Source: Victivallis vadensis (lineage in GTDB: Bacteria; Verrucomicrobiota; Lentisphaeria; Victivallales; Victivallaceae). Taken from it: a stretch of 64,000 nucleotides of DNA. The number at the start of each line of letters is the position of its first letter. Position 1 is the stretch's first letter. This document shows, in pieces, positions 1 to 64,000 of this stretch. A program made the translations under genes and the position numbers. The notes under the pieces were generated by a model. That model was given only the letters and a program-made list of their open reading frames with translations, did not search any database and was not told the origin of the DNA. Where the stretch lies: positions 124,001 through 188,000 of the forward strand of contig NZ_QEKH01000004.1 in assembly GCF_003096415.1 (NCBI RefSeq), written 5' to 3'.

Positions 1-1090
1 GGTCGAGGATCGCCTGTAACAGCCGTTTCGACTCCTCCGCGCGCTGCTTGGTTTCCTCCAGTTCCGTGACCTCGGTGGCCATGCCGATCAGCAGCTTCCG
101 CCCACCGGACTGAGTCACGATCCCTTTGATTCCGTGCAGATAATGCACCTTCCCCTGCGCATCGACCACCCGCTCGACGGACTCCAGGTTCCGCCCCGCC
201 TCCAACGCTTCACGGTCCGCCTTGCGGAACCGCTCGACATATTCGTGGCCGGGACCGAAAATCTCCGCATCCGTCCTGCCGGCGACCTCTTCGGGAGTGC
301 GGTTCAGGAGAGCGGCGTGGCTGCGGTTCGACAACAGATAGCGGAAACCATCCGACGCATCCTTGATGAAGATCGGACAGGGAAGCGTGTCGGCCATGAT
401 TTTCAACAGTTCATCGGTATCGCGGAACTTCCGTTCCCGCTCCCGCAGGTCCGTCACCTCCTGAATGCAGCCGACAATCCGGCGCTCCCCTTCCTCCGCG
501 ACCCCGCGGGCGCCGGCCTGCAGCCGGAAATAACGTGCGCCCCCCTTGCCGGCGCGGAAAGAGATTTCAATTTCCGGACTCCGTCCCTGCGTCAGCTCCT
601 GCCAGGAGGCTTCAAAGGAAGCAAGGTCCTCCGGATATACCCATTGCGACGGGGGAACCGCCTTTGAATCCTCCAACGGCCAGTTGCGGTTTGCCCCGGC
701 ACTGAGCGTCAGCTCCGATCCGTCCGCCCGGCAGCTGAAATAAGCCAGATTCGCCATTTTGGCGGTCTGCTCCAAGGTAAGGAGCGCCTGATTGCTCCGG
801 TCGCGCTCCAGATAAATGCGGCGCCGGAATTCCCGCTCGTCCTGCCGACGGCGGTGTATGGCGGCCCGAAAACGGATCATATAGACCACCATGCCGATCA
901 GCAAAAGGAAAAACAGCACGAAAAATCCAATGACCGCCTGACATTCCATCCGGTAATTCCGCCACAGAAAGGCCACATCGGTTGATACGGAGCCGGAAGA
1001 TTCGGCGGCCGACACGGCAAACGGCAGGAGAACTCCGGCCAAACAGCAAATCAGGGCTTTTCTCCCCCTGCTCCAACTTGAATCGGTCAT
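1..1090 (-). CDS. Membrane-anchored PAS-domain sensor protein (probable histidine kinase), 3' part off the window
   Basis: The first 363 codons are visible and the gene continues past the window edge. The protein starts with a signal-like hydrophobic stretch (about residues 12-28, ending FAVSAAES) and has a second membrane segment at about 51-72 (GFFVLFFLLLIGMVVYM). A first PAS-like domain spans about 110-215 (ends GCIQEVTDLRERER) and a second about 225-345 (PCPIFIKD, LLSNRSHAAL, ending IGMATEVTELEETKQRAEES). A helical linker follows, just where a dimerisation and kinase domain would normally begin, but that part is not visible. This is a read of the minus strand from the ATG at 1088-1090; GGAA-rich sequence lies upstream. 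The kinase call is inference; it could instead feed a GGDEF or methyl-accepting output domain. Confidence 0.8.
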   Translation of the reverse strand, partial: MTDSSWSRGRKALICCLAGVLLPFAVSAAESSGSVSTDVAFLWRNYRMECQAVIGFFVLFFLLLIGMVVYMIRFRAAIHRRRQDEREFRRRIYLERDRSNQALLTLEQTAKMANLAYFSCRADGSELTLSAGANRNWPLEDSKAVPPSQWVYPEDLASFEASWQELTQGRSPEIEISFRAGKGGARYFRLQAGARGVAEEGERRIVGCIQEVTDLRERERKFRDTDELLKIMADTLPCPIFIKDASDGFRYLLSNRSHAALLNRTPEEVAGRTDAEIFGPGHEYVERFRKADREALEAGRNLESVERVVDAQGKVHYLHGIKGIVTQSGGRKLLIGMATEVTELEETKQRAEESKRLLQAILD

Positions 1091-1266
1091 GCTTCCAAAA
1101 TTCCTTTTCCGGAAAGGGGGCGGCCTGATACCGGCGTTGTGCGGGGGGTATTGCATTGAGCTTCGGGAGAAAGGCGCAAGAAAAAACCTGTCCTGACCGC
1201 ACATCGTCGGCACTCCTCTCTGAAATAAAGCATCAATGTCAACAGGCATAAATTTCCAATTAATAT

Positions 1267-1295
1267 ATTATACCTCAGAGAGAGGTAAAAAGCAA
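1267..1295 (-). promoter_or_regulatory. Candidate sigma-70 promoter for the PAS sensor, with a palindrome in the spacer
   Basis: On the minus strand TTGCTT (1295-1290) and TATAAT (1272-1267) are separated by exactly 17 bp. A palindrome, TACCTC-5 bp-GAGGTA (1271-1287), fills most of the spacer and could be an operator. The predicted transcript would start near 1260, leaving a leader of about 170 nt before the ATG at 1090. In the rest of the 1091-1520 gap I see no gene. Confidence 0.45.
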
Positions 1296-1401
1296 CAAAC
1301 AAATATCCCCTTTCCCCAAAATAGAACAAAAAAATTCCATTATTTTCTCAAACCCCGCTTTTCCGCTTCATCACCCAGCCAAACCGATCGACAGGCGGTT
1401 A

Positions 1402-1425
1402 AGAGCTTATTCAGGGATAAGCTCT
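1402..1425. other. Perfect 9-bp inverted repeat (AGAGCTTAT / ATAAGCTCT) upstream of the HAD gene
   Basis: Arms 1402-1410 and 1417-1425 are exact reverse complements around a 6-nt loop. It sits about 25 bp before the HAD promoter -35 box. No T-tract follows, so an operator is more likely than a terminator. Confidence 0.5.
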
Positions 1426-1448
1426 AAGGAAAAGACGATATCGCTTTC

Positions 1449-1477
1449 TTGATTTTTTCAGGGAAAAGCACTATATT
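1449..1477 (+). promoter_or_regulatory. Sigma-70-type promoter of the HAD phosphatase gene
   Basis: TTGATT (1449-1454), a 17-bp spacer and TATATT (1472-1477) predict a start near 1484, giving a leader of about 37 nt to the ATG at 1521. Confidence 0.5.
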
Positions 1478-1520
1478 CTTATGGTTTTGCACAATAAAGA
1501 ATCACAGGAATTTTCAGTAC

Positions 1521-2189
1521 ATGCTCAAGGCCGTTTTGTTCGATTTCGACGGAACCGTCGGAAATACGCTGCCGCTCTGCATCGCCGCTTTCCAAAAGGC
1601 GATCACACCGCTTGCCGGACGGAGCTTTTCCGAACGGGAAATCGTCGCCACTTTCGGGCCGAGCGAGGAAGGTACCATCCGCGCGCTGATTCCGCAATTC
1701 TACGAGCAGGGCGTGGAAGGATATCTGCACTATTACCGCGAACTCCACTCCATGTGCCCGGCACCGTTCCCGGGCATTCCGGAGCTTCTGGGCGACCTGA
1801 AGAAATGGGGCGCCGCCGTCGCCCTCGTGACCGGCAAGGGAGCCCGCAGCTGCCGGATATCGCTCGAACGCTATGGAATCGCGGAATACTTCGACGCCGT
1901 CGAAACCGGTTCGCCCGCCGGTCCGGTAAAGCCGGAGGGCATCCGGGCGGTATTGGAGAAATTCCGCCTCGCCCCGGCGGAAGCCCTCTACATCGGCGAC
2001 ACTGCAAGCGATATCACCGCCTGCCGGAGTGTCGGCGTTCCGGCAGCGGCCGCCGCATGGGCGCAGACCGCGGAACTGTCCGAGCTTCGCCGGAACCGGC
2101 CCGACCTGCTCTTCACCACCGTTGCGGAGCTGCACGCCTACCTTCAAAAACAGCTTTCCGGGGATTCGGCCGGAAAAACGGAAGAATAG
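1521..2189 (+). CDS. HAD-superfamily phosphatase (phosphoglycolate phosphatase/PpaX-like)
   Basis: A 222-residue protein with all HAD motifs. Motif I is FDFDGTVGN (residues about 6-14, nucleophile Asp and general-acid Asp), motif II is LVTGKG, motif III is the Lys in VKPEG, and motif IV is IGDTASD. A helical cap between motifs I and II places it in the phosphoglycolate phosphatase-like subfamily, so a small phosphorylated metabolite or pyrophosphate is the likely substrate; the exact one cannot be read from sequence. The start chosen is the ATG after AGGAA at 1521; a longer reading from 1449 would begin at the promoter -35 box. Its 3' end overlaps the convergent gene at 2144-3181 by 46 bp. 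Confidence 0.88.
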   Translation: MLKAVLFDFDGTVGNTLPLCIAAFQKAITPLAGRSFSEREIVATFGPSEEGTIRALIPQFYEQGVEGYLHYYRELHSMCPAPFPGIPELLGDLKKWGAAVALVTGKGARSCRISLERYGIAEYFDAVETGSPAGPVKPEGIRAVLEKFRLAPAEALYIGDTASDITACRSVGVPAAAAAWAQTAELSELRRNRPDLLFTTVAELHAYLQKQLSGDSAGKTEE

Positions 2190-3181
2190 CCCGCTTCGGC
2201 CATCAGCTCCGCCATCAGGCGCAGCCGTTCGAGATGGTCGGACAGGCAGCGGGCGTAGAAAGGATAGCAGTACTGCTCATGGCTGCCGAGGTTGACCAGT
2301 TCCTTGCCGGGCGTCGCGGCAATCCGGGCGACCGTCTCCCGGATCCCGGACTGCGTCAGCAGATTGCTGAAAAATTCCACCGGGATTTCCAGCCACCGGT
2401 TCCCGGAGTCGAAGCGCGCGAACCACTCCCGGCCCGTCCGCTCACGCAGGTTGCGCCAGTACGGTTCGCTCCGGGTGAAACAGCGCATCCCCTGTTCGCG
2501 CAGGAACCGGCGCGCCGCCGGGTCCGCCACGTCGAAAAAGTGGACCAGCACCGGCGGAATCAGCGTCTGTTCCCCGGCGAAGCGCCGGATCTCGGCGGCA
2601 ACGCGCATGTAATGTTCCGGGAGCTTCTCCGGGTAAGCCGCGCCGTAGGGATGTTCCGGAAATTCGCAGTCGGCGTGGAAGGCCAGCCGAAGCCAGCCGG
2701 AATTCTCCTCCCACTCTCCCCGGAACCGGTCCGGAAATCCGGAGAGCCGGAAGGGCTGATGCGCGTTTTCGTAAAAGCAGTTCAAGGTGAACTTCGTGCC
2801 GAACTCCCGGTGGATCTCCCGCAGCGCGGCCAGATAAAAGGAGTCGAAAAGGCTCCGCCGGTTCTCCACGGCAAGCTCGCGAAAGAAAAAGGCGTTGTCG
2901 TCGATGAAGAAGTTGTACCGCCTGCGGGAATTCCGGTCGTAATACGGCGTGACCGACAGCCGTTCGCCGCCGGCCTCCGCCGTGATCTCCTGAAGCTGTT
3001 CCGTCAGCAGCACCGGGGCGGCAAAAAATTCGCCGTCCCGCCGCGCTTCGGCGCCGTTCACCGTAATCCGCCGGTCACGCGGCCCCCTGCCCCGCACCGT
3101 GATCCGCAGTCCCTTCGCCGTTTCAGCGCCGTGTGAATGGTTCAGCAGCTCGCCGTCACCGGGAAAATCGATTCCGAACAT
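2144..3181 (-). CDS. Unknown protein, possibly a deacetylase-like or amidohydrolase-like barrel enzyme
   Basis: A 345-residue protein that I do not recognise with certainty. It has no signal peptide. An N-terminal beta-rich part (about 1-95) is followed by a section with FFIDDNAFFFREL, LNCFYENAHQ, LAFHADCEFPEHPY, PPVLVHFFDV and SHEQYCYPFY. The scattered Asp, His and Glu in strand-like contexts suggest a metal-dependent (beta/alpha) barrel like polysaccharide deacetylases, but the canonical motifs are not clear. GGAGG lies 10 nt before the ATG. It is the last gene of the minus block and follows the metallophosphoesterase by 85 bp, so it may belong with that glycan-processing set. Confidence 0.7.
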   Translation of the reverse strand: MFGIDFPGDGELLNHSHGAETAKGLRITVRGRGPRDRRITVNGAEARRDGEFFAAPVLLTEQLQEITAEAGGERLSVTPYYDRNSRRRYNFFIDDNAFFFRELAVENRRSLFDSFYLAALREIHREFGTKFTLNCFYENAHQPFRLSGFPDRFRGEWEENSGWLRLAFHADCEFPEHPYGAAYPEKLPEHYMRVAAEIRRFAGEQTLIPPVLVHFFDVADPAARRFLREQGMRCFTRSEPYWRNLRERTGREWFARFDSGNRWLEIPVEFFSNLLTQSGIRETVARIAATPGKELVNLGSHEQYCYPFYARCLSDHLERLRLMAELMAEAGYSSVFPAESPESCF

Positions 3182-3266
3182 GATCCGTCATCCTCCGCTC
3201 CCGGTAATATAGCCGGAACGGGCCGCATTGCAAGGGTGCATCTGAAACTTATTTCAGCAGTTCCGG

Positions 3267-4565
3267 TCAGAACTGAAACTCGGCGCTGATCGCACTGCCG
3301 CGCTTCCCGAAAGACTCGCACGGACGGATTTCGACGCGGTAGCGGGTTCCGGGCCGGAATCTGCCGGGCGGCAGCGCGAACGCCGGATTCTCCGCCATCC
3401 TGTCGATGCCGCGGTAATAATCGGTCATGCAGTTCAGCTCGAAACTTTTGCCGGACTTGCCGTCTGCTTCGAGCGGGATGAACTTCATCGCGTAGCCATG
3501 CACGAAATCGTCGTGAACCGCCGCCGGGAACGCGATCACCGGCTTGCCCTCCTTCGTCCCGGAAAACTTGATCCCGGCTTCGCTTCCGGCCGGAAATTCG
3601 GGAGCTTTCCGGGAATCCCGCCGCGCCGCCGTGTAAGTGAAGTTCTCCTTCGACAGCGGCAGTTCGAGCCGCCAGCGTCTGCCGGGCTTGATCTCCCGGC
3701 CGCAATCCAGCGCCATGCGGATGATGTCGATATGATCGGCGTACACATCCACGAACAGCATCTGCGGATACTTCCAGGTGTCGTGCAGCTGTTTCACGTT
3801 GGCGTAATTGCCGCGGCTCAAATAACACAGCGACGAGGTGTTGACCATCGTGAACTCGTCCTGGAATATCGACCGCTCATCCTGCAGCGGATGGTGGGTG
3901 TGCCCGGAGAAATGCACCAGATCCGGCAGTTTGAAATCCCAGACCTTCTTCAGCGAATCGCTGCCCCACTGCCCGCTCTCGGCGACCGTGCCGGAAAGCG
4001 GGTGATGGCTGAATGCGAAAATCGGCTTCCCCGCCGCGCGTTTCCGGGCGGAGGCGACCGCTTCTTTCACAAACTTCTCCGCCCCCTCCTTATAGGTGTT
4101 CTGATTCATCCCCTCCGGTGAAATTGCGATGAAATCGTAGCCGCCGATCACCCGGTGAACATTTGCGTCGGCCGGAAGCCCGAATGCCTTGGCAAACGCG
4201 GCGATCTTCTTTTTCGGATCGTCCTGCGGCGGTGCAAATTCATGGTTCCCCATGATCGAAATCAGTTCCGGCTTTTTCTCGCCGAACACCGAATCGAACG
4301 CCTCCAGAAAGTTATAAAACACCTCCGCGTCGCCGCGTTCCGCGAGGTCGCCGCCGAGCACGACCACATCCACGCCGCGCTGCCGCAGCAGTTCAAAGCC
4401 CCGGCGGGCGTTCTTCAATCCCCAGCTGTCCTTGCTTTTGGGGCATTGGGCGTCGGACAGAATGCCGATACGCAGCTCAGGTTCGGCGGGAGCCGCCGCC
4501 GCATTTCCGTACAGCAGAAACGACATGGCGACTCCGCATGCGAAACGGGAAAAAAACTTGACCAT
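3267..4565 (-). CDS. Secreted calcineurin-like metallophosphoesterase
   Basis: A 432-residue protein. The signal peptide is at about 1-25 (basic start, hydrophobic core, AAAAPAEP cleavage region). The metallophosphoesterase motifs occur in order: GILSDAQ, VVLGGDLAERGD, IMGNHEF, FSHHPLSG and SGHTHHPLQ. These supply the Asp, Asn and His ligands of a dinuclear metal site. A C-terminal beta-rich part of about 150 residues follows and may bind substrate. It probably acts outside the cytoplasmic membrane on a phosphoester. The start at 4565 has GGAG 8 nt upstream; a longer reading to 4652 would lose the signal peptide position. It lies 50 bp downstream of the pseudopilin gene on the same strand. 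Confidence 0.88.
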   Translation of the reverse strand: MVKFFSRFACGVAMSFLLYGNAAAAPAEPELRIGILSDAQCPKSKDSWGLKNARRGFELLRQRGVDVVVLGGDLAERGDAEVFYNFLEAFDSVFGEKKPELISIMGNHEFAPPQDDPKKKIAAFAKAFGLPADANVHRVIGGYDFIAISPEGMNQNTYKEGAEKFVKEAVASARKRAAGKPIFAFSHHPLSGTVAESGQWGSDSLKKVWDFKLPDLVHFSGHTHHPLQDERSIFQDEFTMVNTSSLCYLSRGNYANVKQLHDTWKYPQMLFVDVYADHIDIIRMALDCGREIKPGRRWRLELPLSKENFTYTAARRDSRKAPEFPAGSEAGIKFSGTKEGKPVIAFPAAVHDDFVHGYAMKFIPLEADGKSGKSFELNCMTDYYRGIDRMAENPAFALPPGRFRPGTRYRVEIRPCESFGKRGSAISAEFQF

Positions 4566-4615
4566 CAGAAACTCCTTAATTATCGGTTGAAACAATCCGC
4601 CGCCCGGCCTTTCGG

Positions 4616-5338
4616 TCACTGCACCTTTGCGCCGGCCGCATTGTAGACCCACGGGAACTTGTACGTCTGGATATATTCAAACGCCCCTCCGCTGCGCACC
4701 GAACCGTCACAGAACGCGGCGTTCGCCCGTCCTCCGTGCCGCAGAAAAGCCGAAGTGGAATTCGTGCCGATTTCCATATACTGCATCCCGTCGCTCTGGC
4801 TGCCGTCGGCGAGCACCACGGTGTTGCTCGGCGATTTCAACGGAACCATATCCGTCGCCTTCTGGCCGATCCTTCCACGTTTATACGGATTGAAGCGGTT
4901 CCAGTAACCGGCCAGCCACAGGTTCATCCCGTAAGTCTGTTTCGCGTAAACCTCCCAGGTCTCCCAGCCGGAAATCGACTCCCGCCAGGTGCTCGGACAG
5001 CGGTACTTTCTGTAATCGGCATATTTACTCGGAAAAATCCCTCCCTCCACCAGAAACGAACTCAACCAGCTTCCCCCCCAGTTCGGCCCGATCGCCGGCG
5101 GAAAATAGTCGTTGAACGCATCGGCATAGAACGTCAATCCCGTGGAACAGGTTTTAAGATTGTTGATACATTGGGTCGCCCGCGCTTTCTCCCGCGCCTG
5201 ATTCAATGCCGGAAGCAGCATCGAAGCGAGAATCGCGATAATCGCTATTACCACGAGCAGCTCAATCAGGGTGAATTTTGCAATATAACGGGAGATTGTC
5301 TTGGATTCCTGTCTTTTGTTTTGCGACGTATTATTCAT
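4616..5338 (-). CDS. Type II secretion/pilin-like secreted protein with prepilin N-terminus and H-X9-DG C-terminus
   Basis: A 240-residue protein. After a short basic leader comes the prepilin site [19 protein letters not shown] with Glu at +5, then [18 protein letters not shown], the helix typical of this family. The C-terminus carries [12 protein letters not shown] (H-X9-DG), as in DUF1559-type pseudopilin-like proteins, which are expanded in Planctomycetes and Lentisphaerae. Prepilin peptidase should cleave before Phe; the product is probably a surface or secretion-pseudopilus subunit, but its role is unknown. The ATG at 5338 is preferred because GGAGGT lies 5 nt before it; another in-frame ATG is at 5350. 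A possible LacI-operator-like sequence lies upstream (5390-5408). Confidence 0.88.
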
Positions 5339-5389
5339 TTCTACCTCCATGATTAGTGGGTTATGCTTATTTCAACGGCCATTACAGGC

Positions 5390-5408
5390 AATCACGCAAA
5401 CCTTTTGC
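5390..5408. promoter_or_regulatory. Possible LacI-type operator upstream of the pseudopilin gene
   Basis: AATCACGCAAAC at 5390-5401 is identical over 12 bp to the left part of the operator-like site at 12838-12849, and is followed by TTTTGCT (12838 site: TTTTCT). A perfect palindrome TTGCGCAA lies next to it at 5409-5416. The second half-site is imperfect, so regulation by the same LacI protein is only a suggestion. Confidence 0.3.
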
Positions 5409-5451
5409 TTGCGCAAATCCTCATTTATGTATCTGCCTGCCTGAAAGCTGC

Positions 5452-5515
5452 GGGCGATTTGAAAGCGGAGATGAATCTCCGCACTCCAAAGACGCTTCGC
5501 GTCGGAGAATCGCCC
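5452..5515. repeat. Short copy of the dispersed palindromic repeat (copy C)
   Basis: It contains the core GCGGAGAT-GA-ATCTCCGC (5465-5482), then ACTCCAAA and the hairpin GACGC-TTC-GCGTC (5491-5503), all shared with the ends of the long repeats at 24.2 and 37.0 kb. In this copy the left palindrome arm is truncated and the unit is enclosed by GGGCGATT (5452-5459) and AATCGCCC (5508-5515). It lies just beyond the 3' end of the PHP gene. Confidence 0.75.
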
Positions 5516-5544
5516 CTCCGGAGCACGGAATCCGCAGAGGCGGC

Positions 5545-8379
5545 TTATCGCAGTTTCATGCTTTCGCGTTCCTCCAGTTCAAAGCTCTCCGGGGGTCTCG
5601 GCGGCGCGGCGGGATACGGAGCCGGAGCCGTTTCCGAGGCCCGGATCAATCCGGCGGCATCGAATCCTTTCAGCGCCTCCGCCAGCCGTTTCCCGAACCG
5701 CTCCGGCGTCTCCGGGTCGAGCAGCGCCGCCGCCACCTGACGGCATACGGCGGGATCTCCGTAAGCCGGCTCCGGCATCAGCGGGTCGATCATCGCGGAA
5801 CGCCCCGCCCGGACCGCCTCCGCCAACGCCTTGCCCGAAAATTCCGGGGCGTGCGCCACTGTGCAGTTATAGTATCCGAAAATCCCCTGATGCGTGTCGG
5901 TGCTGCCGGTCACCGCCGGGACCTTGCCGCGTCCCGATTTCCGCCACTTTTCCAGATACTCCACCCGGCGCTCGACCGCGTCCAGCCCCGCGAGGGAAAT
6001 ATCCCCGTACCACAGCTCCGAAAAACCGGTCCCGTAGGTCATCGGGTGATTCAGCTGCACGACCGCACCGAACCCGTCCGCCTGCTCGCGGATCGATTTC
6101 CACGAGAAGCGCTCATCGAGCCGGCGCGGAATCGGATAGACGTTGAGGTGATAGCGCGGCGTCATCGTGATCTCCTGCCCCGCGAACAACCACAGACCGC
6201 AGCCGTTCCGGCGCATGTTCTCCATCAGCCGCAGCGCCCCGGCGACTTCGTCGTGGTCGCTGATCACCAGGAAGTCGAACCCGGCGGCGGGCGCTTCCGC
6301 CAGCAGTCCGGCGGGCGTGGACTGGCCGTCGGAGAAGATCGTGTGCGTATGCACGTCGCCGGTGCGCAGTTCACGGGCCGCCTCGGCGTCCTCCGGGCGC
6401 GGCGCGGGCATCGCGGCGGCGCGCAGCCGGGCGAAACGTTCCGCCGCGCGCCGGGTCAGCGGCTTCCCGGCGAGGATGAATTCCGCAAAGGATTTTCCCA
6501 GTTCGCGATTGCCGTAACCGCACCGGATCACATCCGCGCCACGGCGCACGATCAGGAAATCGTTCGGCAACCCGTTGCGGCTGTGCCAGAACCACGCGAT
6601 TTCCGGGTAGTCGGGAGTGCCCGCGATCAGGCAGTGGCCGAACCGGTCCTTTTCCGCGAACGGAATCACCGGCAGCCCCCGTTCCGATGCGAAATCGAGC
6701 AATCGTTTCCTCATCGGCTCCGGCGCGTCCGGCATCACGACCACCGCGTCGGCCGGATGGCGGAACGCCTCCTCCGGCGTGAGGCGGAACACATGGCGGG
6801 GACGGCTGGAAGCGTAGAGCGACAACAGCCTCCCGGTCTCCATATCGCTTCGCAGCCCGTCGCCGAGCAGGTGACCGCGCCCGGCGTACACGGCATCCGC
6901 CCCGGCGACTTCGGGAGCGGCGAAGGGCGTGCAGTAGGCCGTCATCTCTCCGACCAGCCTTTCCGCATCCGCGACGCTGTCGCAGCAGTAAAGTTCGGCG
7001 TTCACGCAGGGGATGTTGCCCCACGGCATCGAAACCGCACTGAAGATCCGTTCATTCGGACGGCCTCCCCGGCTGTACGCGACGTTGAGCTGCGCCTCGA
7101 AGCCGCGCGTCAGCTCCAGATAGCGGTATTTCGCGGGAATATCCGCCGGAAGCGGCCGGTCCTCAAGCAGCGCCAGCCGGGCTTCGCACTCCGCGATCGC
7201 CTCCGCCACCCGGCCGCCGTTCATGCTGCCGGGCGTGGCGGCGAGCCGCAGAAATTCGATCCCGGAGACCAGTTTCAGGTATCCGGCGGCGCGCCACGGC
7301 GTCAGCTCCGCCCACCGGACCGCGCCGACTTTCCGAAGCAGACCGGCGATCTGCGCGGCGTTGCGCACCACCGTGCCGTAAGGCTTCCCGCCGACATATC
7401 CGGTGAATACGAAGCGCAGCCCGACGGAGCCGAGCCCGGAAAGCTCCGCCAGCGTCACCGTTTCCGTGCCCGGCGGAATCATTTCGCGGCGCAGTTCCCG
7501 GCCGGAAAGGTCCTGAACCGAGAGTTCGGCGCGTTCCAGAAATTCCGGCAGTTCCGGCGCTATCGTCAAGGTCTCCTGCTGTGCCAGGCGGGGGACTTCC
7601 GGGCTCCACACCGCCGCCAGCGAGCGCTCCGGGTTGTCGGCGTCGCTCCGGCAGAGCCGGAAGAGCGGATAGTCCGCCGCCGAGGCGCTGGGCTGCACCG
7701 CCCGGCCGATCGAAACCTTGCGCGGCGGCAGCGCCTTCCCGTCGCGGCGGTCGTAATCGTTGCAGTTGAACTGCATCCGGAACAATCCCTCATTTGCCAG
7801 GTCATAGTCGCCGAATGCACGGTAAGGGATCAGCAGCCTGATCCGGTAGCCCCCGCCGGTGCGTTCGCCGGAAGCGCGGTACGGGATATCCGGCCCGTAG
7901 GCGCTGTCGTAGAGGGTGAAACTGCGGAGCTTCCCCGCCGCGTCCGGCGGCGACAGGATCAACTGGAACCGTTCAAATGCAAGTGTGCCGTTGCCGAATT
8001 TCCTCCCCTCCGGCGCGGCGATGAACAGCTCCACGCTGTCCTGCATCCACAGGTCGACGTTCTTCTCCTTGTCGTTGACCACGTCGGAATCCGTCACGTC
8101 GAAGAAGAAGCAAAGCCCGTCCCGGTTCCAGCCGAAGGTGACCCGCGCGGAAAAATCCTCCCTGCCGCGCCACTGTTCCGCCCGCGTGAACTGCTCCGGC
8201 CGCTCGAATACGAGGGTCTGGGCGTTCTCCGGGGGCTGAAGCCGTTCCGTATAGTCGTCCGGCACCTGAAGGCAGGTCACAGCGGCGGGAGGCCGTTCCA
8301 TATTTTTTCCCCTTTCCGAATTGTCCGCCGCCAGAGTCAGGGCGGCGGAGAACAGCAGCGCGTTCATCCAACCTTTCAT
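5545..8379 (-). CDS. Secreted CBM9-like domain / PHP-domain metal-dependent hydrolase
   Basis: A 944-residue protein. The signal peptide is at 1-18 (MKGWMNALLFSAALTLAA). An N-terminal CBM9-like beta sandwich covers about 40-210 (ARVTFGWNRDGLCFFFDVTD, DSVELFIAAPEG, RIRLLIPYRAFG). A long middle part is not recognised. The PHP-type domain starts near residue 670: VHTHTIFSDG, then VISDHDEV (about 709), LNHPMTY and a late STDTHQG. These match the metal ligands of the PHP family. PHP domains hydrolyse phosphoesters or related bonds; with a carbohydrate-binding module and secretion the target is probably a surface or dietary glycan derivative. The ATG at 8379 has GAGGAA upstream and lies 10 bp after the GH gene, so the two are cotranscribed. 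Confidence 0.85.
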   Translation of the reverse strand: MKGWMNALLFSAALTLAADNSERGKNMERPPAAVTCLQVPDDYTERLQPPENAQTLVFERPEQFTRAEQWRGREDFSARVTFGWNRDGLCFFFDVTDSDVVNDKEKNVDLWMQDSVELFIAAPEGRKFGNGTLAFERFQLILSPPDAAGKLRSFTLYDSAYGPDIPYRASGERTGGGYRIRLLIPYRAFGDYDLANEGLFRMQFNCNDYDRRDGKALPPRKVSIGRAVQPSASAADYPLFRLCRSDADNPERSLAAVWSPEVPRLAQQETLTIAPELPEFLERAELSVQDLSGRELRREMIPPGTETVTLAELSGLGSVGLRFVFTGYVGGKPYGTVVRNAAQIAGLLRKVGAVRWAELTPWRAAGYLKLVSGIEFLRLAATPGSMNGGRVAEAIAECEARLALLEDRPLPADIPAKYRYLELTRGFEAQLNVAYSRGGRPNERIFSAVSMPWGNIPCVNAELYCCDSVADAERLVGEMTAYCTPFAAPEVAGADAVYAGRGHLLGDGLRSDMETGRLLSLYASSRPRHVFRLTPEEAFRHPADAVVVMPDAPEPMRKRLLDFASERGLPVIPFAEKDRFGHCLIAGTPDYPEIAWFWHSRNGLPNDFLIVRRGADVIRCGYGNRELGKSFAEFILAGKPLTRRAAERFARLRAAAMPAPRPEDAEAARELRTGDVHTHTIFSDGQSTPAGLLAEAPAAGFDFLVISDHDEVAGALRLMENMRRNGCGLWLFAGQEITMTPRYHLNVYPIPRRLDERFSWKSIREQADGFGAVVQLNHPMTYGTGFSELWYGDISLAGLDAVERRVEYLEKWRKSGRGKVPAVTGSTDTHQGIFGYYNCTVAHAPEFSGKALAEAVRAGRSAMIDPLMPEPAYGDPAVCRQVAAALLDPETPERFGKRLAEALKGFDAAGLIRASETAPAPYPAAPPRPPESFELEERESMKLR

Positions 8380-8389
8380 TTCAACTTCC

Positions 8390-11300
8390 TCACTTCCGGG
8401 TGATGTGGTATCCGGCGATGCCGCCCGGATATTTGAAATTGTCCGCCTTGAAGGAGAGCATCCCCGCCTTCCACTCCGCCGGAAGCTCGCCGAGTTCGTC
8501 GCCCTGAAAATCCACCGCCACCACTTTGCGCGGGCCGTCGGTTGCAAACGACAGCTCCGCCGTGCCGTGCCGCAGCAATAGCGGCCCCTCGCCGGTCGCC
8601 TCGACCCGGCGGCGGTCCCGGTCGGCGAACCGGATTCCGGTCGTCTGCATGTCAGTCGAATGCAGCACCACCGCCGAATCACCGGTGCGCAGCTCCTTCC
8701 CGTCGAGGCTGATCGCCGCGAAGGTCTGGAAGGTGTCGGAATTTTTCACCTTCAACATCCCGTCGGCGCTTCCGCCCGCAGGCAGCGTGACCACCGCCGA
8801 GCGCGGCGTCGAAACCTGAAACGTCTTTTTTTCCGGCTCCATCCGGATTTCACCGGTCACGCTGTCGGCGATCCCGGCCGCCTTGTAGCGTTTGAAGTTC
8901 TCCGCCGCGCGGCGGTCGGTGACGCGGTTGTGATCCAGCACGCCCGGCACCGGCCGGTCGTCGAACACCGCTCCGATCTGGTTGACCAGCCCGGAGGTGT
9001 TCAGCGCCGGGAAACCGTAGTCGTCCCGCTTCGCAAACAGGTTGCGCGGAATCGTGTAACCGACCCTGACCGGCGACGGCTTCACGTCGCCGCGCAGGAA
9101 CAGCGCCGCCGAAATCCGGTCGCTGAGCTGCTTGACCGGATCGTAGACGGACTCGAACACCACGATCCGCTTCTGCCTGCCCGTCAGCCGCCAGTCCGAA
9201 CCGGAGAAGTTGAACCGGAAATAGCCGTCGATATCCTGCAAGGCTCCATACGCCCCCATCAGCGGCCCCTCCTCGGCGCGGTACATGTTCGGCGAACAGA
9301 AATCCACCTCGGTAATGTAGAAGGGCTTGCCGTAGATGCGGCCGCGCAGCAGATTCAGCGGCACCCAGCCGTGCCCGGCGATCACGCAGCCCTGGCCGAA
9401 CGCCATCGGCAGCCCCCACGATTTTTCGGGGAACATCGGGTGATCCTGGTAGATGTGATCGTCCACCACGTCGTACACGTCGCGCAGCCAGGTGCTCGCG
9501 AGGTCGCCGCCGTTGTTCGCGCCGGTCATCAGGAAGCGCGCCCCGAGCTCGCCGCGCAGGAAATCCATCATCTGCCGCGACCGGTTGCGGGCCTGCGTGT
9601 AGATGAACCGCATGAAATCCCGGTTGCCCGGCGACGGAGCCGGATTCAGCCCCGGATGCTTCCGGCAGTGCTTCGCATACTCGTCGGCCAGAAACCGCTG
9701 GAGGATGCTGCCGGGAGTGTGGTTCCAGCCGTTGCCGATGGTGTCCTCGTTGCTGAGGTTCACAAAGACCACCGCCGGGTCCTCCGCCAGCGACAGCCCG
9801 GTGTAGGGATTCCGGTGGGTCAGCCAGTTGCGGGCGAAGCTCTTCCAGTTTTCAAACGCGTCGTCGCAGAACAGAAAGGCGTTCTTCGCCCCGGTGTGGC
9901 CGGTCTTTTCGAGATAGCCGGGATAGCGTTTGAATACCTCCAGATTGTCGCCCGGCCTGAGCTTGCGCGAAGTGTAGACGTCGAGCGTCAGGTAGATTCC
10001 CTGCTCCCTGAGCTTGGCGGTCAGGTATTCCAGCTTGTCGAGATTCTCCGGATTGAGGGTCGTCGAATCCGGGGATTTCGGATCGGTCAGGCCGTTGTCG
10101 TGATGGTGATAGCGCACCGCGTTGATCCCCTGCGCGGCAAGGAAAACCGCGAGTTTCTCCGCCTCCTCCTTCGGCAGGAACAACGCGCTGTCGCACAGGT
10201 TCACGCCGCAGAGCCGGAGGCGCTTCTCCGGGGCGTTTTCAAACACCACCGTCCCGTCTTTTCCGATCTTCGCGTGGCCGTACCGGCCCGCCGGTTTGTG
10301 CGAAATCGCAATGCCGCTGAAGTCCAGCGCGCTGCCCGGCGTGACCCGCCGTTCATACCTGACCGGCTGCCAATCCTTGTCCGCCTTGCCGACCACCGGA
10401 CGGGCGACGTGCTTCGGCAGCAGCATCGGGCGCTCGGTCAGCGTGACGCCCGCGATCATCCAGATCGCCTCGGGATGTACGATGCGGAAGGTCAGCGCCA
10501 CCGGCTCCGAACCACTCAACGCGAAGCTCGACGCATACAGTCCGACCGTCCGCATCGCATTGCGCGAGGACCACGCGATCTTGCCGTTGCTGAAGTCACC
10601 GGCGACCCACCAGTTGCCCAGATCGACGCCGCCGGTGATCGGGATGGTTTCGGTGCCGGTGTCGGCATAGCGCACGACCACCTCCCCGATCCGGTTGGTC
10701 TCGACCCAGCCGGAGGCGTGCAGCAGCGAAAGCCCGCGCACCTTCAGCCCCGCCGGAAGCGGCAGCGTGATTTCGGCGGGAGCCATGTCGCGCACCGGAC
10801 CGGCGACCACGATCACACCGGGCTTGCCGGTTTTCTTCTCATCGACGATCGTGAACGGAATATCCTTGTACTTCACCTCCGTCACGTCGAACACGCGCAT
10901 ATCGTTGCCCGGCCCCTGATCGGTCCAGCCGCCCTGTTTGTCGCCTGCCTTTTCGTCGGCGAAGGTGCGGTTGGCCGCGCCGCCGAGATCGACCGGCCAG
11001 GTTTTCGGCGTTTCGCGATCGATCCGCAGACCGAAACCATCGCCTTTTTCCAGTTCAAAACGGATGGAAAAGCCGGCGTCTTTGTTCCAGCGCCGGTTGT
11101 CCTGCACGGTCAGGTACACCTCGCCGTCCACCCGGAACCGGTAATTCGTGCCGTTGGCCAGCGGCAGTTCGACCGCTTTGACCCGGCCGGTCTTTTTCCA
11201 TAACTTGTCGGTGAATGCAATCGTCGCACGTTTTCCGTCGGCGCCGGTCACCCCGAACTTCCCGGCGTACTGCGCCGGAACCTCCACATCGATATAGCGG

Positions 11301-11632
11301 TGGCTGATATCCGCTCCGCCGCCGGAAAATTTCCAGCGGCACTGCAGCGTGCCGGGACCTTCCGCCCGGAGACTCCAACTGAAACCGCCCGTTCCGCCCG
11401 GAACGGTGACCTCATGCCGGGCGGAAGCGCCGCCGCCGTCCCGTTTCACCGCCGCCGGCTGGATGCGCGCGACGTTCCAGCCGGGCCCGTGGATCACAGT
11501 CGGGACAAATGAAAGCTCCCCGTAACGGAACGCGCCGCGCCGGTCGGCTCCCGGCGGAGAATCCTCCGCAATCACTGTCAGAAATCCGATAAGAGCGAAC
11601 AGTATTCCTGCCGGGAAAACCTTCTTTTTCAT
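8390..11632 (-). CDS. Large secreted clan GH-A-like glycoside hydrolase
   Basis: A 1080-residue protein. The signal peptide is at about 1-22 (MKKKVFPAGILFALIGFLTV). Two or three beta-rich domains fill the first 440 residues; one (VEVPAQYAGKFGVTGADGKR region) resembles a ligand-binding sandwich. A (beta/alpha)8 domain follows at about 445-860: LRLCGVNLCDSALF, INAVRYHHHDNGL, IYLTLDVY, VVFVNLSNED (Asn-Glu at about 627, acid/base) and PFYITEVDF (Glu at about 774, nucleophile). The Asn-Glu plus later Glu pair is the clan GH-A pattern; a family cannot be assigned by eye (GH5-like is the nearest impression). A C-terminal beta domain ends the protein. It follows lacI by 46 bp and precedes the PHP gene by 10 bp in one operon. 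Confidence 0.85.
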   Translation of the reverse strand: MKKKVFPAGILFALIGFLTVIAEDSPPGADRRGAFRYGELSFVPTVIHGPGWNVARIQPAAVKRDGGGASARHEVTVPGGTGGFSWSLRAEGPGTLQCRWKFSGGGADISHRYIDVEVPAQYAGKFGVTGADGKRATIAFTDKLWKKTGRVKAVELPLANGTNYRFRVDGEVYLTVQDNRRWNKDAGFSIRFELEKGDGFGLRIDRETPKTWPVDLGGAANRTFADEKAGDKQGGWTDQGPGNDMRVFDVTEVKYKDIPFTIVDEKKTGKPGVIVVAGPVRDMAPAEITLPLPAGLKVRGLSLLHASGWVETNRIGEVVVRYADTGTETIPITGGVDLGNWWVAGDFSNGKIAWSSRNAMRTVGLYASSFALSGSEPVALTFRIVHPEAIWMIAGVTLTERPMLLPKHVARPVVGKADKDWQPVRYERRVTPGSALDFSGIAISHKPAGRYGHAKIGKDGTVVFENAPEKRLRLCGVNLCDSALFLPKEEAEKLAVFLAAQGINAVRYHHHDNGLTDPKSPDSTTLNPENLDKLEYLTAKLREQGIYLTLDVYTSRKLRPGDNLEVFKRYPGYLEKTGHTGAKNAFLFCDDAFENWKSFARNWLTHRNPYTGLSLAEDPAVVFVNLSNEDTIGNGWNHTPGSILQRFLADEYAKHCRKHPGLNPAPSPGNRDFMRFIYTQARNRSRQMMDFLRGELGARFLMTGANNGGDLASTWLRDVYDVVDDHIYQDHPMFPEKSWGLPMAFGQGCVIAGHGWVPLNLLRGRIYGKPFYITEVDFCSPNMYRAEEGPLMGAYGALQDIDGYFRFNFSGSDWRLTGRQKRIVVFESVYDPVKQLSDRISAALFLRGDVKPSPVRVGYTIPRNLFAKRDDYGFPALNTSGLVNQIGAVFDDRPVPGVLDHNRVTDRRAAENFKRYKAAGIADSVTGEIRMEPEKKTFQVSTPRSAVVTLPAGGSADGMLKVKNSDTFQTFAAISLDGKELRTGDSAVVLHSTDMQTTGIRFADRDRRRVEATGEGPLLLRHGTAELSFATDGPRKVVAVDFQGDELGELPAEWKAGMLSFKADNFKYPGGIAGYHITRK

Positions 11633-11678
11633 GCCGTAACCTTTCCTTTCCGTGATTTACAAAATTCATGCAGCATTT

Positions 11679-12710
11679 TCACTGCCGTTTCCCGATCGCG
11701 GGGCCGGCGGAGTCGCGGATCACCAGCCTGCCGGGAAGCATCCGCACCTGCGGCTCGGTTTCGCCGGGCCGTTCCAGCCGCTCCAGCAGAAGCCTGCCCG
11801 CTTCGACGCCCATCTCTTTGCATGGAATCTCCACGCAGGTGGCCGGAGGAGCGGCGAACCGCGCCAGCGGCGGATTGTTGAACGTGACCACGCTCACATC
11901 CCGCGGGATATGCAGATTCCGGGCATGGAGGTAGTGGCAGATCTCCATATACATCTCGAAGGAATACGCGACATACGCGGTGAAACCGCGCGCGACTCCC
12001 TCCGCGACCGCATCCTCCACCGTCACGGTGCAGTCCTTCGCGCTCTCCAGCACCGGCAGTCCATAGGCAAGACAGAACTCAAAGTAGGAGGCGGTGCGGC
12101 GGATCACGCTGTAGTGCTGCTCCGCGAAGCCGATCGGAATCAGTTTCGGGTCCCGGTAGGGATTCACATAGCCGATTCTGCGGTGCCCGAGTTCGTACAG
12201 GTACTTCATCGCGCACTCCATATTGCCGGCGTCATCCGCCTGCACCGCGCTGCCGTTCGGCCCGGCGACACCGTTCAACACCACATAGGACAGGCCGCTT
12301 TCGTCCAGTTCGCAGACCAGTTCGCTGCGGCGGACATCCACGGCGACCGCCCCCGCGACCTTCCACTGCGGCAGGCCGTAGGTGGCGCGCTGCTCCAACG
12401 GCCGGACCAGGTAGTGAAAACTGAATCCCTTTTCAAACAGGCTGTTGTTCATCGCATCCACGCCCGCGTTGATGTCGGCTTCAAGCGCGGCTTCCAGATA
12501 GCTCGGCAGGAAGATCGCGATCTGCTGGTTGTCCTTCTTGCGCATGGACTGATACATCGGATTCGGTTTGTAGTCGCGCTCCGCGACCCGGTCCAGAATC
12601 CGCTTGCGCAGTTCCGGCTTCACCGTGAAATTCTTATCACGGCCGTTGAGGACCCGGCTCACCGTCGACGGCGACACGCCGAGCTCCGCGGCAATCTCTT
12701 TCAGGGTCAT
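11679..12710 (-). CDS. LacI-family transcriptional regulator
   Basis: A 343-residue repressor of usual LacI length. The N-terminal helix-turn-helix is MTLKEIAAELGVSPSTVSRVLNG followed by the hinge region (KRILDRVAERDYKPNP). The rest is a periplasmic-binding-protein-like sensor (about 60-343: IAIFLPSYLEAA, GHRRIGYVNPYRDP, YVAYSFEM). It is the first gene of the glycosidase operon. Its promoter carries an operator just after the -10 box, and a second copy lies about 100 bp upstream, which indicates autoregulation with the glycosidase and PHP genes. The inducer is probably a sugar released by that operon, but it cannot be named. Confidence 0.92.
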   Translation of the reverse strand: MTLKEIAAELGVSPSTVSRVLNGRDKNFTVKPELRKRILDRVAERDYKPNPMYQSMRKKDNQQIAIFLPSYLEAALEADINAGVDAMNNSLFEKGFSFHYLVRPLEQRATYGLPQWKVAGAVAVDVRRSELVCELDESGLSYVVLNGVAGPNGSAVQADDAGNMECAMKYLYELGHRRIGYVNPYRDPKLIPIGFAEQHYSVIRRTASYFEFCLAYGLPVLESAKDCTVTVEDAVAEGVARGFTAYVAYSFEMYMEICHYLHARNLHIPRDVSVVTFNNPPLARFAAPPATCVEIPCKEMGVEAGRLLLERLERPGETEPQVRMLPGRLVIRDSAGPAIGKRQ

Positions 12711-12736
12711 GGTTGGATTCTCCCGCTGTTTCGCAT

Positions 12737-12755
12737 TCTAGAAAACTGTTTGCTA
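12737..12755 (-). promoter_or_regulatory. LacI operator O1 overlapping the lacI transcription start
   Basis: On the minus strand this reads GCAAACAGTTTTCTAG, with the palindromic core AAACAGTTT. It lies immediately downstream of the -10 box (12766-12761), where a bound repressor would block initiation. It matches the site at 12843-12857 at 14 of 15 positions, in the opposite orientation. Confidence 0.65.
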
Positions 12756-12760
12756 TTTTT

Positions 12761-12789
12761 ATTATGAATCATTTTCCATCAAATGTCAA
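12761..12789 (-). promoter_or_regulatory. Near-consensus sigma-70 promoter of the lacI-glycosidase operon
   Basis: TTGACA (12789-12784), a 17-bp spacer and CATAAT (12766-12761) on the minus strand predict a start near 12754, about 44 nt before the lacI ATG. Confidence 0.75.
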
Positions 12790-12809
12790 GTAGGAATTGG
12801 AGATTTTAA

Positions 12810-12877
12810 TCAAAAATAAACAAACCTCCCTCTCTGAATCACGCAAACTGTTTTCTAAAAGTGCGTCAGAGGGGAGG
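12810..12877 (-). terminator. Rho-independent terminator of the RiPP-like cassette, with LacI operator O2 in its loop
   Basis: Minus-strand arms CCTCC..CTCTGACGCA (12877-12862) and TGCGT..CAGAGAGGGAGG (12845-12825) form a stem with a 4-nt bulge, followed by a T-rich run (12824-12810). It lies 30 bp after the stop of the S26-type peptidase gene. The loop contains GCAAACTGTTTTCTA (12843-12857), the second LacI operator, about 100 bp from O1. Confidence 0.65.
12843..12857 (+). promoter_or_regulatory. LacI operator O2 (upstream auxiliary site)
   Basis: GCAAACTGTTTTCTA differs from O1 only at the central base of its core (AAACTGTTT versus AAACAGTTT). The spacing of about 102 bp, roughly ten helical turns, would allow one tetrameric repressor to bind both sites and loop the promoter. 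Confidence 0.6.
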
Positions 12878-12906
12878 CCGCCGGAGTGCCGGCGCAGATG
12901 CGGCAG

Positions 12907-13365
12907 TCATCTCAAACCGCGAAGAAAAGAGCGGCGCTTCAGGCGGTTCAGCAGATCGCGCCCAAGCAGGAACGGCAGCCGCAGCCAGCGGCAGCGCCAC
13001 CAGAAAAAGACGTAACAGCGATATCCCCGGCTCCGGCGGCAGTCGACATACCGCTTTCCCCGGTAAAAGCCCGTCAGGACCCCGACGATCATCGCGTCGG
13101 TCACACCGCGCTCCCGGCAGCGGCGGTTGTCGCCGCAGGTCACGTACCCCTCCGGCAGCACTTGCACGATGCGGTGCAGCACCAGTTGCCCGGAGGGACG
13201 GCGGTAGAGCGGCACCTCGTATCGGCGCAGCCGCCCGGTACGGCGTTCGATGCAGACCCGGTCCCTGCCCTGCCGGAGCATCGGCTCCATACTGTCGCCG
13301 CGGGTCAGGCCGGTATAAAAGCCGAAACGGGCAACGGCTTCCTCCGCCGAAAGCGGCTCACTCAT
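12907..13365 (-). CDS. S24/S26-type (signal peptidase-like) peptidase of the RiPP-like cassette
   Basis: A 152-residue protein. The motif GDSMEPML (catalytic Ser at about 25), VLHRIV (His at about 63) and TCGDN (about 74-78) follow the order of SipW/Sec11-type signal peptidases, in which a Ser-His pair replaces Ser-Lys. There is no N-terminal membrane anchor; the C-terminal 50 residues are rich in Arg, Trp and Phe and could associate with membrane. It overlaps the PqqD-like gene by 8 nt and ends the cassette. The likely job is to cleave the leader of the two precursor-like peptides, or process them on export; this comes from context, not from a known homologue. Confidence 0.75.
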   Translation of the reverse strand: MSEPLSAEEAVARFGFYTGLTRGDSMEPMLRQGRDRVCIERRTGRLRRYEVPLYRRPSGQLVLHRIVQVLPEGYVTCGDNRRCRERGVTDAMIVGVLTGFYRGKRYVDCRRSRGYRCYVFFWWRCRWLRLPFLLGRDLLNRLKRRSFLRGLR

Positions 13366-13633
13366 CGATCAGGCCGTTCTTCCGCAAGAGTTCAAGGAAA
13401 GCGGCGACGTGTTCCGCCGCCTCGGCCCGGCCGAGCCCGTACCGGGTGGCGCACTCCTCCGCCAGCTCCGCTTCGGCGCTTCCCCGCTCCAGAAGGCGCC
13501 ACAGGAAAGCACCGGACGAATTCAGCCGGATCATCCCGTTGAAACCGCGGGCCGCCGGGCCGACCGCAACCACGACCGGAGTCCCGGCGACCTCCCGCAA
13601 CATATAACCGTCTTTGATCTTCATTATCGTCAT
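13358..13633 (-). CDS. PqqD-like protein (RiPP recognition element)
   Basis: A 91-residue protein with the PqqD fold pattern: an N-terminal beta hairpin (YMLREVAGTPVVVA), the strand-turn LNSSGAFLWRLLERG, and C-terminal helices (EECATRYGLGRAEAAEHVAAFLELLRKNGLI). PqqD domains bind the leader peptide of a ribosomally made precursor and present it to tailoring enzymes. Its start overlaps the stop of the HPr-kinase-like gene (ATGA at 13633-13630); a second in-frame ATG is at 13624. The precursors with a YxxPxL leader motif upstream fit its usual ligand. Confidence 0.85.
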   Translation of the reverse strand: MTIMKIKDGYMLREVAGTPVVVAVGPAARGFNGMIRLNSSGAFLWRLLERGSAEAELAEECATRYGLGRAEAAEHVAAFLELLRKNGLIDE

Positions 13634-14322
13634 CTCATCGCTTCACAGGCAACATCGGCCGCTTCCGGGTCGGGAGTGCATCCCAGCCGGTAAAAAGGCA
13701 CCGCACGGGCCAGCCGGTCGCAGAGCGCCAGCAACCGGTCCATCTCCTCCGGTTCTTCCGGGCGCAGCGTCTGGTTCAGGATCACCGGCAACGCCTCCGC
13801 CCCGGAGATCCGCTCAATCCGGTTCACACCGGCCCGTTCCAGCACGGCGACGGCACGCAGCGGCACGGCGATGCGGTTCTGCAATCCCTCCTTGCCGCAC
13901 CACGGCGTCCCGCAGGCGCGGAACTCCCCGCCGGCCAGCCGCAGCAGCGGCTTGTCATCGTTGACCATCACCGCGGCGGGGCCGAACTTCCGCCGCCACA
14001 GCGCCGCATGGGTGGACTTGCCGGTGCCGGAGGGAGCGGTGAAACCGTAGGCACGCCCTCCCACCGCGACCACCGAGGCGTGAAATACCATCCCATCCCG
14101 GCGCAGCAGCTCCCGGCATATCTTCCGGTACAGCAGCGTAAGTTCGCAAAGCGGCGGCGGCATGCCGGTCATTTCGCACTCCGCCGCCATCTCCGAAGCG
14201 GAATAGGCAATTGCAATTCCGTCGCCCGAAGCCAGATAGTCGCGGCAGAACTGCTCCGTCGCGGGATACCGCGCATAAAGCGTAAAAGCGAGATCCGCCA
14301 GAGTGCATGTAAACTTCGACAT
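13630..14322 (-). CDS. HPr kinase-like (HPrK/lasso-K-type) protein of the RiPP-like cassette
   Basis: A 230-residue protein. HASVVAVGGRAYGF leads into the Walker A loop APSGTGKST (about 95-104), followed by VMVNDDKPLLRL and the HPrK-like stretch GTPWCGKEGLQNR. This is the compact HPr-kinase-like family found next to PqqD-like proteins in peptide clusters, where some members phosphorylate the precursor peptide. True HPrK has a longer N-terminal domain and partners with a phosphotransferase system, not seen here. It lies downstream of the two peptide genes and an intervening terminator. A Ser or Thr in the shared VITTSGT stretch of the peptides would be a plausible target (inference). Confidence 0.82.
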   Translation of the reverse strand: MSKFTCTLADLAFTLYARYPATEQFCRDYLASGDGIAIAYSASEMAAECEMTGMPPPLCELTLLYRKICRELLRRDGMVFHASVVAVGGRAYGFTAPSGTGKSTHAALWRRKFGPAAVMVNDDKPLLRLAGGEFRACGTPWCGKEGLQNRIAVPLRAVAVLERAGVNRIERISGAEALPVILNQTLRPEEPEEMDRLLALCDRLARAVPFYRLGCTPDPEAADVACEAMR

Positions 14323-14352
14323 CTTCCGATTTCCGCCGTTTTCTTATTCTCT

Positions 14353-14393
14353 AAAAAAATCACATCGGCCCGCAGCCGGAACCGATATGATTT
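14353..14393 (-). terminator. Terminator/attenuator between the second peptide gene and the HPrK-like gene
   Basis: Minus-strand arms AAATCATATCGG (14393-14382) and CCGATGTGATTT (14368-14357) pair at 11 of 12 positions across a 13-nt loop, followed directly by TTTTTTT (14359-14353). It lies 18 bp after the stop of the second peptide gene, and would keep peptide transcripts more abundant than enzyme transcripts. Confidence 0.75.
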
Positions 14394-14410
14394 CCGCCGG
14401 GAAAAGTCCG

Positions 14411-14554
14411 TCACATTCCTACGTCATAATCTCCGCCCGGCTTCCAGCCGGTATCAATGTCCACGCCGACATCGGTTCCGCTGGTGGTGATCACATCCCT
14501 GACCGAAAAATCGATCACTTCAAGAACGGGTTTCTGGTAAATCTCTTTTTCCAT
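14411..14554 (-). CDS. RiPP precursor-like peptide 1 (47 aa)
   Basis: A 47-residue ORF, too short for ordinary calling. The first 27 residues are nearly identical to those of peptide 2 (I/L exchange at position 5): a leader with YQKPVLEV (residues 6-13), FSVRDV and TTSGT. YxxPxL is the motif bound by PqqD-like elements in several peptide families. The last 20 residues differ and are acidic, with DIDTGWKPGGDYD. A W-x-PGGD feature is kept in both. AAGGAG lies upstream of the ATG, and the gene has its own TATAAT box. The mature product is unknown. Confidence 0.82.
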   Translation of the reverse strand: MEKEIYQKPVLEVIDFSVRDVITTSGTDVGVDIDTGWKPGGDYDVGM

Positions 14555-14619
14555 GCGCTGCTCCTTGCATTGCCGGTTCCGGCCCCGACCTGCCGCCCTT
14601 CGGCAGTACTAAGCCTACA

Positions 14620-14625
14620 ATTATA
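14620..14625 (-). promoter_or_regulatory. -10 box of precursor-like peptide gene 1
   Basis: TATAAT on the minus strand within a 10-bp sequence, ACAATTATAC on the plus strand, also found upstream of peptide gene 2. It is 66 bp before the ATG. I see no clear -35 box. Confidence 0.45.
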
Positions 14626-14668
14626 CAATTTATTATTATACTATAAAATCATGTATCATACAAGTGCC

Positions 14669-14700
14669 GAATCATTGAAAGAAAGATTTTTTCAAGATTC
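14669..14700 (-). other. Stem-loop after peptide gene 2
   Basis: GAATC-TTGAAA pairs with TTTCAA-T-GATTC (11 bp, one bulged base). It begins 7 bp after the stop of peptide gene 2. No T-tract follows, so an RNA-stabilising or processing hairpin is as likely as a weak terminator. Confidence 0.35.
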
Positions 14701-14706
14701 CGCGCC

Positions 14707-14847
14707 TTACAGCTCGATATCAATATCCCCGCCCGGCTCCCACGGATCGACACTCGGATCGAATCCCGTGCCGCTGGTGGTGATCACATCCCTGACCGAA
14801 AAATCGATCACCTCAAGAACCGGTTTCTGATAGAGTTCCTTTTCCAT
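14707..14847 (-). CDS. RiPP precursor-like peptide 2 (46 aa)
   Basis: A 46-residue ORF paralogous to peptide 1. The N-terminal 27 residues differ from peptide 1 at a single position, and the DNA is also very similar there. The C-terminal 19 residues are different: GFDPSVDPWEPGGDIDIEL, acidic, again with W-x-PGGD. AAAGGTG precedes the ATG. A conserved leader with a variable tail is the signature of a duplicated precursor gene. It is the first gene of the cassette, so the transcript order is peptide 2, peptide 1, HPrK-like, PqqD-like, peptidase. Confidence 0.82.
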   Translation of the reverse strand: MEKELYQKPVLEVIDFSVRDVITTSGTGFDPSVDPWEPGGDIDIEL

Positions 14848-14916
14848 GATAATTCACCTTTCCATTATAAGAGTTTCCGCTGTCATTGTTCCCGGTCAAC
14901 TTGGAAACAATCGACA

Positions 14917-14922
14917 ATTATA
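14917..14922 (-). promoter_or_regulatory. -10 box of precursor-like peptide gene 2
   Basis: TATAAT on the minus strand in the same 10-bp context as upstream of peptide gene 1, 70 bp before the ATG. The duplication unit therefore included the promoter as well as the coding sequence. Confidence 0.45.
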
Positions 14923-14968
14923 CATAATATTATTATGTCATAAATCTCCGGCCGCGCAAGAGGGAAAA

Positions 14969-15248
14969 TCAGCCGGAAACAGTTTTTTTCAAAAAAAACA
15001 GGTAGATCTCATAGAAAGGCAGCGCGGCCGCCACGATGACGAATCCGCCGATCGGGAACACGGAACGGTAATCCTGATGCAGCAGGTCGAGCGTCTTGCC
15101 GGGTCCGGCCCCATCTCCATCGAACCGGCCGCGAGCACGATTCCCGCCGCCGCAGAGAACCGGGCGAACAGCCCGTGCGGCAGCAGCCGCGAGCCGAGCG
15201 GCGCGGTCAACGTGAAAAGCTGCTTATTGACAAAAAACAGGTTCCATG
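14969..15248 (-). pseudogene. Frameshifted remnant of the C-terminal end of an MFS-like membrane protein
   Basis: One minus frame gives NLFFVNKQLFTLTAPLGSRL..FARFSAAAGIVLAAGS; after GGGCCGGACC the reading continues in another frame as GKTLDLLHQDY, then SVFPIGGFVIVAAALPFYEI with a hydrophobic C-terminal helix and a stop at 14971-14969. A stop codon lies just upstream and there is no start. The pattern of loop, aromatic segment and terminal helix fits a major-facilitator transporter tail. It follows the membrane protein gene at 15318 and abuts the peptide promoter. Confidence 0.55.
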
Positions 15249-15317
15249 ATCATTTCCGCCGTTTCACAACCCGTTTTCGGCAAAACTGGAACAGAGGGAA
15301 AAGAAAGGGCGGCGACT

Positions 15318-17156
15318 TTACGCCCGGACGACCCAGATCGCCCGGAGCAGCAGGGCCGTCAGCAGCGCCGCCGTCAGCGGCTCCGGCAGCCACACCGAAA
15401 ACGCCCAGTATACGGCGGCCCCCGCCGCGAAGCCCGATGCGCCCAGAATCGTGGAAACGCTCCCCGTGAAACCGGCCTCGGCGGTCACCCGGCAGCGGAC
15501 GATCCCCGCCGCCAGCGCCGCCGCCAGCAGCACCGCAAGCCATGCCGGTTCCGACGGCAGCGCCCAGGAGTTCCACAGCCACAGGAACGGCAGCAGCAGC
15601 GAAACCGCCACAAAGCCCCGCTCCACGCGCGGCCTCAGGATCGAGTGGAACACCGCAAGTCCCGGCATCGCCCAGACTGCCGCCGCCGGTACTCCGGTCG
15701 TCAGCTCCCGTTCCGCCAGCGCCGCTCCCGCCGCCAGCAGCAGCAAAGCGAATCCGGCGCCGTTCTCCGCCAGCGCGAAACCGGAACCGGCCCGGCCGAA
15801 CCGGGCGAACCAGAGGCGCAGCAGCAGATAAGCGACCACAGCCGCCGCGGCGGCAGGAAGGAAGAAACCGGGAGTCTGTTTTTCTTCACGGAGAGCCTCG
15901 CGCAAGACCGGAGCAGCGGACGCCTCCTCCGTGTACAGTGCCGCGAAGATCCCGGGCGGCATGAAAGCGGCGTCGCGGCCGAAACCGCCCAGCAGTTTTT
16001 CCATGCGCCGGTCCAGTTTTTCCGGGTCCGCCGTCAGCGCGGCGTCCGGCGAAGCGGCCAGCAGCTCCCCGCGCGATCCCGGAACCGGAAGCACCCGGAC
16101 CGCCCCCGGCGGCAGGTCCCCGCGCGCCGCGGCGGGAAGAATCAGCACGCCGGTCGCCGGATTCAGCTTCCGCCACGCCTCGCGGGTGAAATGCTTCCGC
16201 GCTGCCGGCGAGCCGGGCGGCAGCTCCTCCAGATAGATCAGGTCGTAATTGCCCGCGAGCTTCGGCAGAATCCGCCCCGGCAGACCGGAATAGTAGTTCA
16301 GCTTGAACCAGTTTCCGCCCGCCAGCGAGGCCGCGTTCGGCCAGATGCCGTCCACCCGTTTCACATAAGGCAGCGAACACCACACGCCGGGCAGCGGCGA
16401 AGGACGGCCGGAAACAAAAAGGATCGTCCGCTCCTCCCCGCCCTCCGGCAGCAGCGAAGCAGGCAGCGCCGGAGCGATCGCCACCGGCTTCATGCGCGGG
16501 TTCTCCCCGTCCGGCCCCCGGCTGACCCCGAAAGCGAAAATGTAGACCGCCACCGGCAGCATCAGGCAGAGAACCAGCTTCACCGTCCAGTGAGTCCGGC
16601 AGCAGAACACCGCCAGCGCAAACACAACAGGAAACAGGATCAGCAAAAACCAGGTTCCGTGAAACACTCCGAAGGCCAGCAGCAGCGCCGTCAACGCGAA
16701 TGCCGCCCCGAATCCGAGCCGGAGCAGCGCCCCGCGCGGCGGCAGCAGCGCCAGCACTCCGCCGAACAGCACTCCGCCGACCGCCAGCGCGACCCGCGGC
16801 TCCGGCCAGGCGGCATAGACCGTCAACAAAATCAGCACTGGGAACATCAGGTCGGGGGCCGAACGCCTCCCTTTCCCGGCGGCGGCCGCCCCGGCTCCCG
16901 CCGCCGCGAACAGTGCGACGGCGGCGGCGGCCGCTCCGGTTTCAGAGAGCCATCCCTCCGTGCGCGGCAATTCGCCCAGCGTCAGCACGGCGACGCCGCC
17001 GAGGAAAATTCCCGCCGGCACGACAAAGAACAGCGAGGCGATTCTCCGGAAAATGTCCGAAACGATTCCGGCGGAGACGGCGGTATGCGGCTGATTTTCC
17101 AAAAACGAAGCTCCCATAAATAAAAAAATTTCCGACAATATACTGCTGAAATCCAT
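15318..17156 (-). CDS. Integral membrane protein with a degenerate spermidine-synthase-like segment
   Basis: A 612-residue protein very rich in Ala, Leu and Gly. Several membrane helices occupy about 35-230, a soluble part covers about 230-420, and six or more helices follow to the C-terminus. The soluble part contains YDLIYLEELPPGSPAARKHF and WRKLNPATGVLILP, which resemble the end of a spermidine-synthase-like (Rossmann) domain fused to membrane helices. The polyamine-binding and glycine-rich motifs upstream are not clear, so catalysis is doubtful. The start at 17156 is the first ATG; 17117 is an alternative. Function unknown. Confidence 0.7.
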   Translation of the reverse strand: MDFSSILSEIFLFMGASFLENQPHTAVSAGIVSDIFRRIASLFFVVPAGIFLGGVAVLTLGELPRTEGWLSETGAAAAAVALFAAAGAGAAAAGKGRRSAPDLMFPVLILLTVYAAWPEPRVALAVGGVLFGGVLALLPPRGALLRLGFGAAFALTALLLAFGVFHGTWFLLILFPVVFALAVFCCRTHWTVKLVLCLMLPVAVYIFAFGVSRGPDGENPRMKPVAIAPALPASLLPEGGEERTILFVSGRPSPLPGVWCSLPYVKRVDGIWPNAASLAGGNWFKLNYYSGLPGRILPKLAGNYDLIYLEELPPGSPAARKHFTREAWRKLNPATGVLILPAAARGDLPPGAVRVLPVPGSRGELLAASPDAALTADPEKLDRRMEKLLGGFGRDAAFMPPGIFAALYTEEASAAPVLREALREEKQTPGFFLPAAAAAVVAYLLLRLWFARFGRAGSGFALAENGAGFALLLLAAGAALAERELTTGVPAAAVWAMPGLAVFHSILRPRVERGFVAVSLLLPFLWLWNSWALPSEPAWLAVLLAAALAAGIVRCRVTAEAGFTGSVSTILGASGFAAGAAVYWAFSVWLPEPLTAALLTALLLRAIWVVRA

Positions 17157-17266
17157 ATTTTTCCAGTTCCGCCGGTTGCTATTTCAGGTTGAAACGGCTA
17201 TTTTACCATAAATGGGGGCCGGTATCGGCCCCGCGGATATCCCGGACTTTCAGGAGAAGAGGAACT

Positions 17267-18553
17267 ATGGACAGCAAAGAATTTTTCATTCCCCGGCTCG
17301 GGGAAGCTCAGATCGCATCTCCCGTTCAGGCCATGGAATTCGTCCCCGACGATGCCACCGTCGCCTACGACACCAGTACCGCCGTGCTGGAGGAGTATGT
17401 GAAAAACGGCCAGGCGATCCCGGCCTTCGAACAGGCCGGCCCCCGCAAACTGATCTACCATGACCCGGCCTGGAGCAAAGCGGCGATCCTGACCGCCGGC
17501 GGACTCTGTCCCGGACTCAACGACGTGATCAAGTTCCTGACGCTGACGCTCAAGAACATCTACCATGTGCCGCTGGTCTACGGCATCCGGTACGGTTACC
17601 GGGGCCTCAACCCGGCGCACGGACTCGCTCCGATCCAGCTCAACGAGGACAACACCGACGACATCCACCAGCAGGGCGGCACCATCCTCGGCTCCTCGCG
17701 CGGCGAGGAGAGCGCCGAGATCATGGTCGAAACCCTCGCGCGCATGAACATCAACCTCGTATTCTGCATCGGCGGCGACGGCACCGCGCGCGGCGCGCAC
17801 GATATCGCGGTCGAAGCGGAGCGGCGCGGCCTCTCCATCAGCGTGATCAGCATCCCCAAGACCATCGACAACGACATCGCCTTCATCGACAAGTCCTTCG
17901 GCTTTGAAACCGCGGTCTACATGGCCGGAATTTTCGCGGCGGGCGCGCACAACGAGGCCAAAGGCGCCTACAACGGCATCGGGCTGGTAAAGGTGATGGG
18001 ACGCGACTCCGGCTTCATCGCCGCCTATGCCACGCTCGCGCAGAGCTACGTGAACTACTGCCTCGTGCCGGAATCGAAATTCGTCCTCGACGGCGACGGT
18101 CCCGACGCGCTGCTGCCCCATCTTTATAAGCGCATGCTGGAAAAACAGCACGCGGTGATCATGGTCGCCGAAGGAGCCGGGCAGGAGCTTTTCCCGCAGG
18201 GCGAAGATGTGCGCGACGCCTCCGGCAACCTGATCAACAAGGACATCGGGCTGCTGCTCAAGGACCGGATCAACCAGTATTTCAAGGAACGCAACACCGA
18301 AGTCAACATCAAATACTTCGACCTTGCCTACACCATCCGCAGCGTGGCGGCCCACGGCGCGGACGCGGTGTTCTGCGCGATGCTGGCCCAGAACGCGGTT
18401 CACGCCGCAATGGCGGGGCGCACCGACATGGTGGTCGGCCACTGGAACGGCCATTTCACCCACGTGCCGATCGCGCTGGCCACCCGCGAACGCAAGAAAA
18501 TTCAACTGAACAGCCCGCTTTGGACCAGCGTCAAAGCCAGCACCTGTTTTTAA
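17267..18553 (+). CDS. 6-phosphofructokinase, long group with Gly/Lys signature
   Basis: A 428-residue enzyme that phosphorylates fructose 6-phosphate in glycolysis. Motifs: ILTAGGLCPGLNDVIK (about 70-85), YRGLNPAHG, FCIGGDGTARGA, SIPKTIDNDI, GLVKVMGRDSGFIA and VAEGAGQ. GGDG followed by PKTIDND (Gly and Lys at the two donor-determining positions) is typical of the plant/trypanosome-type group, which generally uses ATP; the pyrophosphate type has GGDD. ATP use is therefore likely but should be treated as inference. AGAGGAAC lies before the ATG at 17267. It begins a four-gene same-strand run. Confidence 0.9.
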   Translation: MDSKEFFIPRLGEAQIASPVQAMEFVPDDATVAYDTSTAVLEEYVKNGQAIPAFEQAGPRKLIYHDPAWSKAAILTAGGLCPGLNDVIKFLTLTLKNIYHVPLVYGIRYGYRGLNPAHGLAPIQLNEDNTDDIHQQGGTILGSSRGEESAEIMVETLARMNINLVFCIGGDGTARGAHDIAVEAERRGLSISVISIPKTIDNDIAFIDKSFGFETAVYMAGIFAAGAHNEAKGAYNGIGLVKVMGRDSGFIAAYATLAQSYVNYCLVPESKFVLDGDGPDALLPHLYKRMLEKQHAVIMVAEGAGQELFPQGEDVRDASGNLINKDIGLLLKDRINQYFKERNTEVNIKYFDLAYTIRSVAAHGADAVFCAMLAQNAVHAAMAGRTDMVVGHWNGHFTHVPIALATRERKKIQLNSPLWTSVKASTCF

Positions 18554-18580
18554 TTTCCACACTCTTTCGGAGAACTTTTC

Positions 18581-19648
18581 ATGATCAATCACCTCAGGCA
18601 GATCGCCGCCGATATCGACCGGCTCCTTGCCGACGACGAATTTCCGGCAACGGTCCGCCCCGACTACCTGCGCGACGCCGTGCGCGACTACCCGGTGCGC
18701 GGCGGCAAACGCCTCCGGCCCGCGATGCTGATCTGGAGCTGCGGACTCCTCGGCGGCAGCGAAAGCGCCGCGCTCTACCCCGCCGCCGCCGTAGAGGTGT
18801 TCCACAACTGGACGCTCGTGCACGACGACATCATCGACCAGGACGACACCCGGCGCGGCGCTCCGACCTCCCACGTGAAGCTCGCCGCGGAGCTGGGCGG
18901 CAGATTTTCGCTCGCCGCCGACGACGCGGAGCGCACCGGGCGCGATTTCGCAATCCTCGCCGGCGACCTGCAGCAGGGATGGGCCAACGACCTTCTGCTC
19001 CGTTCGGCGGAACACGGCGTGCCGCCCGAAGTGACGGTCGCGCTCGGCAGGAGATTCCAGAAGCTGGCCAACAGCGACCTGATCTCCGGTGAGGCGCTGG
19101 ATGTGGAGTTTTCGCTGCGGGAGCTCACCGGGCTCAAATCGCAGGAGGTCCGCACCATGCTCGGCCTCAAGACCGGCGCACTGCTGCAGTTCTGCACCGA
19201 AGCGGGCGCGATGATCGCGTTGAACACCGCCGATGCGGAGCACCCCGACGTGCGCAAACTCAGCGAGTTCGCGCTCGCCGCCGGCATCGCGTTCCAGCTG
19301 CGCGACGACTACCTCGGCATCTTCGGCGTCTACGATTCGCTCGGCAAGGCGCTCGGCAACGACCTGCGCGAAGGCAAGGCGACTGTGATGCTGCTCGACA
19401 CCCTGCGGCTCGCCTCCGCCGCCGACCGTGAAAAACTGCTCGGCTACATCGGGCGCGAAACCTACAGTGACGCCGATCTGGACGATGTCCGCCGGATCAT
19501 GCGCGACTCCGGCGCGGCGGCCTCCAACGAGGCGGAAGCCGCCCGGCTGGCCGAGCAGGCGCGCAACATCCTGCGCAGCTTCCCGGACAATCCGTACCGG
19601 CAGCACCTGCTCGACCTGGTGAACTTCCTGATCGACCGGGAGCGGTAA
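18581..19648 (+). CDS. Polyprenyl diphosphate synthase
   Basis: A 355-residue all-helical isoprenoid chain-elongating enzyme. GGKRLRPAML (about 46-55) binds the allylic substrate. The first aspartate-rich motif is VHDDIIDQDDTRRG (about 83-96) and the second is LRDDYLGIFG with EGKATVMLL after it. The protein is longer than FPP synthases, with extra sequence between motifs (GRFSLAADDAERT region). The product chain length cannot be fixed by eye; the residues before the first motif (VFHNWTLV) are bulky, which favours a short or medium chain. It is 27 bp after pfk and 3 bp before the GT8 gene. Confidence 0.88.
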   Translation: MINHLRQIAADIDRLLADDEFPATVRPDYLRDAVRDYPVRGGKRLRPAMLIWSCGLLGGSESAALYPAAAVEVFHNWTLVHDDIIDQDDTRRGAPTSHVKLAAELGGRFSLAADDAERTGRDFAILAGDLQQGWANDLLLRSAEHGVPPEVTVALGRRFQKLANSDLISGEALDVEFSLRELTGLKSQEVRTMLGLKTGALLQFCTEAGAMIALNTADAEHPDVRKLSEFALAAGIAFQLRDDYLGIFGVYDSLGKALGNDLREGKATVMLLDTLRLASAADREKLLGYIGRETYSDADLDDVRRIMRDSGAAASNEAEAARLAEQARNILRSFPDNPYRQHLLDLVNFLIDRER

Positions 19649-19651
19649 GCG

Positions 19652-20587
19652 ATGGCCGAAGACATTCAAGTCGCGATGGCGACGGACCGCAACTATCTGG
19701 ACTATGCGCTGGTGGCGGCGGCGTCGCTGCTGGCGCAGCATCCCGGCGGCGGCATCACGCTGCATCTGCTGCACGAAGAGCTCGATGAAAGCGATTTCGC
19801 CCGCTTCGAGGCGTTGCGCCGTATCGACGGATTCCGGCTGGTTCCCCGGAAAATCGAACGCGGTTTCTTTCAGGGCTGGCCGGAGCTGCGCTGGAGCACT
19901 TCCGCCTACTACCGGCTGATCCTGCCCTCGCTGCTGCCGGATCTGGAAAAAATCCTCTATCTGGACTGCGACCTGCTGGTGCTCGACGATATCGCGGAAC
20001 TCTGGAACACGGAGCTCGGCAGCCGTTCCTGCGCGGCGGCCGCCGTCCGGGTGGCCCCGGAACACCAGAAAAAGATCGGGCTTCCCGCCGAAGCGGTTTA
20101 CTTCAACTCCGGCGTGATGCTGTTCAACCTGCGCAAAATGGCGCATGAAAACCATGAAAAGCGCTTCATCCGGCTTTTCGACGAACTCGGCGGCCGGATC
20201 AAATATCCCGATCAGGACATCCTGAATCTCGCCTATTGGAACGACTACGTGAAGCTCTCCCAGCGCTGGAACCTCGTGACCTCCGTCTACCGCAACCCGC
20301 CGACTCCGGCGCTCTATTCCGAAGCGGAGGTCGTGGAGGCGCTGCGCCGCCCCGGCATCGCCCATTTCACCGGCACGCACAAGCCGTGGCGGCTCGGCAA
20401 GACCACGCATCACCCCTACGCCCGGTATTTCCGGGCCTATGCGGAGCTGGCCGGGCTTCCCCTGCCCTTCCGGCTCAAACTGGCGCTGAAGTCGCTGCTG
20501 ACGGGGAGCCTGAAACCGCCGAAAAAAGCGGTTCCGTGGGACGGCTCCATCCTCAACACCGGCATCGCGATCCGCAGGACGACTTGA
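19652..20587 (+). CDS. Glycosyltransferase family 8 protein
   Basis: A 311-residue GT-A enzyme. The start IQVAMATDRNYLDYALVAAASLL and LDCDLLVLDDI (DxD, about 106-116, Mn and nucleotide-sugar site), FNSGVMLFNL, YPDQDILN and IAHFTGTHKPW are the usual GT8 landmarks, as in LPS galactosyl/glucosyltransferases. It probably adds a hexose from UDP-sugar to a cell-envelope glycan at the cytoplasmic face. The start lies 3 bp after the polyprenyl synthase stop, so translation is coupled. That pairing could mean a lipid-linked envelope glycan, but this is only context. Confidence 0.88.
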   Translation: MAEDIQVAMATDRNYLDYALVAAASLLAQHPGGGITLHLLHEELDESDFARFEALRRIDGFRLVPRKIERGFFQGWPELRWSTSAYYRLILPSLLPDLEKILYLDCDLLVLDDIAELWNTELGSRSCAAAAVRVAPEHQKKIGLPAEAVYFNSGVMLFNLRKMAHENHEKRFIRLFDELGGRIKYPDQDILNLAYWNDYVKLSQRWNLVTSVYRNPPTPALYSEAEVVEALRRPGIAHFTGTHKPWRLGKTTHHPYARYFRAYAELAGLPLPFRLKLALKSLLTGSLKPPKKAVPWDGSILNTGIAIRRTT

Positions 20588-20611
20588 CAAAACCGCCGAT
20601 GATGTTACAGT
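20584..20611 (+). promoter_or_regulatory. Candidate promoter of the iron-type alcohol dehydrogenase
   Basis: TTGACA (20584-20589), a 16-bp spacer and TACAGT (20606-20611); the start would be near 20618, about 61 nt before the ATG. The -10 box is weak. Confidence 0.35.
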
Positions 20612-20678
20612 AAGAAACGTTCCCCCGATCACCGGTTCATCCGGCAAACAGACACTTTTTGAAGAGGAGGGTTTCATC

Positions 20679-21890
20679 ATGTGGGACAACGGAGTCAATA
20701 TTCACGACGTGCGGCAGATCCGCACCCGCTGTAACGTCTGGTTCGGCGTCGGAGCGATCGATTCGATCCGCGATATCGTGCTGGACATGGTCGGGCGCGA
20801 CATCAAAAGCGTGCTGGTGGTCACCGGCAGCAACTCCTACAAAAGCTCCGGCGCGTGGGGCAGGATCGAACCGGCGCTGAAAGCCGCCGGCATCACCTAC
20901 GCGGTCTACAACGAAGTCACCCCAAACCCGACCACCGGGCAGGTCGACACCGCCGTGCTGGTCGGGCGTGACATCAAGGCGGAAGCGGTAATCGGCATCG
21001 GCGGCGGCAGCGCGCTCGACGCGGGCAAATGCGTGGCCGCGATGATGAAATACCCGAATCACAAGGCCGCCCAGCTCGCTTCCGGAGAACTCGAACCCGC
21101 CGACGCACTGCCGTTCCTCGCTGTGAACCTGACCCACGGCACCGGTTCCGAAGTCAACCGGTTCGCGGTGATCACCGACACCGACCGGGATTTCAAGCCG
21201 GTGATCGCGGCGGACTGCCTCTATCCGGCCTGGGCGATCGACGATCCGGCCCTGATGACCTCGCTGTCGCAGAAGCAGACCCGGTTCGTCTCCATCGACG
21301 CGGTGAATCACGTGGTCGAAGCCGCGACCAGCAAAGCCGCCAACCCGCTGGCGATCATGCTCGGCGCCGAGACTATCCGGCTGGTCGCGAAATACCTGCC
21401 GTCGGCGCTGAAAGACCCGAAAGACCTCTACGCCCGGTATTTCCTCGCCTACGCAGCGATGATCGCCGGAACCGCGTTCGACAATTCGCTGCTGCACTTC
21501 ACCCATGCGCTGGAGCATCCGCTGAGCGCCCTTAAGCCGGAGCTTTCGCACGGCCTCGGGCTCTCCATGCTGCTTCCGGCGGTGGTCAAGGCGATCTATC
21601 CGGCGCGCGCCGAGGTGCTTTCGACGCTGCTTGAGCCGATCGTGCCGGGCCTCTCCGCCGATCCGAAAGATGCGGTCCGCGCCGCTCGCGGCGTCGAAAA
21701 GTGGCTGGCCGGCTGCGGAGTTCCCGAAAAGCTGGCCGATCTCGGCTTCTCCGAAAAAGACGTCAAACAGTTGACCGCGCTCTCCTTCGACACCCCCGGG
21801 CTCTCCGGCCTGCTCGACCAGGCGCCGATTCCGGCAAGCAAACTGGCCGTGGAAGCGATCTATCTGGATTCGTTCGGCATCCAGCCGTAA
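20679..21890 (+). CDS. Iron-containing alcohol dehydrogenase
   Basis: A 403-residue group III dehydrogenase that interconverts an alcohol and an aldehyde with NAD(P). The nucleotide loop GIGGGSALDAGK is at about 106-117. The metal ligands appear as the Asp in SIDAVNHVVEA, its following His, and the His in HALEHPLSA and LSHGLG. TLTHGTGSE-like NLTHGTGSEVNRFA is also present. AGGAGG precedes the ATG. It is typical of butanol dehydrogenase or 1,3-propanediol/lactaldehyde oxidoreductase lineages; the substrate cannot be assigned. Its 3' end faces the AraC gene, 22 bp away. Confidence 0.92.
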   Translation: MWDNGVNIHDVRQIRTRCNVWFGVGAIDSIRDIVLDMVGRDIKSVLVVTGSNSYKSSGAWGRIEPALKAAGITYAVYNEVTPNPTTGQVDTAVLVGRDIKAEAVIGIGGGSALDAGKCVAAMMKYPNHKAAQLASGELEPADALPFLAVNLTHGTGSEVNRFAVITDTDRDFKPVIAADCLYPAWAIDDPALMTSLSQKQTRFVSIDAVNHVVEAATSKAANPLAIMLGAETIRLVAKYLPSALKDPKDLYARYFLAYAAMIAGTAFDNSLLHFTHALEHPLSALKPELSHGLGLSMLLPAVVKAIYPARAEVLSTLLEPIVPGLSADPKDAVRAARGVEKWLAGCGVPEKLADLGFSEKDVKQLTALSFDTPGLSGLLDQAPIPASKLAVEAIYLDSFGIQP

Positions 21891-21912
21891 CGTTTCCTGC
21901 AGCGCCCCGCAA

Positions 21913-22746
21913 TCAGACGATGATTTCGGGGCGGTCGCGGCGGTATTCGGAAGCGGTCCGCCCGGTCCGCTTCCGGAATATCGCCGAAAAGTGGTTCTGG
22001 TCGCCGAAGCCGCAACGCACGGCGATTTCGCCGATGGCGAGGTCGGTTCCGGCGAGCAGTTCGCATGCGACGCCGAGCCGCAGCGCAAGCAGATATTCCG
22101 AAAAGTCCATTCCGCAGGTTTGCCGGAACAGGTGCGACAGCCGCGAGGGACTCAGATACACCAGTTCCGCCGCCTGCCGGATCGTGATGCGTTCGGCATA
22201 GCGGGCGTTCAGAAACTCCAGTACCGCGAGAATCCGCGCATCCCGAACCGGCTGCGACAACAGTTCGGGGCGCAGCGTGTACAGTTCATGGAGCAGTCCC
22301 GACAAAGAAACCCGGACCAGCTTTTCCAACGCCGGACGGAATTCGGGCCGCCACACCGGCAATTCCTGATAGGCGGCGGCCGCCGCCGGGCAGCGCCCCT
22401 GCCCGTTTTCGCCGGAGCGGAACGGGCCGCACATCACCACCCCGAACACCCGCTGCGCATGGCGGAACGGGATCAGCAGCTCCACCGCCCCGGCATGGCA
22501 CTCCTGTAAAAATGCCTCACTCCGCAACCGGAGCATATCGGCGATCCGCCGGGTGTCGTGGTTGATGCAGGCCGCCTCCCCGAGCCCTTTGACCGCGTTA
22601 CAGAACGCGAAATCGTGGTGCGCCTGGCGGAACGGCAGACGCAGTTCCTCCAGACAGTTTTCGGTTACCTTCCAGATGCACCCTGTCCGGATCAGCGTTG
22701 AAACCGCCTCCAGCCGGGAAGCCAATTCCTTGAAATGATTTGTCAT
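21913..22746 (-). CDS. AraC-family regulator with N-terminal PocR-like sensor domain
   Basis: A 277-residue regulator. Residues about 1-150 look like a PocR sensory domain (FAFCNAVKGLG, ACINHDTRRIADML, HAGAVELLIPFRHAQRVFGVVMCGPFR), which binds small molecules such as short diols or hydrocarbon derivatives in known cases. Residues about 175-277 are two helix-turn-helix motifs of AraC type (ITIRQAAELVYLSPSRLSHLFR and IAVRCGFGDQNHFSAIFRK). It is divergent from the FAD oxidoreductase (130 bp apart), the likely target, and its 3' end meets the alcohol dehydrogenase gene. Confidence 0.88.
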   Translation of the reverse strand: MTNHFKELASRLEAVSTLIRTGCIWKVTENCLEELRLPFRQAHHDFAFCNAVKGLGEAACINHDTRRIADMLRLRSEAFLQECHAGAVELLIPFRHAQRVFGVVMCGPFRSGENGQGRCPAAAAAYQELPVWRPEFRPALEKLVRVSLSGLLHELYTLRPELLSQPVRDARILAVLEFLNARYAERITIRQAAELVYLSPSRLSHLFRQTCGMDFSEYLLALRLGVACELLAGTDLAIGEIAVRCGFGDQNHFSAIFRKRTGRTASEYRRDRPEIIV

Positions 22747-22875
22747 ATTTTACGGTTTCAATTTAAAAAACAGATCGTTTCAGCATGAAAACAAAGAAAG
22801 ATAGCATCCCGGAGCAGGAAAAGCAAGCGTGAAACCTTTATATTGAACCGCAAACAATCAAAACACGGAGGTTCT

Positions 22876-24189
22876 ATGTTTGAGTCGCTCGATCTGCCGG
22901 TCCTTTTCGAAGCTGAAGTCGTCGTCGCCGGAGGCGGTCCCGCCGGCATCGCCGCGGCGCTGGCCGCCGCCCGCCTGGGCAAACGCGTGGTGTTGCTGGA
23001 ACAGACCGGCAGCCTCGGCGGCATGGGAACCAATGCGCTGGTTCCGGCCGTGATCTACCAGAGCGACGGCGTGAACTGGGTGGTCGGCGACTTCTGCCGC
23101 TCCATCATCGAAGAGTGCTGCCGCGAAATGGGAATCGACGAGGTCAACCCCGGCTGGCAGGAGGTGGACGCCGAAATCCTGAAGCGCATTTACGACGACC
23201 GGCTGCTGAAAGCCGGCGTGAAGCTATTCTACATGATCCGGGTCGCCGATGTGGTCGTCCGGTCGGGGAAGCTCGAATCGCTGCTGGTCGCCACCCCGCA
23301 CGGCCTGCGCAAGGTCAAAGGCGAAGTCTTTGTCGACGCGACCGGAGACGCTGCGGTCGCCGCCTTCGCCGGTGTCCCGTTCGACTGCGGCGACGCCGAG
23401 GGGCGGACCATGAGTCCCACCCTGTGCCCGCAGTTCTCGAACATCGACATCCCCGCGTATGACGCGGCGCTCCGCGAAGGCAAGCGCGACCGCGCGATCT
23501 GGCACGAGCTTCTGGAACGGGGCGAAGCGCCGGTTTCGGAACATCATTTCGTCGGCGTCTGCACCTACGGCAACGGCACCGCCAGCGGCAACCTCGGCCA
23601 CATCTACGGCGCGAACACGCTGGACGAGACCGAGTTGACCAACGCCTATATCGAAGGGCGCAAACTCGCGAAAATCTACCATGACTTCTACCGCAGGCAC
23701 GTCCCCGGTTTCGAGCATTCCGACCTCGTGCAGACCGCCCCCCTGCTCGGCGTGCGCGAATCCCGCCGCATCCGCGGCGAATACCAGCTCAACGGCGACG
23801 ACTACCGCAACCGCGCCGTATTCGCGGATGAAATCGGCCGGTTCAGTTACCCGATCGACATCCACTCCTCCTCCACCGACCCCGAAGAGCAAAAGCGCGT
23901 CGAGCGTGTGTTGTGCGAAACCCGCTGCAAACCCGGCGAAAGTTACGGCATCCCGTACCGTTCGCTGATTCCGCTCGGCGTCGAAAACCTGCTGGTGGCA
24001 GGACGTTGCGTCAGTTGCGACCGTGAAATCCAATCCTCGCTGCGCGTAATTCCGGGCTGTTTCATCACCGGCCAGGCCGCCGGAGCCGCCGCCGCGATGG
24101 CCGCCGCCGGAAACGTCCGCAGCGTGGACACCGCCGCCCTGCAGAAATGGCTGAAAGACGACCTCCACGTCTACTTGCCCAATATCTGA
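22876..24189 (+). CDS. FAD-dependent oxidoreductase (FAD_oxidored family)
   Basis: A 437-residue flavoprotein. The FAD dinucleotide fold is EVVVAGGGPAGIAAALAAAR (about 12-31) with LLEQTGSLGGMGTN after it. KVKGEVFVDATGDAAVAAFAG is the second conserved FAD segment, and the C-terminus has ENLLVAGRCVSCDREIQSS and GQAAGAAAAMA. The family is common in PVC bacteria and Bacteroidetes beside carbohydrate genes; the substrate is not known. GGAGG lies 6 nt before the ATG at 22876, so the upstream ATG at 22843 is not used. The divergent AraC/PocR gene is the probable regulator. Confidence 0.88.
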   Translation: MFESLDLPVLFEAEVVVAGGGPAGIAAALAAARLGKRVVLLEQTGSLGGMGTNALVPAVIYQSDGVNWVVGDFCRSIIEECCREMGIDEVNPGWQEVDAEILKRIYDDRLLKAGVKLFYMIRVADVVVRSGKLESLLVATPHGLRKVKGEVFVDATGDAAVAAFAGVPFDCGDAEGRTMSPTLCPQFSNIDIPAYDAALREGKRDRAIWHELLERGEAPVSEHHFVGVCTYGNGTASGNLGHIYGANTLDETELTNAYIEGRKLAKIYHDFYRRHVPGFEHSDLVQTAPLLGVRESRRIRGEYQLNGDDYRNRAVFADEIGRFSYPIDIHSSSTDPEEQKRVERVLCETRCKPGESYGIPYRSLIPLGVENLLVAGRCVSCDREIQSSLRVIPGCFITGQAAGAAAAMAAAGNVRSVDTAALQKWLKDDLHVYLPNI

Positions 24190-24206
24190 TAATCGTTATT
24201 CCCCCG

Positions 24207-24666
24207 ACGCGAAGCGTCTTTGGAGTGCGGAGATGAATCTCCGCACTCCAAGTCGCACGTGAGTTTTATACTCGGCTTTGCATTGCATCAAGAACAGGCA
24301 AGCTGCCCGGAGGGTAGTGAGCACCATGCCTCCGGCCTGCGGATGGCTCCGGGGGACGTCGCGCACGTCCCCCGGCCCCCCTCGCCGGTGGCGGAGGCCG
24401 GTCTGGTTACGAAGCACTTCCGCCCGCGGGCGCGGCTTCGCCGCTTACTTGTCCGCCTGCGGCGGCCAACTCTTCATCGTTCGCTGCGCTCACTGCGCCA
24501 GAGGGGCTTCGCTCACTACGTTCGGCTTCGTCACTACCGTTCCTCGTTATTTTGCTACCGCAAAATAATTCCCTCACATTCGTTCGCGGCGCTTGCCGCG
24601 CTTGTTGTGCGCCGCGAAAGTGGTTACGGAGAGCGACCGATGCTTGCATGGGTCAGTCGCCACGCA
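24207..24666 (+). repeat. Long dispersed repeat, copy A (about 460 bp)
   Basis: It fills the gap between the convergent genes ending at 24189 and 24696. It starts with the hairpin GACGC-GAA-GCGTC, then a 32-bp palindrome (24220-24251, 15-bp arms, central GA). Further on are self-pairing pieces such as GGGGGACGTCGCGCACGTCCCCC-type (24351-24374), TTATTTTGC..GCAAAATAA (24545-24566) and CGGCGCTTGCCGCG. It is highly similar along its length to the inverted copy at 36536-37072. Several short ORFs run through it, but none keeps a protein-like pattern between copies. Confidence 0.9.
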
Positions 24667-24695
24667 CTTGGCCGCCCCAATCCGGAGCAGGCTGA

Positions 24696-26150
24696 TCAGC
24701 TTTCGCGGATCTTGCGCTTGACCTCTTTGACCCGCTCGCATTCCGGGCGGCACTTGTAGAACTCGTCAAGCGGATAGCAGCCCGAAACCATGCCGCTGCG
24801 CGGCGCGGTCGTGCAATCTCCGAACGTGCGGCAGATGCGGCGGCAGTTCAGCGGGCATCCGGCGAGGGTATCCGCCGGAAGCTCCGGATAGGCGAGCACC
24901 ATGCGGCCGATGCCGACGAAGTCGGTTTTTCCGGCGCGCACGGCGGCCTGCCCGACCTGCGTCAGATACTCCTGCAAACAGGTGTAACCGGCTCCGATGA
25001 AGAGCATTCCGGTATTCTCAAAATGTTTCTTCAATTGTGCGACCGCGTTGATCTGGCGGGCCGCGCCGATGATCGGCTCCTCCGGCGGCAGGTAACCGTC
25101 CGAAACCGGATAATAGGCAGGACGCTGGAAGTGCGGATTGTAGTAGGGACTGCAGATGGTCGTGCAGATCAGCTCCACGCCGAGCGACCGCGCCAGTTCG
25201 AGGAACCGGATCGGTTCGGTCAGGTCGCAGCCGAGGCCGGTGCCGTCGCCGCCGAAGGCATACTTGTAGTTGCCGACGCCGATTCCGTTGCGCTCCATCG
25301 GCTTGCCGACCTTGTCCGCGCCTTTTTCAAACGGCAGGCAGTCGAAGATCGAAAACCGCATCCCCAGATCGATTCCGGGAACTTCGCGCTTGATCCCCTC
25401 GACGATTTCGCGGAAGAAGCGGGTCCGGTTTTCAAAGCTCCCGCCGTATTCGCCCGGACGGGTGAAGGCGCTCAGAAACTCATGGCCGAGATAACCGTGC
25501 GCCATCTTGATGTCCACGAAGTCGAAGCCGGCCTCTTTCGCAAGTCCGGCCGCCTCGATGAAGTGGCGGACGATGTTTTTGACTTCGGCGTCGGAAACCA
25601 CGTTTGCGGCGGAGTTGTGAAACTTCTCGTCGAGCAGCGGATGTTCGTAGGCGGTCACCGATTCGAGCTTCGCGTCGTCGTGCGGATGGCTGTAGCGGCC
25701 GGAGTGGGTCAACTGCAAGCCGATATAGAGATCGTCGGCGGTGCCGAACTTTTCGGCGTGCAACTTGACCATGTCCTTGCGCAACTGTGCGAGCAGCGGC
25801 ATGGTCGCGGGGGTGATCATCAGCTGGCGGGTGTTGCTGCGGCCGGACTCCATCACCGCGCACGCTTCGCAGCCGAAAAGCAGTTTCGCGCCGCTCGCGG
25901 CGAAGTTGAGCCAGCGCCGCCGGGTCAGTTCGGAGGGGGCGCCGTCGGGCAGGCAGTCCCACCCCTCCATCGGCAGGATGCACCAGCGGTTGCCGATCCT
26001 GCGGCCGTGGTATTCGACCGGCTGTGCGAGCGGCGATTCGGGCGCGGCCAGAATCGCGTCGTCGAGTTCGAGGTCGAGATTGATCTCCCGCAGGTGGCTG
26101 CAGAAACTTTCAGTGGTTTTAAACGAGGGAATGCGCGGATAATCTGCCAT
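24696..26150 (-). CDS. NADH:flavin oxidoreductase / old yellow enzyme family protein
   Basis: A 484-residue TIM-barrel flavoenzyme. Landmarks: NRWCILPMEGWDC (FMN loop), YIGLQLTHSGRYSHP (His and Ser of the active-site region), EAGFDFVDIKMAHGYLGHEFLS, GSFENRTRFFREIVEGIK and GIGRMVLAYPELPAD. It has a Cys-rich C-terminus, GCPLNCRRICRTFGDC then GCYPLDEFYKC, spaced unlike the CX2CX3CX11C iron-sulfur site of 2,4-dienoyl-CoA reductase. It lacks the extra FAD/NAD domain of those longer enzymes. Such enzymes reduce activated C=C bonds. It is last in a four-gene operon with a 2-bp gap to the XRE-cupin gene. Confidence 0.88.
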   Translation of the reverse strand: MADYPRIPSFKTTESFCSHLREINLDLELDDAILAAPESPLAQPVEYHGRRIGNRWCILPMEGWDCLPDGAPSELTRRRWLNFAASGAKLLFGCEACAVMESGRSNTRQLMITPATMPLLAQLRKDMVKLHAEKFGTADDLYIGLQLTHSGRYSHPHDDAKLESVTAYEHPLLDEKFHNSAANVVSDAEVKNIVRHFIEAAGLAKEAGFDFVDIKMAHGYLGHEFLSAFTRPGEYGGSFENRTRFFREIVEGIKREVPGIDLGMRFSIFDCLPFEKGADKVGKPMERNGIGVGNYKYAFGGDGTGLGCDLTEPIRFLELARSLGVELICTTICSPYYNPHFQRPAYYPVSDGYLPPEEPIIGAARQINAVAQLKKHFENTGMLFIGAGYTCLQEYLTQVGQAAVRAGKTDFVGIGRMVLAYPELPADTLAGCPLNCRRICRTFGDCTTAPRSGMVSGCYPLDEFYKCRPECERVKEVKRKIRES

Positions 26151-26152
26151 GG

Positions 26153-26677
26153 TCAGAACCTCTTTTCTTTTCGGATATGTAAAATAAGCAATTCACAGTC
26201 TTCAAGTGCCAGATAGGTGTGTTCGAGCAGCGCGTCGAACTGCAGCGACTGCCCGGCGGCAAGTTCGTGCCGTTCCGAGGGCAGCGTGATTTCGAGCGCG
26301 CCGGAGAGCACCCAGCACAATTCATAATCGTCGCGGTGGATCTTCGGCCGCGACACCCGCGAGCCTTTCGGGGCGCTTCCGTGCAGACAGCGGATATTCT
26401 TGTAGTTGATCTCCTGAAAGGTGAATTCCTCCGAACGGTGTTCGGTCGCGTGCAGCGGATGCGCGAGCCGCGCTTCCGCGAGGCTGAGCAGCTCCGCCGC
26501 CGTGATGCCGAATACGCGCGCCAGCCGGTACAGCGTATCCAGTTCGGCGCGGGTCTGGTTGCGCTCCAGTTTGGAGATCACCGACGCCGACACGCCGCTG
26601 CCCGCCGATACGTCGGCGATGCTCAACTGCGCCTTTTTGCGCAGGTCGCGCAGGATGGAGAAGTCAAACAGCTCCAT
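26153..26677 (-). CDS. XRE-family regulator with C-terminal cupin domain
   Basis: A 174-residue regulator. Residues about 8-65 form an XRE helix-turn-helix (LRKKAQLSIADVSAGSGVSASVISKLERNQTR). Residues about 100-170 form a cupin (SRPKIHRDDYELCWVLSGALEITL, ELAAGQSLQFDALLEHTYLAL). In this family the cupin binds a metabolite linked to the neighbouring genes. It overlaps the FAD gene upstream by 14 nt and the old-yellow-enzyme gene follows by 2 bp, so it is transcribed within the operon it probably controls. Confidence 0.9.
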   Translation of the reverse strand: MELFDFSILRDLRKKAQLSIADVSAGSGVSASVISKLERNQTRAELDTLYRLARVFGITAAELLSLAEARLAHPLHATEHRSEEFTFQEINYKNIRCLHGSAPKGSRVSRPKIHRDDYELCWVLSGALEITLPSERHELAAGQSLQFDALLEHTYLALEDCELLILHIRKEKRF

Positions 26678-28523
26678 ACACCTCTCCGGTGCGGTACTCC
26701 TTCCAGACCGTCTCGAACCAGCCGTCCGGGTTCGGCACCGGGCGGCACGGCGTCCAGCGCAGCCGCAGGCCGGAGGCCGAATATTCGGTTTCGAGCACGT
26801 GCTTGCGGTAGGCGGGATTTTCCGGGATCAGTTTTCCCTCCTTGTCCAGCACCGCCGCCGAGCCGCGCGAACCGGCCCCGGTGGAGACCTGGAACGCAAT
26901 CGATTCGAGGTAGATCCAGTGCGCGAACGCGAGCTGGAAGTTGGTAATCGCATGATCCGCGTCGGCGGCGGGATAGCCGTCGCGCTCCATCGCCTCGACC
27001 AGCTTGCGCGCGTCGTCCGCCGCCTGTTCGAGCCGGTCCGCCGGACGCAGGTGGCCGCCGTAGACGGTCATGCGTTCCTGCAGCTCCCGGCGGTCTTTGC
27101 GCCAGTCGCGCGTGCCGCTGAGCCGCCGCCTGAGATCGGCCAGCAGTTTTTCGGCCTGCCGTTCCGCAACCGCGAGGTCGAGGGTGGAAGTCCGGCAGCG
27201 CCCGGCGATATATTCGGCAGCGCGGGTGCCGCCGACCTGCCCGGCGTTCAGCGCGGTGCCGCCGGGGCGGCAGACGCCGTGCGAGCCGTTCACCTCGCCG
27301 ACCGGAAACAGATGCTTCAGGTTCGGGGATTCATACCAGACGTTTCCGGCGAGACCGCCGTTGTTGTGCTGGGCGCAGACCGCAATTTCCAGCGGTTCGA
27401 CGGCAAGATCGATGTTGTGGTCGCGATAGAGCTCGATCGCGCCCGGATTCATCTTTTCGAGCCGTTCCAGCGGCGTGCCGAAGCAGGCGCCGGATTTCTC
27501 CAGATACGTGCGCGCCTCATCGGAAAGCGCCGCGAAATCCAACCCTTCGGTGTTGGCGCGGAAATCGAGCCAGACCCGCCGCCCCTTCTTGACGGTCTCC
27601 TCGTGAACCAGCAGGTCGATGACCGAAGAGCCGTCCGGCACCTTGCGCACGTCGAACGGCCACTGGTAGCCCTTCAGGAAGATCATCGAATTCATCTCCC
27701 CGGCGGTTTTGAAATGGTCGCGCAGGAATTCGCGCTCGTCGGAGCCGTCCGGCGCGGTCGACACGAAGCGCGGCAGCACCTGCATATAGGTCCCCGAAAC
27801 ATTCCAGCGGAACTTGACGGAAGCCAGCCCGAACTGCGACTCCGGCAGTCCCTGCGCCAGCGCCCCCGCCTTCAGCGCCAGCCCGATCGCGCCGAAGTGG
27901 CCGACCGGATAGACGCTCGACGCATACAGCCCGCCGGGGCCGCCCACCGCGAATACGGTGTTTTCCGCGAAGATCGTTTCAAATTCGCCGGTCTCCCTGT
28001 TCAGCGCGATCGCCCCCGCCGCGCGGTTGCCGACCGTAATCAGCTCGGCGACATTGCGCTTTTCGGCGATTTCGACTCCGGCGGCCCTGACCGCCCGGAT
28101 CAGCGCGAGGCACATCTCTCTGGAGGTGTACGGGCCGCAGCTGGTCGCGCGCCGCTTCGGGTCGTGGTCGGTCTTGTAGCCGATGTACTGCCCGTAGCCG
28201 TCGCACGGAAACGGCACGCCGAGGTTCACGAGGTTCATGAAGCAGCGCACCGACAGCGCCGCCTCGACCAGCGCCACGTCGCCGTGCGCCGAACCGCCCT
28301 CAAAGAGCGTCTGCGCCAGCTGGACCGGCGAATCCGGCTCCGCGCCGTAGATGCCGAGTTTGTAGTAGGTCTGCTTGTCGCTGCCGGTGTTGATCGAAGT
28401 GCCGCGGTTCAGCCCTTCGGAGAGCAGCAGCACATCGTCCACGCCGAGCGACTTGAGCCGGAGCGCCGCCGCGAGTCCCGCCGCGCCGGAGCCGATCACC
28501 AGTGTGTTGACCGTCCGTTTCAC
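26664..28523 (-). CDS. FAD-binding protein of the fumarate reductase/succinate dehydrogenase flavoprotein type
   Basis: A 619-residue flavoprotein. The FAD fold is TLVIGSGAAGLAAALRL (about 7-23), then a Ser/Thr-rich segment (RGTSINTGSDKQTYYK), ENTVFAVGGPGGLY, and the late FAD segment LFPVGEVNGSHGVCRPGGTALNAGQVGG. The overall plan matches FrdA/AspO-like oxidoreductases; the AQHNNGGLAGNVWYE stretch corresponds to their HxxGG region. There is no signal peptide or haem motif, so it is a cytoplasmic oxidoreductase with an electron partner not obvious here. It overlaps the SDR gene by 4 nt and the XRE gene by 14 nt. Confidence 0.85.
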   Translation of the reverse strand: MKRTVNTLVIGSGAAGLAAALRLKSLGVDDVLLLSEGLNRGTSINTGSDKQTYYKLGIYGAEPDSPVQLAQTLFEGGSAHGDVALVEAALSVRCFMNLVNLGVPFPCDGYGQYIGYKTDHDPKRRATSCGPYTSREMCLALIRAVRAAGVEIAEKRNVAELITVGNRAAGAIALNRETGEFETIFAENTVFAVGGPGGLYASSVYPVGHFGAIGLALKAGALAQGLPESQFGLASVKFRWNVSGTYMQVLPRFVSTAPDGSDEREFLRDHFKTAGEMNSMIFLKGYQWPFDVRKVPDGSSVIDLLVHEETVKKGRRVWLDFRANTEGLDFAALSDEARTYLEKSGACFGTPLERLEKMNPGAIELYRDHNIDLAVEPLEIAVCAQHNNGGLAGNVWYESPNLKHLFPVGEVNGSHGVCRPGGTALNAGQVGGTRAAEYIAGRCRTSTLDLAVAERQAEKLLADLRRRLSGTRDWRKDRRELQERMTVYGGHLRPADRLEQAADDARKLVEAMERDGYPAADADHAITNFQLAFAHWIYLESIAFQVSTGAGSRGSAAVLDKEGKLIPENPAYRKHVLETEYSASGLRLRWTPCRPVPNPDGWFETVWKEYRTGEVYGAV

Positions 28524-29278
28524 AGCCGCCCGATCTCCATGCCGCCGTCCACCTTGATCACCTGTCCGGTCGAATAGGCGAGGTCGCCGCGCAACAGCAT
28601 CGCAACCGCCTTGCCGATATCCTCCGGGAAGCCCCAGCGCGGCTGCAGCGTCAGCCCGTCGGCGATCAGCTTATCGTATTTTTCCTTGACCACGCTGGTC
28701 ATGTCGCTGGAGATCACGCCGGGACGGATCTCGTAGACCGGCACGCCGAATTCGGCCATCTTGACCGCAAACAGCTTGGTCGCCATCGCGACGCCTGCCT
28801 TGGAGAGGCAGTATTCGCCGCGGCTGATCGACGCGACGGTCGCCGAAATGCTGCCGACGTTGACGATGACGCCCTGAATATGGTTTTCCGCGAAATAGCG
28901 GCCTACGCGCTGGGTCAGGAAAAAGGGGCCTTTAAGGTTGATGTTCATCACCCGGTCGAAACTCTCCTCGCTCATTTCGAGCAGATCGCAGCGGACCTGC
29001 GGCGCAACCCCGGCGTTGTTGACCAGCGCTTCGAGCGAACCGAACATCTCAAGAATGGCGTAAAGCAGCTTTTCGCGGTCTTCGGCCTTCGACACGTCGG
29101 CCTGCACGTAGAGCGCCTTCACGTTGTACTTCGCCTCGATCCCGGCACAGTGGGCGGCGAACTCCTCCGCCGGCTTGCGCCCGCAGAAGGCGACGTTCCA
29201 CCCCTCCGCGGCGAGTCTGTCGACGATCCCGGCTCCGATTCCCCGGCCGCCGCCGGTCACCAACGCTGTTTTTGCCAT
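28520..29278 (-). CDS. Short-chain dehydrogenase/reductase (SDR)
   Basis: A 252-residue classical SDR. TGGGRGIGAG (about 8-17) binds NAD(P); NNAGVAP, the catalytic Ser in VGSIS, and Tyr-x3-Lys in YCLSKAG follow. ATGKV-type end features appear as YSTGQVIKVDGGMEI. It is the first gene of the operon with the FAD reductase-like, XRE-cupin and old-yellow-enzyme genes. The set could act in sequence on an alcohol, ketone and C=C bond of one substrate. AAGGAG lies 9 nt before the ATG. Confidence 0.92.
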   Translation of the reverse strand: MAKTALVTGGGRGIGAGIVDRLAAEGWNVAFCGRKPAEEFAAHCAGIEAKYNVKALYVQADVSKAEDREKLLYAILEMFGSLEALVNNAGVAPQVRCDLLEMSEESFDRVMNINLKGPFFLTQRVGRYFAENHIQGVIVNVGSISATVASISRGEYCLSKAGVAMATKLFAVKMAEFGVPVYEIRPGVISSDMTSVVKEKYDKLIADGLTLQPRWGFPEDIGKAVAMLLRGDLAYSTGQVIKVDGGMEIGRL

Positions 29279-29335
29279 GCTCTGATCTCCTTAAAAAATT
29301 AGAAATAAAATTTCCCGGACGTTAAATTTTGATTT

Positions 29336-29363
29336 AATATATAGTGTCAGGGAAAATAATCAA
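29336..29363 (-). promoter_or_regulatory. Promoter of the SDR-FAD-XRE-OYE operon
   Basis: TTGATT (29363-29358), a 16-bp spacer and TATATT (29341-29336) on the minus strand; the predicted start is near 29329, about 50 nt before the SDR ATG. Confidence 0.5.
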
Positions 29364-29483
29364 GGAAATTTTCACAAAAAAGTATCGGCAAAAAAAACGA
29401 TTCCTCCTCCGGTACGGTTTGACAAAAACGCAACCGGCAATAAGTTATGTATGGAGGAATCAATCGCAAAGGAGAAATGAACC

Positions 29484-29792
29484 ATGAATTTCAACGGAGT
29501 CGTAATCGGCCTGGCCAGTTTTCTGATCATCGGGATTTTCCATCCGATCGTGATCAAGGGCGAATTTTATTTCGGAGTGCGGATCTGGCGGGCATTCCTG
29601 CTGGCCGGAATCGTGACGCTCGCCGCGTCGCTGCTTTGCGCGAATACAATCGCTTCCGCATTGCTCGGCGTACTCTCCTTCACCTGCTTCTGGAGCATTC
29701 TGGAAATCTTCGAGCAGCGCGAACGGGTCGCAAAGGGCTGGTTTCCCGCCGGTCCCTCCCACCGGCGGCACACCGGCTCCCCGGAACAATAA
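29484..29792 (+). CDS. Small DUF4491 membrane protein
   Basis: A 102-residue protein with three membrane helices (about 5-23, 36-54, 56-72). NFNGVVIGLASFLIIGIFHP, FYFGVRIWRAFLLAGI and WSILEIFEQRERVAKGWFP match the DUF4491 family pattern. The function of the family is not known. AAGGAG lies 9 nt before the ATG. The C-terminal tail after the KGWFP motif is short and polar. It is a single gene facing rfbD, with 33 bp between the two stops. Confidence 0.85.
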   Translation: MNFNGVVIGLASFLIIGIFHPIVIKGEFYFGVRIWRAFLLAGIVTLAASLLCANTIASALLGVLSFTCFWSILEIFEQRERVAKGWFPAGPSHRRHTGSPEQ

Positions 29793-29825
29793 TTCACGCC
29801 GTGGATTACCCATACGGCCGGTATG

Positions 29826-30674
29826 TCAGAGTGAAAACTCGGACTGCATGAATTCTGCCAGTACCTGCCGCCACTCCGGCATCGGCGGAAGGTGATGAAG
29901 ACGCAGCATCATCTTGTCGAGCCGTGAGTTGGCGGGACGGCGCGCCGGGCGGGGAAACTCCGCGGTGGCGCACGGCGTCACCTTCTGCTTCTTCCCGGCC
30001 AGCCGGAAGATTTCACAGGCGAACTCATACCAGCTCGCCTCCCCCTCGCAGGTCAGGTGCCAGGTGCCGGAAAGCTCCGGGTGTTCCAGCAGAATGGCCA
30101 GATGCCCCGCCAGCGCATCCGCTCCGGTCGGGTTGCCGAACTGGTCGGCAACCACCTTCAGCTCCGGCCGGCTGCCGTCCGCCAGCGCCATCATCGTATG
30201 CACGAAGCTCGGACCGCCCGCCCCGTAAAGCCAGGAGGTCCGGGCGATCACATGGTCCGGACAGGTCTGCCGGATCAGTTCTTCCCCCGCAAATTTGCTC
30301 CGGCCGTAGACGGTTCCGGGGATCGGCGTATCGAACTCATGGCAGGGGCGGTCCAGCTCCCCGCCGAATACGTAATCGGTGGAAATCGCGATCAGCCTCA
30401 CCTCGTGGCGACGGCAGGCGGCGGCGACGTTGCCCGTACCGGCGGCATTGACCCGGTAGGCGGCTTCGGACTCCGTCTCGCAGCGGTCGACGGCGGTGAA
30501 GGCCGCGCAATGCACCACCGCATCGGGGCGAAGCTCCCCGACCAGCCGGTCGAACCCCGCCGCATCGGTGATGTCCGCTTCCGCACGGCCGGCGGCGATC
30601 ACCTCGTGCTTTTTCCACGCGCGGCAGAGCGTGCGCCCCAACATTCCTTTTCCGCCGGTGACCAGAATCCGCAT
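29826..30674 (-). CDS. rfbD: dTDP-4-dehydrorhamnose reductase
   Basis: A 282-residue NAD(P)-dependent SDR of the extended type that makes dTDP-L-rhamnose in the last step of the pathway. ILVTGGKGMLGRTL binds the cofactor, HCAAFTAVDRCE is the family segment, ISTDYVFGG and YGRSKFAGEELI carry the Tyr-x3-Lys. ATG at 30674 is preferred with GAGGAG about 10 nt upstream; a TTG at 30692 would add six residues. It is the last gene of the rfbBACD operon, starting 4 bp after rfbC. Confidence 0.93.
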   Translation of the reverse strand: MRILVTGGKGMLGRTLCRAWKKHEVIAAGRAEADITDAAGFDRLVGELRPDAVVHCAAFTAVDRCETESEAAYRVNAAGTGNVAAACRRHEVRLIAISTDYVFGGELDRPCHEFDTPIPGTVYGRSKFAGEELIRQTCPDHVIARTSWLYGAGGPSFVHTMMALADGSRPELKVVADQFGNPTGADALAGHLAILLEHPELSGTWHLTCEGEASWYEFACEIFRLAGKKQKVTPCATAEFPRPARRPANSRLDKMMLRLHHLPPMPEWRQVLAEFMQSEFSL

Positions 30675-30678
30675 AAAC

Positions 30679-31233
30679 TCAGTACTCCTCAAACAATTCC
30701 GCGTCTTTAAACAGTACGCCGCGCCGGTCTCTGGGGGAGAGTTTCACCGTCTCCGGCGGCAATCGCCAGTCGATTCCCAGCGCGGGATCGTCGAAACGGA
30801 TGCACCGCTCGGAGGCCGGACAGTAAAAATTGTCGCACTTATAGACGAACACCGCCTCCGGCGAAAGCACCGCAAAACCGTGCGCCATTCCGCGCGGAAG
30901 GAACAACTGCCGTTTGCTCTCCCCGGAAAGTTCGATCGCCACGTGTTTTCCGAACGTCGGCGATCCGAGCCGGATGTCCACCACCACGTCGAGCACCCTC
31001 CCGGAAACCACCCGGACCAGCTTCGCTTGCGTATAGGGTGGAATCTGATAGTGCAGCCCCCGCAGCACGCCGCCGGTCGAAAACGATTCGTTGTCCTGAA
31101 TAAACCGTGCATCGATTCCGGCTCCGGCAAACAGGTCCTTGCGGTACGCCTCAAAAAAATATCCCCGGGAATCCCCGAACAGCCGGGGTTCGATCACCTT
31201 CACTCCCGCGATCGCGGTCTCCAGAAACTTCAT
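30679..31233 (-). CDS. rfbC: dTDP-4-dehydrorhamnose 3,5-epimerase
   Basis: A 184-residue cupin-fold epimerase. [40 protein letters not shown] (catalytic His in RGLHYQ), [29 protein letters not shown] and the Tyr in [12 protein letters not shown] are all present. It inverts C3 and C5 of the 4-keto-6-deoxy sugar. The ATG at 31233 overlaps the rfbA stop by 4 nt, which fixes the start; a longer reading would extend through rfbA. Confidence 0.94.
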
Positions 31234-32105
31234 TGCGCGCCTTCCCCCACGCGGCGCTCCAGATAGCGGCCGTACTCCGTTTTCCGCAGCATCGCGGAAC
31301 GTTCCAATACCTGTGCCGTGGTCATCCAGCCGTTCATCCACGCGATCTCCTCCAGGCACGCGACCTGCAGGCCCTGCCGCTTTTCGATGGTGCGGATGAA
31401 ATCCCCGGCTTCCATCAGCGAATCGTGCGTGCCGGTATCCAGCCACGCGTAGCCGCGGCCCAGCCGTTCCACCCGAAGCTCGCCGCGTTCCAGATAAGCG
31501 CAGTTCACGGCGGTGATCTCCAGCTCGCCCCGGGCCGACGGCGTGATTCCGGCGGCGATGTCGAGCACGGAATTGTCGTAGAAATAAAGCCCGGTCACCG
31601 CGTAGCTGGACTTCGGAACGGCCGGCTTCTCCTCGATGGAAAGCGCCCTCCCCTCCGCATCGAACTCGATCACGCCGAAACGCTCCGGGTCGCACACGTA
31701 ATAACCGAAAATCGTGGCTCCCGAACTCCGGGAAGCCGCCTGCCGCACCATCTGTTCAAGGTGTGCGCCGTAGAAGATATTGTCCCCCAGCACCAGAGCG
31801 ACCGAATCCGCACCGATGAACTCCCGGCCGATCAGGAACGCCTGCGCGATTCCGTCCGGCGACGGCTGAACTTCGTAGCTGAGGTTCAGCCCGAACCGCG
31901 AGCCGTCCCCCAGCAGCCGGATAAAGGCCGCCTGATCCTCCGGCGTGGTGATCACCAGAATATCCCGGATACCCGCCTGCATCAGCACGCTGAGCGGATA
32001 GTAAATCATCGGCTTGTCGTACACCGGCAGGAGCTGTTTGGAAACTCCGAGCGTCACCGGATGCAGCCGCGAACCGGCGCCGCCGGCCAGCACGATCCCT
32101 TTCAT
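31230..32105 (-). CDS. rfbA: Glucose-1-phosphate thymidylyltransferase
   Basis: A 291-residue nucleotidyltransferase of usual length. [16 protein letters not shown] (about 3-18), [27 protein letters not shown] (metal Asp) and ERFGVIEFD are family hallmarks. It makes dTDP-glucose from dTTP and glucose 1-phosphate. The start at 32105 overlaps rfbB by 4 nt. Confidence 0.95.
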
Positions 32106-33178
32106 CGTCCACCTCCCAATCCGAGCCGTTCGAGGCGGCAGGAGCCGTCCAGCACCCGGCGGCACCATCCCGCTCTCTCCGCCAGATACCATTCGACGGT
32201 CTTGCGCAGGCCGCTTTCAAAGCTCTCCCTCGGCGTCCAGCCGAGTTCGCGCTGAATCTTGGCGGCGTCGATCGCATACCGCAGGTCGTGGCCGGGCCGG
32301 TCCGCCACGAACACGACCTGTTCGCGGCGGGAACGGCCGTCGCGCCGGGGGCTCAGCTCATCGAGCAGGCCGCACAGCGTGTGAACCACCTGCAGATTGC
32401 TCTTTGTGTTATGCCCGCCGATGTTGTAGGTTTCGCCGGGAACGCCCCGGGTCACGGCCAGATGCAGCGCCCGCGCGTGATCCTCCACATAGAGCCAGTC
32501 GCGGACCTGCGCGCCGTCGCCGTAAACCGGCAGCGGCTTGTCATCGAGCGCACTCAGGATCATCAGCGGGATCAGCTTTTCCGGGAACTGGCGCGGGCCG
32601 TAATTATTGGAACAGTTGGTCACCAGCGTCGGCATCCCGAACGTCCGGAACCATGCGCGCACCAGATGGTCGCTTGAGGCTTTGCTGGCCGAATACGGCG
32701 ACGAGGGCATATAGGGGGTATCCTCGCGGAAGAATCCATCGGAATCCTTCAGGTCGCCGAACACCTCGTCGGTCGAAATATGGTGGAAACGGAACCGCTC
32801 CCGCGCCCCGGCGGGCAGCCCGCTCCAATAGTTCCGGGCGGCCTCCAGCAGCGTATAGGTTCCGACGATATTGGTCCGGATGAAATCGCCGGGCGCGTCG
32901 ATCGAACGGTCGACGTGGGATTCGGCGGCGAGGTGCATCACCGCATCCGGCCGGAACTCACTGAAAATCCGGTCCAGTTCCGCCCGGTCGCAGATGTCGG
33001 CCCGTTCAAACCGGAACCGGTCCGAACCGGAAACCTCCGCCAGCGATTCGAGGTTGCCCGCGTAAGTCAATTTGTCGACCACGCAGACCCGTTCCGCCGT
33101 CTCGCGGATCAGATACCGGACCAGTGCGGAGCCGATGAATCCGGCGCCACCGGTCACCAGAATATTTCTGCCGTCCAT
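32102..33178 (-). CDS. rfbB: dTDP-glucose 4,6-dehydratase
   Basis: A 358-residue extended [22 protein letters not shown] binds [18 protein letters not shown] is the signature, [11 protein letters not shown] carries the catalytic Thr-Asp-Glu and [12 protein letters not shown] the Tyr-x3-Lys. It is the first gene of the operon, with rhamnose likely destined for a cell-surface polysaccharide. AGGGG lies before the ATG. The gap upstream (33179-33457) contains no gene. Confidence 0.95.
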
Positions 33179-33422
33179 CCGTCAACCCCTGTCGTTATGT
33201 TTTCATCATACCGTTGACAAAAATAGCCCGGCTTGCCCTGAAATACAAGCGCCGGGCATAAACTTTCCCCGGCAATTCGTTCTTCTCCGGCGCTTCCGGC
33301 CGGTCACGGCGGCATATCCGGTTCGCATAACAATATCACTTCTCCCGGCGAATTTCCTGTTACACAATATTCTTTTCTGGAATTTCCACTGGAATAAAAT
33401 CCATAAAAATAAAGTCTCATGC

Positions 33423-33451
33423 TTGATATCATCCGCCGGTGCACCTATATT
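33423..33451 (+). promoter_or_regulatory. Promoter of the MGMT-like gene, predicting a leaderless transcript
   Basis: TTGATA (33423-33428), a 17-bp spacer and TATATT (33446-33451). The predicted start is 33457-33459, at the first of two adjacent ATG codons. Confidence 0.45.
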
Positions 33452-33457
33452 CTCTGC

Positions 33458-33781
33458 ATGATGAACAACACGATACGCCCGGAAGAGGTATACGAGCTGG
33501 TCGAAGCCATTCCCGCCGGTTTTGTCGCGACCTACGGACAGCTGGCGTTCCTGCTGGAGCGGCCGCGCCAGTCCCGGATGGTGGGGCGGGCGCTGAGCCA
33601 TGTTCCGCCCGGTCTTTCGCTGCCCTGCCACCGGGTGGTCAATCACGCGGGGCGGACCGCTCCGGGCTGGACCGAACAGCGGGCGCTGCTGGAGGCGGAG
33701 GGAATTCCTTTCCGGCGTAACGGCTGCGTCGACCTCGACCGCTGCCTGTGGAACCCGTTTGACGATGAAAATTCCAATTAA
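33458..33781 (+). CDS. MGMT family protein (alkyltransferase-like, active-site Cys present)
   Basis: A 107-residue protein (106 from the second ATG at 33461), equal to the DNA-binding and catalytic C-terminal domain of O6-alkylguanine-DNA alkyltransferase. VATYGQLAFLL and GRALSHVPPG are the helix-turn-helix region; LPCHRVVN holds the acceptor Cys. Alkyltransferase-like proteins of this size often have Trp or Ala there, so this one may be a true transferase or a nicking-recruitment protein. The N-terminal domain of Ogt is absent. No Shine-Dalgarno is visible, which agrees with a leaderless message. Confidence 0.85.
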   Translation: MMNNTIRPEEVYELVEAIPAGFVATYGQLAFLLERPRQSRMVGRALSHVPPGLSLPCHRVVNHAGRTAPGWTEQRALLEAEGIPFRRNGCVDLDRCLWNPFDDENSN

Positions 33782-33799
33782 CCGGACTCTGATGTGATC

Positions 33800-36421
33800 A
33801 TGAGAAAGATCCGCTGTTTTCTGTTTTTGTTCCTGTGGTCCGCGGTTCCGTTTTTTTCCATCGCCGCCGGAGACCCGATCCGGGAGGCCCGGCCGGAAGA
33901 GCCGGCCCGGATCGATTGGAAACGCGGCGAGCTCCAACTGTTTCCGCTGACTGCGCAATATATCGTCGTGGCCGGCGACTACACCGACATGCTGGATTCC
34001 CAGCTGCTCCAGAGCTACGGCAAACGCCTTATGCAAGTGGAAAAAGCCTTTTCCGCCGGCAGGCTCAAACCGTGGGCGTTCGAGTTCCGGTACAATTTCG
34101 CGGCGCAGGAGATCAGCGGCCGCTACCATCCCCAGTTGCGGAACCGCTTTGAAAACAAGGACTTTTTCCATATCTCCGTCGACGGACACCCCGAAGCCGT
34201 CGCCGCCAACGGGTACTGGCTGAACGCGATCGGTCTCTGGCGGGTTCCCCGTGCCGGAAGGCGCGACCACTATCGCGTCCAGGCCGCGGAACTGATTCAC
34301 TTCGCCTACCTGAAACTGGCGGAACCGCTGAAAAACGGCCAGATCCTGACGGTGACGACCGGCGACGGCAACCAGGCTCAACTGAAATACGACGACGCGA
34401 CGACCCTTTCGCGCGCGATCAAGGTGAATCAGGAGGGATATTCTACCGAAGCGGGAGAAAAGTACGCCTATCTCGGGATGTGGCTCGGCACTCTGGGCGA
34501 ACTTCCGGCGGAGGAGTTCAACGGCAGGGAGTTCCGGATCTGCCGGAGCTCCGACGGTTCGGTCGTCCACACCGGAAAAATCGCGCTGCGCAGCCGGGAG
34601 CAGTTCCACCGGCACAACCAGAACCGCTACCGGCTCAACGGCGAAACCGTAATGGAGCTGGATTTCTCCGATTTCAACACGCCCGGCGATTACTTCATCT
34701 CAATCCCCGGCGTCGGCCGGTCATGGGAATTCAAGCTTGCTCCGACCGCGTTCGACCGCGCTTTTTACGTGCAGATGCGCGGCCTTTTCCACCAGCGCAG
34801 CGGAATCGAAAAGAGCGCCGCCCTCACCGGCTGGCCGATGCCCGCCCGGCAGAAAGGCTCCTGGCGCGGCGGCTTCGCGCCGAACGACCAGCACTACAAC
34901 GCCCAAAGCGGCTGCTTCCGCGATTCCGCCGGAAAGGCGATCACGGTCCGCCCCTTCGATATGATCCGGGCCACCGCCACCGAGGAGTTCCTGCCCGAAG
35001 TCTACGGCGGCTGGTGGGATGCCGGGGATTTCGACCGCCGCACCTACCATTTTCAGATCATCGAGGACCTGACCTCCGTTTATCTGATGTTTCCGGAGAA
35101 TTTCAGCGACGGGCAGCTCGACCTCCCCGAATCCGGCAACGGCATACCCGACATTCTCGACGAAGCGGCCTGGGGAGCCGACGTCTGGCGGCGCGCCCAG
35201 AATGCCGCGGGCGGCGTCGGCTGCTGGCTGGAAGCGGTTTCGCATCCCCAGCGCACCGATCCCTTCAACGATCCGCCGCGCTACTATCTGGCGCTTCCCA
35301 CCCGCGAAAGTTCGCTCGAATACGCCGCCTATGCCGCCAAGCTCGCGTTCGCGCTGAAGAGGGCCGGGGCACTGGAGAAGGCCCGGCTGTTCCACGACTC
35401 CGCCGCACGGGCGTTCCGCTACGCGCTGGAACCCGCCAACCGGCAGAAAAAGGAGTTCACTCTTCCGAAGGTCGGCAAGGTGACCTATCAGGAGCCGGAG
35501 GAGCTGCCCCGCGACCTGATCTACAAGGCGGCATTCAACCTCTACGCCTTCGACGACAGCTGTGAAGAGTATCAGGCCTATCTCGGCAAGGAGAATTTCA
35601 ACGCCGCGCTGCGGAGCTGCTTCGACAACCGCCGCAGTCCGTATTTCCTGTCCGAATTGATGGCCTCTCCCCGACTTGCCTTCATCAAAGCCGCCCAGTA
35701 CCGGAAACGCGCAGTGGAGGAAGCGGGGAAGCTGCTGAAAACCCAGCAGGAGCTCGCCTACCGCAATGTACACTGGCCGCTGGGGCACGGCTTCTTCCTG
35801 TTCATGCGCTGGGGGGCTTCGCTGCCGTTCCAGAAAGGGCGGGCGCTGGTCGCCGCATGGAGCGCCTCCGGGGAGAAACGGTATCGCGACGCGCTGTTTC
35901 TGCTCGGCGACTGGATGCTCGGAGCCAACCCGATGGGACGGAGCCTGACCACCGGACTCGGCAAAGTCTATCCGGTGCGCCTGCTGTCCCATCCGCAATG
36001 GCTGATCGAGGAGACGGTGCCCGATCCGATTCCCGGACTGACGCCCTACACCTATGCCGGTCCCGGCTCGGCCGCGGCGCGCGAAATGATCTATCTGCTG
36101 CAGTACCGGCCCCGCAAGGATTTCGATTACCCCGGCGTTCAGGTCTCGCTGATGCCGCACGCACTCTCCGACCGGCAGGACCTGACGCCGCAGCAGGCCC
36201 GCCCGTTGCTGGACCCGTATATTCCGCTGTGGCGGAATTTCGCGAATCTGGAAGGCTTCGACGTTGCCGCCAACGAGTTCACGGTCTGGGAAACCATCAG
36301 CCCCGCCGCCGCCGGCTTCGGGGTCCTGATCGAACCCGGCATGAAGCCGGACCCGGCATGGAAAAAGGTTCAGCCGCAGAAGGATATCAAAAAGATTCCG
36401 GGCCGTCTTTTTCTGCCGTAA
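33800..36421 (+). CDS. Secreted glycoside hydrolase family 9 enzyme
   Basis: An 873-residue protein. The signal peptide is at about 1-24 (RKIRCFLFLFLWSAVPFFSIAA). An N-terminal region of about 200 residues is not recognised. A CelD-type Ig-like domain follows at about 205-310 (IKVNQEGYSTEAGEKYAYLG). The GH9 alpha/alpha barrel covers about 320-870: YGGWWDAGDFDRR (about 400-412, catalytic Asp), LDEAAWGADVW, WMLGANPMG and FDVAANEFTVWET (general-acid Glu at about 824). GH9 enzymes cleave beta-1,4-glucans or related chains by inversion. The ATG at 33800 is preferred over a GTG two codons upstream; no clear Shine-Dalgarno is visible. It stands 18 bp after the MGMT-like gene. Confidence 0.92.
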   Translation: MRKIRCFLFLFLWSAVPFFSIAAGDPIREARPEEPARIDWKRGELQLFPLTAQYIVVAGDYTDMLDSQLLQSYGKRLMQVEKAFSAGRLKPWAFEFRYNFAAQEISGRYHPQLRNRFENKDFFHISVDGHPEAVAANGYWLNAIGLWRVPRAGRRDHYRVQAAELIHFAYLKLAEPLKNGQILTVTTGDGNQAQLKYDDATTLSRAIKVNQEGYSTEAGEKYAYLGMWLGTLGELPAEEFNGREFRICRSSDGSVVHTGKIALRSREQFHRHNQNRYRLNGETVMELDFSDFNTPGDYFISIPGVGRSWEFKLAPTAFDRAFYVQMRGLFHQRSGIEKSAALTGWPMPARQKGSWRGGFAPNDQHYNAQSGCFRDSAGKAITVRPFDMIRATATEEFLPEVYGGWWDAGDFDRRTYHFQIIEDLTSVYLMFPENFSDGQLDLPESGNGIPDILDEAAWGADVWRRAQNAAGGVGCWLEAVSHPQRTDPFNDPPRYYLALPTRESSLEYAAYAAKLAFALKRAGALEKARLFHDSAARAFRYALEPANRQKKEFTLPKVGKVTYQEPEELPRDLIYKAAFNLYAFDDSCEEYQAYLGKENFNAALRSCFDNRRSPYFLSELMASPRLAFIKAAQYRKRAVEEAGKLLKTQQELAYRNVHWPLGHGFFLFMRWGASLPFQKGRALVAAWSASGEKRYRDALFLLGDWMLGANPMGRSLTTGLGKVYPVRLLSHPQWLIEETVPDPIPGLTPYTYAGPGSAAAREMIYLLQYRPRKDFDYPGVQVSLMPHALSDRQDLTPQQARPLLDPYIPLWRNFANLEGFDVAANEFTVWETISPAAAGFGVLIEPGMKPDPAWKKVQPQKDIKKIPGRLFLP

Positions 36422-36535
36422 CCCTCCGGGTCGCACGGGCGGACAGTACAGTCAGGCAAAGGTTGGCCTCCAAGACCATTTACGCGGGCGGCAAGGTGCC
36501 GCTGCCGGATGCGCACGCCAATGCCCCTACGGGGG

Positions 36536-37072
36536 GCGTGCGACCAAGCACAGGCAAGGCATTGGTCGGTCTGCATAACCACTTACGCGGCGCACAAATA
36601 AAGCCGCAATACCCTTTACGCGGCGCACAACAAGCGCGGCAAGCGCCGCGAACGAATGTGAGGGCATTATTTTGCAACAGCAAAATAACGAGGAACGGTA
36701 GTGACGAAGCCGAACGCAGTGAGCGAAGCCCCCCTGGCGTAGCCCGCAACGCGGGCGATGAAGGGTTGGCTGCCGCAGGCGGACAAGTAAGCGGCGAAGC
36801 CGCGCCCGCGAGCGGAAGTGCTCCGCAACCGGACCGGCCTCCGCCACCGGCGAGGGGCTCCGGGGGACGTGCGCGGCGTCCCCCGGAGCCATCCGCAGGC
36901 CGGAGGTGCGGTGCTCACTACCCTCCGGGCGCCATGCCTGTTATTGAGCTCGAAAGTTGTTACCCTCCGGGCGCCATGCCTGTTATTGCGGCAATGCAAA
37001 GTCGAAGATAAAACTCACGCGCGACTTGGAGTGCGGAGATGAATCTCCGCACTCCAAAGACGCTTCGCGTCG
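36536..37072 (-). repeat. Long dispersed repeat, copy B (about 540 bp), inverted relative to copy A
   Basis: It occupies the gap between the convergent genes ending at 36421 and 37103. Read on the minus strand it aligns with copy A from the GACGCGAAGCGTC hairpin and the 32-bp palindrome (37026-37057, identical to that of copy A) through to the GGTTATGCAGA region. It is longer because of internal duplications: a 28-bp direct repeat (36919-36946 and 36961-36988) and a doubled TTACGCGGCGCACAA unit (36583-36626). Bases 36422-36535 beyond the repeat show no gene. Confidence 0.9.
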
Positions 37073-37102
37073 CAGGAGCAAGCCCAAAGGCCCCCGTCAG
37101 GT

Positions 37103-38671
<1,569 letters not shown>

Positions 38672-38692
38672 CGTTCCATATCCTGCTGTTCT

Positions 38693-39928
38693 TCAGCCCA
38701 AGTTCGCGTTGCGGATCCGTTCGACCGCCTCCCGGGTCCGGTTGCGGTCGCCGAAGGCAGTCAGCCGGAAATATCCCTCGCCGCCGGGGCCGAAGCCCAC
38801 GCCGGGCGTGCCGACCACCTGACAGGTGTTTAATAATTTATCCGCAAAACTCATGGAGTCAAGCCCGGCGGGCAGCTTCCACCAGATATACGGCGCATTT
38901 TTCCCGCCGAACACCCGGTAACCGGCCGCCTCCAGCCCGTCGCGGATAATCGCGGCGTTCTCCATATAGTAGTCGATCACCTCGCGGGTCTGGCGCATTC
39001 CGCCGGGCGTGTAGACCGCTTCCGCGCCGCGCTGCACGATGTAGGAGACGCCGTTGAACTTGGTGCACTGACGGCGCAGCCACAGCGCATTCACGCTCTG
39101 CGGCACTCCCCGGTCATCGCGCCGCTTCAACTCTTTCGGCACCACGGTGAACGCGCACCGCACTCCGGTGAATCCGGCGGTCTTGGAGAAGGATTTGAAT
39201 TCGATCGCAACCTCCCGCGCTCCCGGAATCTCGTAGATGCTGCGCACCACGCCCGCCTCGCGGATATAGGCGCTGTAGGCGCTGTCGTACAGGATCACCG
39301 CCTCATGCTCTTTCGCGTAGGCGACCCAGCGGGCCAGTTCTTCGCGCGGCAGAACAGTGCCGGTCGGGTTGTTCGGACTGCACAGATAGATCAGATCCAC
39401 CGGTTCCCGCGGAAACGCGGGGGCGAATCCGCTCTCCTCCGTGCCGGTCAGGTAGGTGATCCCGGCGAAGCGGCCGGACGGCCCGAATCCGCCGGAACGC
39501 CCGGCCATCACGTTGCTGTCGAGGTAGACCGGGTAGACCGGATCGCCGATCGCGACGCGGGCGTCGGAGCTGAAAATCTCCTGAATGTTGCCGACGTCGC
39601 ACTTGGAGCCGTCGCTGACGAACACCTCGTCGGCAGCGACTTCGACGCCCAGCGGCGCATATTCGTTGGCGATGATCGCTTCGATCAGGAAATCATAGCC
39701 CTGTTCCGGGCCGTAGCCGCGGAAGGTTTCGGCGCTGCCCATTTCGCCGACCGCGCGGTGCATCGCGTCGATCACCGCCGGAACCAGCGGGCGGGTCACG
39801 TCGCCGATTCCAAGCCGGATGATGTCCGCTTCCGGATGGGCGGCCTTGTAAGCGTCGGTTTTGCGCTTCATTTCGGCAAACAGATAGCTGCCGGGGAGTT
39901 TCAGGTAATTGGAATTGATACGGGCCAT
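38693..39928 (-). CDS. dapL: LL-diaminopimelate aminotransferase
   Basis: A 411-residue fold-type I PLP enzyme, the usual length. [17 protein letters not shown] at the start, [33 protein letters not shown] and the PLP Lys in [12 protein letters not shown] are diagnostic. It converts tetrahydrodipicolinate to LL-diaminopimelate with glutamate as amino donor, bypassing three steps of the classical lysine pathway; DapL is typical of Chlamydiae and other PVC bacteria. GAGGTG lies before the ATG at 39928. A longer reading extends upstream through dapF. It lies 5 bp after dapF. Confidence 0.95.
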
Positions 39929-39933
39929 CGGGA

Positions 39934-40764
39934 TCACCTCGTTTCGGTATACTGCCCCCGGAACACCTCGCAGGCGGGGCCGGTCATATAGACATGATTG
40001 TCGTTCAGCGAATAATCGATCTGGAGTTCGCCGCCGTCGAGCAGCACGGTGATGCAGCGGGCGGTGCGGCCGGTGACCACGCCCGCCACACAGGTCGCGC
40101 AGCTGCCGGTGCCGCAGGCGAGCGTGACGCCGCAGCCGCGTTCCCACACGCGCATTCGCACCATCCGGTCGCTGATCACCTCGACGAACTCCACGTTGGT
40201 CTTGTTGGGGAACAGCGCATGGCACTCCACCTGCGGCCCCCACTTTTCCAGCTCGACCGCGTTGATGTCCGGCACGAAGATCACCGCGTGCGGATTGCCC
40301 ATCGACACGCCGACGGCGGAGAACTGCCGCCCCGGCAGTTCGATCGCGAGATTTTCGGCGCCGGAAGCGGGATCGCCCGCGACCGGGATCTCGCCGCGCA
40401 GCAGATGCGGTTCGCCCATGTCGACGCGCACCGAACCGTTGTCCAGCACCTTCGGACGGACGATTCCTCCACGGGTGTGCAGTTCAAATTCACTGCCGGC
40501 GGCGAGTTTGTTTTTGCGGATGTACAGCCCGACGCAGCGGGTCGCGTTGCCGCACATTTCGGTTTCGGTGCCGTCGGAGTTGTAGATGCGCATTTCAAAG
40601 GCGCTGCCGCCGAGGGGACGGACGGTCACCACGCCGTCCGCGCCGATTCCGAAATGGCGGTCACACAGATGCTCCGCGCTCCCCCGGAAATCGAAGCCGG
40701 GATTCTTCTCCGGTTCAACGATCACGAAATCGTTGCCCAGCCCGTGCCACTTGGAAAATTGCAT
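39934..40764 (-). CDS. dapF: Diaminopimelate epimerase
   Basis: A 276-residue cofactor-free epimerase. [10 protein letters not shown] at the start, RHFGIGADG, the first catalytic Cys in [11 protein letters not shown] (about 73) and the second in ACGTGSCAT (about 220) are all present. It turns LL- into meso-diaminopimelate for peptidoglycan and lysine. It starts 2 bp after gltD and precedes dapL by 5 bp, so the two last steps are made together. Confidence 0.96.
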
Positions 40765-40766
40765 GG

Positions 40767-42155
40767 TCAGTTTCCTCCGTGAAATGCGTCATTCACCCGG
40801 TGCGCCGTCCGTTTGCCGTCCGCCAGCGCCCGCACCACCAGCGATGCGCCGTTCGCGGTGTCGCCGCAGCAGAAGATGCGGCGCGCCGGGTCCTCCAGCA
40901 CCCTGCCGCGCGGATCGACCGCGAGGCCCAGTTCGGCGGCGACGCCGTCGGGCCGAACGCCGGTGAATCCCATCGCCAGCAGCACGAGGTCCGCCTCGAT
41001 CCGCCGCTCCGAACCGGGAATTTCGGCGAATTTGAGGGGTCTTCCGGCGGGGCTGAACTCCCACTCGACTTCGACGGTTTCGAGTGCGGTCACATGGCCG
41101 CGCTCACCGGCAAAGGCTCTGGTCGAAATGTTCCACCGCCGTTCGCCGCCCTCCTTGTGGCTGGAGCTGGTGCGCAGCACATAAGGCCACATCGGCCACG
41201 GCGTCGAAGGCGAACGCTCCGCCGGCGGTTTCGGCATGATCTCGATCTGCAGCACGCTCGCCGCCCCCTGCCGGATCGACGTGCCGACGCAGTCGCTGCC
41301 GGTGTCGCCGCCGCCGATCACCACCACGCGCTTGCCGGCCGCAACGACCGGGACGGTGGCGAGTTCGCCGCCGACCACCCGGTTCTGGCCCTGCAGAAAT
41401 TCCAGTGCGAAATGAATTCCCGCCAGTTCGCGCCCCGGCAGTTTCAGGTCACGCGCCTCGGGCGTGCCGACCGCCAGCACCACCGCGTCGGAGCGCCGGG
41501 CCAGATAGGCCGCCGACACATCCTCGCCGACACGGGTGCCGCACACAAATTCGATGCCGGACTGTTTCATCAGTTCAATACGGCGTTCGATCACCTTTTT
41601 GTCGAGCTTGAAGTCAGGAATCCCGTAGCGGAGCAGTCCGCCCGGCGCGGCGTTCGCCTCGAACACCGTCACCAGCCAGCCGAGCCGGTTCAGTTCGTCC
41701 GCCGCCGCCAGCCCGGCGGGGCCGGAGCCGATCACGGTCGCGCGCCTGCCGTTGCGGCGAGGCGGAGTGAACGGCTTCACCCAGCCGTTCTGATAGGCCT
41801 TTTCGACGATCGCCTTTTCGATCTGGCGGACCATCACCGGCTCATCGTCGATGCCGTCGGTGCAGGAGCCTTCGCAGAGCGCCGGGCAGACGCGGCTGGT
41901 GAACTCAGGGAAACTGCTGGTCGAGGAGAGGATCTCCCACGCCCCGCGCCAGTCGCCGGAACACGCCGCCGCGTTGAATTCCGGAATCACGTTCCCGAGC
42001 GGACACCCCGCGCCGTGGCAGAACGGAATGCCGCACCCCATGCAGCGGGCGGCCTGTTCGTGAAGTTCGGCGCACGACAACGGGCGCTCGACCTCCCTGA
42101 AGTCCCGGCGGCGCTGTTCGGCCGGGCGGTAGATATCGTCTATTCTGTGAGTCAT
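40767..42155 (-). CDS. gltD: Glutamate synthase (NADPH) small subunit
   Basis: A 462-residue subunit. The N-terminal iron-sulfur region has CAELHEQAARCMGCGIPFCH and a CPALCEGSC motif. Two dinucleotide folds follow: ATVIGSGPAGLAAADEL (FAD) and VVVIGGGDTGSDCVGTS (NADPH). LLAMGFTG and a final GDTANGASLVVRAL complete the pattern. It passes electrons from NADPH to GltB, which forms glutamate from glutamine and 2-oxoglutarate. It is 18 bp after gltB. Confidence 0.96.
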   Translation of the reverse strand: MTHRIDDIYRPAEQRRRDFREVERPLSCAELHEQAARCMGCGIPFCHGAGCPLGNVIPEFNAAACSGDWRGAWEILSSTSSFPEFTSRVCPALCEGSCTDGIDDEPVMVRQIEKAIVEKAYQNGWVKPFTPPRRNGRRATVIGSGPAGLAAADELNRLGWLVTVFEANAAPGGLLRYGIPDFKLDKKVIERRIELMKQSGIEFVCGTRVGEDVSAAYLARRSDAVVLAVGTPEARDLKLPGRELAGIHFALEFLQGQNRVVGGELATVPVVAAGKRVVVIGGGDTGSDCVGTSIRQGAASVLQIEIMPKPPAERSPSTPWPMWPYVLRTSSSHKEGGERRWNISTRAFAGERGHVTALETVEVEWEFSPAGRPLKFAEIPGSERRIEADLVLLAMGFTGVRPDGVAAELGLAVDPRGRVLEDPARRIFCCGDTANGASLVVRALADGKRTAHRVNDAFHGGN

Positions 42156-42173
42156 GATGCTGTCTCCTTATCC

Positions 42174-45100
42174 TCAATTCATTTCGCCGCGGCGGTCGAC
42201 GGCCTCGGCGTCCTCGCGGGCCATGCGGCCCAGCGCCTGCCGGTACTCGACCGGGAACACCTTCACGAACTTCGCGCGCTCGTTGGTCCAGTCGTCCAGA
42301 ATCGCTTTCGCCCGGGGGCTGCCGGTGCGGGCCAGATGTTCGCGCAGCAATCCGGTCAGCTCGGCTTCGTCCTCCGAATCCGGCAGGATGCTCTCAAGGT
42401 CCACCGTGCCGACGTTGCAGCGCAGGTCGAAGTCATCGGATTCGTCGTACACGTAGGCGAGGCCGCCGGTCATGCCCGCCGCGAAGTTCACGCCGGTGCG
42501 CCCAAGCACCGCCACGCGGCCGCCGGTCATGTATTCGCAGCCGTGGTCGCCGACGCCCTCTACTACGAGGGTCACGCCGGAATTGCGGATCGCGAAGCGT
42601 TCGCCCGCCTGCCCGTTGATGAAGATCCGGCCCGAAGTGCCGCCGTAACCGATCACGTTGCCCGCGATCACGTTGGCGCCGGGATCGAACGAGGCCTCCC
42701 GATCCGGCCGGATCACGATCACACCGCCCGAAATCCCCTTGCCGACGAAGTCGTTGGCTTCGCCCTCAAGCTCGAATTCGATGCCGGGCGCGAGGAACGC
42801 GCCGAAGCTCTGGCCCGCACATCCTTTGAAGCGTACCTTCAACGTGCCGTCGGGCAGCCCCGCCGCACCGCGCCGCGCGACCAGTTCGCCGGAAAGCTCG
42901 GTGCCGACGGTGCGGTCCACGTTGCAGACCGCGCACTCCAGCTCCGCCGGAGTTCCGGCGTCGATGTGCGGCAGCAGCGGCGCGAGCAGATGCCGGCGGT
43001 CGAAATTCTCCAGCTCCTCCGGGGCGCGGGCCGGATCGAACCGTACCTTGCCCCGGACCACCGGCGTCAGGATTTTGCCGAAGTCGAGACGGCGCGCCTT
43101 GTAGAAGTCGATCGCGCGGTTCATTTTCAGCAGGTCGGCGCGGCCGACCGCCTCGTCGATCGAATGCAGTCCGAGACGGGCGAGAATTTCGCGGGTGTCC
43201 TCGGCGATGAAGCGCAGGAAGTTTTCGATATACTCCGGCTTGCCGCAGAAGCGTTTGCGCAGCTCCGGGTCCTGCGTCGCGACGCCGACCGGACAGCTGT
43301 TCTCGTGGCACTTGCGCATCATCACGCAGCCGAGGCAGACCAGCACCGTGGTCGCGAAGCCGAACTCCTCGGCGCCGAGCAGCGCGCCGATCACCACGTC
43401 GCGGCCGGTCTTGAGCTGGCCGTCGACCTGAAGCCTGACCCGGTCGCGCAACTGGTTCAGCACCAGCGTCTGCTGCGCTTCGGCGAGGCCGAGTTCCCAC
43501 GGCAGCCCGGCGTGTTTGATGCTGGTCAGAGGCGAGGCCCCGGTGCCGCCGTCATGGCCGCTGACCAGCACCACGTCGGCGTGCGCCTTGGCGACGCCCG
43601 CGGCGACGGTGCCGACGCCGACCTCCGAAACCAGCTTCACCGACACCCGCGCCGCCGGGTTGGCGTTGCGCAGGTCGTAGATCAGCTGCGCGAGGTCCTC
43701 GATCGAATAAATATCATGGTGGGGCGGCGGCGAAATCAAGCTCACATTGGGCATCGAGTGGCGGATGCGCGCGATGAAGGCGTCCACCTTGTGCCCCGGC
43801 AGCTGCCCGCCCTCGCCCGGCTTCGCGCCCTGCGCCATCTTGATCTGCAAATCCTTCGCATGGCGCAGATAGTCGATGGTCACGCCGAAGCGGCCGCTGG
43901 CGATCTGCTTGATCGCGCTGGTGCGGTTTTCTCCGTTCGGGCCGGGCGTGTAGCGCATGGAGTCCTCGCCGCCCTCGCCGCAGTTGCTCATGCCGCCGAG
44001 GCGGTTCATCGCGATCGCGATCGCCTCGTGCGCCTCCGGGCTGAGCGAGCCGAGCGACATCGCCCCGGAGACGAAACGCTTCAGGATCGATTCAACGCTC
44101 TCGACCTCGTCCAGCGGGATCGGAGTGGCGGGGGCGAATTCAAAAAGCCCGCGCAAAGTGCACAGGTGCTTCGCCTGGTCGTCGATCAGCTTCGAATAGC
44201 GGTTGAACGCCTCGCGGTCGTTGGTGCGGACCGCCTGCCGGAAAGCCGCCAGAGACTCCGGCGTCCACAGGTGATTTTCACCACCCCGGCGGAAGCGGTA
44301 CTGGCCGCCGTCCGGCAGCAGGTTTTCGCCGCGGCCGAGCGCCGGGGCGGCGGCGGCCTCGCAACGGCGGTTCGCTTCGGCGGCGATTTCGTCGAGGCCG
44401 ATGCCGCCGATCCGGCTGGCGGTGCCGGGGAAATAGGCGTCGATCACTTCGCGGTTCAGGCCGACCGCCTCGAAAATCTGCCCGGAACGGTAGCTGCGCA
44501 GCGTCGAAATGCCCATCTTGGACATCACTTTCAGCAATCCCTTGTCCACCGCGTTGATGTAGTTGCCCGCCGCCGTGACCGGATCGACCGGAATCGCGCC
44601 GGAGCAGGCCAGCCCGGTCACGCTTTCCAGCGCGAGATACGGATTCACCGCCGTCGCGCCGAAACCGATCAGCAGCGCGAAGTGCATGATTTCGCGCACC
44701 TCGCCGGACTGCACGATCAGCCCGGCCTCAGGGCGCAGCCCGGCGGCGACCAGCGCGCGGTTCACCGCCGCCGTCGCCAGCAGCGACGGGATCGGCACGC
44801 ACTTTTCCGACACATTGCGGTCGGAGAGCACCAGAATCCGGCAGTTCTCCCGCACCGCCTCGACCGCGTCTCGGGCGAGCTTTTCCAGCGCGAGTTTCAG
44901 CACCGCGCCGTCGCCCCCCGCCGGGAACTCCATCGGCAGCACGCGGGACTGGAAATCCTGCCGGCCGACCCGTTCGAGCCTCGCGAGCTCGTCGTCGGTC
45001 AGCACCGGGCGGTTCAGCTTGATCAGCCGGGCGTGCGCCGGAGTTTCGGCGAGGATGTTGCCCCGGTTGCCGATGTAGGTGGTCAGGCTCATCACCAGCT

Positions 45101-46688
45101 CCTCGCGGATCGGGTCGATCGGCGGATTGGTGACCTGCGCGAACAGCTGTTTGAAGTAGTTGAACAGCAACTGCGGCTTGTCCGACAGCACCGCCAGCGC
45201 CGCGTCGTTGCCCATCGAACCGACCGGCTCCTTGCCGGCGGCGGCCATCGCCTTGACGATCAATTCGATATCCTCGCGGGTGTAGCCGAAACGCTTCTGC
45301 ATCGCGACGAGATCGTCCCGCAGCTCCGCCGGGGTGATTTCGGTGAACAGCCCGTGCACCGAAATCTTGTTCTCCTCCACCCAGCGCCGGTAGGGACGGC
45401 GGCGGGCGGCGCGGTTCTTAAGTTCGCCGTCGTTGATCAGCCGGTGGTTCTCCAGATCGAGGTAGATCATCTCGCCCGGACGCAGCCGCCCCTTGCGCAC
45501 CACCTGGTCCGCCGGGAAATCCAGCACGCCGGTTTCGGAGGCCAGCACGAATACGCCGTCTTTGCACAGCGTGTAGCGCGCCGGGCGCAATCCGTTGCGG
45601 TCGAGGATCGCGCCCGCATTCACGCCGTCGGAAAACGCGACCGCGGCAGGCCCGTCCCACGGCTCCATCAGCGCCGAATGGTATTCAAAAAAGCCGCGCA
45701 CGTCGCGTCCGAGGTGGTAGTTTTTACCCCACGCCTGCGGCATCAGCATCAGCATCGCGTGCGACAGCGGGCGGCCGGCGGCGACCAGGAGTTCAAACAT
45801 ATTGTCGAGGCAGGCCGAATCGCTCTGCCCTTCCGGGATCAGCGGCAGCAATTTGCGCATGTCGTCGCCGAACAGTTCGCTGGCGAGGAACGGTTCGCGG
45901 GCGCGCAGCTGGTTCAGGTTGCCGCGCAGGGTGTTGATCTCGCCGTTGTGGGCGAGGTAGCGGAACGGATGCGCCAGATTCCACGTCGGGAAAGTATTGG
46001 TGCTGTAACGCTGATGAACCAGCGCCAGCGGCGACTTGAAGCGTTCATCGCCGAGGTCAGGATAGAATTTTTCCAGCTGGGTCGCCAGCAGCAGCCCCTT
46101 GTAGACGATGCTGCGGCCCGACATGCTGCAGATGTAGCACTCCGGCACGCTCTTTTCGATCAGGCGGCGCATCACATAGAGCTTGCGCTCCAATTCGGCC
46201 TGCGAATGGAAAGCGCCGCCGTCGATGAAGAGCTGGCGGATCGCCGGGCACGTTTCCCGCGCCGCCCGCCCGATCTCGCCGGGATTCACCGGCACGTCGC
46301 GCCATGCGAGCACCCGGCCCCCCTCGGCGGTGACGACTTCTTCGACGGCGGCTTCCCGGCCCGCTCCGCCGAAGATCATCGCGACGCCGTATTTCCCCGG
46401 CTCCGGCAACTTGCCGCCGAGTTCGGCGCGGAAAAACTCATCCGGCAGCGCCAGCAGCAGCCCCGCTCCGTCGCCGGTATCCGGGTCGCCGCCCGCCGCG
46501 CCGCGGTGCATCAGCCGCTTCAGGACCGTCATTCCCATCTCGACGATCCGGTGGCTCGGCACATTGTTCAGGTCCGCGACGAGGCCGACGCCGCATGCGT
46601 CGTGTTCGTTCGCAAAGCTGTAGAGTCCGGTATCCGGCACCGGCGGCGCTGCAAATCGCTGTTGGGGTTGCTGTCGATTCATTTCCAT
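42174..46688 (-). CDS. gltB: Glutamate synthase large subunit
   Basis: A 1504-residue subunit of normal size. The glutaminase Cys is in DACGVG (about residue 32, so a propeptide of about 30 residues is removed). Inner elements include LMHRGAAGGDPDTGDG and the FMN domain with GEGGEDSMRY and KPGEGGQLPG. The 3Fe-4S site is CVMMRKCHENSC (C-X5-C-X4-C), and a C-terminal beta-helix (GGRVAVLGRTGVNFAAGMTGG) closes the chain. ATG at 46688 has AGGAG upstream; a second ATG two codons on is possible. It heads a five-gene operon under a sigma-54 promoter. Confidence 0.96.
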   Translation of the reverse strand: MEMNRQQPQQRFAAPPVPDTGLYSFANEHDACGVGLVADLNNVPSHRIVEMGMTVLKRLMHRGAAGGDPDTGDGAGLLLALPDEFFRAELGGKLPEPGKYGVAMIFGGAGREAAVEEVVTAEGGRVLAWRDVPVNPGEIGRAARETCPAIRQLFIDGGAFHSQAELERKLYVMRRLIEKSVPECYICSMSGRSIVYKGLLLATQLEKFYPDLGDERFKSPLALVHQRYSTNTFPTWNLAHPFRYLAHNGEINTLRGNLNQLRAREPFLASELFGDDMRKLLPLIPEGQSDSACLDNMFELLVAAGRPLSHAMLMLMPQAWGKNYHLGRDVRGFFEYHSALMEPWDGPAAVAFSDGVNAGAILDRNGLRPARYTLCKDGVFVLASETGVLDFPADQVVRKGRLRPGEMIYLDLENHRLINDGELKNRAARRRPYRRWVEENKISVHGLFTEITPAELRDDLVAMQKRFGYTREDIELIVKAMAAAGKEPVGSMGNDAALAVLSDKPQLLFNYFKQLFAQVTNPPIDPIREELVMSLTTYIGNRGNILAETPAHARLIKLNRPVLTDDELARLERVGRQDFQSRVLPMEFPAGGDGAVLKLALEKLARDAVEAVRENCRILVLSDRNVSEKCVPIPSLLATAAVNRALVAAGLRPEAGLIVQSGEVREIMHFALLIGFGATAVNPYLALESVTGLACSGAIPVDPVTAAGNYINAVDKGLLKVMSKMGISTLRSYRSGQIFEAVGLNREVIDAYFPGTASRIGGIGLDEIAAEANRRCEAAAAPALGRGENLLPDGGQYRFRRGGENHLWTPESLAAFRQAVRTNDREAFNRYSKLIDDQAKHLCTLRGLFEFAPATPIPLDEVESVESILKRFVSGAMSLGSLSPEAHEAIAIAMNRLGGMSNCGEGGEDSMRYTPGPNGENRTSAIKQIASGRFGVTIDYLRHAKDLQIKMAQGAKPGEGGQLPGHKVDAFIARIRHSMPNVSLISPPPHHDIYSIEDLAQLIYDLRNANPAARVSVKLVSEVGVGTVAAGVAKAHADVVLVSGHDGGTGASPLTSIKHAGLPWELGLAEAQQTLVLNQLRDRVRLQVDGQLKTGRDVVIGALLGAEEFGFATTVLVCLGCVMMRKCHENSCPVGVATQDPELRKRFCGKPEYIENFLRFIAEDTREILARLGLHSIDEAVGRADLLKMNRAIDFYKARRLDFGKILTPVVRGKVRFDPARAPEELENFDRRHLLAPLLPHIDAGTPAELECAVCNVDRTVGTELSGELVARRGAAGLPDGTLKVRFKGCAGQSFGAFLAPGIEFELEGEANDFVGKGISGGVIVIRPDREASFDPGANVIAGNVIGYGGTSGRIFINGQAGERFAIRNSGVTLVVEGVGDHGCEYMTGGRVAVLGRTGVNFAAGMTGGLAYVYDESDDFDLRCNVGTVDLESILPDSEDEAELTGLLREHLARTGSPRAKAILDDWTNERAKFVKVFPVEYRQALGRMAREDAEAVDRRGEMN

Positions 46689-46740
46689 GGTTTCAGAGCT
46701 CCTTCCTCTTTTGGTCCGAAAATATTTTTTGACAGGAAAA

Positions 46741-46756
46741 GCAAAAAGCGTGCCAA
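46741..46756 (-). promoter_or_regulatory. Sigma-54 promoter of the gltB operon
   Basis: TTGGCACGCTTTTTGC on the minus strand matches the sigma-54 consensus (TGGCACG-N4-TTGC), with GG and GC elements at the required -24/-12 spacing. The start would be near 46729, about 40 nt before the gltB ATG. Confidence 0.9.
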
Positions 46757-46798
46757 GCTCATTCCGAGGAGGAAAACGCCGTCCCGCTCCTCCCGGTT

Positions 46799-46814
46799 TT
46801 TACAAAATTGTAAA
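46799..46814. promoter_or_regulatory. Activator site UAS1 between gltB and glnA
   Basis: TTTACAAAATTGTAAA is a perfect 7-2-7 palindrome. Its centre is about 77 bp upstream of the predicted gltB start and 108 bp upstream of the glnA start. The presumed ligand is the Fis-type activator encoded at 37103-38671. Confidence 0.7.
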
Positions 46815-46829
46815 CGCCCCGGCCACTCC

Positions 46830-46845
46830 TTTACAATTTTGTAAA
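46830..46845. promoter_or_regulatory. Activator site UAS2 between gltB and glnA
   Basis: TTTACAATTTTGTAAA is the same palindrome as UAS1 with TT in place of the central AA (31 bp centre to centre, three helical turns). It is about 77 bp upstream of the glnA start and 108 bp upstream of the gltB start. Confidence 0.7.
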
Positions 46846-46887
46846 ACAATATCTCCCACCTCCCGCTTGTCTCCGCTCATTTTCAAG

Positions 46888-46903
46888 TTGGCACGGCATT
46901 TGC
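46888..46903 (+). promoter_or_regulatory. Sigma-54 promoter of glnA
   Basis: TTGGCACGGCATTTGC matches the sigma-54 consensus at all core positions with the correct GG-GC spacing. The start would be near 46915, about 38 nt before the glnA ATG. Confidence 0.9.
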
Positions 46904-46952
46904 TTAACCGGTGGCAACGGATTTTCGGAATCACCACAAAGGAGAGTTTGCC

Positions 46953-49085
46953 ATGAATAATTTGAATCGTATCCATGCCGTCAACACGGTCGCGGCGCTT
47001 CACGCCCCCGTCCCGGAACCTGCCGCTCCCGTCGACATGAGCAGCTACGGCGAAGACGTGTTCAGCGCCGACGTGATGCGCGAATACCTGCCGAAAGCCA
47101 CCGCCGAAAAGCTGCTCGCGACCATCAACAACGGCGCGCCGCTCGATCCGGCGATCGCCGCCGACGTCGCCCACGCGATGAAGCACTGGGCGCTGGAACG
47201 CGGCGCGACCCACTTCACGCACTGGTTTCTGCCGCTGACCGGCACCACCGCCGAAAAACACGACTCCTTCCTCGAAATCAGGAACGGCAAGCCGATCATG
47301 GCTTTTTCCGGCAAAAACCTGATCATCAGCGAGCCGGATGCTTCGAGCTTCCCGTCGGGCGGATTGCGCTCCACCTTCGAAGCGCGCGGCTACACCGCGT
47401 GGGACCCGACCAGCCCGGCTTTCATCAAGCGGCACGGCAACGGCGCGACCTTGTGCATCCCGACCGCCTTCTGCAGCTACACCGGCGAGGCGCTCGACAA
47501 GAAGACCCCGCTGCTGCGCTCGATGCAGGCGCTTTCGGCCTCGGTGAAACGGCTGATGAAGTGCTTCGGCAAGGAAGAGGCGAATGTGAAGATCACCCTC
47601 GGCCCCGAGCAGGAGTATTTCCTGATCGACAAGAATTTCTACTACCAGCGCCCCGACCTCGTGCAGACCGGCCGCACCGTGTTCGGCGCGCCCCCGCCGA
47701 AGCACCAGCAGCTTGAGGACCACTACTTCGGTTCGATCAAAATGCGCATCCTGAATTTCATGACCGAAGTCGAACAGGAACTCTGGAAGCTCGGCATTCC
47801 GGCCAAGACCCGCCACAATGAAGTCGCCCCGGCCCAGTTCGAGCTGGCGCCGATGTTCGAGGAGCTGAACCTCGCCTGCGACCACAACATGCTCGTGATG
47901 GAGATCCTGCGCGAAGTCGCCGACCGCAACGGGCTGGTCTGTTTGCTCCACGAAAAGCCTTTCGCGGGCGTCAACGGTTCCGGCAAGCACAACAACTGGT
48001 CGCTCGCCTACGGCAGCCAGAACCTGCTCGATCCCGGCACCGATCCGCACCAGAACGCGATCTTCCTGACCGTGCTGACCGCGATCATCGAAGCGATCGA
48101 CCTGCACAGCGACATGCTGCGCGCCAGCGTGACCGGCGCGGGCAACGACCACCGCCTCGGCGCGAACGAGGCTCCCCCGGCGATCATCTCCATGTACCTC
48201 GGCGACCAGCTCGCCGACGTGATCGAGCAGCTCGAAAAGGGCGCCGCGACCTCCTGCCGCCAGGCCGGAACCATGAAGATCGGCGTGGATACGCTGCCGC
48301 CGCTGCCCCGCGACGCGACCGACCGCAACCGGACCAGTCCCTTTGCGTTCACCGGCAACAAGTTCGAGTTCCGCGCCCCGGGTTCGAGCCAGTCCTGCTC
48401 CGGTCCCAACACGGTGCTCAACACCATCGTCGCCGAATCCATCGACCGGATCAGCGACGAGCTGGAAAAACTCCCGAAAGAGGAGTTCAACACCGGGCTG
48501 CAGCATCTCCTTTCGCGGATCATCAGCGCCCACAAGCGGATCATCTTCAACGGCAACGGCTACACCGACGAGTGGAAGGCCGAGGCCGCCCGGCGCGGGC
48601 TGCCCAACGCCGCGACCACGATGGACGCGCTGCGCTGCCTGACCAAAGAGGAAAATATCGCAATGTTCGAGAAATACCGCGTCTACAACCGGCGCGAACT
48701 CGAATCCCGCTACGAGGTGTTCCTTGAAGATTACCACCGCAAAATCCGCATCGAAGGCGAGATCGCCCTCGAAATCGCCGGCAGCATGGTCCAGCCCGCC
48801 GTCGCGAAGGAGTTCGGCATGATCGCCAAAGCTCTGGCCGACGCCAAGGCCGCCGGAATCGCCTCCGGCCTCGCGGGGCTGGAAAAATGCGCCGGGGAAC
48901 TCGGTTCCGGCCTCGACGAGCTTTCCGTCAAGTGCGAAGCCCTCAGAACCGCCCTCGGCGGCTGTCACGAGGAGATCATCGCCGCGATGAACGACCTGCG
49001 GCTCACCGTGGACAAGCTCGAACGGCTCGTCCCCGACGCCAACTGGCCGCTGCCCAAATACCGCGAGATGCTGTTCATTTACTGA
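46953..49085 (+). CDS. glnA: Glutamine synthetase type III
   Basis: A 710-residue enzyme; the size and the motifs ([73 protein letters not shown]) place it in the GSIII class (GlnN) of Bacteroides, cyanobacteria and PVC bacteria, about 700 residues rather than the 450 of type I. It makes glutamine from glutamate, ammonia and ATP. AAAGGAG lies 9 nt before the ATG at 46953; a longer reading to 46911 would begin at the transcription start. A terminator follows, so it is probably also made as a single-gene message. Confidence 0.95.
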
Positions 49086-49099
49086 CACGCCCCGTTTCC

Positions 49100-49149
49100 C
49101 TTCCCGTTCTCCGGCGGCACAAACCACTGCCGGGAGCGGGAAGGTTTTT
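49100..49149 (+). terminator. Rho-independent terminator after glnA
   Basis: CTTCCCG..CTCCGGC (49100-49115) pairs with GCCGGGAGCGGGAAG (49129-49143), followed by GTTTTTG. Full read-through into purF is therefore unlikely, though partial read-through remains possible. I see no clear promoter between it and purF. Confidence 0.75.
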
Positions 49150-49231
49150 GAACGGATCGCGGAGCACACCGGTTGGCGGCGGATTCCGCAATCAGTTCAG
49201 AATCAGCAAAAGAAAGAATGAAAGAACGGCC

Positions 49232-51019
49232 ATGTCGGATCAGATCAAACATGAGTGCGCGGTGACTTTGCTCCGCCTCCGCCGCGGAGTGGAGTATTTC
49301 CAGCGCAAATACGGAACCGCCTATTACGGGTTCCAGAAACTTGCCCTGATGCTGGAGAAACAGCACAACCGGGGGCAGGACGGCGCGGGCATCGCCTGCG
49401 TCGGACTCGATCCCGAACCGGGCGTCCCGTGCTACCGGCTGGAAAAGTCCAACCGCCCCCCCTGCCTCGCCGACCTGCTCGAAAAGATCGGTTCGGCCAT
49501 CCCTCCCCTGCCCGACGAGCCGCTCTCCGGCGACGCGATGAAGCATCTCTACCCCTTCTGCGGCGAACTTTACCTCGGCCACCTGCGCTACGGAACTTTC
49601 GGCCGCTCCGGGCTGGAGGCGTGCCACCCCTTCGTGCGCGAAAACGCCTGCCTCGACCGCACGCTGCTGCTGGCCGGCAACTTCAACCTGACCGACACCG
49701 CCGAAATCTTCCGCATCCTGCAGGCGACCGGACACCACCCCGCCAGCCGTCAGGACGGCGCGCTGATCCTGCAGCTGATCGGCCATTACCTCGAACAGAT
49801 GCGCGACCGCCGCCGGCACAACTTCAGCCTCGCCGAAGTGCTGGCCGACGCAATGCGCAACTTCGACGGCGCCTACACCCTCTGCGGACTGCTCGGCAAC
49901 GGCGAAGCGTTCGCGGTGCGCGATCCCGCCGGCATCCGCCCCGGCTACTACTACTTCGACGACGAAGTGGTCGCGGTCAGCTCCGAACGGCCCGCGATCC
50001 AGGCCGCGTTCGACTGCTCCACCGCCGAAGTCGGCGAACTTCCGCCCGGACAGGCGCTGCTGATCTCGCGCGACGCCGAGGTGCGGTTCGAGCAGTGCCT
50101 GCCCCGGAAGCCCCTGCGGCGGTGCGTGTTCGAGCGGATCTACTTCTCGCGCGGCAACGACGCCGGAATCCATCAGGAGCGCAAGGCGCTCGGCCGCGCG
50201 CTGGTGCCGCAGCTGCTCGAAGCGGTGAACCGCGACTGGGAGAACACGCTCTTTTCCTACATCCCGAACACCGCGCAGATCAGCTTCCACGGCATGCTCG
50301 AAGCGCTGCAGGAGGAGTGCTGGCGCGAAACTCCGGCCGGACGCATGCCGAAAGTGCGTTTCGGGCAGATCGCGGTCAAGGATGCGAAGTTCCGCACCTT
50401 CATCGCGGACGCGGCGGCGCGGCGCGACTTCTACATGCACATCTACGACGTGACCTACGGGCTGCTGCATCCGGGCTCGGATTCGCTGGTGGTGATCGAC
50501 GACTCGATCGTGCGCGGCAACACGATGCGCAACGCGATCCTGCCGATCCTCGACCGCCTCGCGCCGCGCCGGATCGTGATCGCGTCGGCCGCTCCGCCGA
50601 TCCGATACCCGGACTGCTACGGCATCGACATGGCCAGCCTCAGGGAGCTGGTCGCCTTCGAAGCCGCCGTCGACCTGCTCAACATGCACGGCAAGTCCGA
50701 ATTGCTCGAACGCTGTTACGAGGAGGCCAAACGGCAGCTCTCCGGCCCGGAACCGGAGATGACCAACTGCGTGAAGCCGGTTTACGACGAATTCACCGAT
50801 GCCGAACTGACCGATGCGATCGCCCGGCGGCTGAAACCGGAGGGGCTGCGCGCGGAACTCACGCTGGTGTTCCAGACCTGCGCGAATCTCGCGAAATGCT
50901 GCCCGGACCACCGGGGCGACTGGTATTTCACCGGCGACTATCCGACGCCGGGCGGCTTCCGGGTGGTGAACCGGGCGCTGGTCAACTATATGGAAAAACG
51001 CGACGAACGCGCGTATTGA
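49232..51019 (+). CDS. purF: Amidophosphoribosyltransferase (PurF-like, long form)
   Basis: A 595-residue Ntn-type enzyme for the first step of purine synthesis. The N-terminal nucleophile Cys is in HECAVTLLRL (residue 9, implying a short propeptide), with KQHNRGQDGAGIA and LGHLRYGTFG after it. The PRPP loop is VVIDDSIVRGNTM. It is longer than the E. coli enzyme (about 505), and resembles the longer forms found in Bacteroidetes. It uses glutamine. The ATG at 49232 was chosen because homologues begin near MSDQIKHEC; the Shine-Dalgarno is weak (AAAGAAC). Confidence 0.87.
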   Translation: MSDQIKHECAVTLLRLRRGVEYFQRKYGTAYYGFQKLALMLEKQHNRGQDGAGIACVGLDPEPGVPCYRLEKSNRPPCLADLLEKIGSAIPPLPDEPLSGDAMKHLYPFCGELYLGHLRYGTFGRSGLEACHPFVRENACLDRTLLLAGNFNLTDTAEIFRILQATGHHPASRQDGALILQLIGHYLEQMRDRRRHNFSLAEVLADAMRNFDGAYTLCGLLGNGEAFAVRDPAGIRPGYYYFDDEVVAVSSERPAIQAAFDCSTAEVGELPPGQALLISRDAEVRFEQCLPRKPLRRCVFERIYFSRGNDAGIHQERKALGRALVPQLLEAVNRDWENTLFSYIPNTAQISFHGMLEALQEECWRETPAGRMPKVRFGQIAVKDAKFRTFIADAAARRDFYMHIYDVTYGLLHPGSDSLVVIDDSIVRGNTMRNAILPILDRLAPRRIVIASAAPPIRYPDCYGIDMASLRELVAFEAAVDLLNMHGKSELLERCYEEAKRQLSGPEPEMTNCVKPVYDEFTDAELTDAIARRLKPEGLRAELTLVFQTCANLAKCCPDHRGDWYFTGDYPTPGGFRVVNRALVNYMEKRDERAY

Positions 51020-51048
51020 ATATTGAAACAACGGGGAAGGAGTTTCAA

Positions 51049-52149
51049 ATGAACCAATGGAAAAAGATGCGGGAGCGGGCCGCTTTCCTCGCCCTCGCCG
51101 ACGGCGAAATCTTCCGGGGCTGGAGCTTCGGCGCGCCGGTCGACGCGGTCGGGGAAGCGGTGTTCAACACCGGCATGACCGGCTATCAGGAGATCCTCAC
51201 CGATCCCTCCTACGCCGGCCAGTTCGTGACGCTGACCGCGCCGGAAATCGGCAATTACGGCTGCAATCCGCAGGATGTCGAATCCCGCGGATTGTTTCTG
51301 AACGGGCTGGTGATCCACGAGCTGAACGCCCCCTCCAACTTCCGTTCGACCGAATCGCTGGCCGAACTGCTGAAGCGCTCCGGCAAACCGGGTATCGCGG
51401 GAATCGATACGCGGAAACTGACCGTCGCGCTCCGCAGCCGGGGCAGCCAGCGCGCCTATCTGCACGTCTCCGGCGAACCGGTCACGGAAGCCGAGGCGGT
51501 CGAAAAGGCCCGCGCCTGGGAAGGGCTGGACGGACAGGACTACGCGGCCAGGGTGACCGCCGGCAAACGCTTCGAGTGGAACGACTCCGGCGATTTCCAT
51601 GTGGTCGCGCTAGACTACGGGATCAAGTACAACATCCTGCGCGGGCTCGCGGCGGCGGGAATGCGCGTAACCGTGCTTCCGGCCCGCAGCACCGCGGCCG
51701 GGGTGCTCGCCGAACGGCCGGACGGGGTGTTCCTCTCCAACGGCCCCGCCGACCCGGCGGCGGTCCGGTACGCCGTCGAAATGATCCGCGCCCTTCTCGG
51801 CAAGGTGCCGCTGATGGGCATCTGCCTCGGCCACCAGCTGCTCGGGCTGGCGGCGGGAGCGGAGTGCGGACGGCTGAAGTTCGGCCACCACGGCTGCAAC
51901 CACCCGGTCCGCAACCTCGCGACCGGCGCGGTCGAAATCACTAGCCAGAACCACAACTTCGCCTTGAGTTCCGAACGGCTGCCCTCCTGCCTTGAAGTCA
52001 CCCATATCAATTTGAACGACAACACGATAGAAGGCATCCGCCACAGATCCGAACCGGCTTTCAGCGTCCAATACCACCCGGAATCCGCGCCGGGGCCGCA
52101 CGATTCGGGCTATCTTTTCACCCAATTCCGCAACCTTCTGGAGCGTTGA
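51049..52149 (+). CDS. carA: Carbamoyl-phosphate synthase small subunit
   Basis: A 366-residue glutaminase subunit of normal length. NTGMTGYQEILTDPSYAGQ, FLSNGPADP, the nucleophile Cys in MGICLGHQ (about 259) and the catalytic His-Glu in QYHPESAPGP are present. It hydrolyses glutamine and channels ammonia to CarB. AAGGAG is 7 nt before the ATG. It lies 29 bp after purF. Confidence 0.96.
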   Translation: MNQWKKMRERAAFLALADGEIFRGWSFGAPVDAVGEAVFNTGMTGYQEILTDPSYAGQFVTLTAPEIGNYGCNPQDVESRGLFLNGLVIHELNAPSNFRSTESLAELLKRSGKPGIAGIDTRKLTVALRSRGSQRAYLHVSGEPVTEAEAVEKARAWEGLDGQDYAARVTAGKRFEWNDSGDFHVVALDYGIKYNILRGLAAAGMRVTVLPARSTAAGVLAERPDGVFLSNGPADPAAVRYAVEMIRALLGKVPLMGICLGHQLLGLAAGAECGRLKFGHHGCNHPVRNLATGAVEITSQNHNFALSSERLPSCLEVTHINLNDNTIEGIRHRSEPAFSVQYHPESAPGPHDSGYLFTQFRNLLER

Positions 52150-52152
52150 ACC

Positions 52153-53763
<1,611 letters not shown>

Positions 53764-53766
53764 ATC

Positions 53767-57033
<3,267 letters not shown>

Positions 57034-57048
57034 AGAAGCTCCTTCCCG

Positions 57049-57109
57049 CCCGCCGTCCCCTGCGCCGGATGTTCCGGCGCCATTCCCGAGGGGGCGGCGG
57101 GCTTTTTTT
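57049..57109 (+). terminator. Terminator of the purF-carA-pyrG-carB run
   Basis: Outer arms CCCGCCGTCCCC (57049-57060) and GGGGGCGGCGGG (57090-57101) pair at 11 of 12 positions plus one G-T. An inner perfect stem GCGCCGGA/TCCGGCGC (57062-57080) fills most of the loop. A T7 tract follows (57103-57109). Confidence 0.85.
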
Positions 57110-57250
57110 GACGGCGATTGAACTGTTGATCGTAATTGCAGTTATCGTCATCCTTGCCGCCCGCTGCTTCCGGCGCTGAACCGGACCCGCGAAACCGCCG
57201 GAACGATCACGGCAATTACCTGTTCAGGCTGCGGTTAATTACGAAAAACA
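57103..57250 (+). pseudogene. Frameshifted remnant of a pseudopilin gene N-terminus
   Basis: One frame reads FLTAIELLIVIAVIVILAA, the prepilin-like hydrophobic segment, then hits a stop. From 57168 the neighbouring frame continues with LLPALNRTRETAGTITAI, the expected next helix. A single-base loss near 57165 explains the break. The T-run of the carB terminator lies in the same place, so the start of the pilin gene is gone. Confidence 0.65.
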
Positions 57251-57344
57251 GCGCGATCCGGCAGGCCTCGCTGCAATTCACATTGGCTTGTCCCGGCGTC
57301 CAGCTTCCGCAGCGGGGGCGGTTTCACGTGACCGGATGACGCCG

Positions 57345-57564
57345 AATACCGGCCGTTGCCGCAATATGATTTCCCCGCAGCCAAACCGGGAAACGCGCTG
57401 GATTTCTCTTTCCTGCAGGAGCCGTGACCGTTCAGGCCCTGTCCGCCGCCGGTGAAACCGTCGGGGAACGACAGCCCAAGCCGCTTCCCGACGGCAAGGC
57501 CGTCCTGCATCCGGACAACTTTTTCAAAGGCGGCGTGATGGCCTATGAGCTTCTCATCCGGTGA
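57345..57564 (+). pseudogene. Remnant of the C-terminal end of a secreted glycan-active-type protein
   Basis: One frame gives PLPQYDFPAAKPGNALDFSF then LQEP and stop; the next gives VTVQALSAAGETVGE, LPDGKAVLHPDNF, KGGVMAYELLIR and a stop at 57562-57564. These pieces make a continuous beta-strand-like C-terminus if one frameshift near 57425 is undone. The family cannot be named. The 3' end overlaps the stop region of the isomerase-like gene. Confidence 0.5.
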
Positions 57565-59053
57565 CTTGTAAACCGAAATTTTCCCCAGTGACAATCACGG
57601 ACTCCACGCCGAATGTGGCGGCGACCCGTTCGATCGCGCGGGCGTGACGGCCGACGCCGAGCGCGAAGTGGTGGGTCGGCCCGGCGAGGCACCACCGTTT
57701 CAGGAAGGTGCGCACATCGGGAGCGAACCGGCCGTGCGTGTTGGTGTTTCCGGTCGGCGGGATCGGTCCCGGCACGGATTCGCCTTCGGCGATCACGAAC
57801 CTGAACTTTCCCGACGCATTCACGCCGATGCTCAGCATCGTGATCGGCCCGGTCCTGATGTTGAACTCCACGCCCGCGCCCGCCCCCGGCTTGCCGTGAT
57901 ACTTTTTCAGGCTGCGCAGCACCGGGCGGCGGTCCGCGATGTTCAGATGGTGCGGCCCGTCATGGCCGACCAGCACGGTATCCCGTTCAAAATCAACCGG
58001 ATGGAATTCCGCAAAGCTGCCGCCGATCTCCAGCCGGTCCATAATCAGCATCGCCACGCAGGTCTTGAGGTCGAATTCGCCGCACATCGGGAAACCCGCC
58101 CCGGTCAGCAAAGAGTTGCCGACGATGAAGTTCGTGACCAGCTTGCGCAGCTCCGAACCCGGTTCGCCCTCGTAATAGTATGCGAAACCGTCGAGCTTCC
58201 GGCGGTCGATGAACCGTTCCAGCGCGACCGCCGCGCGCGACGCCAGCAGCAGATCCGCTTCTGTCAGCCGGGCGGTCAGCGGGTCGCCGACCGGCTCGGG
58301 AGTGTCGAAGAACTCCAGAATCCGCCGCGACATCGCCGCCACCGCCGGGTCGTCCGCCGCCAGCGGCGCGAACTCCCGCATGATCTCATCCGGTTCACAC
58401 GGCACCGCGTGACAGCCGAAGGCGGCGGTCAGCGCGGCCGGATCGGTCTGCATATCCAGCATCGTCTCCAGCACCCGGCCCATGTAGCCGATCCGGGCAC
58501 GGGCAAGATCGTGCCGGACATGGGCGATGCGGCACCATTCGGCCAGCGCCGCGTCCGCCGCCGGATCGCCGTCGAGCCGCCCGATGATCACATCCGCGAC
58601 GGGGCGCCCCATCCGGACCGCCACCCCGGTGAACTCCGGCACCGAACAGAGGTCGTCGTTGCAGAGCTGCATGAAAGTCGTCGCATTCGGATAATCCAAT
58701 GCCGCCTCCGGCTGCAGCGCAACCAGCACCACCGGAACCGTCAGTTTGCGCACGATCGCCGCGAACGTCGCGCTGGTCGCGTAAGTGACCATATCCACAA
58801 ACAGCACATCCGGTTGCGCCGCCTCGATTTCCGGCAGCGCCGCATACGCCTTTTCGGCCCGGTCGATCATCCCGAAATCGCGGACGACCACCTGATTGGC
58901 GCACAGCTTTTCGCAGAGGCGCACGCTTTTGGCGCGCATCCTCTCAAGCAGGCCGGGAAACTGTTCCCAGTAGGTATCCAGCCCGACCGACATCACCCCG
59001 ACCGTCGCTGTGAGCGGTTTGCGGCGGGCAACCTGCAACAGATTCATTTCCAT
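57554..59053 (-). CDS. L-fucose/L-arabinose isomerase-family protein
   Basis: A 499-residue protein of the length of an arabinose isomerase. GVMSVGLDTYWEQFPGL at the start, ADVLFVDMVTYATSA-like DVLFVDMVTYATSATF, VALQPEAALDYPNATT, FAYYYEGEPGSELR, FPMCGEFDLKTCVAM and VGHDGPHHLNI match the sugar isomerase family, with Glu, His and Asp positions that usually bind Mn. It probably interconverts an aldose and a ketose such as L-fucose, L-arabinose or a rare sugar. AGGAG lies 5 nt before the ATG at 59053. It follows the unknown gene at 59071 by 17 bp. Confidence 0.85.
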   Translation of the reverse strand: MEMNLLQVARRKPLTATVGVMSVGLDTYWEQFPGLLERMRAKSVRLCEKLCANQVVVRDFGMIDRAEKAYAALPEIEAAQPDVLFVDMVTYATSATFAAIVRKLTVPVVLVALQPEAALDYPNATTFMQLCNDDLCSVPEFTGVAVRMGRPVADVIIGRLDGDPAADAALAEWCRIAHVRHDLARARIGYMGRVLETMLDMQTDPAALTAAFGCHAVPCEPDEIMREFAPLAADDPAVAAMSRRILEFFDTPEPVGDPLTARLTEADLLLASRAAVALERFIDRRKLDGFAYYYEGEPGSELRKLVTNFIVGNSLLTGAGFPMCGEFDLKTCVAMLIMDRLEIGGSFAEFHPVDFERDTVLVGHDGPHHLNIADRRPVLRSLKKYHGKPGAGAGVEFNIRTGPITMLSIGVNASGKFRFVIAEGESVPGPIPPTGNTNTHGRFAPDVRTFLKRWCLAGPTHHFALGVGRHARAIERVAATFGVESVIVTGENFGLQVTG

Positions 59054-59070
59054 AGCTTCTCCTGTTGTTT

Positions 59071-61524
59071 TCACCATGCGAAGCGGAGCGTTCCATTGAC
59101 GTTCCTGACCACCGCGCAGCGGCCGTGCGGGGTATCCTCCCATTCGACCGGCAGCAGCGCCTCGCTGAGCAGATTCCAACGGTCTTCCGGGGGCGGATTC
59201 ACAACCTCCAGCGTCGCTTCGCACCCTTCCGGCGGGAAGAAACGCACCTCGGCGTCCCGGAATCCGGCATACTGCATTCTTCCCTTCACTCCGGCATACT
59301 CCGCCCACATCGTCTTGCAGCCGATCACCGCATCCTGCCGCTGCCGCACGAAACAGCGGCAGGCCCGGTGCATGCATTTGCCGGGATGCCACAGCGCGTC
59401 GCCGCCGCAGAGCCGGGTCTCCATCTCGTCCGGCACCGGCGCGCCGAACGGCGTATTGAGCCGCATTTCCGCCGTGGTGTCCGGCGCGAACACCGACCAG
59501 CAGAATGCATTGTCATGGCGCGACAGGTTGATCCGGGGCAGCAGCGTATCCGCCCCGAAGCCGGTAAAACGCAGCTTCCAGCCGAACTCCGCCAGCGCCA
59601 GCCGCATCAGCCGTTCCGCCGGAAACGCCTCCGACGGCGGCAGCAGGTCGAGGTGACGCCCCGGCTTCACTTCGGAGTCGCACGGAGTCAGCGCACGCAC
59701 GAAACCGAGCCTTGAACCGTTTTCAAGCGTCCGCACCGACGCGAGCAGCCGACGCGCTCCATCCCGTACCGCCGATGCCAGTTCCACCGCTCCAGCTTCC
59801 GGCTTCAGCACCGCCGCCAGCCCTCCGGCGTTGAACTGTTCCACTACCGGGAGCGAAGCGGCGGGGGCGCCGGTTTCGCAACGATCCTGTTCCATCGCGA
59901 GCCGCACCGTGACCTCCCCGGCCACCGGTTCGGCCAGAGCGATTCCAAGCCATTCGCGCAGTTCCGGCAGCGCGTGGGCCGCCGCTCCGTAGAACAGGCA
60001 CTCCGCCCCGGCGGCGGCCGCCTGCCGCAATGCCGCGAGATTCTCCGGCGTCACGCCCGACAGCGGCACGGCCAGCACACAGCCCGCGAACAGCTCCGGG
60101 CGCTCCGCCGCCAGCTTGCGGAAGTTCCCGGTCGAAACCACGGTATTCAGCGGCAGCCCGTTCTGGATCGCCGCGCCGAGATACCACTCCTCCGCGAACA
60201 CCGGCGCCGGGCGCGCCCCCTCCCCTGCCCCGGCGACCGTCCGGTCGTATTCGTCGAAGGGGTAAACCCAGAGCAGCGGCGCGAGCCGGTCCGGTCCGTG
60301 ATCGAGCGCGTCCAGCAGATGCGGGATCACCTCCTGCGGCACCTGATCGGGCATTGCGCCCTCGGAATCGTCCGCCGACAGCAGCGCCACGCTCGACGGG
60401 GTTTCGATTTTCCCCGACGCGCCGAGCCGTCCGATCGACAGCGGCAGATAGATGTCCCACGGTTCGCGGCCGTAGCGGTCCAGCCACGGGCTGTTGCGGA
60501 ACCACGGATCGTGGATGTAGAAGCGGAACGGAAACTCCCCGCCCGGCGCCTCCGCGACATGACTCATCCACGCCGCCAGCTCCACGCCGGTGTTGAAGTT
60601 CAGCGCCGCCCACGGCGAATTGACCGGCGGCGCAATCCGGTAACGGCGGTAGATTTCGCCGAGCGGGCAGCCGTCGGTCGCCATCTCCAGCCCCGCCGAA
60701 AAGTTGCTGCCGCGCGTTTCGACCGGAATATCGCCGGCATTGCGGGTGAACTCCTCCCAGAAGCGGAGCATCGCGGCGGCAGCTTCCGGCGCTTTTTCCG
60801 GGCGGAACTCCTTCTTGTCGAACAAGCTCCCGGTGATCCCCCACGTTTCCGCGCCGAAGCCCATCCCGTTCGAGAGCCAGATGTAGTCATAGCCGAGGTC
60901 ATGCGCGAAACAGCGGAGCTGCCGCCCCAGAAACGCGCCGAGCGGCGTCCCCTCCGGAATCCCCTCCGGGAAACCGGCGTAAGGCTGCGGATCGGCGCGC
61001 AGCGCCGCGGTGCAGACCACGAAACTGTGCGGATACAAAGTGTGCGCCTGCGCGATTTCGGGATGTTTGCGGTATTTGAACGCCGACACCGCGAATTCGG
61101 GGCCGTTGTCGAAGGTCGCGCCGATCCGGACCGGTTTTCCACCGATTTCGGCTCCGGTTTCGCGGAGCACCGCGATCAGCCGCTTCAGCCAGCCATAGGT
61201 GCGCGGCGCGGCGTCGGGGCGAAACTTCACCGGCCTCAGGTGGGTATTTTTCCACGCCCGCTCCGAAAGACCGGCGGGAGGATTCGGATCGGGATTGGCG
61301 ACGCCGTACCAGTAATTCCACTCCAGCGGCGCTTCGGGATTCCCGGTGTATTCAAGGATTTCGCTGCCGTCGGCGATCCACAGCAGCACCGAAATCCGTT
61401 CGGCCCGGTCGGTCAGCGGCTTCCACTGGGTGAACAGCTTCCGCGCCACCCGCCGGAGTTCGGCGTCGCTGTCGTCGCGGAACGGCTTTGCGCTCAGTTC
61501 GAGCGTCACATTCTTCAATTGCAT
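59071..61524 (-). CDS. Large unknown protein, likely linked to sugar catabolism
   Basis: An 817-residue protein that I do not recognise. It has no signal peptide. The first 500 residues look like a mixed alpha/beta fold with aromatic patches (EWNYWYGVANPDPNPPAG, YDYIWLSNGMGFGAETWG, FYIHDPWFRNSPWLDRYG), reminiscent of a barrel glycosidase. A Rossmann-like part (NTVVSTGNFRKLAAERPELF, AAAAGAECLFYG) and a C-terminal beta domain follow. GAGGT lies 5 nt before the ATG at 61524, and homology to nothing else near supports that start over 61554. It lies between the AraC regulator and the isomerase-like gene, so its substrate is probably a sugar or glycoside. Confidence 0.72.
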   Translation of the reverse strand: MQLKNVTLELSAKPFRDDSDAELRRVARKLFTQWKPLTDRAERISVLLWIADGSEILEYTGNPEAPLEWNYWYGVANPDPNPPAGLSERAWKNTHLRPVKFRPDAAPRTYGWLKRLIAVLRETGAEIGGKPVRIGATFDNGPEFAVSAFKYRKHPEIAQAHTLYPHSFVVCTAALRADPQPYAGFPEGIPEGTPLGAFLGRQLRCFAHDLGYDYIWLSNGMGFGAETWGITGSLFDKKEFRPEKAPEAAAAMLRFWEEFTRNAGDIPVETRGSNFSAGLEMATDGCPLGEIYRRYRIAPPVNSPWAALNFNTGVELAAWMSHVAEAPGGEFPFRFYIHDPWFRNSPWLDRYGREPWDIYLPLSIGRLGASGKIETPSSVALLSADDSEGAMPDQVPQEVIPHLLDALDHGPDRLAPLLWVYPFDEYDRTVAGAGEGARPAPVFAEEWYLGAAIQNGLPLNTVVSTGNFRKLAAERPELFAGCVLAVPLSGVTPENLAALRQAAAAGAECLFYGAAAHALPELREWLGIALAEPVAGEVTVRLAMEQDRCETGAPAASLPVVEQFNAGGLAAVLKPEAGAVELASAVRDGARRLLASVRTLENGSRLGFVRALTPCDSEVKPGRHLDLLPPSEAFPAERLMRLALAEFGWKLRFTGFGADTLLPRINLSRHDNAFCWSVFAPDTTAEMRLNTPFGAPVPDEMETRLCGGDALWHPGKCMHRACRCFVRQRQDAVIGCKTMWAEYAGVKGRMQYAGFRDAEVRFFPPEGCEATLEVVNPPPEDRWNLLSEALLPVEWEDTPHGRCAVVRNVNGTLRFAW

Positions 61525-61556
61525 GGCTACCTCGCGTGGTTGATGATACGCCATAT

Positions 61557-61562
61557 AGTATA
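61557..61562 (-). promoter_or_regulatory. Candidate -10 box for the unknown protein-isomerase pair
   Basis: TATACT on the minus strand about 33 bp before the ATG at 61524. No good -35 is seen, as expected for a promoter that needs an activator such as the AraC protein encoded upstream. Confidence 0.35.
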
Positions 61563-61657
61563 GCAGAAAAAATATGGAAGAATTGGACGGCGGAACGCGG
61601 GGCGGACGATTCCGTGAAAAAGTTTACTCCAGTCCAAACAATTCTCCGCCCGCCCCG

Positions 61658-62539
61658 TCAGCCGCGCAACCGTCCCGGCGCGCAGCCGTAGCGCGCCCGG
61701 AACAACCGGTAGAAGTAGCTCAAATCGTTGAAACCGCAGCCGTAACAGACCTCCGAAACCGTGCGTTCCGGGTGTTCGAGCAACTGCCGGTACGCGGCGG
61801 TCAACCGGCAGTCGCGCAGCGCATCGCCGAGACTCATCCCGTACGTGCGCGAAAAAACCCGGTGGAGATACTGGCGGCTCACGCCGAACCGCGCCGCCAG
61901 CGCCGCCGGCTCGAAAGGTTCACTATGGTGCTCGCGGAGGAAGTCGGCGGCCTGTTCCGCGACCGCCCGCCCCCGGCTGCGGCGGATCTTGCGGTCGCTC
62001 TGCCGGGCGATCCGGCACAGCAGTTCGAGCAGCTGGAGGCGGATCACCGAACGGTAGTTCGCCTGCGCCTGGTTGAACTCGCGCAGCATCGCCCGGACCA
62101 GCGCGGCGATGGACTGGTCCGCCTTCTGGATATAGAGCCGTTCGCGCTGCTCGCGCCCGACCTCCGGCTTCCGGGCGGGGTCGAAAATGCGCATGAAATC
62201 GGGATAGTCCGCCAGAAACGGCGCGCCGAACGCGATCAACTCCGGCAGAAAGAGGATGTTGCAGATTTCGATCTCCGAATCGCCCGCCAGTTCGAAGCGG
62301 GTCACGTCGTCGGGATGGATCACGAACAGGGTATCCGGCCGCAGTGCGTACCCGACGCCGTCGATCACCTCCGCGCCGCAGCCGGAGAGTACGTAGATGA
62401 TCTTCCAGAAATTCCGGCAGTACTGGAACGGATGGCTCTCCGGCGTATGGCGCACCGTGAAGATGCTGAAGTGGAAATCCCCGCCCCAGAACCGGTTTGA
62501 AGTCAGCCTCACTGTCGGCAGTTCCGCCGGATGCGCCAT
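61658..62539 (-). CDS. AraC-family regulator with cupin-like sensor
   Basis: A 293-residue regulator. The N-terminal AraC-type cupin (about 20-110: NFWKIIYVLSGCGAEVIDG, YALRPDTLFVIHPDDVTRF) probably binds a sugar. The C-terminal two helix-turn-helix motifs are about 195-293 (EPAALAARFGVSRQYLHRVFS and VSEVCYGCGFNDLSYFYRLF). It is 133 bp upstream of the unknown protein-isomerase pair, its likely targets, and divergent from the GntR-type gene. Confidence 0.9.
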   Translation of the reverse strand: MAHPAELPTVRLTSNRFWGGDFHFSIFTVRHTPESHPFQYCRNFWKIIYVLSGCGAEVIDGVGYALRPDTLFVIHPDDVTRFELAGDSEIEICNILFLPELIAFGAPFLADYPDFMRIFDPARKPEVGREQRERLYIQKADQSIAALVRAMLREFNQAQANYRSVIRLQLLELLCRIARQSDRKIRRSRGRAVAEQAADFLREHHSEPFEPAALAARFGVSRQYLHRVFSRTYGMSLGDALRDCRLTAAYRQLLEHPERTVSEVCYGCGFNDLSYFYRLFRARYGCAPGRLRG

Positions 62540-62674
62540 CGTATCATGCTCCTGTTGTGTCCGTCCCGGATAGTATACTCCGCCAATCCGGCAAATGCAA
62601 CCGCTTTTTCCCCGCCGCAGCCGGTCTGTTGCGGCTCTTTACCGTTTTTTTCCGAAAAAAACAGCACTCCCCCC

Positions 62675-62703
62675 TTGACAAATCGACTGAAATCGGTCAT
62701 AAT
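62675..62703 (+). promoter_or_regulatory. Near-consensus sigma-70 promoter of the GntR/LacI-type regulator
   Basis: TTGACA (62675-62680), a 17-bp spacer and CATAAT (62698-62703); the predicted start is about 37 nt before the ATG. Both boxes equal those of the lacI promoter at 12761-12789. Confidence 0.7.
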
Positions 62704-62746
62704 ATCAATATAGTTCTTTTGTGGAAGTAAAAACGGAAGATGACCC

Positions 62747-63835
62747 ATGTCCCGAAAATACGATGAAATCAAAGCATTCCTGAAAGCGGAAGCACTGAAA
62801 CCGGAGTCGCGCCTCCGGATGCCGACCATTGCCGAACTGATGCGGCGGTTCCACGCCTCGCAGTCTCCGGTCAGCCGGGCGGTGCACGACCTCGAAAAGG
62901 AGGGTGTCCTGTACTGCCGCCGGGGGACCGGGATCGTCAGCCGCTCCGGGGCCGCGCCGTTTACAGTCCGTCCCCCGGCGGAGGAGGCCGGGCGCGGCAA
63001 CGTCGCATTCCTGTGCGTGGACTACTTCGCCAGCACGATCTGGCAGATGGAACACACCCTGAACGCCTATGCCCGGCAGCTGGGTTTCACCGCGCGGAAC
63101 TACCGGCTGCAGCGCGACAGCGACCGCTCCGGCCTGCTCCGCGACGTGGCCCGCACGGAAAACCTGCGCGGCGTGGTGCTGATGTCCTCCGCCGATCATC
63201 TCGAAGACGGAGTGCTCGAACAGCTCGGCGCCTTCCCCTGCCCCGCAGTGATCCTCGACAGCTATTTCACCTACGACGAACTGCCGGACAACGTATCGCT
63301 GCTGCTTCCGGACGCCCGCGCCAACGGGCAAAGCTGCATCCGCTGCTTCCGCGACAAGGGACACCGGCGGATCGGCTTCATCCGCGCCGTTCCGGACGGG
63401 ACGATTCCGCAGCAGATGATCGCGGGCGCCCAGGAGGCCGCCGCCGAATCCGGCATCGAACTGACCCTGCTTTCCGGCGCGATCAAATCGTGGGAGAGCA
63501 GCCGCGAGGCGAGCCGCAAAGTCACCCTCGACTCTCTCGGCGAAATCCGCGAACGCGAACTCACCGGACTGATCTACATCGGGTCAGCGGGCGCATTCGC
63601 GGGGCGGCGGGTGCTGTGGGAGCACGGCATCCGCGTCCCGGAGGAGGTCGGCATCCTCGCCCACGGCGACGATCCGATCCTGCAGGACTGTACGCCCGCG
63701 CTGTCCAGCACCCGGACCGATTTCACCGCGATGAGCCGCGACGCGCTCGACATCCTCGCGGGGAACCTGCCCCGGCAGCGCGAACGCAGATACCCGGCGG
63801 TCATAGTCGACCGGGAAAGCATTCCGCATAAATAA
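62747..63835 (+). CDS. GntR/LacI-type hybrid transcriptional regulator (AraR-like)
   Basis: A 362-residue regulator. A GntR winged helix is at about 1-65 (MPTIAELMRRFHASQSPVSR, EKEGVLYCRRGTGIV). A LacI-type sugar-binding domain fills about 80-362 (VAFLCVDYFASTIWQ, GHRRIGFIRAVPDG, GILAHGDDPILQDCTPALSS, a C-terminal ALDILAGNL). This combination is that of AraR-like sugar regulators. GGAAGA precedes the ATG. The pseudopilin gene starting at 63874 lies 38 bp downstream on the same strand. Confidence 0.92.
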   Translation: MSRKYDEIKAFLKAEALKPESRLRMPTIAELMRRFHASQSPVSRAVHDLEKEGVLYCRRGTGIVSRSGAAPFTVRPPAEEAGRGNVAFLCVDYFASTIWQMEHTLNAYARQLGFTARNYRLQRDSDRSGLLRDVARTENLRGVVLMSSADHLEDGVLEQLGAFPCPAVILDSYFTYDELPDNVSLLLPDARANGQSCIRCFRDKGHRRIGFIRAVPDGTIPQQMIAGAQEAAAESGIELTLLSGAIKSWESSREASRKVTLDSLGEIRERELTGLIYIGSAGAFAGRRVLWEHGIRVPEEVGILAHGDDPILQDCTPALSSTRTDFTAMSRDALDILAGNLPRQRERRYPAVIVDRESIPHK

Positions 63836-63873
63836 GTCAAGTCACCGGCACACAAGATAAAGGAGCCTCCCCC

Positions 63874-64000
63874 ATGAATCCCACTCGAACCGCACACATC
63901 ATACCTCCGCCTTCCCCCGCAGCTCCGTTGAGGACGGCATGTCTCCAATTTACGCTGCTTGAGCTGCTCGTGAATATTATTTATAAAATATGCAATCGGT
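63874..64000 (+). CDS. Start of a pseudopilin-like gene with a broken hydrophobic segment (runs off the window)
   Basis: AAAGGAG precedes the ATG. The first 42 codons give a Pro-rich leader and QFTLLELLV, a proper prepilin site, but the next residues are NIIYKICNR in place of the usual VIAIIAILA. The last 30 bp are AT-rich, unlike neighbouring genes. The gene may be interrupted here by an insertion, or may be a variant; only the sequence beyond 64000 can show which. Confidence 0.6.
   Translation, partial: MNPTRTAHIIPPPSPAAPLRTACLQFTLLELLVNIIYKICNR

Follow-up and report, generated by a model that had tools for sequence, protein, structure and literature searches.

A candidate linear phosphopeptide cassette in Victivallis vadensis that resembles linear polyphosphorylated peptide clusters

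What can be made from a pair of short peptides with nearly identical leaders and unlike acidic tails, when the adjoining genes encode a kinase-like, a PqqD-like and a signal-peptidase-like protein and no enzyme of a known ring-forming type? The question is raised by a five-gene cassette of Victivallis vadensis (12907-14847, minus strand) in the window, by which we mean the whole 64,000-nucleotide stretch analyzed here (G000:C4:124001-188000, from a source genome of 5.2 Mb in 87 contigs). Our reading, to which we give a probability of about 0.78, is that the cassette would make two linear, leader-released phosphopeptides and would be a divergent system of the linear polyphosphorylated peptide (LPP) kind. 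The original prediction described five open reading frames on this strand, with overlaps of 4 nucleotides between the kinase and PqqD genes and 8 nucleotides between the PqqD and S26-like genes, and all of this was confirmed (Table 1). The claim that no ring-forming maturase lies nearby was also upheld: none of the genome's 35 radical SAM genes falls in the window, and Pfam scans of 11 neighbouring genes, which covered ATP-grasp and asparagine synthetase, found none.

Table 1. Features of the cassette and its upstream regions, in window coordinates
Feature	Coordinates	Strand	Details
pepA, precursor-like peptide, 46 aa	14707..14847	-	leader MEKELYQKPVLEVIDFSVRDVITTS, tail GTGFDPSVDPWEPGGDIDIEL; predicted phosphosite Ser25
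pepB, precursor-like peptide, 47 aa	14411..14554	-	leader as pepA, tail GTDVGVDIDTGWKPGGDYDVGM; predicted phosphosite Ser25
PEPCK/HPrK superfamily kinase, LppK-like	13630..14322	-	Walker A APSGTGKST, H81, DDK 122-124, GTPWCGK 138-144
Discrete PqqD-type RRE, LppB/B1-like, 91 aa	13358..13633	-	N38 invariant in family
S26-like (archaeal/ER-type signal peptidase) predicted leader peptidase, 152 aa	12907..13365	-	S25, H64, D79 (GDN)
Promoter-like sites 5' of pepB	14620..14659	-	10/12 and 9/12 consensus matches only; AT-rich stretch
AT-rich region 5' of pepA, candidate promoter	14880..14960	-	ATAATAATA..TGTATAATTGT common to region 5' of pepB

The two peptides are identical at 26 of their first 27 residues (L5/I5 being the difference), differ in their acidic tails and both keep W-x-PGGD, as had been claimed. 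Their 81-nucleotide leader segments differ at nine sites, eight of which are third codon positions, indicating that the leader protein sequence is under purifying selection, while the tails diverge. A profile of 29 peptides detected the precursor family in each of the 20 kinase-bearing genomes searched, at 1-14 copies per genome. These precursors have a conserved N-terminal part with a YxxP leader (consensus Y..P.[ML]EV..FE.EDVITTS) and a variable C-terminus, with tails mostly of 5-33 residues in which E, D, G and P are abundant. The serine at the position of pepA S25 is the sole invariant residue (77 of 77 aligned peptides, never Thr); Asp is found five residues before it in 76 of 77, Ile, Val or Leu three residues before it in 77 of 77 and Phe nine residues before it in 75 of 77, and the spacing from the leader Tyr to this Ser is 19 in 68 of the 71 peptides measured. 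Literature searches under DVITTS or SynChlorMet found no papers.

Consensus matches upstream of pepB suggest that it has a promoter of its own. The promoter scan made no call in the AT-rich region upstream of pepA, and the similarity between the pepA and pepB upstream regions, taken over the whole regions, is no higher than in shuffles. Between pepA and the gene for a 612-aa membrane protein there is a hydrophobic, coding-like stretch on the minus strand (14969-15250; ..SVFPIGGFVIVAAALPFYEIYLFFLKK), with no intact start and in two frames, which looks like a gene remnant.

By sequence the window kinase matches no Pfam family above cut-off, and its matches to the NCBIfam models ScmC (6e-6, 25.7 bits, against a cut-off of 125 bits) and HprK_rel_A are weak. 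An AlphaFold2 model computed with 43 homologues as input (pLDDT 95.6) superposes over its full length on the ATP-PEPCK 1j3b (Z 12.8, 211 residues, rmsd 3.6) and, through residues 76-230, on the HPr kinase 1ko7 (Z 11.4, 117 residues), although the PEPCK/HPrK fold of this model is by itself no proof of protein kinase activity. Residues H81, S98, G101, K102, T104, D123 and P140 do not vary across 85 homologues. The PqqD-like protein belongs to Pfam PF05402 (E 1.4e-15), and its N38, invariant in 68 of 68 homologues, aligns with N33 of LppB, which holds the leader Pro (PMC13381572). At the position of the Tyr-binding D70 of LppB the window protein has His75, and 60 of the 68 relatives have Asp. The S26-like protein matches the NCBIfam archaeal signal peptidase I model weakly (2.6e-5), with S25, H64 and D79 present in all 54 homologues. 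Overall, the active-site residues of the cassette proteins are conserved almost without exception (54-85 homologues).

A scan of 84,980 species genomes returned 360 kinase relatives, and the analysis used the best 80 of them. Nearly all of these 80 come from gut Clostridia, and the others include a few Bacteroidales, a Synergistaceae MAG and Solobacterium. Neighbourhood clustering of the same 80 gave p-K-D-S-T-N as the commonest gene order (peptide, kinase, PqqD, S26, ABC exporter and NTP transferase), present whole or in part in most of them; by Pfam, T is an ABC exporter (PF00664/PF00005) and N an uncharacterised nucleotidyltransferase (PF14907). Near the kinase we find PqqD in 65 of 79 testable loci, S26 in 52 of 74, ABC in 49 of 67 and NTase in 34 of 58. 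Because kinase relatives recur with a common gene order, the cassette is not a chance array. The window cassette has no T or N gene beside it and is not a complete set: an ABC exporter is usual among its relatives, and many of them have an NTP transferase too. As an NTase partner in the source genome we considered the only good candidate, on C34, and rejected it (it is unlinked and lies among polysaccharide genes). A mobile origin of the cassette was likewise set aside, with only weak plasmid and phage relatives and no PHROG match; a search of plasmids for LppB-like genes found none. Separate transfers into three Victivallota genomes were also rejected: the kinase tree scatters these genomes, but a single clade is acceptable (p-AU 0.31).

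Peptide and kinase occur together at the level of whole genomes. Within the host's order the peptide is present in 3 of 137 genomes, exactly the three with a close kinase relative (P 2.4e-6), and a fourth kinase match, in genome G061, belongs to a SynChlorMet cassette; in the family of Ruminococcus flavefaciens the peptide is present in 12 of 148 genomes, all 12 of them among the 23 with the kinase (P 9e-12). These P values assume independent genomes and are therefore overstated. The original prediction tied the peptides to a PqqD/HPrK context, and our search found no genome with a peptide and without the kinase. In Clostridia, precursors far outnumber cassettes and many copies are distant from one, so the context is genome-wide and not always local.

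The closest described system is that of the LPP clusters, published from Bacilli by Popov et al. in May 2026, in which lppA-K-B-S-D-N encode a precursor, an HprK-like kinase, an RRE, an SpI-like peptidase, an exporter and an NTP transferase in Bacillota (PMC13381572). LppK places several phosphates on core Ser3 only (S3A, S3T and S3Y are dead), LppS (S29, H68, D93) removes the leader in an RRE-dependent manner, and the end product and biological role are unknown (PMC13381572). The gene set is the same here, the p-K-D-S-T-N order of the relatives being that of lppA-K-B-S-D-N. Common to both are the YxxP leader, variable tails, one fully conserved Ser downstream of the leader motif, a discrete RRE, a kinase that is HprK-like in fold and active site, and, in the relatives, an MsbA-like exporter and NTP transferase; both do without a cyclase, and in neither does the cluster include a lasso cyclase or B2 peptidase. 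An archaeal-type SpI-like Ser/His/Asp leader peptidase is likewise common to the two, predicted from sequence in our case.

The two also differ. The LPP leader consensus is YxxPxVLxHQxIxFETxxS (PMC13381572), and here HQ and the FET before the cut are missing, leaving YxxP and the final Ser in common; the RRE is no closer to LppB than to lasso RREs, with the family RRE profile ranking TbiB1, TfuB1 and PbaB1 (6e-8 to 1e-6) above LppB (7e-4). Given the different leader consensus and an RRE profile nearer to lasso RREs, we call the window family LPP-like, not a proven member. Tails are mostly shorter here, precursors are scattered over the genome beside secreted proteins, and the window copy has no adjacent exporter or NTase. 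LPP is called Bacillota-restricted in PMC13381572, whereas the present family occurs in gut Clostridia, Victivallota, Bacteroidales and a Synergistaceae genome; the words Clostridia, Ruminococc-, Lachnospir-, Lentisphaer-, secreted and surface are absent from the main text of that paper. The notion of a minimal RiPP defined by a kinase and a leader peptidase has good support in conservation, gene order, co-occurrence and the LPP match. The implied undescribed class does not stand, since LPP clusters with the same gene set are already published (PMC13381572).

By analogy with LPP, the PqqD-type RRE would bind the YQKPVL leader motif of pepA and pepB, and the kinase would phosphorylate the invariant Ser25, perhaps adding more than one phosphate to that residue in the manner of LppK. 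The RRE would also present the precursor to the S26-like peptidase, which would remove the leader. We place the cut, on inference, probably at DVI/TTS, because the Ser is taken to be core residue 3 as in LPP, so that phosphoserine would be the third residue of the core. As the scheme has no cyclase or radical SAM step, the product would be linear and very acidic. Export might be provided by an ABC transporter encoded elsewhere, for example in the C23 cassette of the same genome, and the peptide may act extracellularly alongside surface proteins.

Several other origins for the cassette have to be weighed against this scheme. That the short open reading frames are spurious and the trio acts on some unrelated substrate would be a natural suspicion in a GC-rich window with many spurious reading frames, but it is refuted by the purifying selection on the leader between the two copies, the 78 homologous peptides with their invariant Ser (77 of 77 aligned) and the perfect co-occurrence of peptide and kinase, and we regard its probability as negligible. 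A lasso system, with cyclase and B2 peptidase encoded elsewhere in the genome and the tails closing a G1-D9 or G1-D7 ring, would account for the YxxPxL leader, PqqD and HPrK-like genes found also in paeninodin-type clusters, and for window tails in which the first residue is G and position 7 or 9 is Asp (GTGFDPSVD, GTDVGVDID). Paeninodin-type clusters share with the present family a YxxP/WxxP leader, a PqqD-type RRE, an HPrK-like kinase, an NTP transferase and an ABC exporter; here, unlike in those clusters, there is no macrolactam cyclase in the cluster, an S26-like peptidase stands in place of the transglutaminase-like B2, and the tails are often too short. The source genome has no match to PF13471, the lasso leader peptidase family, and 20 family genomes have none over cut-off, many relatives' tails have 5-7 residues (NELDPV, DPELPPQ), too short for a lasso, and around the best 80 of the 360 loci no cyclase-like, asparagine-synthetase-like or radical SAM neighbour cluster recurs. 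With PF13471 absent and so many tails this short, ring closure between G1 and D7 or D9 is rejected as largely refuted, and a lasso product is very improbable.

Unlikely, too, is descent from a cassette of the SynChlorMet type whose radical SAM enzymes have been lost, so that the kinase and PqqD would be leftover helpers of a maturase no longer there. ScmC is the nearest NCBIfam model of the kinases, the host's order contains a true SynChlorMet cassette (L096), and in one relative (L095) a radical SAM/SPASM gene adjoins K, D and S; yet across dozens of Clostridia loci with intact catalytic residues the usual arrangement has no radical SAM gene, and the window kinase reaches about a fifth of the ScmC cut-off. 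SynChlorMet systems (TIGR04248-TIGR04251) have an HPrK-like ScmC and a PqqD-like ScmD, with S26-like and NTase genes nearby in the L096 copy, and differ from the window cassette in their radical SAM proteins ScmE and ScmF, the window kinase and PqqD lying far under the family cut-offs. The HPr-rel-A system (TIGR04352, TIGR04353) similarly pairs an HprK-related kinase with a PqqD-family protein, but the window proteins score below its cut-offs (14.8 vs 200 bits; 27.8 vs 35 bits). Two observations belong to these loci themselves. L096 (G061:C405), from the host's own family of bacteria, has ScmF at 1.6e-168 together with S26-like, HPrK-like, PqqD-like and NTP transferase genes. L095 encodes at 6495-7358 a 287-aa protein that joins a precursor-like leader to a Cys-rich part and a region of intein/Hint-like character; its gene adjoins the radical SAM/SPASM gene and the K, D and S genes.

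As to function, the LPP-like chemistry is compatible with peptides that are phosphorylated, trimmed and exported as accessories of surface proteins and are not free natural products, their tails binding, capping or tethering the large secreted protein encoded just upstream; we consider this a serious possibility, if at somewhat below even odds. Of the 88 Clostridia peptides in 20 genomes, 38 begin 15-168 bp downstream of a gene whose product ends in a shared C-terminal domain, where chance would give about 0.01 per genome. A same-strand gene ends no more than 120 bp upstream of 61 of 79 distinct peptides, and 41 of 57 unlabelled upstream genes look secreted, compared with 35% of controls (by a crude hydropathy test). 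Six loci of the host's order consist of a giant repeat protein ending in -LA, then the peptide, then the kinase, and in two operons the C-terminus of a small lipoprotein is that of the peptide (L133, PIELPLVPLR; L142, DENEWA). Against this, no gene for a secreted protein immediately precedes the window pair, the peptides occur in several genomes that have no copy of the C-terminal domain, some of the linkage is contributed by Ruminococcus genomes that are close relatives, and of 53 pairs only 2-3 share a tail, a number not clearly exceeding that in shuffles. The idea that peptides in general mimic the tail of the protein upstream was accordingly rejected (two strong pairs in 53, the count above threshold being within shuffles). 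The lipoproteins of L133 (about 3000-3600) and L142 (2980-3560) have low-complexity linkers, and their C-termini repeat the tail of the neighbouring precursor.

The shared C-terminal domain, of about 110 aa, ends large secreted proteins of gut Clostridia (LRR, GLUG, PKD or CAP-like) in one or two copies with the pattern ..SYVYRVL....L..KALYLY..AAe.Y (for example, L068 4484-4873, L129, L137 and L144). There are 92 terminal copies in 12 of the 20 genomes, 38 of them followed directly by a peptide; an Acetatifactor-type genome (G143) has 43 copies, none of which is followed by a detected peptide. By sequence the domain has no Pfam or PDB match. Its model (pLDDT 93.1) is a beta sandwich with C-terminal helices, for which a PDB comparison gave nothing under E 0.001 and weak Ig-like matches only.

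Giant proteins also accompany other cassettes of the host genome and order. Two further cassettes of the same genome show this. On C23 (L088 1-8642) the large protein has 1647 aa or more and is accompanied by a 35-aa YERPEL peptide together with K, D, T and an S26-like gene; on C5 (L089 8660-18000) it has 2669 aa or more, and its companions are a YETPAL peptide, K and D. The C23 and C5 kinases have only 20-25% identity to the window kinase. Similar sets, with a giant -LA repeat protein, a YxxPxL peptide and kinase/PqqD genes, are found at L094, L179, L188 and L189. We advance tentatively, at well short of even odds, the broader possibility of a separate phosphopeptide RiPP branch that crosses phyla, in which a single cassette would act in trans on many precursors, every one of them encoded immediately downstream of a large protein that is secreted or at the surface, and the exported phosphopeptide would be a ligand, cap or tether of that protein and not a diffusible antibiotic.

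If the LPP-like reading is right, the gene logic of LPP would extend to gut Clostridia and to other phyla, with a phosphosite predicted from its invariance in 77 peptides and with precursors tied to large secreted proteins. Cultured Ruminococcus flavefaciens, with 14 precursors in one strain, would then allow a direct test of the role of linear phosphopeptides.
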